A DNA stretch of 33,260 nucleotides. It comes from Akkermansia muciniphila (lineage in GTDB: Bacteria; Verrucomicrobiota; Verrucomicrobiia; Limisphaerales; UBA9464). How positions within the stretch are numbered: the stretch's first letter is position 1; each line of letters opens with the position of its first letter. The notes beneath the pieces are model-generated. The model was not told the origin of the DNA. It saw nothing but the letters and a program-made list of their open reading frames with translations, and searched no databases. The translations under genes and the position numbers were made by a program. The stretch spans positions 1-33,260 of the forward strand of contig CAMASJ010000007.1 in assembly GCA_945860685.1 (NCBI GenBank), read 5' to 3'. This document shows, in pieces, positions 1 through 33,260 of the stretch.

Positions 1-80
1 ACCTCCCGGATCGGCTTCCCGCCGTCCGCTTCCCTCAATGCTCGGATCTTCTCCTCCGTCGTGTGTCGCTTTCCCTTCAT
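1..80 (-). CDS. IS3-family transposase OrfA, N-terminal part (runs off the left edge)
   Basis: This is the first 26 codons of a small basic protein that begins MKGKRHTTEEKIRALREAD and leaves the window. That opening is characteristic of IS3-family OrfA proteins, which carry the helix-turn-helix that binds the element's terminal repeats. OrfA is normally followed by OrfB, the DDE integrase-like catalytic subunit, made by frameshifting. The ATG at 80-78 is preceded by a good ribosome binding site (GGGAG, 8 bases upstream on the minus strand). Only the N terminus is visible, so the subgroup and the integrity of the element cannot be judged. Confidence 0.72.
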   Translation of the reverse strand, partial: MKGKRHTTEEKIRALREADGGKPIRE

Positions 81-147
81 CGTCTGCTCCCTTTCTTGGT
101 TGCCCAGACTCTCAATTCCCTTGGCTCAGTTTGGCGAGGTCAGGTCA
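1..147 (-). mobile_element. Left end of an IS3-family insertion sequence
   Basis: Read on the minus strand, the sequence at 147 changes from sialidase-like coding to TGACCTGACC, which matches the TG-beginning inverted repeat of many IS3-family elements. About 67 bases later comes the ribosome binding site and start of orfA. The rest of the element, including the right inverted repeat and the target duplication, lies outside the window. The exact terminus is inferred from the loss of sialidase similarity and the terminal motif, and could be wrong by a few bases. Confidence 0.65.
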
Positions 148-1006
148 CCACGGCGGCGTTGGGATTGGGGAACGACGAGTCGATTCCCTCGGACCAGCTG
201 CGACCGCCGTCGCGGGATTCGGTGCGGACCATCCAGCCGTCGGGCCGTCCGTTGTAGTCGCCACCACGACGGCAGAAGGCCACGAGATGGTCGCCTTCGA
301 CGACCGCCGCGGCAGGCTGGATGTTGCCGAGGCGCGAACGCACCCGGTTGCTCTCGGACCACACGCCCTTCTTCGGGTCGAAGCGCAGGAAGAGGGACGT
401 GTTCGTTCCGTCGTCGAACTCGGGGTCACGCCCGATCTCGCTGTAGGCGGGCAGGATCCAGGAACCGTCTCCGAGCACGACCGGACGGCTGCGCACCATG
501 GTGCCGGCCTCGAAGGTGACCTGGAACGGCTCGGACCAGGTGCGGGCGCCGTCGCGGGAGATCTTCGCGGTGATGCGGGAATCGGCCCAGACCTCGCCGT
601 AGCGGGTGACGTAGAACAGCCAGACCGTGCGGTCGGGCGCCTCCCAGACCACGGCGTTGCCGAGCGAGTGGAAGGGATTGGTGGCGATGGCGACGGGCTT
701 GGAGGGCTTCGCGCCATCCTTGCGCAACCGAGTGCCGTACACGGCCGCGGCGTTGTCGTGGTACTCGCCCTTGCCGCTGAAGAAGACGACGTAGAGCGAT
801 CCGTCGGACAGCTCGGTGAACGACGCCGGGTGCTTGTAGTTCCCGGTCGGCACCTCGGGGCCGAGAAGCCGGTCGATGCGGAGGGACGGTTCCGCGCCGG
901 CAGCGGTCACCGCGAGCCCGCAGAGTGTGGTGAGGAGACCGATGGACCGGCGCAGCGGGTGGGGAAGCCGGTCGAGGAAAGCGCGTGAAATCCGCCGGGT
1001 CATCAT
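140..1006 (-). pseudogene. Secreted sialidase-like (BNR/Asp-box) protein, 3' end cut off by an IS
   Basis: The frame encodes about 288 residues from an ATG at 1006, with an alternative ATG one codon later. An Arg-rich start and a hydrophobic stretch ending near TAAGAEP look like a signal peptide. The rest has exo-sialidase/beta-propeller character, with two Asp-box motifs (SRDGARTW and SRDGGRSW). Members of this family usually run to 350-400 residues. Here the reading stops just after the conserved FPNPNAAV stretch, and the last codons and stop (VT, TGA) are supplied by the IS terminus. I infer a truncated and probably inactive extracellular glycan-processing protein. The original enzyme may have acted on sialic acid or another sugar, since many such proteins in this phylum have unknown substrates. 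Confidence 0.7.
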
Positions 1007-1396
1007 GCCGCCGAGGCTGGCGGGGAGAGGGGACGGAAGGAATGGGAATGTCAGGGAGCGTCCGGGACCGGTGGCCCGTCTTGGCATCGGAAACAGGCAG
1101 GACCTCGCCAAGCGTTGGACAACGGAATCAGGACCCCACAATGGGACGCGGGCGGGCACCTTCCCCATGAGAACGATTTGTTCCAGATGCGTGGTCCCTT
1201 GGGTTCCAGAGGTTATCCGTGCCAATCCGTGTCTCACCCCACAGCGCGAGCGGACTCGCGCGCTCCGGGACGCTGGAGCGCCTTCCGGAGATCGCTCCAG
1301 CCCTGAGCCGCGACGGCACCAGTTCCTCAACTCATTCCGAATTGCGATCCGGCCTTGGAGGGTGGCTTCATGGGATGCCGGGCCCTCGTCGGGCTT
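1007..1396. other. Gene-free stretch upstream of the sialidase-like gene
   Basis: I see no convincing gene on either strand. Open frames here are extensions of the flanking genes without family resemblance. At 1211-1240 there is a short motif (ATCCGTGCCAATCCGTGTCT) that resembles one at 3982-4004 upstream of the PSD1 gene, suggesting a dispersed intergenic repeat. The promoter of the sialidase-like gene should lie here, but no clear -35/-10 pair stands out. Confidence 0.5.
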
Positions 1397-1831
1397 TCAG
1401 TCGATCGGATTGATGACCTTCGGAATGCCGCAGTCGGCGAAGTCCTTCTCGTTGCGGGTGTAGAAGACCTTCACTCCCTCGCGGCATAGGGTCGCTCCGA
1501 GAATGGCATCATGGGTCCGCTGGTACGGAAACCGTGGATTCTCCAACTGGGCAAGGACCTCCGTGAACAGGGATGTCCCATAGGAGCAGCAGAGGACGCC
1601 GCTCTGCTCCCGGAGAATGCGGACATGTGCCGCAGCCTGGGCTGCGGACCGCGGACGTTGCAGGATCCTCGGGTGCCGCAACGCCTTGTAGAACTCGAAG
1701 AGGACCTGGTCGGCGAGGATCCATTCCGTCGGATGCGCCAGCATCGCGTTCACGATCTCCAACGCCTTGGCGTGCTCGGGCGCCGCATTGTTCGCCGCGT
1801 AGACCAGCAGGTTGGTGTCGAGGCTGTTCAT
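1397..1831 (-). CDS. PIN-domain ribonuclease toxin (VapC-like)
   Basis: This 144-residue protein is a typical PIN-domain length. It starts MNSLDTNLLVYAAN, the usual first strand of the fold with the first catalytic aspartate at residue 5. Other acidic residues expected at the Mg-binding site are Glu46 (in LFEFYKAL), Asp108 (in THDAILGATL) and Asp130 (in TRNEKDF). VapC toxins cleave RNA, often tRNA or rRNA, when free of their antitoxin. The start at 1831 overlaps the stop of the upstream antitoxin gene as ATGA, which indicates translational coupling. The frame stays open upstream to 2257, but that part lies opposite the antitoxin frame and has no PIN similarity. The target RNA cannot be told from sequence. 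Confidence 0.88.
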   Translation of the reverse strand: MNSLDTNLLVYAANNAAPEHAKALEIVNAMLAHPTEWILADQVLFEFYKALRHPRILQRPRSAAQAAAHVRILREQSGVLCCSYGTSLFTEVLAQLENPRFPYQRTHDAILGATLCREGVKVFYTRNEKDFADCGIPKVINPID

Positions 1832-2073
1832 TTCGATTCGTCGCCGTAGAGGACCGACCTCATCCGGGAAGCCGAGACCAGCACTCGTCCACCGTCGAAC
1901 GTCGGGAATCCAGGGGTTGCGGATCGGGTTCGGCGGAGGATCGCGGACCGCTGTTCGAGGTCGCGGTCCACGGCTCGGCGGATGATCTCGCTGACGGGTC
2001 GATCCTCGATGCGGGCAAGCCGCCGCAGGGCCTCCATCTGTGGATCTGGGAAGAGAATCTGAAGCTTCTGCAT
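1828..2073 (-). CDS. Ribbon-helix-helix antitoxin of the PIN toxin
   Basis: This 81-residue protein lies directly upstream of the PIN toxin and shares the four-base ATGA overlap with it. The N terminus (MQKLQILFPDPQMEALRRLA) followed by EDRPVSEIIRRAVDRDL fits a ribbon-helix-helix DNA-binding fold over residues 3-40. The C-terminal half would wrap the toxin. The start at 2073 is preferred because an AGGT motif lies a few bases upstream and the strand begins immediately; an upstream ATG at 2124 would add 17 unrelated residues. By analogy with VapB it probably represses its own operon, but I do not see a decisive operator. Confidence 0.78.
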   Translation of the reverse strand: MQKLQILFPDPQMEALRRLARIEDRPVSEIIRRAVDRDLEQRSAILRRTRSATPGFPTFDGGRVLVSASRMRSVLYGDESK

Positions 2074-2497
2074 GGATACCTGTTTTGCATGGATGTCGAG
2101 GGCACGCAAGCGGCCCTCGTCCACAGCACCCGGGAAGATGCGGGACCTGCAGCTTCGGGATCGAATCCCGTTGGGATTCCGTGACAGGTCCTTCGGCGGA
2201 CATGTGCACTCGATGCCGTGGAATCCTTGAGTTGGGACCTGGCCCCAAGGGAGTCATGCCTCCAAGGGAAGGGGCAGGAATTTGAGTCCAAGGTCCGAAG
2301 ACCGGTCCGGTCCGAAGGGCTATCCGCGCTGTCAGACGGTGGTTGGCAAGGCGGCGGAGGGCCGCCGCACTCCAAGACGCTGACGCGTGTTCCCGGAGGC
2401 GGTGGCGTCTTGGATGGAGAAACCAAAAGCCCTCGGTGGTTGACCGCGGGCCTGGCGAAGGAGGGAAGGAGGAGGGAAGGAATTCCGCGCCGTGGGC
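2074..2497. other. Gene-free stretch between carA and the toxin-antitoxin pair
   Basis: No supported gene is seen in these 424 bases. The part nearest carA contains a REP-like palindromic element (2351-2414). The part nearest the antitoxin should hold the promoter of the toxin-antitoxin pair. No intrinsic terminator with a T-run is evident after carA, although the palindromes could act as 3' stabilisers of its mRNA. Confidence 0.5.
2351..2414. repeat. REP-like double palindrome downstream of carA
   Basis: Two inverted repeats sit side by side. The first is GCGGCGG (2351-2357) pairing with CCGCCGC (2362-2368) over a four-base loop. The second is TCCAAGACGC (2371-2380) pairing perfectly with GCGTCTTGGA (2405-2414). 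Nested GC-rich palindromes in an intergenic space resemble repetitive extragenic palindromes found in many copies in verrucomicrobial genomes; that comparison is from memory, not from a search. Confidence 0.55.
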
Positions 2498-3658
2498 TCA
2501 GCCCTTGGCGAGGATCACCTGGCGGAACTCGTCGAAGAGCGGGGTCGAGTCATGGGGACCCGGGGCGGCCTCGGGATGGTACTGCACGCAGAAGATGGGC
2601 TTCGTCTTGTGGCGCAGGCCTTCGACGGTCTGGTCGTTCAGGTTGATGCGGTTCACCGCCACGTCCGACGGCAGCGAGGCGGCGTCCACGGCGAATCCGT
2701 GGTTCTGCGACGTGATTTCCACCTTGCCGGTCTCGAAGTCCTTCACCGGCTGGTTGCCGCCGCGATGGCCGAACTTCAGCTTGAAAGTCTTACCGCCGAA
2801 CGCCTGGCCGAGGATCTGGTGTCCGAGGCAGATGCCGAAGATGGGGATGCCGGAATCCACCAGGGTCTTCACCTCGCGGACGATGCCGCCGAGGGTCGCC
2901 GGATCGCCGGGTCCGTTGCTGAGGAACACGCCCGCCGGCTTGTGCTTCATCACGTCGGCGGCGGAGGTCTCCGCGGGGACGACCGTGACCTTGAAGCCCT
3001 TCTGACGCAGGCGCCGGAGGATGTTGTACTTCATCCCGAAGTCGTAGGCGACGATGGGGATGTCCGCCGGCGGAAGCGGGTTGCGGATGTTGCGGGCGTT
3101 CGTCTCGCCGTTGCGCTGGGTGAGGGCGAAGGCGGCGGACTGGGAATCGTCCGGATCCCAGGCGAAGGCCTCCTTGTGGGTGACCTCGACGACGTAGTTC
3201 CTGCCGGCCATGCCCCCCCAACCGCGGGCGCGTTCGACGGCCTCGGCGTCGCCGATCTCTTCCGTGGTCAGGAAGCCGGCCAAGGCTCCACGGACGCGGA
3301 GCTTCTTGGTCAACGCGCGGGTGTCGATGCCCTGGATGCCGGGAATGCCGTACTTCTCGAGGTACTGGGAAAGCGTGTGGTCCGCCCGCCAGTTGCTCAC
3401 GATCGGGCTCAGCTCGCGGATGACGAATCCGGCGCAATGGGCGCGCCAGGACTCGACGTCCTGGTCGTTGACGCCGTAGTTGCCGATGAGCGGGTAGGTC
3501 ATCGTCACGATCTGTCCCTTGTAGGACGGGTCGGTGAGGATTTCCTGGTAGCCGGTCATCGAGGTGTTGAAGCACACCTCACCGGCGGCGGAAGCACGGG
3601 CACCGAAGCCGCGTCCGCGGAACACCGAGCCGTCTTCGAGGGCAAGAATCGCGTTCAT
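2498..3658 (-). CDS. carA: Carbamoyl-phosphate synthase small (glutaminase) subunit
   Basis: This is a full-length CarA of 386 residues. It hydrolyses glutamine and passes ammonia to CarB, which makes carbamoyl phosphate for pyrimidine and arginine synthesis in the cytoplasm. The N-terminal CarA-specific domain (about 1-190) includes FNTSMTGYQEILTDPSY. The C-terminal class I glutamine amidotransferase domain has FLSNGPGDP, the nucleophile elbow GICLGHQ (Cys277) and the QYHPEAAPGPHD motif (His361, Glu363), so the catalytic triad is intact. The start MNAILALEDGS is the family's usual beginning. carB is not adjacent: the gene stands alone between two gene-free stretches, so the two subunits are probably encoded at separate loci. 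Confidence 0.97.
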   Translation of the reverse strand: MNAILALEDGSVFRGRGFGARASAAGEVCFNTSMTGYQEILTDPSYKGQIVTMTYPLIGNYGVNDQDVESWRAHCAGFVIRELSPIVSNWRADHTLSQYLEKYGIPGIQGIDTRALTKKLRVRGALAGFLTTEEIGDAEAVERARGWGGMAGRNYVVEVTHKEAFAWDPDDSQSAAFALTQRNGETNARNIRNPLPPADIPIVAYDFGMKYNILRRLRQKGFKVTVVPAETSAADVMKHKPAGVFLSNGPGDPATLGGIVREVKTLVDSGIPIFGICLGHQILGQAFGGKTFKLKFGHRGGNQPVKDFETGKVEITSQNHGFAVDAASLPSDVAVNRINLNDQTVEGLRHKTKPIFCVQYHPEAAPGPHDSTPLFDEFRQVILAKG

Positions 3659-4095
3659 CTTTCAGCAACCAACCGCCGTCCGAGAACGGCGCGCGCGGAG
3701 TGTGGTCAAGCGCCCGGTCGACGCAAGCGGAGACACGACCGTGGCCCCGACGGCGATCCGAGCCAATCCCGCACAATGAACCGGCACGAAAGGCCGCAAA
3801 GCCGCAAACGGGTCGGGAGGAAACCGCGGGTTTCCAGTGGCATGACCGGACACCGACCTGCAGTCGAGCCATCGCCGCTTCGGAGCCTGCGTCCTGTTGG
3901 CGCCTAGGCGCATTTGCGTGAGATCCGTTTCCGGGTCCGGGACCGCAGCTTGGCGGCTGCGGCGACCAGCGGGAGATCGGGAATCCGCGGAATCCGTGTC
4001 TCCCCTTCCGCAATTTATGTCCGGAAAGGATCCGAATCGGCGTCGAATCCCGGCTGTTCCGGCGACGTCGGCGGGATATTGTCCGTCCCGTCCCC
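3659..4095. other. Divergent gene-free region between carA and the PSD1 gene
   Basis: These 437 bases separate the divergent carA and PSD1 genes and should hold both promoters. No gene is supported. Around 3790-3815 there is a GC-rich stretch (GGCCGCAAAGCCGCAAACGG) resembling the one at the start of the PQQ gene. A perfect hairpin lies at 3943-3962, and an ATCCG-type motif at 3982-4004 resembles 1211-1240. These suggest several decayed dispersed repeats. Confidence 0.45.
3943..3962. repeat. Short perfect hairpin upstream of the PSD1 gene
   Basis: CCGCAGC (3943-3949) pairs exactly with GCTGCGG (3956-3962) across a six-base loop. No T-run follows on either strand, so it is unlikely to be an intrinsic terminator. 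It could be a repeat remnant or a protein binding site. Confidence 0.4.
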
Positions 4096-7000
4096 ATGAA
4101 GGTTCCGTCCACGAATCCGACTTCCGTCCGACTCCGCTGGCCCGTGGCCTTGGCCGTGGCGCTCGCCCTGGGCTCCGCACCGTCGGGCCGCGGCGAGGCG
4201 GTGCGGTTCAACCGCGACATCCGTCCGATCCTTTCTGACGCCTGCTTCCACTGCCATGGGCCGGATCCCGGCACGCGCAAGGCCGGGCTGCGGCTGGACA
4301 CCAAGGAAGGCTTCTTCGCGGCGACGGCCAAGCGAGGCCCGGCGGTGGTGGCCGGCGACCCTGAGAAGAGCCCGTTGTGGCAGCGGCTGATCACGAACGA
4401 TGCGGACGACCTCATGCCGCCGCCCGAATCGCACAAGGAGCTGAAGCCGGCGCAGAAGGAACTGGTCCAGCGCTGGATCCAGGAGGGGGCTCCGTGGCAG
4501 CCGCACTGGTCGTTCCTGAAACCGGAGAAGGCGCCGCTGCCGGCGGTCGGGGACGCGACGTGGGTGCGGACGCCCTTGGACGCCTTCGTGCTCGCGGGCT
4601 TGGAGTCGAAGGGATTGAAACCGGCACCGGAAGCCGACCGGAGGACGTTGGCGCGCCGGGTGGCGTTCGACCTCACCGGGCTTCCGCCGGAGCCGTCGCT
4701 GGTGGAGTCGTTCGTCTCGGATTCGCGGGCCGACGCCTATGAGCGTCTTGTGGACCGGCTGTTGGATTCGCCGGCGTGGGGCGAGCATCGGGGGCGGTAT
4801 TGGCTGGATGCGGCGCGGTACGCCGACACGCACGGGCTGCATTTCGACAACTACCGGGAGATGTGGCCCTACCGGGACTGGGTGGTGGACGCCTTCAACC
4901 GCAACCAGCCGTTCGACCGGTTCACGGTCGACCAGATCGCGGGCGACCTGCTGCCCGGGGCGACCGAGGAACAGAAGATCGCGACCGGCTTCCACCGGTG
5001 CAACATGACCACCAACGAAGGTGGAACCATCGAGGAGGAGAACCTCGCCAACTACGCGAACGACCGGGTCACGACGACCTCGTGGGTGTGGCTGGGACTG
5101 ACCGCGAACTGTTCCGCCTGCCACGACCACAAGTTCGACCCGATCTCGCAGCGCGACTTCTATTCGATGGCGGCGTTCTTCCGGAACACCCGCCAGCCGG
5201 GCCTCGACGGGAACGTGAAGGATTCCAACCCCAGCGTGGTGGTGGTGAAGGATCCGAAGGAGAAGGCCCGTTGGGAGGCGCTTCCCCAGCGGATCGAGGC
5301 CGCGAAGACGGCGGTGGATCGACGTCGCACCGAGGCCGAGCCCGCGTTCCAGTCCTGGGTCGCGGAATTGGATCCGGCCGCCATCGATGCGGGGCTCAGG
5401 GAAGGATTGCAAACCCGGCTTCCGCTGGAAGAAGGGCAAGGAACCCAGGTCTCCGGCACCGTGGCGGGCCGGGAGAGACGCTGGAACCTCGCCGGGAAGG
5501 TCGCATGGAACGCCGCGGGCCGGACCCGGGTGGGTCCGACCTTCGACGACGGCGCGTCGGTGGAGATCGCCGAGGCGGGCGACTTCGACCTGGGACGGCC
5601 GTTCTCCTTCGGCGGATGGGTCTTTGTCCCGAAGGACTACAAGGATACCGGCTCGCTGATGGCCCGGATGGACACCTCGAGGGCCTTCCGTGGCTGGGAT
5701 CTCTGGTACGAGAACGGCGCCTTCGGCGCGCACTTCGTGAACGAGTGGCCAGGCAACGCGATGAAAGTCCGGACGAAGCAGCGTCCGGCGAAGAAGGGCG
5801 CTTGGCAGCACGTGCTGGTGACCTGCGACGGGACGGGGCGGGCGGACGGCGTCCGCGTGTACGTGGACGGCACGTCGATGGAACTGGAGGCGGGACCGGA
5901 CCGGGTCCGCGGGACGATCCGGACGACCGTTCCGTTCACTTTGGCGCGGAGGAGCCAGTCCGACCACTTCCGCGGCGGCGGGCTCCAGGAGGTGCGGCTC
6001 TACGACCGGGCGTTGTCCGGGCAGGAAGCCCGGGCTCTGGCCGCGCTGGAGAACCTGCGGACGATCCTGGCGACGCCGTTGGCCTCGTGGAAACCCGAGG
6101 AACGGAAGGCCCTGTTCGACGACTTCCTCGGCGGGTTCGTGCCGTTCCAGGAGGCGCGGACGGCGCTGGTGCTGCTGGAGCGGGAGCGGGACGAGATCCG
6201 TTCGCGGAACCCGGTCAGCCACGTGCAGGTCGAGAAAACCGACTCGGAGCCCATGGCGCAGGTGTTGTTCCGGGGGCAGTACGACCAGAAGCGGGACCAG
6301 GTGAAGGCGGCCGTCTTCACCGCGTTGAACCCGCTGCCCGCCGGCGCTCCGGGCAACCGGCTCGGCCTTGCCCGCTGGCTGGTCTCCCCGGAGAACCCGC
6401 TGACCGCTCGGGTGACCGTGAACCGTTTCTGGTCCGAGGTGTTCGGGGTGGGAATCGTCCGCACCGCGGAGGACTTCGGCATCATGGGCGAGGCCCCCTC
6501 GAATCCGGAGCTGCTGGACTGGCTCGCCGTGGACTTCATGGAGCACGGCTGGGACGTGAAGCGGCTGTTCAAGCAGCTGGTCATGTCCTCGGCGTACCGG
6601 CAGTCGGCCGTGTCGACGCCGGAGAAGCTCGAGAAGGATCCGGGTAACCGGCTGTTGAGCCGTGGACCGCGGTTCCGGATGGACGCCGAGATGGTGCGCG
6701 ACCAGGCGTTGGCGGCGGCGGGGCTGCTGGTGCGGCGGGTCGGGGGACCGAGCGTGAAGCCCTACCAGCCCGACGGGGTGTGGGAGGCGGTGGCCATGCC
6801 GGAGAGCAACACCAAGCGCTACCAGCGGGAGACGGGCGAAGCGCTGTACCGGAGATCGATGTACACGTTCTGGAAGCGGGCTTCGCCTCCGGCCTCGATG
6901 GAGGTCTTCAACGCCCCGAGCCGCGAGACCTGCACGGTCCGGCGCGAGCGCACGAACACCCCGCTCCAGGCCTTGGCCACGCTGAACGACCCGCAGTTGG

Positions 7001-7302
7001 TCGAGGCCGCGCGCCACCTGGCCGCGCTCGGCCTGCGCCTCGGCGGATCCGATGCCGACCGGGTGCTCGACGCGCTCTCCGCGCGGGTGCTTGCCCGGCC
7101 GTTGCGCCCGGAGGAACGCCAGGTGGTCACCGCAGGATTCGGCGAACTCGAGGCGTATTACACGGCCAACCCGGAGGAGGCCCGGAAGCTCCTGTCCGTC
7201 GGCGAATCCCGGCCGGATCCGGCCCTTCCCGCGGCGCGTTGGGCGGCTCTGACGTTGGTTGCCAACCAGATGCTCAACCTCGACGAGGCCCTGAACAAGT
7301 GA
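4096..7302 (+). CDS. PSD1-type planctomycete cytochrome c protein with DUF1549, LamG and DUF1553 domains
   Basis: This 1068-residue exported protein has the domain order typical of the family. A signal-like hydrophobic stretch (about 13-30) leads to a cytochrome-c-like PSD1 domain starting [11 protein letters not shown], with a CxxCH haem motif at Cys50-Cys53-His54. DUF1549 follows (about 155-380) and contains a second CxxCH (Cys339, Cys342, His343) in [12 protein letters not shown] concanavalin/LamG-like domain spans about 480-650 and DUF1553 about 750-1045. Such proteins are abundant in Planctomycetota and Verrucomicrobiota. Their chemistry is not established; redox chemistry linked to degradation of complex glycans is a common suggestion. 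The DUF1501 partner begins 34 bases downstream and is probably co-transcribed. No clear Shine-Dalgarno sequence precedes the ATG. Confidence 0.93.
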
Positions 7303-7336
7303 CCGGACGACGACCTGGACCTCCGACGAACCGAAC

Positions 7337-8800
7337 ATGAACCTGCTTCCCGACTTCAAGCTGCTCGAGAGCCGCCGGCAGTTCTTCGCCCGCGGCCGCA
7401 ACGTGGTGGGCCATGCGGCGCTGGCGCACCTGCTGGGCGGAACCGCAGGTCGTCTTCTGGGCGAGGGCGCCGAGGCCACGGCACGGCACGCCTCCCACTT
7501 CCCGGCCAAGGCCAAGCACATCATCTACCTCCATATGGTGGGCGGGCCTTCCCAGATGGACCTCTGGGACCACAAGCCGAAGATGGCGGATTGGTACGAC
7601 AAGGACCTGCCGGAGTCCGTGCGCAACGGCCAGCGGTTGACCACGATGACCTCGGGCCAGTCGCGGTTCCCGATCGCGCCGTCCAAGTTCCGGTTCTCCC
7701 AGGTCGGTTCGAACGGGCTGTGGATGAACACGGAGCTCCTGCCGTGGACGTCGAAGGTGGTGGACGACATCTGCCTGATCCGTTCGATGCACACGGAGGC
7801 GATCAACCACGAGCCGGCGATCTCGGCGATGCAGACCGGCAACCAGGTGACCGGGCGGCCCTGCATGGGATCGTGGGTCAGCTACGGACTGGGCTCGCTG
7901 AACGAGAACCTGCCGGCGTTCGTGGTGCTGGTGGCGGAACCGAGCAACAAGGAGCAGATCCAGGCGATCTCGGCGCGGCTCTGGTCCAGCGGCTACCTTC
8001 CCGGCGAGCATGCCGGCGTCTCCTTCCGCAGCGGCGGCGACCCGATCCTGTTCATCAACAACCCGCCCGGCGTGCCGGAATCCCTGCGTCGGGCACAACT
8101 CGACGGGTTGAACCGGCTTAACGAGATCACCCACCGCGAGATCGGGGATCCCGAGACCCACACCCGGATCCAGCAGTTCGAGATGGCCTTCCGAATGCAG
8201 GCGAGCGTGCCGGAACTGACCGCCGTCTCCGGCGAACCCGACTCGACCTACGAACTCTATGGCGAACAGGCCCGCAAGCCGGGCTCCTTCGCCCACACCG
8301 CGCTGCTTGCCCGGCGGTTGGTCGAACGCGGCGTCCGTTTCGTGCAGGTCTACCACAACAACTGGGACCACCACGGCAACGTCGCCGGACGCATGCCGTC
8401 CCAGTGCAAGGACGTCGACCAGGCCTGCTACGGCCTGATCCAGGACCTGAAGCGGCGGGGGCTCTTCGACGAGACCCTGATCATCTGGGGCGGCGAGTTC
8501 GGACGCACCATCTACAGCCAGGGCGGACTTTCGCGGGAGAACTACGGACGCGACCACCATCCGCGCTGCTTCTCCATGTGGATGGCGGGCGGCGGCTCCA
8601 AGGGCGGCGCGGTCTACGGCGCCACCGACGAGTTCGCCTACAACATCGTCGAGAACCCGGTCCACATCCGGGATTTCCACGCCACCGTGCTGCATCTGCT
8701 GGGCCGCGACCACCGGCGCTTCACCTACCGCTACCAGGGTCTGGACCAGCGCCTCACCGGCGTGGAGGAAACCCGGGTGGTGCGGGAACTCGTCAGCTGA
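7337..8800 (+). CDS. DUF1501 (sulfatase-like) exported protein
   Basis: This is a complete 487-residue DUF1501 protein, the usual partner of PSD1/DUF1553 proteins. It belongs to the alkaline phosphatase/sulfatase-like superfamily, but substrates are unknown. The N terminus has a twin-arginine-like signal (SRRQFF, Arg13-Arg14) followed by a hydrophobic Ala/Leu stretch, so folded export by Tat is likely. Recognisable family stretches include HMVGGPSQMDLWDHKP near residue 60, the VYHNNWDHHGN region in the middle, the IIWGGEFGRT motif and GRDHHPRCFSMWMAGGG. The last two carry conserved His and Asp residues that probably bind metal. It lies 34 bases after the PSD1 gene on the same strand, and a joint complex or pathway is inferred from the recurrent pairing. 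Confidence 0.95.
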   Translation: MNLLPDFKLLESRRQFFARGRNVVGHAALAHLLGGTAGRLLGEGAEATARHASHFPAKAKHIIYLHMVGGPSQMDLWDHKPKMADWYDKDLPESVRNGQRLTTMTSGQSRFPIAPSKFRFSQVGSNGLWMNTELLPWTSKVVDDICLIRSMHTEAINHEPAISAMQTGNQVTGRPCMGSWVSYGLGSLNENLPAFVVLVAEPSNKEQIQAISARLWSSGYLPGEHAGVSFRSGGDPILFINNPPGVPESLRRAQLDGLNRLNEITHREIGDPETHTRIQQFEMAFRMQASVPELTAVSGEPDSTYELYGEQARKPGSFAHTALLARRLVERGVRFVQVYHNNWDHHGNVAGRMPSQCKDVDQACYGLIQDLKRRGLFDETLIIWGGEFGRTIYSQGGLSRENYGRDHHPRCFSMWMAGGGSKGGAVYGATDEFAYNIVENPVHIRDFHATVLHLLGRDHRRFTYRYQGLDQRLTGVEETRVVRELVS

Positions 8801-8930
8801 CCGCGGCCAAGCAACCAGGGCCCCTTGGGTCGCTGGACACCGAAGGGCCAGGGTCTTCGAGCCGGGCCTGCCACGGCGGCCGGACGCCACACACGTCCAG
8901 AATGCGCTAGGGCGATTCTGCGTGCGGAAT

Positions 8931-8944
8931 GGTATCTGTATACC
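8931..8944. promoter_or_regulatory. Short inverted repeat in the leader of the LamG gene
   Basis: GGTAT and ATACC (8931-8935 and 8940-8944) form an inverted repeat about 100 bases before the LamG start, in a locally AT-richer patch. A TATGAT hexamer follows at 8953-8958 and might be a -10 element, but no good -35 is found at the right distance. This could be an operator; the evidence is weak. Confidence 0.2.
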
Positions 8945-9047
8945 AGCAGGTGTATGATTCGCGTCACAATCCGGTGCCGCCGGCAGACCAGCGCTGGACT
9001 CGGACCTCGCACAGGGATAGAAGTTATGTTCAGTCAGAGTCCCTCCT

Positions 9048-12000
9048 ATGAATCTCCAACGAACATTCGTTCCGTTGGCCGGCCTGCTTGCCTTCTCGGT
9101 AGCTGAAGCCGCCATCACCACCAACACAATCCCGACCACGGCATCCTTGCCGGCCACGGGATCCACCACGCGCGGATTCGTCCTCCGCAGCCTCCAGGGA
9201 CCGGCCGAGCCGCTCCTGGCGAACAACTCCGTCCGCGCGCTGCGCCAGATCAACGGCACGCTCACCGACACCAACGGCATCCTGGTCCCGAACGAGGCGA
9301 TCGCCGGTTCCCTGACCCGGCCCGTCGGCGCCTACTCGGTCGACACCATCAACTTCGTCAACGACCCCGATGGCACCGGCAACACGGTCGACGTGACCGA
9401 CATCGACGGCAACCTGCTGACCTCGTTCCCGCCGGCTCCCTTCCCCGGCATCCCGGGAACCGCGGGCGGCTACAACAACTTCGCGGTCGAGGTCGTCGGC
9501 TTCCTCAAGCTCCCCGCCGGCGTGACGGTCTTCGGCACCAGCGTGTCCGCGGACCGCACCGACACTAACGACGACGACTCCTACTCCGTTTACGTCGGCG
9601 CGAACCCGCGCGACTTCTTCGCGACGAAGGTCGGCGAGTACGAGCGCAACTCGCGTCCGTTCCAGTCCAACCAGCGCAACGAAAACCAGTGGGCCGTGAA
9701 CGCCCCGGTCGCCGGCATCTACCCGTTCCGCCTCGTCTATTGGCAGACCGCCCGTGGCGCCAACCTCCAGTGGTACACAGTCACCGCCGGTGGCGAGCGC
9801 ATCCTCGTCAACGACCCGGCCGACTCCCGCGCCATCGAATCCTACGTCGACTCGGCCAGCACCGCGCCCTTCTCCCCGTACGTGGGTGAGGTCACGCCGT
9901 CCCCGGGCTCCGAGGGCGTCTCCGCCTCGACCCCGATCACCGCGGTGATCATCGACGGCACCTCCACCGTCGCGACCTCGGGCGTGGGCCTTTCGCTCAA
10001 CGGCACCACCGTCACCCCGCAGTCGCTGGTCAAGACCGGCGACAAGGTCAGCCTGACCTACAATCCGAACTCCACCCGCACCACGGTGGACAACGCGGTG
10101 CAGCTGACCTACGCGGATTCCGCCTCGGTCCGGCGCAGCAACAGCTGGGGCTTCAAGATCATCACCACGGGCGGCTCCTCCACCACGGTGGCCGGCCAGT
10201 GGGACTTCGACTCCGGCAACCTGGCCGCGACGGTTGGCACCGCCCTGAGTTACTTCGATCCCACCTTCGACGGACCCTCCGGGACCGCCGAGGACAAGAC
10301 CGCGTTCGGCTCGGCCAGCTCGTTCGGCCTGCCGGCCCTTCTGGGCGGCGACGCCCTCGTGATGCGCGTCCCGGGCACCCTGGACCGCCGCATCGGCTAC
10401 GTCATGACCCACGGCATCGCCCCGAACGGCGGCGGCACCCGGGTCAACCAGTACACGCTCATCATGGACGTGTTCGTCGCGACCAGCGGCGCCGGCGCGG
10501 CCTCGCTGCTGCAGACCAGCTCGCTGTCCAACTCCGACGACGGCGACCTGTTCTGGCAGGGCAGCAACTTCGGCCAGGGCGGCGGCGGCTACAACGGCCG
10601 CGGCACCTTCACCGCCGGTTCCTGGCACCGAGTCGTGGCGGCCTATGACATGGCGGCGAACCCGCCGGTGGTCACCAAGTACGTCGACGGCGTGAAGCAG
10701 GACGATTGGACGGCCAACCAGGGTCTCGACGCTCCGCGTCGCGCTCTGCAGGCCTCGGCGATCCTGTTCGGCGACGGCGACCAGGACGAGCGTCGTGAGA
10801 TGTTCGTGAACTCGGTCCAGATCCGTTCCGGCAAGCTGAGCGACGCCGAGTGCTTCGCCCTTGGAACCCCGACGGCCGCCGGCATCCCGGCCTCCATCCC
10901 GCAGAGCACGGTCACCGGCCAGTGGGACTTCGAGTTCGCCGACCTCGGCGCCTCCATCGGCGCCCCTCTCGCCTACTTCGACGCGACGTTCGACGGTCCG
11001 GCGGGCGCCGCCGAGGACAAGACCGCGTTCGGCACCGCCAGCTCCTTCACCCTGCCCGCGCTGCCGGGCGGCGACGCCAACGTGATGCGCGTCCCGGGCA
11101 CCCTGGACCGCCGCATCGCCTACGTCATGGACCACCGCATCGCCCCCAACGGCGGTGGCAGCCGCGTGAACCAGTACACGATCATCATGGACGTGTTCGT
11201 CGCGAGCACCGGCGCCGGCGCGGCCTCGCTGCTGCAGACCAGCTCGCTGTCCAACTCCGACGACGGCGACCTGTTCTGGCAGGGCAGCAACTTCGGCCAG
11301 GGCGGCGGCGGCTACAACGGCCGCGGCACCTTCACCGCGGGCGAATGGCACCGCGTCGCCGCGGCCTACGACATGGCGGCGAACCCGCCCGTGGTCGTGA
11401 AGTACGTCGACGGCATCAAGCAGGACGACTGGACCGCCAACCAGGGTCTCGACGCCCCGCGTCGTGCGATGCAGGCGACCGCGCTGCTCTTCGGCGACGG
11501 CGACCAGGACGAGCGTCGTGAGATGTTCGTCAGCTCCATCCAGGTCCGGGCCGGACGTCTCACCGACGCCCAGCTGTACCTGCTTGGCAAGCCCACCGCC
11601 GCGGGCATCCCCGTGGTGCTCCCGACCAGCACGGTCACCGGCCAGTGGGACTTCGAGTTCACCGACCTCGGCGCCTCGATCGGCAGTCCGCTCGCCTACC
11701 TCGATCCGACCTTCGACGGTCCCACCGGCACCGCCGAGGACAAGACCGCGTTCGGCACGGCCAGCTCCTTCAACCTCCCGGCGCTGGGCACCAACGACGT
11801 CAAGGTCCTCCGCGTCCCGGGCACCTTGGACCGCCGCATCGGCTACGTCATGACCCACGGCATCGCCCCCAACGGCGGCGGTCAGCGCGTCAACCAGTAC
11901 ACCCTGGTGTTCGACATCCTCGTGGCCAGCTCCGGACCCGGCGCGGCCTCGCTGCTGCAGACCAGCTCCACGGCCAACACCGACGACGGCGACCTGTTCT

Positions 12001-12557
12001 GGCAGGGCAACAACTTCGGCCAGGGCGGCAACGGCTACAACGGCACCGGCGCCTTCACCGCGGGTGAATGGCACCGTGTCGTGGCGGCCTACGACATGGC
12101 CGCGGCGACCCCGGTGGTCACCAAGTTCGTCGACGGCATCAAGCAGGACGATTGGACGGCCAACCAGGGCCTCGACAACCCGCGTCGTGCACTCCAGACG
12201 ACGGCGATCCTGTTCGGCGACGGCGACCAGGACGAACGTCGTGAGATGTTCGTCAAGGGCGTGCAGATCCGCGCCGGCAAGCTGAGCGACGCCCAGATGG
12301 TCGAGCTCGGTGTGCCGACCGGCGCCTCGATCCCGGTGGTCCTGACCACTCCGGCGCCGCCCTCCAGCCCGCGCCTGAGCGTGGTCCGCAACCTCAACGG
12401 TTCGATCACCATCTCGTGGAGCTCCATGGCGACGTTCGTGCTCGAGTCCAAGACCGCGCTCTCCGACGCCTCCTGGGCGCCGGTGACCGGCGTGGCCAAC
12501 AACTCGGTCACCCTCCCGGCCCCGACCGCCGCCGCGTTCTACCGCCTCCGCTTCTGA
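9048..12557 (+). CDS. Large secreted protein with three tandem LamG-like repeats
   Basis: The 1169-residue product starts with a signal peptide (about residues 1-22, ending FSVAEA). Residues about 100-270 form a beta-rich segment that may be PA14-like, followed by a bacterial Ig-like segment (about 280-375). Three LamG/concanavalin-like units of exactly 241 residues follow (383-623, 624-864, 865 to about 1101). Each opens with GQWDF and contains VPGTLDRRI, the LLQTSS region, DDGDLFWQG and FGDGDQDERREMFV. The Asp-rich stretches could bind calcium. The last 65 residues resemble a C-terminal domain common on secreted verrucomicrobial proteins and end in FYRLRF. The likely role is binding glycan or matrix at the cell surface; no catalytic domain is recognised. 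The start is inferred from the signal peptide, since no Shine-Dalgarno is apparent. Confidence 0.85.
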   Translation: MNLQRTFVPLAGLLAFSVAEAAITTNTIPTTASLPATGSTTRGFVLRSLQGPAEPLLANNSVRALRQINGTLTDTNGILVPNEAIAGSLTRPVGAYSVDTINFVNDPDGTGNTVDVTDIDGNLLTSFPPAPFPGIPGTAGGYNNFAVEVVGFLKLPAGVTVFGTSVSADRTDTNDDDSYSVYVGANPRDFFATKVGEYERNSRPFQSNQRNENQWAVNAPVAGIYPFRLVYWQTARGANLQWYTVTAGGERILVNDPADSRAIESYVDSASTAPFSPYVGEVTPSPGSEGVSASTPITAVIIDGTSTVATSGVGLSLNGTTVTPQSLVKTGDKVSLTYNPNSTRTTVDNAVQLTYADSASVRRSNSWGFKIITTGGSSTTVAGQWDFDSGNLAATVGTALSYFDPTFDGPSGTAEDKTAFGSASSFGLPALLGGDALVMRVPGTLDRRIGYVMTHGIAPNGGGTRVNQYTLIMDVFVATSGAGAASLLQTSSLSNSDDGDLFWQGSNFGQGGGGYNGRGTFTAGSWHRVVAAYDMAANPPVVTKYVDGVKQDDWTANQGLDAPRRALQASAILFGDGDQDERREMFVNSVQIRSGKLSDAECFALGTPTAAGIPASIPQSTVTGQWDFEFADLGASIGAPLAYFDATFDGPAGAAEDKTAFGTASSFTLPALPGGDANVMRVPGTLDRRIAYVMDHRIAPNGGGSRVNQYTIIMDVFVASTGAGAASLLQTSSLSNSDDGDLFWQGSNFGQGGGGYNGRGTFTAGEWHRVAAAYDMAANPPVVVKYVDGIKQDDWTANQGLDAPRRAMQATALLFGDGDQDERREMFVSSIQVRAGRLTDAQLYLLGKPTAAGIPVVLPTSTVTGQWDFEFTDLGASIGSPLAYLDPTFDGPTGTAEDKTAFGTASSFNLPALGTNDVKVLRVPGTLDRRIGYVMTHGIAPNGGGQRVNQYTLVFDILVASSGPGAASLLQTSSTANTDDGDLFWQGNNFGQGGNGYNGTGAFTAGEWHRVVAAYDMAAATPVVTKFVDGIKQDDWTANQGLDNPRRALQTTAILFGDGDQDERREMFVKGVQIRAGKLSDAQMVELGVPTGASIPVVLTTPAPPSSPRLSVVRNLNGSITISWSSMATFVLESKTALSDASWAPVTGVANNSVTLPAPTAAAFYRLRF
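10194..12350 (+). repeat. Three tandem 723-bp coding repeats
   Basis: The GGCCAGTGGGACTTCGA block that opens each unit begins at 10194, 10917 and 11640, giving a period of exactly 723 bases (241 codons). Units one and two are identical over 10487-10615 versus 11210-11338 (129 bases), while flanking stretches differ at many positions. Unit three is more diverged, for example TSSTANTDDGD in place of TSSLSNSDDGD. Duplication followed by patchy homogenisation is the simplest reading. Confidence 0.92.
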
Positions 12558-12577
12558 GCGGGCGCTGATTCCCAAAA

Positions 12578-12609
12578 GGGCGGGTCCTTCACGGGACCCG
12601 CCCTTTTTT
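12578..12609. terminator. Bidirectional intrinsic terminator after the LamG gene
   Basis: GGGCGGGTCC (12578-12587) pairs with GGACCCGCCC (12594-12603) over a six-base loop. Six Ts follow on the plus strand and AAAA precedes the stem, giving TTTT on the minus strand. It lies 20 bases after the LamG stop, between convergent genes. Confidence 0.9.
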
Positions 12610-12642
12610 CGTCCCTGCGGAGAGCCTTCGCGAACGGACACG

Positions 12643-12661
12643 AAAAATCCCGTCGGACGGG
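12643..12661 (-). terminator. Intrinsic terminator of the hpn-type operon
   Basis: On the minus strand CCCGTC and GACGGG (12661-12656 and 12654-12649) form a stem around a single base and are followed by ATTTTT. The one-base loop means the inner pairs would open in practice. A second copy of the palindrome lies at 12666-12677 without its own T-run. It sits about 60 bases past the stop of the hpnJ-like gene. Confidence 0.7.
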
Positions 12662-12723
12662 GATTCCGTCGGACGGGAGGATCGCTGTGGTGGCCACGAT
12701 GTGGGCCGCCACGAATGGAAGGC

Positions 12724-14178
12724 TCAGTGCACCAGAACGCCGCCCTGCGAGGCGGCCAGGTCGGCCTTGCGCTGGCCCAGGCTGCGGAAGAACTCGTAAC
12801 CCTCGCGGCAGCGGCGCACCAGGATGCTCTTGTCCTCGAGCATCGTCTTCACGATCCGCAGGATCGGGCCTGAGCGCAGGTAGTAGCGACGATAGAAGCG
12901 GTCGACGGACTCGAAGATCTCCTCCTTCGACAGGCCCGGATACTCCAGCGTGGACTGCTGGAAGCCGTCGCCGTGGATGATGTCGGTCTTGTCCTTCTTG
13001 GCGAACCAGCCGTTCTGCCGGGCCATCTCGTACAGTTCGGTGCCGGGATAGGGCGCCGCGAGGGAGACCTGGAGCGAGAACACGTCGAGCTCCTGGGCGA
13101 ACTGGATGGTCTGCTCGATGGTCTCGCGGGTCTCGACGGGCAGGCCGAGGATGAACGTGCCGTGGATCACCACGCCGGCCTTGTGGCACGCCTTGGTGAA
13201 GCGGCGCATCTCGTCGGTGGTGACGCCCTTCTTGATCCTCTTGAGGGTGTCCTCGTTGCCCGACTCGTAGCCGACGAGGAACAGGCGCAGGCCGCAGTCC
13301 TTGAAGAACGAGATGGTGTCGTAGTCGAGGTTCGCGCGGCTGTTGCAGCTCCAGTGGATTCCGAGAGGGGCCAGCTTCTTGGCGATCTCGCGGGCGCGGG
13401 GCAGGTTGGCGGTGAAGGTGTCGTCGTCGAAGAAGAACTCCCGGACCTGCGGAAACAGCTTCTTCATGTAGGCCATCTCGGCCGCGACGTTGTCCGCGGA
13501 ACGGACCCGGTACTTGTGTCCGCCGATGGTCTGGGGCCAGAGGCAGAAGGTGCACTGGGCCGGGCAGCCGCGTCCGGTGTACATCGAGATGTACGGATGC
13601 AGCAGGTAGCCGATGAAGTACTTCTCGATCTCCAGGTCGCGCTTGTAGACGTCGGCCACCCAAGGCAGGGCGTCCATGTTGTGGATCAGCTCCCGTTCCG
13701 GGTTGTGGATGATCTTCCCGTCCTTCTTGAAGCTGAGCCCGGAGATCGTCTCGAGAGGCCGGTCTTCGCAGACCTCCTTGCAGGTGAAGTCGAACTCCTT
13801 GCGTCCGACCCAGTCGATGGCGGGCGAAGCCTTGAGGGTCTCGGTGGGCAGCACGGCGGTGTGGGCGCCCACGAATCCGATCTTCGTCTCCGGCCGCTGG
13901 GCCTTGATGGCCTCGGCGATCCTGCTGTCGTTCTTCAGCGACGGCGTGGAGGTGTTGATGATGACGTGGTCGTGGTCCTTCGCGATGCGGAGGGTCTCCT
14001 CGACGCCGACGCCATGCGGCGGGCAGTCGAGCAGGCGGGAATCCGGAACCAGCGCGGCGGGCTGCGCGAGCCAGGTCGGATACCAGTAGGAGGTGACTTC
14101 GCGGCGGGCCTGGTAGCGGGCTCCGGCGCCGCCGTCGAAACCGTCGAAGGACGGAGGGGACAGGAACAGTGCGGACAT
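12724..14178 (-). CDS. hpnJ: HpnJ-like B12-binding-type radical SAM protein (hopanoid side-chain modification)
   Basis: The 484-residue protein starts MSALFLSPPSFDGFDGGAGA, the N terminus typical of HpnJ. The first about 180 residues correspond to the B12-binding-type domain of class B radical SAM enzymes. The radical SAM core carries the [4Fe-4S]-binding CxxxCxxC at Cys205, Cys209 and Cys212 (GRGCPAQCTFCLWP). In other bacteria HpnJ is needed to form the cyclitol ether head group of bacteriohopanetetrol from a glucosamine-linked precursor by ring contraction. The gene is third in an operon after a small lipoprotein and hpnH-like gene, 46 bases downstream of the latter. The frame extends upstream to 14370, but the family's usual start is at 14178. 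HpnI and HpnK, which act just before this step in known pathways, are not in the window. Confidence 0.85.
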   Translation of the reverse strand: MSALFLSPPSFDGFDGGAGARYQARREVTSYWYPTWLAQPAALVPDSRLLDCPPHGVGVEETLRIAKDHDHVIINTSTPSLKNDSRIAEAIKAQRPETKIGFVGAHTAVLPTETLKASPAIDWVGRKEFDFTCKEVCEDRPLETISGLSFKKDGKIIHNPERELIHNMDALPWVADVYKRDLEIEKYFIGYLLHPYISMYTGRGCPAQCTFCLWPQTIGGHKYRVRSADNVAAEMAYMKKLFPQVREFFFDDDTFTANLPRAREIAKKLAPLGIHWSCNSRANLDYDTISFFKDCGLRLFLVGYESGNEDTLKRIKKGVTTDEMRRFTKACHKAGVVIHGTFILGLPVETRETIEQTIQFAQELDVFSLQVSLAAPYPGTELYEMARQNGWFAKKDKTDIIHGDGFQQSTLEYPGLSKEEIFESVDRFYRRYYLRSGPILRIVKTMLEDKSILVRRCREGYEFFRSLGQRKADLAASQGGVLVH

Positions 14179-14224
14179 GGAAATCGGTGCGGTACTGGAT
14201 GGAAGTTGGGATCCGGCGAGGAGG

Positions 14225-15700
14225 TCAGTCGGTCTTGACCTCGATCTTCTTCGCGGCGGCGATCTTCGCCTTGAGGTCCGCCAGCTGGTCGTTGGCGGGT
14301 CCGGTGGAGCAGCCGCCGCCAGAGCCGCCGTGGTCGTGGTTGTGGTCGTGCCCATGCCCGGCACCGGCATCGTGGGGAAGGTCGTTTCCGCCGCGGGCGT
14401 AGGCCGACTTGGCCCCGGAGAACTCGCGGTTCACGGCGGCCTTGGCCTCGGCGAGGTGGCCCTTGCCGATGGTCGCGCCGTTGTAGGCGGTCTTGGTCAG
14501 CTCGGGACTGGAAGGATAGGGGGCCGGCCGGGAACCGAAGTTGTACTTGAAGTTGATCCAGCTGTCCCGGGGACTGCTGCTGAGCGCCGCCGTCGGCTCG
14601 AAGCCGGAATGCATCATGCAGTTCTCGCAACGTGCGTCGCGCCCACAGCCCTTGGCATCCACACCGAACTTGTCCCAGTTCACCTTCGCCAGCATCTCCT
14701 GGTAGGTCGGATAGTGGGTCTCGGTCATCACGTAGCACGGCGCCTTCCAGCCCCGCACGTTGTAGGTGGGCACCGCCCAGGCGCTGCAGGCTAACTCGCG
14801 CTTGCCGGCAAGGAACTCCAGGTAGCCCGGGGTCCCGAAGATGGTGAACATCTCGCCCCAGCGCTCGATGTTCTTGAACTTCTCGCGGGTGAGCTGGCGG
14901 GTCAGGAAGAAGTCCGTCGGATCCTTCCCCAGACGCTTGACCATGTCCTTCTTCGCCGCGTCGTAGTCGTAGCCGGGCGAAATGGTGTGGCCGTCCACGC
15001 CGAGCGAGCTGAGGAACTTGAACATCTCCTCCAGCTCCGCCGCGTCGGTCTCCCGGTACACGGTGGTGTTGGTGGCGACCTGATAGCCGAGGATCTTGGC
15101 CATCTGGATGGCCAGAACGCACTCCTTGAAGACGCCCTCGCGCTCCACGATCAGGTCGTGGGTGAACTCCAGGCCGTCGACATGGACATTCCAGTAATGC
15201 CACTTGCTGGGCTTGATCACGACCTTCTGGCGGGCGGCCGGGTCGGACTTGCGGATGGTCTCGGCCTCCTTCTCGGTGACCAGGCCTTCCGTGACGAGCT
15301 GCTGGAGGTTCTTCTCGATGGCCGGCGAGTAGTTGGCGGCCATGTACTCGCGCATCTTCTTCCGCATGAAGACGCCGTTGGTGCAGATGTAGATCATCCG
15401 TCCCTGCGCATGGAGTCCGGCAACCAGCTCCTCGATCTTTGGATAGATCAGCGGCTCACCGCCGCAGATCGAGATCATCGGGGCCTCGCATTCCGCGGCG
15501 GCGGCGAGGCACTGCTCGAGGGGAACGAGGTCCTTGAGGGAGGTGGAGTACTCGCGGATCCGCCCGCAGCCGGTGCAGGTCAGGTTGCAGGTGTGCAAGG
15601 GCTCCAGCTGGAGCACCATGGCAAACTTGCGGTTGCCCTTGAGTTTGTTGACGACGATGTGCCGCGCGATCTTGGCGGTCGGCGCGAGAGGAAAACGCAT
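14225..15700 (-). CDS. hpnH: HpnH-like radical SAM protein (adenosylhopane synthesis) with insertion and His-rich tail
   Basis: HpnH joins a 5'-deoxyadenosyl group to the hopene skeleton, the first step of hopanoid side-chain extension. The radical SAM CxxxCxxC is at Cys38, Cys42 and Cys45, followed by the GGEP motif (about residues 80-83). The later VHVDGLE and SPGYDYDAAK stretches and the C-terminal Cys-rich part (Cys352, Cys358, Cys361, in GFEPTA context) match HpnH. At 491 residues it is longer than the usual 330-390. About 45 extra residues lie around 120-167, and a tail of about 115 residues follows 375, with a histidine/aspartate cluster at 443-457, a Cys at 464 and a predicted helix at the end. 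The lipoprotein gene ends 9 bases upstream. The function call rests on family resemblance; the tail's role is unknown and metal binding is a guess. Confidence 0.82.
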   Translation of the reverse strand: MRFPLAPTAKIARHIVVNKLKGNRKFAMVLQLEPLHTCNLTCTGCGRIREYSTSLKDLVPLEQCLAAAAECEAPMISICGGEPLIYPKIEELVAGLHAQGRMIYICTNGVFMRKKMREYMAANYSPAIEKNLQQLVTEGLVTEKEAETIRKSDPAARQKVVIKPSKWHYWNVHVDGLEFTHDLIVEREGVFKECVLAIQMAKILGYQVATNTTVYRETDAAELEEMFKFLSSLGVDGHTISPGYDYDAAKKDMVKRLGKDPTDFFLTRQLTREKFKNIERWGEMFTIFGTPGYLEFLAGKRELACSAWAVPTYNVRGWKAPCYVMTETHYPTYQEMLAKVNWDKFGVDAKGCGRDARCENCMMHSGFEPTAALSSSPRDSWINFKYNFGSRPAPYPSSPELTKTAYNGATIGKGHLAEAKAAVNREFSGAKSAYARGGNDLPHDAGAGHGHDHNHDHGGSGGGCSTGPANDQLADLKAKIAAAKKIEVKTD

Positions 15701-15709
15701 GGTTCGAAA

Positions 15710-15925
15710 TCAGTTCCGGAGGGAGGGGGCCGGGGCGCCGACAGCGGCGACCCAGTTGGTCTGGGCACCGGGAATCGGCCGGGGCGGCTCGGCCTTCAGA
15801 AGGCCGGGCAAGAGGAAGGTGGCCGGGGACACGCTGTGTGAGCCGGAAATGCCGCCACAGCCGGTCGCCAACGAGCCGGCTGCAAGCAGGAATCCGGCGA
15901 CCTGCGCCCTGGTTGCCCTCTTCAT
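15710..15925 (-). CDS. Small lipoprotein of unknown function upstream of hpnH
   Basis: This 71-residue protein has a classic lipoprotein signal: a basic start (MKRATRAQ), a hydrophobic stretch and a lipobox LATGC with the acylated Cys at residue 23. The mature part is only about 48 residues, beginning GGISGSHSVSP and containing a Leu-Pro-rich segment, with no recognised domain. Its stop lies 9 bases before the hpnH-like start, so the two are probably co-transcribed. I do not know a function. It could help place hopanoid biosynthesis or transport proteins at a membrane, but that rests on gene order alone. Confidence 0.7.
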   Translation of the reverse strand: MKRATRAQVAGFLLAAGSLATGCGGISGSHSVSPATFLLPGLLKAEPPRPIPGAQTNWVAAVGAPAPSLRN

Positions 15926-15998
15926 TAGATCAGGATAGGGGCGGCCCCCGATGCGGCAACCTCAGAGTTGCCGCCAGGATGAGCGTCTTCTGGCATCC

Positions 15999-16037
15999 AA
16001 AAACGAACACGGGTACCGGAGGGCTCCGGCACCCGTG
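15999..16037 (-). terminator. Intrinsic terminator of the sugar isomerase/epimerase gene
   Basis: A long, nearly perfect hairpin (16008-16037, two stems of 7 and 6 pairs separated by a one-base mismatch, with a GG loop) is followed on the minus strand by TTCGTTTTT. It lies 31 bases after the epimerase stop and separates that gene from the lipoprotein/hpn operon. Confidence 0.88.
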
Positions 16038-16068
16038 TCGCTAAAGCGTCGTCTCCTGGGTGGACGGC

Positions 16069-17100
16069 TCAGGCGCCCATGCCGTCCTCGAAGCTCCCAG
16101 CGGCCTGCGGAAAGCAGAGGTTCTTGGCCACGTAGGCGATGCCGTCCGCGGAGCAGTAGTCGAGGGCCTTGTGGGCGCTCTCGGCCTCCACGACCAGCGG
16201 CGCCGAGGCGCACTTGTGGAGCTTGCAGTAGCGATCCTGGTAGCCGACCGCGAGCAGCAGCTCCACGTAGCGCTGCATGTTGAGGTCGCCGCTGCCGAGA
16301 TCCGTGAACTGCATGGCGCGACGGGTCCAGTTCGGCTCCATCGTACGGAGCGGGAAGCCGGGCCGGATCACGAAGTTCTTCACATGGGCCGCGTAGATGT
16401 GCTTCCCGACCTTCAGGAAACGGCTCTCCCAGCTCTCGCCTTCCCAGCAGTGGGAGGGATCCGCGTTCACGGCCAAACAGGGATCGTTGTCGCAGATGTC
16501 GACGAGCATCAGGAAATCGTCGGCGGTCATCGCACCGGTGCCGGGATGGATCTCATGGCACAGCTTGATGCCCAGCTCGTTGGCGTGCTTGCGGAGCTTG
16601 GCGGTCTTCTTGACGAAGCGCTCCTGGCCTTCCTTGAGCAGATCGAAGCCGGATCCGCTCCAGAAGCCCCATGGATAGCCGCTGGCCAGCTCCCAGCCGA
16701 AGGCCACTCCCCAGAACATGGGCAGCGACTTCACGCCCAGCTCGCCGGCCAGGTCCATGAGCTTCAGCAGGTACTTCTCATGCCACGCCTCGATCTTCTC
16801 GGGCGAAAGCTTGGCGACGTCCGGCGCGATGAACGGATTGCCGGACTTGGTGCCGGTCCACGCGCTGGTGTGCACCCAGAAGGGACAATGGGCCGAGATG
16901 CCGTCGAGACGCATGCCGCGGTCGCCGAAGATGGCCGCGATGTCCTTGGCCTTGCGCAGCCCTCCCTTGCCGTCGCCGAGCATGTAGTTGCTCGGCTGGG
17001 CGCCGGCGGCACCGGCGGCCTTGGCGTAGTCGAGAAACTGTTCCAGCGACTTGGCGCCGTGTTGCGCACCTTCGATCGAGGCATGATAGGCGTTGGGCAT
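16069..17100 (-). CDS. Sugar phosphate isomerase/epimerase (xylose isomerase-like TIM barrel)
   Basis: The 343-residue product fits the AP endonuclease 2/xylose isomerase-like TIM barrel family, whose members isomerise or epimerise sugars, inositols and related compounds with a divalent metal. Visible family features include CHEIHPGTGAM (metal-binding Glu/His), NADPSHCWEGE (Asp/His) and HVKNFVI near the C terminus. No signal peptide is seen, so it is probably cytoplasmic. The start at 17100 gives the expected beginning; the longer frame to 17685 would run through the divergent Dps gene. Substrate specificity cannot be read from sequence. It is transcribed alone, divergently from dps, and ends at a strong terminator. 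Confidence 0.88.
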   Translation of the reverse strand: MPNAYHASIEGAQHGAKSLEQFLDYAKAAGAAGAQPSNYMLGDGKGGLRKAKDIAAIFGDRGMRLDGISAHCPFWVHTSAWTGTKSGNPFIAPDVAKLSPEKIEAWHEKYLLKLMDLAGELGVKSLPMFWGVAFGWELASGYPWGFWSGSGFDLLKEGQERFVKKTAKLRKHANELGIKLCHEIHPGTGAMTADDFLMLVDICDNDPCLAVNADPSHCWEGESWESRFLKVGKHIYAAHVKNFVIRPGFPLRTMEPNWTRRAMQFTDLGSGDLNMQRYVELLLAVGYQDRYCKLHKCASAPLVVEAESAHKALDYCSADGIAYVAKNLCFPQAAGSFEDGMGA

Positions 17101-17262
17101 AAATCGTCCGTGTCGGGTGTATCCGCGTGTTGGACGGGGTCGGAAGTAGCGGCATCCGGGCGGGCAGGCAAACTGAAACCGGAGTGGTTGATAAAAATGA
17201 TCGCCCCGCCACATCCCCCACGGCGGATTGCCGACACCGATCACGACCCCTATCGTGGTGCC

Positions 17263-17727
17263 ATGATTCCGGAAATCGGACTGTCCGAAACCGAGCGTTC
17301 CCAGGCGCTCCAGCGACTCCATCCATTGCTCGCCGATGAACTGGTGCTCGTGCAGAAGCTGCGCGACGCCCACTGGAATGTCACCGGCCTGCACTTCCAC
17401 GCACTCCACGGTCTCTTCGAAGAGGAATACACCGCCCTGGCCACGGTGATCGACGACATCGCCGAACGGATCCGCCAACTCGGCGGCCGGCCCGACGCCA
17501 GCCTCGGAAGTGCGCTCTCCTTGAAGCGGTTGCAGGAGTTTCCGAATGCCGGAAGGAATGCCGAGGAGTATCTCCGGACCCTGTTGGCCGACCTCGAAAC
17601 GCTGGTCCGGCAACTCCGGTGCGACATCCCCGCGGTCGCCGACTCCGGCACCCAGGACTTCCTCACGGGCCTGATCCAGCAGCACGAGAAGTCGGCGTGG
17701 AAGCTCCGGGCTTCGCTGACGGCGTAG
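17263..17727 (+). CDS. dps: Dps-family ferritin-like protein
   Basis: This 154-residue protein is of usual Dps length. These proteins form 12-subunit shells that oxidise and store iron and protect DNA during oxidative stress or starvation. The expected ferroxidase residues are present: His37 (AHWNVTG), His49 (ALHGLFEEEY), Glu53, Asp64 and Glu68 (IDDIAERI), with spacing matching E. coli Dps. The start at 17263 gives the normal N terminus; an in-frame ATG at 17197 would add 22 residues without family resemblance. It is divergent from the epimerase gene, with a 162-base shared upstream region where a promoter is expected. Its 3' end overlaps the convergent PQQ-propeller gene by 65 bases. Confidence 0.92.
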   Translation: MIPEIGLSETERSQALQRLHPLLADELVLVQKLRDAHWNVTGLHFHALHGLFEEEYTALATVIDDIAERIRQLGGRPDASLGSALSLKRLQEFPNAGRNAEEYLRTLLADLETLVRQLRCDIPAVADSGTQDFLTGLIQQHEKSAWKLRASLTA

Positions 17728-18994
17728 CCGTCGCCCCCGGAAGCCGGCGGCAGGTCAGTCGGGAACGGTCGCGAACCCACAGCAGGCCCTCCGAAACCGC
17801 CGGAATCATCCGTGTCCCAGTTCCACAGGCCTGGAACCGGGTTCGTTCGACCGGTCGTTCTGCACTGGCCATCAGCACCCGCATCTCGCCGCTCTCGGAG
17901 AGCACAAGAAGTTGGCTCCCAACCCGGATCACCGAGCCGGATCCGACGTCTTCCACGGTCCAGCGGACCTTGCCCGTGGCGCGCTCGACGCAACGGAACA
18001 CCGGGTTGGATTCGTGTCGTCCGTGGAATCCATACAGGAATCCCCCCGATTCGACCGGGGTCGCGAAATGCGCGGAAAGGATGTCGTCGCCGGACCAGAC
18101 CACATCGCCGGACGCCCCTTCGGGCCGAATCCATGTGGCACCGGTGCCGTAGCTGGCGGTGAGGAAGAGCCCACCGGAATCGACCCTGGGGGCCGCGGCG
18201 TTGACGCTGGCATGCATCCGGGACCGCCACGGGAAGCGGAAGACCTCCCGGCCATCCTCGATGTCGTGCGCCACGGCACCGGACCGGTTGAAGGCGAGTG
18301 CCCGCGGACGGCCGTCCACCACCCAGGGAACGGGGGACCCGTAGCCGGCCTCATCGGAACCGCTTTTCCAGAGGACCTTCCCGTCGGCCACGCCGAAGGC
18401 GACCGTCGAGGCGCCGGTTCCGCCGACTTGGACCACCACACGATCTCCCATCACCAACGGCGAGGTGGCGAATCCGAAGAAGCCACGGCTGCCCTCGAAT
18501 CGGCGTACGAGGTCGACCTCCCAGAGAAGGGCGCCATCCCGGATCGAGACCGCGCGCAAGATTCCCGACGGGCTCAAGGCGAACAGTCGACCGTTGGCCA
18601 CGGCGGGTGTGGACTTCGGTCCGTCACCGCTGCCTTGGTCGTCGGAATAGTCGGTGGGAAACGAGGCCGTCCACCGCTCGGCTCCCGTTCCGGCGACCCA
18701 GGCGCTGATCACTTCCCGGTCGCTGCGCCGATGGAACAGAAAGGCCGTTCCTTCGGCAATGATCGGGCTGGAGAAGCCTTCCCCGACACGGGCTTCCCAA
18801 ACGGTGGGAGCCCCGTTTGAGGGCCAGGAATCCCCGATCGGGTCCGCGGTGGAACCATCACGTGCGGGACCGAGGAACTGGGGCCAATCCGCCGCCTGGA
18901 GCGTGAAGGCGAGCCTGAATGAGAGCAGGGCAACGCGCGAACGGGAGAACCGAAAGCGGCGAAGCCGCAGACCTGTACCGGAGAGCGGCCACAT
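17663..18994 (-). CDS. PQQ-type beta-propeller protein, exported
   Basis: The 443-residue product has WPQFLGPARDG after a short signal-like N terminus, the standard opening of outer-membrane-protein-B-like/PQQ-binding-like propellers in Planctomycetota and Verrucomicrobiota. Blade motifs such as DGALLWEVD, DGKVLWKS and TGKVRWTVED recur through the protein. It is probably a periplasmic or surface scaffold; no enzyme residues for PQQ-dependent oxidation are evident. It starts 3 bases after the second exbD and is last in the tonB-exbB-exbD-exbD operon, so translation is probably coupled. Two oddities are seen. The N terminus (LRLRRFRF) is encoded by a GC-palindrome-rich stretch resembling an intergenic repeat. 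The last about 21 codons, Pro/Ala/Thr-rich, run antisense into the end of dps, suggesting the original stop was lost. Confidence 0.82.
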   Translation of the reverse strand: MWPLSGTGLRLRRFRFSRSRVALLSFRLAFTLQAADWPQFLGPARDGSTADPIGDSWPSNGAPTVWEARVGEGFSSPIIAEGTAFLFHRRSDREVISAWVAGTGAERWTASFPTDYSDDQGSGDGPKSTPAVANGRLFALSPSGILRAVSIRDGALLWEVDLVRRFEGSRGFFGFATSPLVMGDRVVVQVGGTGASTVAFGVADGKVLWKSGSDEAGYGSPVPWVVDGRPRALAFNRSGAVAHDIEDGREVFRFPWRSRMHASVNAAAPRVDSGGLFLTASYGTGATWIRPEGASGDVVWSGDDILSAHFATPVESGGFLYGFHGRHESNPVFRCVERATGKVRWTVEDVGSGSVIRVGSQLLVLSESGEMRVLMASAERPVERTRFQACGTGTRMIPAVSEGLLWVRDRSRLTCRRLPGATATPSAKPGASTPTSRAAGSGP

Positions 18995-18997
18995 GGA

Positions 18998-19423
18998 TCA
19001 CTTGCCGGAGCCGGAATCGGAGACGTCGATGGACATCGAGATCTTGCTGCCGCCGGCGGCCTTGATCGTGTCCAGGACCCGCAGGACGTTCCCATGGGCG
19101 GTCTGGTTGTCGGGCTTGAGGTAGAACGGATAGTTCGTGTTGGCCTCCACCTTGGCCTTGACCCGGCCTTCCAGTTCGCTGAACGGCAACAGCTTGCCAC
19201 CGACCTTCAGATCGCCGTCCCGGTTGATCAGGATCTCCATCAGGTCCGGCTTCTCCGTGGACTTGGGGGCGACAGCCGAGGGCAGGTCCATCTGGAGCGT
19301 CCGGAGCCGGTGCATGGTCAGGGTGACCATCATGAACGCGGCCAGGAGGAAGAACATGACGTCGATCAACGGGATGATCTCGACGCGGGCCTTCTTGACG
19401 GGAATGGGGGAACCCAGGTGCAT
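18998..19423 (-). CDS. exbD: ExbD/TolR-family proton-channel subunit (second copy)
   Basis: This 141-residue protein has an N-terminal cytoplasmic tail, a single membrane helix starting IIPLIDVMFFLLAAFMM (about 16-36) and a periplasmic domain. The helix carries the essential proton-path aspartate, Asp21. ExbD works with ExbB to couple the proton gradient to TonB at the outer membrane, or as TolR in the Tol system; the upstream tonB favours the first. It follows the other exbD by 10 bases and precedes the propeller gene by 3. The two copies share the KKAR(V/I)EI(I/V)PLIDVMFF block but diverge in the periplasmic part, so they may form a heteromer. Confidence 0.93.
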   Translation of the reverse strand: MHLGSPIPVKKARVEIIPLIDVMFFLLAAFMMVTLTMHRLRTLQMDLPSAVAPKSTEKPDLMEILINRDGDLKVGGKLLPFSELEGRVKAKVEANTNYPFYLKPDNQTAHGNVLRVLDTIKAAGGSKISMSIDVSDSGSGK

Positions 19424-19433
19424 GGAGGGGGGA

Positions 19434-19910
19434 TCAGTTCTTCGACTTCTCGGCCTCGCGGGTCACGAAGGCCACGTGGGTGAAGCGGGCCATGCGGACC
19501 TGCTGGAGCACACCGCCGATCGCCTTGTAGGGAGCCGCCTTGTCGCCGGTGATGAACACCGGCGTCTTCGGGTTCTGCTTGTAGCGGTTGTTGAGTTCGT
19601 TGATGAGGCCGGTGGTGTCGACGACATTCGTCCCGACGGCGACGGTGCCGTCCTTCTCGATGCCGATGTTGAGCACGTCCGGCTTGAAGTCGTTCTCCGC
19701 CTTGCGGGCGTCGACGAGTTCCATGGGACGGGTCTTGGCCTGCTGTAGGCTGAGGGACACCAGCATGAACGCGGCGAGCAGGAAGAACATGACGTCGATC
19801 AGGGGCACGATCTCGATGCGTGCCTTCTTGATCGGGACGGGGGAACTGAACTTCCCCTTGCGGCCGATGGATGCTGATACGGCGCGACCGCCGCCTCCTC
19901 CTCCTGCCAT
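19434..19910 (-). CDS. exbD: ExbD/TolR-family proton-channel subunit (first copy)
   Basis: This 158-residue ExbD has a Gly-rich N terminus (MAGGGGGG), a single membrane helix containing the conserved Asp39 (IVPLIDVMFFLLAAFML), and a periplasmic domain with DGTVAVG and VFITGDKAAPY. It starts 3 bases after the exbB stop and is followed by a second exbD. Together with ExbB it would form the inner-membrane motor that energises TonB. The extra N-terminal 20 residues distinguish it from the downstream copy. Confidence 0.93.
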   Translation of the reverse strand: MAGGGGGGRAVSASIGRKGKFSSPVPIKKARIEIVPLIDVMFFLLAAFMLVSLSLQQAKTRPMELVDARKAENDFKPDVLNIGIEKDGTVAVGTNVVDTTGLINELNNRYKQNPKTPVFITGDKAAPYKAIGGVLQQVRMARFTHVAFVTREAEKSKN

Positions 19911-19913
19911 AGG

Positions 19914-20585
19914 TCAGGCGAGTTCGGCTGCGGCTTCGCGGCGGAACACCATGGTGTCGAAGCCTTCCTGCTTCGCCTTGGTGACCATGACCTCGACGTT
20001 CGTGGCCGCCGTCTCGAGGTCGAACTTCAGCTTCTCCATCATCTCGTTGTAGAGGTTGAGGAAGAAGACGCCGAAGATGGCGATGCCCAAGCCGGCGGCG
20101 GTGGCGATGAGCGCCTCGCCGATGCCGCCCTGGATCTCGTTCATCGCGCCGGAGATGCTGGATTCACCCATCTTCTTGAAGGAACCCATGATGCCGGTGA
20201 CGGTGCCGAGCAGACCGAGCAGCGGGGCGAGGGTGATGCAGGTGTCGATGAGCACCATGAACCGTCCGGCCCGCTTGATCTCGAGTCCGGCCGCGACCTG
20301 GAGCGCGCCCTGGAGCGAGCCGTGGACGTGGGTGAGGCCGTGGTAGATCATGCGCACCACGGGATCGTCCGCGCCCTTGGCCACGGTGACGGCGCTCTTG
20401 AAGTCGTGGCTTTCCATCGCGCCGAGCGTCTTCTCGAGCTTCGCCGCGTCGCGGCGCCGGCTGAGCATCAGCCAGAAGATGCCGCGTTCCACGATGACGG
20501 CGACCATGATGATGGCGACGGCCGCGATCGGGTACATGATCGGTCCGCCGTCCTTGAAGTACTCGGCTACAATGTTGGCTAGCAT
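19914..20585 (-). CDS. exbB: ExbB/TolQ/MotA-family proton-channel protein
   Basis: The 223-residue product has three membrane segments (about 17-40, 110-135 and 158-178), as expected for ExbB/TolQ. The conserved LGLLGTVTGIMGSF stretch (about 123-136) marks the second segment and the pore-lining Thr/Ser-rich part. It sits between tonB (33 bases upstream) and two exbD genes (3 bases downstream), which supports a role in TonB energisation rather than flagellar or Tol function. The predicted site of action is the inner membrane. Confidence 0.95.
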   Translation of the reverse strand: MLANIVAEYFKDGGPIMYPIAAVAIIMVAVIVERGIFWLMLSRRRDAAKLEKTLGAMESHDFKSAVTVAKGADDPVVRMIYHGLTHVHGSLQGALQVAAGLEIKRAGRFMVLIDTCITLAPLLGLLGTVTGIMGSFKKMGESSISGAMNEIQGGIGEALIATAAGLGIAIFGVFFLNLYNEMMEKLKFDLETAATNVEVMVTKAKQEGFDTMVFRREAAAELA

Positions 20586-20618
20586 AGGTTCTTGGGAAAG
20601 GGGTGGTTGGGCTTCGGA

Positions 20619-21368
20619 TCAGCGGATGCGGTATTCGAACGGGGCGAGCACCTGTTTGCCGAAGTATTCCGGTCCGAACCGGTAGTACTTTCGGATCCAC
20701 TGACGGAAGGCGTTGTCGAGCGTAGGGCTGCCCGAGGATGCGTTGACCTTGGTCTCCACGATCTCGCCCGCGGCGCCCACAGTGATGAGGTATTCGCCGC
20801 TGCCCTGCTCGCGGCGGATCAGAGCTTCGCGCGGGTAGTCAGTGGGACCGGGTTTTGGAAAGAAGCTGCCGCTGCCATCGCCGGTCCCGGTGATGCGGAT
20901 CGGTCCCGTTTGGGCAGGACCGGAGCTGCGCTGGGTGATGCGAGGAGGCGGTACCGAGAAGTTGGGATCCTTCGAGATGATGACCGGACCATTGACTTCG
21001 ATGGCGAATGCCACATCGGCATTGGCTGCGGCGACCACCACGGGCTGGACGGCCACGGGTTGCTGCTGTGGTTCGTCGGTCGGCTCGGATTCCTGGTTGG
21101 AAACCTCAGGAGGCGGTTGGTCCTGCTGCTTGATCTGGACGATCTCGACCGGGGGCGCCTCCTGTTCCTGGGAGAACTGCTGGAGGACCAGTCCCGGCGG
21201 ATGAGCGATGCCCAGGATTCCGCAGGTCAGGAACACCAGGCAAAGGGTGTTCATCCAGATCAGCTTGCGTCCCGGGTCCTTGGAGCTTTGCGGCAGACAG
21301 GCCCGATACAGCTCCGACTTCAGGAGCTGCGCGGGCGCGCTGGCCGACGAAAGGGTGCTCGAACTCAT
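20619..21368 (-). CDS. tonB: TonB-family energy transducer
   Basis: This 249-residue protein has a cytoplasmic N terminus, one membrane anchor (about 36-62), a Pro/Gln/Glu-rich periplasmic spacer (about 70-150, with QQDQPPPE and DEPQQQP) and a TonB C-terminal domain (about 176-249). The last includes DYPREALIRREQGSGEYLI and the SSGSPTLDNAF motif that precedes the receptor-contacting strand. It passes energy from ExbBD to outer-membrane receptors, and one such receptor is encoded at the right end of this window. It is the first gene of a five-gene minus-strand run. The N-terminal tail before the anchor is longer (about 35 residues) than in E. coli TonB. Confidence 0.9.
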   Translation of the reverse strand: MSSSTLSSASAPAQLLKSELYRACLPQSSKDPGRKLIWMNTLCLVFLTCGILGIAHPPGLVLQQFSQEQEAPPVEIVQIKQQDQPPPEVSNQESEPTDEPQQQPVAVQPVVVAAANADVAFAIEVNGPVIISKDPNFSVPPPRITQRSSGPAQTGPIRITGTGDGSGSFFPKPGPTDYPREALIRREQGSGEYLITVGAAGEIVETKVNASSGSPTLDNAFRQWIRKYYRFGPEYFGKQVLAPFEYRIR

Positions 21369-21671
21369 GGGTCGCTTCAGAAAGGTCGCCGCACGACGGA
21401 ACCCGGCAGCGTACCGCCGGTCCGCCTGGGCGCAAACCCCACATCGTCACGGAGCCGTGGCCTGAACTTTTCGGAAACAACCATGTGGTCGGCTTGTGAT
21501 AGCGGGATCGTCAACGGTTGGAAGTGGAAATTAGCGAGCCCTCCCAGGTGCTCGGAGAGCACAAGGTGCAAAAAATCAGCCAGAGTTCCCGTCGTCATCC
21601 CGTTCAAATCCCCTGCAAGCCGCCAGTGTGCCACGTTTCCGTCCCATCGTCGGCCAGCTCATGAGGATAAT
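21369..21671. other. Gene-poor stretch between recO and tonB, with a hairpin
   Basis: About 300 bases separate the recO stop from the tonB start on the minus strand. An 85-codon open frame (21377-21634) has no family resemblance, and I do not call it a gene. A perfect hairpin GTGCTC-GGA-GAGCAC lies at 21548-21562, but the adjacent T-run (minus strand) is upstream of it rather than downstream, so it is not a terminator for recO. The tonB promoter should be here. Confidence 0.45.
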
Positions 21672-22394
21672 TCACGCATCGGGCGATTTCCCATCGGATC
21701 CTGAATCCGGATGGGGTTCCACGACCCCTCCCGCTGCGGCGCGGGCCGCTTCCAAGGCCGGCTTCCTCGACTTCGGCAATCGCCCGAACTGCCGGGTCCA
21801 AAATGACGCCAAGCCGCGGTCCAAGGCGCGGATCTCGGCACTTCCAGCAGTGATCGCTCCCAATTCCTCCCAACCCGTTTCCAGAAGCGCCGCGTGCAGG
21901 GTGCCGCCCGTCTGCCTGAATCCGGGACCGACCAGCAGCTCCCCAGGGTCCAATCCCTGGGTGGCCAGGAACCGCAGTTCCCAGGCGTAGACCGCCCGCG
22001 GCCGCGGTCCGGAAACCTCCAGATGGTGGACCAGTCCGAGGAACTGCTCGAACACCTCCGGCTGGGGCGTCCCGGGTTCAGTCACCTGCTCCAAGGTCTC
22101 CACCGCATGGGCCAAGATCGCCAGGGAGGCGAAATCCCGACGCAGCGCCACGTGGTGGTCGGTCACCTGCACTTCCCCCAGGGAATGGACTTCCGAACCC
22201 TCACGGATCCTCAGGATGAGGTCGGCCTGCAGGAACAGGTCGAGTCGCCCCTGCAGGCGCGACTTCGGTCCACGGGCCCCACGCACGGCCGTGGCGATCC
22301 GGCCCGACTCGGCCGTTAGCCAATGGACCATGACGCTGGTCTCGCGGTAGGGCCGGACCCGGAGGATGATCCCATGGTCGGCCACGGTGCTCAT
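21672..22394 (-). CDS. recO: DNA repair protein RecO
   Basis: This 240-residue protein matches RecO in length and pattern. An N-terminal OB-fold (about 1-80) includes GIILRVRPYRETSVMVHWLT and the GRIATAVRGARGPKSRLQG stretch, and a helical C-terminal domain follows. RecO helps RecR load RecA onto SSB-coated single-stranded DNA in gap repair. The four-cysteine zinc site seen in some RecO proteins is not present. The start overlaps the ybeY stop by four bases (ATGA), and the order ybeY-recO is common in other bacteria, which supports both calls. The longer frame upstream of 22394 is the antisense-like extension through ybeY. Confidence 0.92.
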   Translation of the reverse strand: MSTVADHGIILRVRPYRETSVMVHWLTAESGRIATAVRGARGPKSRLQGRLDLFLQADLILRIREGSEVHSLGEVQVTDHHVALRRDFASLAILAHAVETLEQVTEPGTPQPEVFEQFLGLVHHLEVSGPRPRAVYAWELRFLATQGLDPGELLVGPGFRQTGGTLHAALLETGWEELGAITAGSAEIRALDRGLASFWTRQFGRLPKSRKPALEAARAAAGGVVEPHPDSGSDGKSPDA

Positions 22395-22948
22395 GGCTTC
22401 CTGCCGCCCCTTCTTCCCGGCGCACGGGGACGCCGATGCAGCTTCCCGAGGTCGAACCTGCGGTTCGCCCAGGCGACCAGCCGGTTCTCGTGCCGCTTCA
22501 TCACGCGGCGGGTCTCCGGGGCCAGGTCGTCGAACCCTTCCAGGTGCAGGACGCCATGGATGACATACCGCGCCAATTCCTCGGTCCAAGGGCGACCGAA
22601 TTCCGCGGCCTGTCCGACCGCGTCCGGCACCGAGATGAAGCACTCCCCGTGGAGCCGGCCCTTCCCGTAACCGTGGTCGAAGGTGATGACGTCGGTGGAA
22701 CCTTCATGCCGGAGGAAGTCCCAGTTCACCCGCGCCATCTCCCGGGCGGACACGAAATGGAAACCGAGTTCCCCGACCTGCCGGCGGTGCCGCAGCAGTT
22801 CGAGCACGAATTCCGCAAGGCGATCGCGGTCGAGCGGATGGGTCCGCTGACGGACGTCGATCAAGACGTGGCTGGCCTCTTCCCCGTCGGCTCCCTTCCC
22901 GCCCGGTTCGGGGTTTCGCACCGCACCCGGAGAGGAAGCCTTACCCAT
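22391..22948 (-). CDS. ybeY: Endoribonuclease YbeY (rRNA maturation factor)
   Basis: This 185-residue protein carries the YbeY signature HGVLHLEGFDD (residues 131-141). YbeY is a single-strand RNA endonuclease used in 16S rRNA 3' processing and ribosome quality control. Two zinc-binding histidines, His131 and His135, are present. The third, usually His in GYDH, is Asp141 here; I believe Asp occurs at this position in some other phyla. STDVITFDHG (about 84-93) matches the conserved STDVLSF block. The start at 22948 gives a roughly 25-residue low-complexity leader, and an internal start near residue 28 is possible. A basic C-terminal tail (about 163-185, rich in Arg) may aid RNA binding. It overlaps recO by four bases. 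Confidence 0.9.
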   Translation of the reverse strand: MGKASSPGAVRNPEPGGKGADGEEASHVLIDVRQRTHPLDRDRLAEFVLELLRHRRQVGELGFHFVSAREMARVNWDFLRHEGSTDVITFDHGYGKGRLHGECFISVPDAVGQAAEFGRPWTEELARYVIHGVLHLEGFDDLAPETRRVMKRHENRLVAWANRRFDLGKLHRRPRAPGRRGGRKP

Positions 22949-22983
22949 GCAGGATTCGGGAGTTCGGAATCCGGGACGGCGGC

Positions 22984-23487
22984 TCAGAAGCCTTGCTTCA
23001 CCAACTCCTGTTCGAGAGCGCCCTGGAATTCGGCGAGATCCGCCGGGGACGGCCGGTAGCCCTTTTCGTCGGCGATCAGGCCGGGGCGGCCGTACTGGTC
23101 GAGCAGCCACGCCGCGCCCTTGCCATCCGAAAACACCACCCGACCACTGATCATCGCGCCGGGACGGGTCACCACGTCGACCGTCACTTGGACCCGGGCC
23201 GTGCCGGGCGCGGGTGTGACCTCATCTGGATCCACCGCCGCGGCGTCGGCCGTGGCCGCGGCCGACGGGGTTGCCGGCTTCGCTGCGGCGGGAGGCGGCT
23301 CGGGCGCCTTGGGAGGCTCGGGGTCCTTCGGCACCACCTTGAGGTCGTCCACCAGGAAGCGGACTTCCATGTAGGTGAGTCGGATCCCGAAGTCGGCTTC
23401 GATCCGACGCTGGAAGTCGGACAGCTTCATTCCGTCGGCGATCCATTGGCGGGCCTGCGATTGCTGCTCGGGGCTGAGGGGGGTCAT
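22984..23487 (-). CDS. Conserved-type hypothetical protein with Pro/Ala-rich linker
   Basis: I do not recognise a named family. The 167-residue product has three parts. The N-terminal helical segment (about 1-52) contains EQQSQARQWIADGMKLSDFQ followed by an IRLTYMEVRFLVDDL stretch, which looks like a helix-turn-helix or small protein-binding domain. A Pro/Ala/Lys-rich linker runs over about 53-92. A C-terminal beta-rich domain (about 93-167) has VQVTVDVVTRPGAMISGRVVFSDG and a final helix. No signal peptide or membrane segment is seen. It lies between yajQ (44 bases upstream) and ybeY (35 bases downstream) on the same strand and may share their transcript. Lineage-restricted distribution is likely but not checked. 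Confidence 0.72.
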   Translation of the reverse strand: MTPLSPEQQSQARQWIADGMKLSDFQRRIEADFGIRLTYMEVRFLVDDLKVVPKDPEPPKAPEPPPAAAKPATPSAAATADAAAVDPDEVTPAPGTARVQVTVDVVTRPGAMISGRVVFSDGKGAAWLLDQYGRPGLIADEKGYRPSPADLAEFQGALEQELVKQGF

Positions 23488-23531
23488 TTTTCGGTTCGGA
23501 AAGGTTGGAGGAAATGGTGCCGGTGGCCGGT

Positions 23532-24017
23532 TCAGTCGCGGAAGTTGACGAAGGAGAGGGCGACCGGGAAGTCCTCGGTCCGGCAGGCGGCGATGACCCC
23601 CTGGAGGTCGTCGCGGTTCTTGCCGGTGACGCGCAGTTCGTCGCCCTGGATGGCGGCGGTGACCCTGATCCCGAGGGAACGGATATGCGTGCTGATCTCC
23701 TTGGCGGCCGCGCCGTCGATGCCCTGCTTGATCTTGATCACCTGCCGCGCATGGCCGAGCGGGGAGAGCTCGGCTTCGCCCTGGTCGATGCTCTTCATCG
23801 AGATGTTCCGTTTCGCGAGGCGCAACACGACCATCTCGACCAGGGCCTTCATCTTGAAGGCGTCGGGGGCGCGGAGCTTGATCTCCTGCTTGTCCAAGAC
23901 GATCTCGGCGCCCGATCCCTTGAAGTCGAAACGGGTGAGCAGCTCCTTCTGGGCTTGGCTCACGGCGTTCTCGATCTCCATGGAGTTCACCTTGGAGACG
24001 ATGTCGAAACTCGGCAT
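23532..24017 (-). CDS. yajQ: YajQ-family nucleotide-binding protein
   Basis: The 161-residue product is the typical YajQ length (160-163) and starts MPSFDIVSKVNSMEIENAV, the family's near-invariant opening. Other matches are LTRFDFKGSGAEI, KIKQGIDGAAAKEI and the final RTEDFPVALSFVNFRD. YajQ proteins bind nucleotides or RNA, and some bind cyclic di-GMP and act with a transcription factor. Which role applies here cannot be said. The start at 24017 matches the family; an ATG four codons upstream is possible. It is divergent from lysA across a 129-base spacer and begins the run yajQ, hypothetical, ybeY, recO. Confidence 0.96.
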   Translation of the reverse strand: MPSFDIVSKVNSMEIENAVSQAQKELLTRFDFKGSGAEIVLDKQEIKLRAPDAFKMKALVEMVVLRLAKRNISMKSIDQGEAELSPLGHARQVIKIKQGIDGAAAKEISTHIRSLGIRVTAAIQGDELRVTGKNRDDLQGVIAACRTEDFPVALSFVNFRD

Positions 24018-24146
24018 GGGGGAAAACATAGCCCAGCCCGGCGGCAGCGGGAAGTGGAACGCGGAGTCGGGCCGCGAGGAAGTCGGCCGCGGCCGGTCCG
24101 CTTGCACGTTGCCTTGGAGGCTGGTGGTTTGGCATAACCTCGCCCG

Positions 24147-25448
24147 ATGCATTCGTTCCGCTACGTCGGCCAGGAGTTGTACTGCGAGGATGTCCCGGTG
24201 TCCGCGCTCGCGAAGAAGCACGGCACCCCGCTCTTCGTCTACTCCCAGACCACCCTCGCCGACCATTTCCAGCGGCTGGACTCCTCCCTGGCCCCGCTCG
24301 ACCACCTGATCTGCTTCGCCATGAAGTCGAACTCGAACCTGGCCGTGATCCGCACCTTCGCGGATCTCGGGGGCGGGTTCGACACGGTGAGCGCCGGTGA
24401 GATCCAACGCGTAGTCGCGGCCGGAGGTGACCCGTCGAAGTGCGTCTTCGCCGGCGTCGGCAAGACGGAGGAGGAGATCGCCTTCGCCCTGAAGCAGGGG
24501 ATCTATAGCTTCAACGTCGAATCCGAGGCCGAGCTCGCGCGGATCAGCCGGGTGGCGGTGCGCCTGAAGAAGATCGCCCCGGTGGCGGTCCGGGTGAATC
24601 CGAACGTCGACGCCCACACCCACGCGAAGATCACCACGGGCACCTACGAGAACAAGTTCGGCATCCAGTTCGAACACATCGAGGCCGTCTACGCCCGCGC
24701 CGCGAAGCTCCCGAACCTGCGCCTCCGCGGACTCCAGATGCACATCGGTTCCCAGCTCACCGACGTCGAACCGTTCCGCCAGGCGGTGGAGAAGGTGGCC
24801 CCACTGGTGTCCCGACTGAACGCGCGGCACGGCTTCGACTTCTTCAGCATCGGCGGCGGCCTCGGCATCGTGTACCGCGATGGCCTCGCCTCGGGTTCAC
24901 CGGCTTGGTGGAAGACGCCGGAAGGCCGGAAGATCCTCACGCCGCAGTCCTACGCGGACACGCTGGTGCCGTTGCTGAAGCCTCTCGGCCTGAAGATCCT
25001 CCTGGAACCGGGACGCTTCCTCTCCGGCAACGCCGGGGTGCTCGTAACCCGTGTGGAATACATCAAGAAGACCGGGAAGAAGAACTTCGTGATCGTCGAC
25101 GCGGCCATGAACGACCTGATCCGCCCCGCCTTCTACGACAGCTTCCACGAGATCGTCCCGGTCCTGAAGAAGGGCGGGAAGCCGGTGTCTTCCGACGTCG
25201 TCGGACCGGTGTGCGAGAGCGGCGACTACTTCGCGAAGGACCGGCCGCTGCCGAAGGTCGCCGAAGGAGACCACCTCGCCCTGCTGAGCGCAGGCGCCTA
25301 CGGATCCGTGATGGGATCGAACTACAACAGCCGCGCGCTGGCGGCGGAGGTGATGGTGAAGGGCCGGAAGTCGGCCGTGGTGCGCCGGCGCCAGGAGATC
25401 CCGGCCATCTGGGGCAACGAGTCCGTCGCGTCCTGGCAGGGTCGCTGA
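24147..25448 (+). CDS. lysA: Diaminopimelate decarboxylase
   Basis: This 433-residue fold III PLP enzyme converts meso-diaminopimelate to lysine, the last step of lysine synthesis. The PLP-binding lysine is Lys60 (CFAMKSNSN). Other active-site blocks are the MHIGSQL segment, the phosphate-binding GGGLGI (about 236-241), EPGRF (about 287-291), and the dimer-partner Cys356-Glu357 in GPVCESGD. GAYGSVMGSNYNSR lies near the C terminus, so it looks fully functional. The start at 24147 gives the expected N terminus (MHSFRYVGQELYCEDV). It is a single-gene unit, divergent from yajQ. dapF, a frequent neighbour elsewhere, is not here. Confidence 0.97.
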   Translation: MHSFRYVGQELYCEDVPVSALAKKHGTPLFVYSQTTLADHFQRLDSSLAPLDHLICFAMKSNSNLAVIRTFADLGGGFDTVSAGEIQRVVAAGGDPSKCVFAGVGKTEEEIAFALKQGIYSFNVESEAELARISRVAVRLKKIAPVAVRVNPNVDAHTHAKITTGTYENKFGIQFEHIEAVYARAAKLPNLRLRGLQMHIGSQLTDVEPFRQAVEKVAPLVSRLNARHGFDFFSIGGGLGIVYRDGLASGSPAWWKTPEGRKILTPQSYADTLVPLLKPLGLKILLEPGRFLSGNAGVLVTRVEYIKKTGKKNFVIVDAAMNDLIRPAFYDSFHEIVPVLKKGGKPVSSDVVGPVCESGDYFAKDRPLPKVAEGDHLALLSAGAYGSVMGSNYNSRALAAEVMVKGRKSAVVRRRQEIPAIWGNESVASWQGR

Positions 25449-25472
25449 ACCCGGGGCCGCGACGGCGGCCTG

Positions 25473-25691
25473 TCAGGGGGAGTAGTGCGGCGGCTTCTGG
25501 TTGTGGGGGAGCATGCGGTCCGGCTCCTGGGCCTGGAAGGCCTGGCCCAGCTCCTCCAAACGCTTCAGCAGCCTCGCCAGCTGCTTTCCCTGGTCGATCA
25601 CCACGGCGTTGAGGCCGTCGTAGTTGCGTTCGAGGTGGGCCAAGGCCGCCTCGGTGCGGGCCAGCCGTGCCGAAAGATTCTCGTCGTTCAA
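25473..25691 (-). CDS. slyX: SlyX-family small coiled-coil protein with a TTG start
   Basis: The 72-residue product is SlyX-like in length. It has an N-terminal coiled coil (LARTEAALAHLERNYDGLN and the following heptads to about residue 50) and the family's C-terminal PPHY motif (KPPHYSP). Function is unknown in all organisms I recall. I start it at a TTG (25691) because a strong ribosome binding site, AGGGAGGA, lies 7 bases upstream and the family N terminus begins right there. The longer frame with an ATG at 25847 reads antisense-like Arg-rich sequence through the upstream gene. The TTG overlaps the stop of that gene as TTGA, so translation is probably coupled. Confidence 0.82.
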   Translation of the reverse strand: MNDENLSARLARTEAALAHLERNYDGLNAVVIDQGKQLARLLKRLEELGQAFQAQEPDRMLPHNQKPPHYSP

Positions 25692-25915
25692 AGTTCGTCC
25701 TCCCTTTCCTCGAAGAAGAGCCGCTGCGCCCGTTCGAATTCCGCGGCCGCCACCAGCACGCGCATCGGACGCGAGAGATCCCCGTCGTCGTCGGCCTCCG
25801 GGTCGACCGGTTCCTCGACCGCGGGGATGCCATGCTTCTCCAGCCACACCACCAGCAGCTCGGTCTTTATCGCCTCGCCGGTGAAGAAGAGGCGCATGTC
25901 GGGGTCGGTGTTCAC
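25688..25915 (-). CDS. Small DUF2007-like protein
   Basis: This 75-residue protein resembles DUF2007 (a putative signal-transducing domain). RLFFTGEAIKTELLVVWLEKHGI forms the first strand and helix, an acidic loop follows (about residues 34-46), and MRVLVAAAEFERAQRLF gives the second strand and helix. The likely start is a GTG at 25915 that overlaps the stop of the upstream phosphatase gene (GTGA); an ATG six codons later (25897) is an alternative. It lies in a chain of four-base overlaps, phosphatase to this gene to slyX. The role is unknown; gene order suggests a link to the signalling protein upstream. Confidence 0.72.
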   Translation of the reverse strand: MNTDPDMRLFFTGEAIKTELLVVWLEKHGIPAVEEPVDPEADDDGDLSRPMRVLVAAAEFERAQRLFFEEREDEL

Positions 25916-27447
25916 AGGACCCGGATCAACACGACAGTGAAGTCGTCGGTTTGGGGTTCGGGTTCCGTGAAGGCCCGCGCCTCGCGGCAGATGAGTTCGA
26001 CCAGTTCCGCCGCGGGCAGTTCCGGGTGGTTCCGCACGAGGTCAAGGGCGCGGTCGATGCCGAAGAGCGAGCCGTCGGCCCGCATCGCCTCGTCGATGCC
26101 GTCGGTGAGGAGAACGACCACGTCGCCCGATTCGAGCCGGATCGCCGGGTTCTCCGTGTACGGTCCCCGGGCCGGGGTCTGGCGTCCCAGGGGGAGACCC
26201 GTGCGTTGCAGGCGGGACTTCACCGCTCCGGACCGGTCCAGCACCCAGGTCGCGGGATGGCCGGCGCTCGCGTGCCGCAGCTCCCGGGTCTCCGGATCCA
26301 GCCGCACGAAGGAGACGGTGACATAGCGGTTACCGCCGAGGTCTTCGGCCAAAAGCCGGTTCGCGTGGGTCAGGATCTCGGCCGGACCCGAGTGGTCGCG
26401 CGCGTTCATCCGCAGGCAGAACCGCGTCTCGGCCATCAGCAATGCCGGACCGATGCCGTGTCCGGACACGTCGGCCACCAGCACGCCGGTCGAGCCGTCG
26501 GCGAGGGAGAGGAAGTCGAACAGGTCCCCGCCGGTGGCGTCGGCGGCGTGGGAGACCCCGGCGATGTCGAAGCCCGCTAGGACCGGTGAGGCCTTCGGGA
26601 AGAGGCGGGACTGGATCTCCCTGGCGGCCGCGAACTCGGCGCGGCTCTTCCGGATCTCGGCCTCCTGGCGACGACGCTCGGTGATGTCGCGGACGAACGC
26701 CACGATCCAGAGCTGGGCACCCATGGTCATCCGCGTGAAAGCGATCTCGACCTCGACCTCCGAACCGTCGGTCCGCACCGCCCGCGTTTCGAACACCTTC
26801 CGGTTCCCGTCGCCTGCGGCGGACCACCAGGTGCCAGCCGGGATCGCCGGAACATGCAGGACATCCATCGATTTGCCCGTCAGGGCGTCGGGCTCCCAGC
26901 CGAACAGGCGGGTCACGGCGGGATTGGCGAAACGGATGGCCCCCTCCAGGTCCATGAGCAGGACGGCATCGGTCGAGTTTTCCCAGACCGATCGATAGCG
27001 CAGCTCGCTCCGCCGCAGGGAATCTTCCGCGGTGCGGCGCGCCGCCCGAACCTGCGCCTCGCGGAGCTCACGTTGGATCGCCGGCACCAGACGTCCCGGC
27101 GCGCCCTTGGTCATGAAGTCATGGGCCCCGGACTTCATCGCCTCCACGGCCACGCCTTCCTCGATGCCCCCGGACACGATGATGAACGGCATGTCCTGCC
27201 CAGACTTCTGGTAGAGTCTCAGGGCTTCCGGGGCGCTGAATCCCGGCATGAAGTGGTCGCAAAGGACGATGTCCCAGCGTCCCTCGGCGAGTTCCTGGAC
27301 AAACGAGCCGGCGTCGGCCACCCGCTTGTGCTCCACCTTCCACCCGCCCTGTCGGAGATGGTTGACCAGCACCAGCGCGTCGAACTCGGAGTCTTCGACG
27401 ATCAGGGCCCGCAGACGCGGGCGTTCCAACGGGGAGGCGGGAGACAC
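25912..27447 (-). CDS. Response regulator with PAS domain and SpoIIE/PP2C-type phosphatase
   Basis: The predicted 511-residue protein joins three signalling domains. A receiver domain (about 12-130) has acidic residues Glu18-Asp19, the phosphoacceptor Asp64 (LCDHFMPG) and Lys114. A PAS domain (about 148-260) ends in the typical FVRDITERRR. A SpoIIE-type PP2C serine phosphatase (about 275-511) has AAREIQSRLFP, GGDLFD (Asp308), ADVSGHG (Asp326), TDGIDEA and a final DDFTVVLIR, so its metal-binding aspartates are present. Such RsbU-like proteins usually dephosphorylate an anti-sigma-factor antagonist in partner switching. No kinase or antagonist is encoded nearby. The start is uncertain: the frame is open to 27666 but would overlap the PEP-CTERM gene, so I choose a GTG at 27447 just before the receiver. 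Confidence 0.88.
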   Translation of the reverse strand: MSPASPLERPRLRALIVEDSEFDALVLVNHLRQGGWKVEHKRVADAGSFVQELAEGRWDIVLCDHFMPGFSAPEALRLYQKSGQDMPFIIVSGGIEEGVAVEAMKSGAHDFMTKGAPGRLVPAIQRELREAQVRAARRTAEDSLRRSELRYRSVWENSTDAVLLMDLEGAIRFANPAVTRLFGWEPDALTGKSMDVLHVPAIPAGTWWSAAGDGNRKVFETRAVRTDGSEVEVEIAFTRMTMGAQLWIVAFVRDITERRRQEAEIRKSRAEFAAAREIQSRLFPKASPVLAGFDIAGVSHAADATGGDLFDFLSLADGSTGVLVADVSGHGIGPALLMAETRFCLRMNARDHSGPAEILTHANRLLAEDLGGNRYVTVSFVRLDPETRELRHASAGHPATWVLDRSGAVKSRLQRTGLPLGRQTPARGPYTENPAIRLESGDVVVLLTDGIDEAMRADGSLFGIDRALDLVRNHPELPAAELVELICREARAFTEPEPQTDDFTVVLIRVL

Positions 27448-27529
27448 GACGGATGCGATTTCCCGCCCGCCGCGGATCGGGGTCAAGTCTTCCGTGACCC
27501 GGGAAGGATCACCGACGAGGCGAGAACGC

Positions 27530-28285
27530 TCAGGCCTTGCGGCCGCGGCGGAACACCCAGAGGAGGACACCGAAGCCCAAGGTCCCCAGGACGAGGGGAG
27601 TGGGTTCAGGAACCGCGCTGACCCGGACCCAGAAATTGCCCTGGGGACCGATGTCCGGATTCGCACTGAAGATATTCAACGCCCAGGAATTGTTGTCGTT
27701 GGGATCCATCTGCACCCAGAAGTCGGCGTAGCTGCCGATCGTTGTTCCGCCACCCCTCAGTGCCAGTTCGGCTCCCAAGGTCGGGTAGTTCGCGATGATC
27801 AGGCCGGCACCAAACTCCCTGGTCTGGGGAATGTTGCTGAACTCGATCGTCCAGGTGAACCGGTCGGGCACCTGCACCAGCGGCAGGGAAAGGGTGTTGG
27901 TGACGAATCCAGACAACACCGGGAACGAGGCGCTTTCCCACAGCAACGAGCTGGGCCGCTGCGAAGTGACGACGTCCGGGTACTGCCGGGTACCGTCGTT
28001 GGCGTAGATCCGAAGACGCCACTGCGCCGGCGTCGTGACTCCCGCCGGCAGGATGGCGTTGTACAGGAAGCTGAACTCGGACAGATGCCGGCTCGTGCCC
28101 GCCAAGACGATGTCGTCGCCGTACTCCCGGGTGAAGAGGGAGTAGTTTGTCGAGCCCAAGGTGTTCTCGTAGACGAGTTCCGCCCGGGCCCGGGTCGGGT
28201 GGATCGCCGCCAGAAGGGTTCCCAACACGACGCCCACAAACAGAAGGCGACGGAAAGGCCGGAGCAGCGAGGACAAGGTCTGCAT
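27530..28285 (-). CDS. PEP-CTERM-anchored exported protein of unknown function
   Basis: This 251-residue protein has an N-terminal signal peptide (basic MQTLSSLLRPFRRLL, a hydrophobic stretch and a cleavage-like ARAELV). The C-terminal sorting signal is the PEP-CTERM tripartite type: VPEPTPLVLGTLGFG, a hydrophobic span to VLLWV and a basic end FRRGRKA. Such proteins are processed by exosortase and exported to the surface or matrix, often with exopolysaccharide. The body has beta-rich segments (WRLRIYANDG, FTWTIEFSNI) without a recognised enzyme domain. The start at 28285 is preferred because the signal peptide begins there; the open frame further upstream overlaps the tRNA region. It lies between tRNA-Lys and the phosphatase gene on the same strand. 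Confidence 0.87.
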   Translation of the reverse strand: MQTLSSLLRPFRRLLFVGVVLGTLLAAIHPTRARAELVYENTLGSTNYSLFTREYGDDIVLAGTSRHLSEFSFLYNAILPAGVTTPAQWRLRIYANDGTRQYPDVVTSQRPSSLLWESASFPVLSGFVTNTLSLPLVQVPDRFTWTIEFSNIPQTREFGAGLIIANYPTLGAELALRGGGTTIGSYADFWVQMDPNDNNSWALNIFSANPDIGPQGNFWVRVSAVPEPTPLVLGTLGFGVLLWVFRRGRKA

Positions 28286-28457
28286 GTTCAAAGAGGATGG
28301 AAGGTAGCGGGCGTGGAGGCCATCGGCAAATCGAAGCCTGGGTCGGAAACCACTGGGAATCCGACTGCGAAGAGGGCCGAGAGCGATGGAGTTCGGGTCG
28401 GGCTCGCTCCGGGACCGGCGCAACCAGAGCCGAATCGGAGAGGACAACGGAAGGAAG

Positions 28458-28532
28458 TGGTGCCCCGGCTAGGACTTGAACCTAGAACCAACTGATTAAG
28501 AGTCAGCTGCTCTGCCATTGAGCTACCGAGGC
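28458..28532 (-). tRNA. tRNA-Lys (anticodon CTT)
   Basis: The 75 bases, including an encoded CCA at 28460-28458, fold as a standard cloverleaf. The acceptor GCCTCGG pairs with CCGGGGC through one G-T pair, the D arm is GCTC/GAGC, and the anticodon stem GCTGA/TCAGT frames the loop CTCTTAA. The T arm is CTAGG/CCTAG with loop TTCAAGT. Anticodon CTT reads AAG, the dominant Lys codon in this GC-rich DNA. Confidence 0.96.
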
Positions 28533-28844
28533 GCCAAAATCGGCGGGTTGTATGGAGGAGGCCGGACGCCTTGTCAATACGTCGGTCGCCGGCGGATCGG
28601 GAAAATCGGATACCCGCACTTACAGCGGATCCGATGGATCCATGCTCCGATCCAGGTCCGTCCGGGCGGTCCGCTCCGGGGAATCGTTGGGATCTGCAGA
28701 CGGCCATTCCGGATTCCATGGCCACAGGTCCACCGCTTCGGACACGGATCGATACGGACTGACTCGCCTCCGCCCTCCGGACCCGCGGCTCGGCGATTGA
28801 CGCCCTCGCCGGCCATGAGAGGATACCGATTGAGGAGAACGACT
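28533..28844. other. Gene-free stretch between tRNA-Lys and the broken PEP-CTERM gene
   Basis: About 310 bases with no supported gene. Overlapping open frames on both strands have no family resemblance. The tRNA promoter (minus) and the promoter of the broken gene (plus) should be here; the latter's ribosome binding site is GAGGAG at 28832-28837. Confidence 0.5.
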
Positions 28845-29530
28845 GTGAAGACCCTTCATCGATGCCTTTTGGTGACCGCCTGCGGAATGGCGCTGTCGCG
28901 CGCCGCGGGGCAGTCCTTTTCGGCACAGGTGACGGCCGACAACCATTATCAGTAGTTCATCGGCGACACCGCCGGGACGCAGCTGACCCTCATCGGGCAG
29001 AACGAATCCGGCTCGACTGGCAATCCGGCTCGACTGGCAATCCGGGCGCCTACAACTGGAGCGAGCCGGAGTCCTGGAACTTCCAGCTTTCCCTCGGACA
29101 GCGGATCTATGTCGTGGCCTGGGACGCCGGGGGCCAAGGCGGTTGGCTGGGGCAGTTCGGTTCCTTGGCCGGGACCTTGTTCTCCAACCCTTCGAGCTGG
29201 CGCTACACCACGTCCTCGGCGGCCAATCCCGGCGATTCGCAGCCGAACCTGCTGCCCACGCTGCTCCTCGACATCGCCTCGGCTTCCTCCGGCGGTTCGT
29301 GGATGGCGAATCCCTCGTCTTCCGGAGCCAACGGCACCGGACCCTGGGGAACCATCCCCGGCATCGGATCCTCCGCGGAGTGGTTGAACGTCCCCTCGAA
29401 TTTCGGACCGGTGACCCTTTTCAGGTCGGAGTTCGTCGGGGTTCCGGAAGCGCCCGGCGTCTCCGCCGCGATCGCCGCGGTCGTCGTTGGTGCCGCGGTG
29501 GCCTTCCGCCACCACCGTCGTCGGGGCTGA
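28845..29530 (+). pseudogene. PEP-CTERM-like exported protein gene, broken by a stop codon and a 17-bp duplication
   Basis: A GTG at 28845 with GAGGAG seven bases upstream starts a signal peptide (VKTLHRCLLVTACGMALSRAAG) and the first mature residues. An in-frame TAG at 28953-28955 then interrupts the frame. The same frame continues to GQNESGSTGNP, where a perfect tandem duplication of 17 bases (29007-29040) shifts it. Removing one copy joins the first half to the downstream frame GAYNWSEPESWNF, which runs to 29530 and ends in a PEP-CTERM-like tail (VPEAPGVSAAIAAVVVGAAVAF, then HHRRRG). The intact product would be about 220 residues. Two separate lesions point to a pseudogene, unless sequencing or assembly errors caused them. 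The function of the ancestor is not recognised. Confidence 0.8.
29007..29040 (+). repeat. 17-bp tandem duplication causing a frameshift
   Basis: The unit TCCGGCTCGACTGGCAA occurs at 29007-29023 and again at 29024-29040, followed by TCCGG, the start of a third copy. Seventeen is not a multiple of three, so the extra copy shifts the frame by two bases. A strand-slippage duplication is the simplest origin. Confidence 0.95.
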
Positions 29531-29633
29531 AGCCGGCCCGCGGCCGGGCCCACGCCGGTTCCGGGGTCCACGCCCCCGAACTTCCCCCTTTGAAATCCGC
29601 GGGACGACGGACAACCTCCCGCCCCTGTTTCGC

Positions 29634-31469
29634 ATGAAGCGCACGCACCATTGCAACGAACTGCGCCCGTCGGACGCGGGTCGCACCGTCACCCTGACCG
29701 GGTGGGTCCACTCCCGTCGCGATCTCGGCGGCGTCCTGTTCATCGACCTCCGCGACCGCGAGGGCCGCACCCAGACGGTGTTCGATCCCTCGGACCTCGA
29801 CCCCGCCGTCTTCGAGGCCGCGGCCCATCTCCACGCCGAATCCGTGATCGAGGTCTCCGGCGTGGTCCGGGTCCGCCCGGACGGCACCCGGAACGCCAAG
29901 ATCGCCTCCGGCGACGTCGAGGTGCTCGCGAAGTCCCTCGTCATCCTCAACCACGCGCGGATCCTGCCGTTCCAGGTCGACGACCCCGAGGTCGCCAACA
30001 AGGTGAACGAGGAACTGCGCCTGCAGTTCCGCTACCTGGACCTGCGTCGGCCCGAGATGATGCGGAACCTGCGGCTGCGTTCGAAGGTGGCCATCGCCAC
30101 GCGCAGCTACATGGATGAGCAGGGCTTCCTCGAGGTCGAGACGCCCACCCTCTTCAAGTCCACGCCCGAGGGCGCCCGCGAGTTCCTGGTGCCCAACCGC
30201 CGCGATCCGGGAACCTTCTACGCCCTTCCCCAGTCCCCGCAGCAGTTCAAGCAGATCCTCATGGTCAGCGGCGTGGAACGCTACTTCCAGCTCGCCCGCT
30301 GCTACCGCGACGAGGACCTCCGAGCCGACCGCCAGCCCGAGTTCACCCAGGTGGACATCGAGATGTCGTTCATCGACCGCGAGGACATCTACGGGCTGAT
30401 CGAAGGCCTGCTGAAGAAGGTATGGAAGACCGCGCTGAACGTGGACATCCCCACGCCGTTCAAGCGGATCAGCTTCGACGAGGCGCTCAACCGCTGGGGC
30501 ATCGACAAGCCCGACACCCGCTTCGGCATGGAGCTGGTGGACTTCTCCGAGGAGTTCAAGGGCTCGAAGTTCGGCGTCTTCGGCAACGCGGTCGCCAACG
30601 GCGGCGTGGTCAAGGCGATCAACGCCAAGGGCCTCGCCGGCGCGACCCAGGGCCAGATCGAGACGATGACCGACTACGCCAAGAGCTTCGGCGCGAAGGG
30701 ACTCGCCTTCATCAAGGTCGAGAAGAACGCCGCCGGCGCGGTCGAGTGGAAGTCGCCGATCGTGAAGTTCTTCAACGACACCGAGAAGGCCGCGCTCACC
30801 GCGAAGCTCGGCATCGAGGAAGGCGACCTGATCCTCTTCGCCGCCGACCAGTGGCTCAACGCGTGCGAGATCCTCGGAAAGATCCGCCTCTACTGCGCCG
30901 AGGTGCTCAAGGGCCAGGGCAAGCTGACCATCGACCCGACGCGCTTCGACTTCATGTGGGTGGTCGAATTCCCGCTGCTCGGCTTCGACCGCGAGATGAA
31001 CCGCTGGTACTCCAGCCACCATCCGTTCACGGCCCCCGTCGCCGAGGACATCCCGCTGCTCAAGACCGACCCGAAGAAGGTCCGCGGCCAGCATTACGAC
31101 ATCGTGGTCAACGGCGTGGAGCTCGGCGGCGGCTCGATCCGGATCCACCAGCCGGACGTGCAGAAGACGATCTTCGAGGAACTGCTCCAGATCCCGCCCG
31201 ACGAGACCCGGAGCCGCTTCGGCTACATGCTTGACGCGTTCCAGTACGGGGCTCCCCCGCACGGCGGCATCGCCCTCGGCTTCGACCGCCTCTGCGCGAT
31301 CCTGTGCGGCACGACGAGCATCCGTGACGTGATCGCCTTCCCCAAGACGGCGAAGGGCGTCTGCCTCATGACCGAGAGCCCGAGCCACGTCACCCCGCGC
31401 CAGCTGCGCGACCTGCACATCGAGGTGAAGGCGGCCGTGAAGCCGCCCGTGGCACCCACTGTCTCTTGA
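29634..31469 (+). CDS. aspS: Aspartyl-tRNA synthetase (bacterial type)
   Basis: This 611-residue class II synthetase charges tRNA-Asp. An N-terminal OB-fold anticodon-binding domain (about 1-130) has LTGWVHSRRDLGG. The catalytic core contains FLEVETPTL (motif 1 region), RCYRDEDLRADRQPEF (motif 2, near residue 222) and GIALGFDRL (motif 3, near 545). A bacterial GAD insertion lies at about 305-415. The start at 29634 gives the family N terminus MKRTHHCNELR; the open frame to 29487 overlaps the broken PEP-CTERM gene. Whether it charges only tRNA-Asp or also tRNA-Asn cannot be told here. No Shine-Dalgarno is obvious. Confidence 0.97.
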   Translation: MKRTHHCNELRPSDAGRTVTLTGWVHSRRDLGGVLFIDLRDREGRTQTVFDPSDLDPAVFEAAAHLHAESVIEVSGVVRVRPDGTRNAKIASGDVEVLAKSLVILNHARILPFQVDDPEVANKVNEELRLQFRYLDLRRPEMMRNLRLRSKVAIATRSYMDEQGFLEVETPTLFKSTPEGAREFLVPNRRDPGTFYALPQSPQQFKQILMVSGVERYFQLARCYRDEDLRADRQPEFTQVDIEMSFIDREDIYGLIEGLLKKVWKTALNVDIPTPFKRISFDEALNRWGIDKPDTRFGMELVDFSEEFKGSKFGVFGNAVANGGVVKAINAKGLAGATQGQIETMTDYAKSFGAKGLAFIKVEKNAAGAVEWKSPIVKFFNDTEKAALTAKLGIEEGDLILFAADQWLNACEILGKIRLYCAEVLKGQGKLTIDPTRFDFMWVVEFPLLGFDREMNRWYSSHHPFTAPVAEDIPLLKTDPKKVRGQHYDIVVNGVELGGGSIRIHQPDVQKTIFEELLQIPPDETRSRFGYMLDAFQYGAPPHGGIALGFDRLCAILCGTTSIRDVIAFPKTAKGVCLMTESPSHVTPRQLRDLHIEVKAAVKPPVAPTVS

Positions 31470-31488
31470 CCGGTTCCGGTCCGTAACC

Positions 31489-31524
31489 AAGGCCCGGGCA
31501 CGCATCGCTGCGTTCCCGGGCCTT
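31489..31524. terminator. Hairpin between convergent aspS and TonB-dependent receptor genes
   Basis: AAGGCCCGGG (31489-31498) pairs with CCCGGGCCTT (31515-31524), and an inner stem ACGCA/TGCGT (31500-31504, 31509-31513) closes on a TCGC loop. It lies 20 bases after aspS and 30 bases after the convergent receptor gene. The T-run on either strand is short, so it is a probable rather than certain bidirectional terminator. Confidence 0.75.
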
Positions 31525-31553
31525 CCGTTTCCCGGATGCCTCGACCTGCGGGT

Positions 31554-33260
31554 TCAGAACCGGCCGGTCAACGCCACCCGGAAGGAAACCGGTTCGACCG
31601 GATGGAAATGGCGGTCGTTGTAGCCGCCGTCGTCGGGCCCCGCCACCTCGCCCGGCAGGCGCGACGGATAGAAGTACGTGATGTCGTCGTCGCGGCGGTC
31701 CAGCAGGTTGAAGACGTCCGCGCTCAACGTCCAACGGCTGCCGAAGCGGTATCCGACCTGGGCGTTCAGCAGGATCGTCGCCCGCGAACGTTCGGAGCCG
31801 TCCTCCACCAGCGCCCTGGGCCCGAACTGGCGGAGGCGCAGACTCGCGAAGAAGCCCGGCAACATCTCGAGTTCCTGCACCGCGACCCCCGCCGCGAACA
31901 CGGTCCCCACGCTGCCCGGGATGCGGTCGCCGGCCGGATCCTCGTCCCGGAACCGCGCTTGGGACACGCTGAGGTCCGCGTCCAGGGTCAACCACTTCAA
32001 CGGCGTCCAGTAGTTCGCGAACTCCAGCCCGAACCTCCGGCTCGGCCGGCTGGCCTCGGTCGCCCCGGCGTCCCCCACGAACAGCAGCTCCGAATCGATG
32101 TCCAACCACCACAGGGACACCGTGGATTGCAGCTGCGGCACCGCGACCGTCCGGAGGCCGACCTCCGCTCCCGTGGTGCGCACGAGCAGGTCGGCGGGCT
32201 TGACCGCCGTCCCCGAGGCGGGATCCACCCGCGTGGTGGCCCCACGGCCGTCGTTGCTGTGGAATCCGAGTCCTCCGCCGAGATACAGCTCGGTATCCGC
32301 CCATGGCCCGAAGACCACGCTGCCGCGCGGACTCGCGATCGTCGCCTCGTGGTTGCCGCTGTTGACCACCTGATCCGATGTGTTGTCCACGCCATACACG
32401 TCCGCGCGGATGCCGGCGGTCGTGCGCAGCCAGTCGTTCCATCGCGTCCGGTTTTCCATCCATGGCGCCACCGAGGACTCGGTCAGCCGATCCTCGCGGG
32501 TGGTCGACGGGATCGGATTCCCGGCATGGTCCCGCTTGGTCACCCGTTGGCGGCCGACGGTCGAGAAGAGCCCGTTCTCGATGAAGTCGCTGCGCACCTG
32601 CAGGCCGAAGGTGGTCTCGGAATCCCGCTCTCCCAGGCCGTGCATCCAGGTGTGGGCCGCCTTCCCCCCGATGATGGCACGGCGGTCGCGCTGTTCGAAC
32701 TGGTCGCCGTCGGGACTCGCCAGCCGATAGGTGAAGTTCGAGTAGAGGTCGAGCTCGTAGCCCACCGCATAGGCGAGCAGGTGGGTCCGATGCCTCTCGG
32801 ACTCGCCATGCCAGTCCGCCTGGAGACTGAACCGCCGCGAGTCCCCGCCGTTGGTCGGATCGATCGAGTCGAAGATCCCGATGCCGGCCCGTGACGGGAT
32901 CTGGTCCGTGGCGGTCCATTTGCCGGCGTAGGCCATGGCCGTGACGTTCCAGCCGCGCTCGTGGGTCCCACGGTCGTAGCCCACCACCGCGTTCACCTTC
33001 CGGTAGTCCGAGGGCACGGTCCACGGACCGTCCTCATGCAGCCCCTCCACCGCGTAGAGCAGGTCGCCTTCCCCGACCTTGCGGCTGTCCGCGGCCACCA
33101 GACGCGCATAGCCGAAACTTCCCCCGACAACTGTCGCGAAGCCGCGGTCCAACCGCCGCAGATGGCCCAGGTCCGCCGCGCCGGCCGAACCGAAATCCCC
33201 CACCTCCGCCGCGGAGGGGCCCTTCCTGAAATGGACCGTTCCCACCAGCTCCGGGATCAG
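31554..33260 (-). CDS. TonB-dependent outer-membrane receptor, C-terminal part (runs off the right edge)
   Basis: The visible 568 residues begin inside the plug domain (IPELVGTVHFRKGPSAAEVGDF, a match to the end of the plug in CarA/sugar-type receptors) and continue through the beta-barrel to a C-terminal aromatic residue (VALTGRF), the usual outer-membrane insertion signal. Barrel strands alternate through the sequence, for example LYLGGGLGFHSND and WTLSADVFNLLDRRDDD. The frame continues to the window edge, so the N-terminal signal peptide, TonB box and most of the plug are missing. The nominal start at 33245 is a GTG codon inside the gene. The substrate is unknown. The tonB-exbBD operon at 18998-21368 could energise it. 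Confidence 0.92.
   Translation of the reverse strand: MIPELVGTVHFRKGPSAAEVGDFGSAGAADLGHLRRLDRGFATVVGGSFGYARLVAADSRKVGEGDLLYAVEGLHEDGPWTVPSDYRKVNAVVGYDRGTHERGWNVTAMAYAGKWTATDQIPSRAGIGIFDSIDPTNGGDSRRFSLQADWHGESERHRTHLLAYAVGYELDLYSNFTYRLASPDGDQFEQRDRRAIIGGKAAHTWMHGLGERDSETTFGLQVRSDFIENGLFSTVGRQRVTKRDHAGNPIPSTTREDRLTESSVAPWMENRTRWNDWLRTTAGIRADVYGVDNTSDQVVNSGNHEATIASPRGSVVFGPWADTELYLGGGLGFHSNDGRGATTRVDPASGTAVKPADLLVRTTGAEVGLRTVAVPQLQSTVSLWWLDIDSELLFVGDAGATEASRPSRRFGLEFANYWTPLKWLTLDADLSVSQARFRDEDPAGDRIPGSVGTVFAAGVAVQELEMLPGFFASLRLRQFGPRALVEDGSERSRATILLNAQVGYRFGSRWTLSADVFNLLDRRDDDITYFYPSRLPGEVAGPDDGGYNDRHFHPVEPVSFRVALTGRF

What the first reader, a model, noticed from the sequence alone, without database searches (positions are those of the whole stretch)
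12724..15925. HpnH-HpnJ operon with a small lipoprotein and no other hopanoid genes
HpnH acts early and HpnJ late in hopanoid side-chain synthesis, yet they are adjacent here without HpnG, HpnI or HpnK. A 71-residue lipoprotein leads the operon. Either the rest of the pathway is elsewhere, or these enzymes make a different hopanoid or non-hopanoid product.
Basis: partly seen in the sequence, partly recalled or inferred. Interest (0 to 1): 0.5.

Follow-up and report, generated by a model that had tools for sequence, protein, structure and literature searches.

The report
Lipoprotein-led hopanoid side-chain operon
A verrucomicrobial genome fragment carries two genes of bacterial hopanoid (sterol-like lipid) synthesis behind a tiny lipoprotein gene; most of the missing pathway genes turn up elsewhere in the same genome, so the pathway looks ordinary, but the lipoprotein is an unnamed gene that stays beside hpnH in most relatives examined and may be a new helper of it.

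Summary
In detail: a 71-aa lipoprotein, HpnH (352 bits, cut-off 225) and HpnJ (742, cut-off 578) lie as one tight gene row at 12724-15925. "No other hopanoid genes" is true only of this contig; the window is one whole contig of a 398-contig, 89% complete genome. Elsewhere that genome has squalene-hopene cyclase, HpnD next to HpnK, a squalene-synthase-like gene, an HpnG homologue, and the 3' end of an HpnI-like gene cut by a contig end. Three same-genus genomes have that HpnI gene intact, and relatives of the HpnG homologue often sit beside shc or hpnK. So the pathway to BHT cyclitol ether is probably complete but scattered; another product is not supported. Two things look new. The lipoprotein, without a Pfam or NCBIfam family, matched in 35 of 39 relatives, and hpnH was directly downstream in all 30 loci fetched of 37 matches. 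It stays with hpnH even where hpnJ is elsewhere. HpnH has a 43-residue helical insertion absent from nine canonical HpnH compared. The lipoprotein's function is inferred: perhaps an envelope accessory. There are no lipid data.

The parts
15710..15925 (-). 71-aa predicted lipoprotein, first gene of the row (signal peptide, Cys23, core GCGGISGSHSVSPATFLLPG, variable tail)
   Evidence: Cys23, Gly25, Ser33, Pro34, Pro40 and Gly41 invariant in 30 rows; pooled pN/pS 0.37 in the core against 0.84 (signal) and 0.80 (tail), synonymous sites near saturation
14225..15700 (-). hpnH, adenosylhopane synthase (radical SAM, DUF3463), insertion-bearing variant
   Evidence: TIGR03470 351.9 bits (cut-off 225.05), PF04055 and PF11946; C38, C42, C45 and C106 invariant in 35 rows
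15215..15343 (-). 43-residue insertion in HpnH (residues 120-162), predicted helical
   Evidence: absent from 9 canonical HpnH; present in 58 of 59 sequences by pattern and in the 59th, L025, by eye; block mean pLDDT 92-97
14225..14485 (-). C-terminal extension of HpnH (about residue 406 on), His/Cys-rich, mostly low confidence in the model
12724..14184 (-). hpnJ, radical SAM enzyme of BHT cyclitol ether synthesis, with a B12-binding-type domain
   Evidence: TIGR03471 741.7 bits (cut-off 577.6); PF02310 and PF04055
16006..16039 (-). terminator-like hairpin between the upstream TIM-barrel gene and the lipoprotein
   Evidence: 15-pair stem then a T run; 7 terminator-like sites in the region, 2.3 expected from shuffles
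12649..12661 (-). weak terminator-like hairpin after hpnJ
   Evidence: 5-pair stem, then TTTTT

Best explanation
This is the hpnH-hpnJ part of an otherwise ordinary composite-hopanoid pathway in a Limisphaerales-like verrucomicrobium whose hpn genes are scattered over the chromosome. [quoted passage not shown] An HpnG homologue would remove adenine, an unknown enzyme gives bacteriohopanetetrol (BHT), HpnI adds N-acetylglucosamine, HpnK deacetylates it, and HpnJ forms the cyclitol ether. The 71-aa lipoprotein is probably co-transcribed ahead of hpnH and is most likely an envelope-side accessory of hopanoid handling, tied to hpnH rather than to hpnJ. Shown here: gene identities by profile, gene order, conservation and co-occurrence. 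Inferred: the enzymatic steps in this organism (roles from the literature), the product, co-transcription, lipid modification and the role of the lipoprotein. The confidence given is for the ordinary scattered pathway; the envelope role of the lipoprotein alone is about 0.4 to 0.5.
For: HpnH and HpnJ over NCBIfam cut-offs. Own genome: SHC fragment 593.4 bits against cut-off 431.1, HpnD 294.4 against 278.6, HpnK 259.7 against 232.6 adjacent to HpnD on C39. HpnI: 127-residue C-terminal piece at the very end of contig C140, 94-98% identical to intact HpnI-like genes in three same-genus genomes. HpnG homologue, 90.7 bits; its relatives lie near hpnK or SHC in 10 of the 30 relatives' loci fetched, and directly downstream of shc in G037, G038, G039, G047, G051, G054 and G058 by coordinates. 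In L102 hpnJ, hpnK and the hpnI homologue form one cluster. HpnJ and HpnI co-occur, Fisher p 3.6e-6 without correction for relatedness. Lipoprotein: match in 35 of 39 genomes; hpnH directly downstream in 30 of 30 loci fetched, the own one included, of 37 matches. In G059 and G061 the lipoprotein-hpnH pair lies on a different contig from hpnJ, and G047 has the pair but its best HpnJ match is 67 bits.
Against: HpnG: 0 of 59 genomes reach the TIGR03468 cut-off, so its function rests on synteny in relatives; the own gene is not beside a hopanoid gene. HpnI: only 2 of 59 reach the cut-off of 310 bits; full-length same-genus genes score 251-277. HpnE: best own match 83.4 bits against cut-off 283, so squalene must come from the squalene-synthase-like gene, itself weakly assigned, or HpnE is in the missing part of the genome. 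Three genomes have HpnJ without an HpnI match of 160 bits or more. Of 80 named loci, 15 have room upstream of hpnJ but no hpnH there. Three loci with the same HpnH variant and hpnJ lack the lipoprotein (L055, L058, L063), as do Chthoniobacter flavus and two more genomes. Whether the four lipoprotein-negative relatives have hpnH was not tested, nor was the own genome searched for a second hpnH. No lipid analysis.
Confidence: 0.83

Rival explanations
1. HpnH and HpnJ here act on a different lipid, making a non-hopanoid or truncated product.
For: HpnH carries a 43-residue insertion and scores 352 bits where seven canonical forms score 485-546; HpnG and HpnI homologues fall under their cut-offs.
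Against: Two canonical HpnH without the insertion score as low (365 and 369 bits), so the score is no sign of another function. SHC is in the genome and in 56 of 59 genomes at 160 bits or more. The cluster cysteines and C106 are kept. In the 8 named genomes with the inserted HpnH it is the only HpnH over cut-off. HpnI and HpnJ co-occur.
Confidence: 0.06
2. The short ORF is a leader whose translation controls hpnH (translational coupling), not a working lipoprotein.
For: 3-19 bases between its stop and the hpnH ATG in 33 of the 40 loci with the motif, 9 here; short, with a variable tail.
Against: Lipobox Cys followed by Gly or Ser in all 30 aligned rows, constraint on the mature core after the cleavage site, and gaps of 44-84 bases in 7 of the 40 loci favour a working peptide.
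Confidence: 0.2
3. The lipoprotein is an unrelated passenger gene that merely shares the locus.
For: No functional annotation; absent upstream of hpnH in 3 of 48 loci (L055, L058, L063).
Against: Kept beside hpnH over divergent families of the order, one match per genome in 33 of 35, hpnH next to it in 30 of 30 loci fetched, and also where hpnJ is elsewhere.
Confidence: 0.2

Closest known systems
hpn gene clusters of Alphaproteobacteria (PMC12583986, 12 of 24 matching passages seen)
   Same: hpnH as first side-chain step; hpnI, hpnK and hpnJ for the cyclitol ether
   Different: There hpnI, hpnK and hpnJ are closely associated and most key genes co-localised; here hpnJ pairs with hpnH while hpnI and hpnK are elsewhere, and a lipoprotein leads the row
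Acidobacteria hpn clusters (PMC5462960, passages seen)
   Same: Split hpn clusters, with hpnJ able to stand apart from hpnI and hpnK
   Different: shc and hpnH are clustered there; the word lipoprotein does not occur in the main text
Hopanoid genes of Verrucomicrobia (PMC9543262, passages seen)
   Same: Reports hpnF and hpnG in Chthoniobacter flavus and Limisphaera, and squalene synthase instead of hpnCDE in neutrophiles, which fits this genome
   Different: hpnH and hpnJ do not occur in its main text, nor is this operon described in the passages seen
Canonical HpnH (loci L134 to L142)
   Same: Radical SAM core, DUF3463 region, conserved cysteines
   Different: No 43-residue insertion, no roughly 10-residue insertion near residue 250 and a shorter tail

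Membership tests
HpnH (TIGR03470) | Whole-protein score over the curated cut-off | tested here: met
   351.9 bits against 225.05
HpnH (TIGR03470) | CxxxCxxC cluster motif and conserved Cys106 | tested here: met
   C38, C42, C45, C106 invariant in 35 sequences, C106 position also Cys in the 9 canonical rows; the role of Cys106 from a passage of PMC12583986
HpnH (TIGR03470) | Continuous match to the model without a large insertion (not a stated criterion of the family) | tested here: not met
   Split match, insertion of residues 120-162; counted as a variant
HpnH (TIGR03470) | Adenosylhopane formation | not testable with these tools
   needs an enzyme assay
HpnJ (TIGR03471) | Whole-protein score over cut-off, with B12-binding-type and radical SAM domains | tested here: met
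   741.7 bits against 577.6; PF02310, PF04055
HpnG (TIGR03468), gene on C298 | Score over cut-off | tested here: not met
   90.7 bits against 187.1; filed as a homologue only
HpnG (TIGR03468), gene on C298 | Linked to hopanoid genes | tested here: inconclusive
   Relatives' homologues lie beside shc or hpnK in some genomes; no hopanoid gene was recognised beside the own gene on its 5.2 kb contig
HpnI (TIGR03472), fragment on C140 | Score over cut-off | tested here: inconclusive
   Gene cut by contig end, 50.8 bits; full-length same-genus genes 251-277 bits against 310
HpnK (TIGR03473), gene on C39 | Score over cut-off | tested here: met
   259.7 bits against 232.6
HpnD (TIGR03465), gene on C39 | Score over cut-off | tested here: met
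   294.4 bits against 278.6
Squalene-hopene cyclase (TIGR01507), fragment on C193 | Score over cut-off | tested here: met
   593.4 bits against 431.1 for 553 residues
Bacterial lipoprotein | Hydrophobic signal with lipobox Cys | tested here: met
   by sequence pattern only; Cys invariant in 30 of 30 rows
Bacterial lipoprotein | Lipidation and sorting | not testable with these tools
   Gly or Ser after Cys suggests outer membrane by the E. coli rule (recalled, no call)
Any named small-lipoprotein family in Pfam or NCBIfam | Match to a model | tested here: not met
   Window member 0 families; among 30 members only weak hits (best E 0.0041), none shared by more than 2 members

The most novel reading that the evidence does not exclude
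The lipoprotein is a dedicated accessory of hopanoid side-chain synthesis or export in this order, a new hopanoid gene that acts with the insertion-bearing HpnH, for example by taking adenosylhopane or BHT from the inner membrane toward the outer membrane.
Probability: 0.4. Interest if true: 0.6.

Novelty: new variant of a known kind. Interest (0 to 1): 0.38.

Why it matters
It explains the odd pairing of an early and a late hopanoid enzyme as gene dispersal, so these freshwater and soil Verrucomicrobiota are candidate makers of BHT cyclitol ether, a biomarker lipid. It also points to a small conserved gene that could be an order-specific hopanoid accessory factor and is cheap to test, and to a structural variant of HpnH that could matter for stereochemistry or substrate delivery.

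Tried and rejected
Different-product reading: set aside because SHC, HpnK, an HpnI gene end and an HpnG homologue are in the same genome. HpnG as missing: considered because 0 of 59 genomes pass the cut-off; dropped after the homologue was seen beside shc and hpnK in relatives, though the own gene stands alone. A known domain in the HpnH insertion: Pfam at E up to 10 on four cut-out pieces gave only weak, unshared hits, best E 0.017. Solved structure: only distant radical SAM enzymes by sequence for HpnH (best E 1.4e-4), and by fold BlsE Z 18.5, SuiB and SkfB among others; no HpnH entry was listed, which does not exclude one. Upstream TIM-barrel gene as part of the operon: set aside because a terminator-like hairpin lies between and tblastn found it upstream only in L046 and the same-genus genomes G004, G006 and G013. 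First upstream check of loci without the lipoprotein used a pattern that also missed a real copy (L158), so it was repeated with a profile: four loci with it scored E 1e-20 or better (two of these belong to genomes whose copy is in the profile, L155 and L157 do not), and the best of the 15 others scored E 0.18. Papers: seven searches; judged by title and abstract start, none of the listed papers is about this operon, a lipoprotein beside hpnH or an HpnH insertion; only PMC12583986, PMC5462960 and PMC9543262 were opened, and only passages were seen. Much of the hopanoid literature is not in the library. Not searched: HpnN, HpnO, HpnP, HpnR, HpnA, HpnB and HpnH in the own genome, and HpnH as a family in the 59 relatives. 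Limits of the counts: the presence lists were typed by hand, counting HpnJ from 340 bits, SHC from 160 bits and HpnI from 160 bits plus the own fragment; the genomes are related and some incomplete; some loci are the same contig fetched under two names. A tblastn of HpnH in plasmids found 31 records, none covering 80% of the query, and was not used further.
Full report
What is there. On the minus strand of the window, in transcription order, lie a 71-aa predicted lipoprotein (15925-15710), HpnH (15700-14225) and HpnJ (14184-12724). HpnH scores 351.9 bits to TIGR03470 (cut-off 225.05) and HpnJ 741.7 bits to TIGR03471 (cut-off 577.6). The longer HpnJ ORF starts at 14370 but the profile begins at residue 65, so the start near 14184 is the likely one. 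A 15-pair terminator-like hairpin separates the row from the upstream TIM-barrel gene and a weak one follows hpnJ; no sigma-70-like promoter was found.

Where it comes from. The window is all of contig C7 of a 4.22 Mb genome in 398 contigs, 88.8% complete. The best named relatives are metagenome assemblies labelled Verrucomicrobiales, Verrucomicrobia, Limisphaerales, Pedosphaera or Verrucomicrobia subdivision 3, with a few odd labels.

The rest of the pathway. The same genome has squalene-hopene cyclase on C193, cut by the contig start (593.4 bits to TIGR01507, cut-off 431.1); HpnD (294.4, cut-off 278.6) next to HpnK (259.7, cut-off 232.6) on C39; a second squalene/phytoene-synthase-type gene on C4 (168.9 bits to PF00494); an HpnG homologue on C298 (90.7 bits, cut-off 187.1); and on C140, at the very end of the contig, the C-terminal 127 residues of an HpnI-like gene. 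That piece is 94-98% identical to intact HpnI-like genes in three same-genus genomes, which score 277 bits to the HpnI model (cut-off 310). No convincing HpnE was found (83.4 bits, cut-off 283). This fits a published statement, seen as a passage, that neutrophilic Verrucomicrobia have squalene synthase where acidophilic ones have hpnCDE (PMC9543262).

Are the weak HpnG and HpnI homologues the real ones? None of 59 genomes passes the HpnG cut-off and 2 of 59 pass the HpnI cut-off. But in the 30 relatives' HpnG loci fetched, hpnK or SHC lay nearby in 10 (hpnK in L160, L169, L172, L174, L184 and L187; SHC in L162, L174, L176, L177 and L179), and seven genomes have the HpnG homologue directly downstream of shc by coordinates. 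In locus L102 hpnJ, hpnK and the HpnI homologue stand together, and in L277 the HpnI homologue stands beside hpnK (1 of 30 HpnI loci). HpnJ and HpnI co-occur in 42 genomes, with 3 HpnJ only, 4 HpnI only and 10 neither. In Alphaproteobacteria hpnI, hpnK and hpnJ are reported as all present or all absent with two exceptions (PMC12583986, passage). So the pathway to BHT cyclitol ether is most likely complete and scattered.

The operon across relatives. 56 of 80 named loci have HpnH within 1 kb upstream of HpnJ; 15 had room and no HpnH there and 9 had too little sequence. The 15 include Chthoniobacter flavus (L114), Elusimicrobia, one Methylomirabilota and a few Limisphaerales-like genomes (L102, L105). 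So pairing hpnH with hpnJ is a common but not universal feature of this order.

The lipoprotein. Of 48 loci (47 relatives and the window) with a complete HpnH start and at least 300 bases upstream, 40 have the lipoprotein by motif and 5 of the 8 misses show a divergent copy by eye (L052, L053, L065, L081, L094); L055, L058 and L063 show none in 1,400 bases by profile. In a profile search of 39 genomes 35 matched, with one match each except G010 and G018, which have two; the four without a match, G036, G038, G041 and G043, also lack HpnJ. HpnH is directly downstream in 30 of 30 loci fetched, out of 37 matches. Where hpnJ is on another contig (G059, G061) or has no match over 67 bits (G047), the lipoprotein is still beside hpnH. 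The profile finds none upstream of hpnH in Chthoniobacter flavus, two further genomes with the inserted HpnH (G064, G068), or the nine canonical hpnH loci, one of which had only 397 bases upstream. The mature core is more constrained than its flanks (pooled pN/pS 0.37, against 0.84 in the signal and 0.80 in the tail), a rough measure because synonymous sites are near saturation. It matches no Pfam or NCBIfam family convincingly.

The HpnH variant. Against nine canonical HpnH, the window's HpnH has a 43-residue insertion (120-162), a roughly 10-residue insertion near 250 and a longer tail. The insertion was found in 58 of 59 sequences by pattern and in the last by eye, and also in Chthoniobacter flavus and other genomes that lack the lipoprotein. 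AlphaFold predicts it as helices with high confidence while most of the tail has low confidence; the core resembles other radical SAM enzymes (BlsE Z 18.5 over 274 residues, rmsd 3.8). The cluster cysteines and C106, a position reported as a determinant of 22R stereochemistry (PMC12583986, passage), are kept.

How it most likely works. HpnH makes adenosylhopane, the HpnG homologue and an unknown step make BHT, HpnI and HpnK build BHT glucosamine, and HpnJ makes the cyclitol ether (enzyme roles from PMC12583986 passages). [quoted passage not shown] an envelope role with the product, or a leader role through translational coupling, are the two readings left besides a passenger. The first is favoured by the conserved mature core. 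None of this has been tested by experiment.

Verdict. The finding as worded is explained: an ordinary pathway with scattered genes. What remains of interest is the conserved hpnH-linked lipoprotein and the HpnH insertion.

Noticed in passing
L009:11618-16544 (contig C39 of the same genome): An NtrC-type response regulator gene and a histidine kinase gene lie upstream of hpnD-hpnK on the same strand, which might mean regulated hopanoid synthesis.
   Followed up: no
window:14225-14485: The HpnH tail is rich in His and has a GGGC(S/G)(T/S)G-like motif in several relatives, perhaps metal binding.
   Followed up: no
window:9048-12554: A 1169-aa protein with three similar long repeats, two of them matched by a laminin-G-type Pfam model, converges on hpnJ.
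   Followed up: no
window:18998-20585: Two adjacent ExbD/TolR-like genes and an ExbB/TolQ-like gene, judged from the ORF sequences and recall only.
   Followed up: no
L112 and genome G063: A record labelled Hyphomicrobiales carries an HpnJ 70% identical to the window's, a canonical HpnH and the only HpnG over cut-off among 19 genomes; the label or the binning may be wrong.
   Followed up: no
L051, L058, L062, L083, L085, L113: Records labelled Akkermansia muciniphila or Prosthecobacter debontii may be mislabelled, as their HpnJ is 83-88% (Akkermansia labels) or 62% (Prosthecobacter label) identical to the window's and so like Limisphaerales-type or Chthoniobacter genomes.
   Followed up: no
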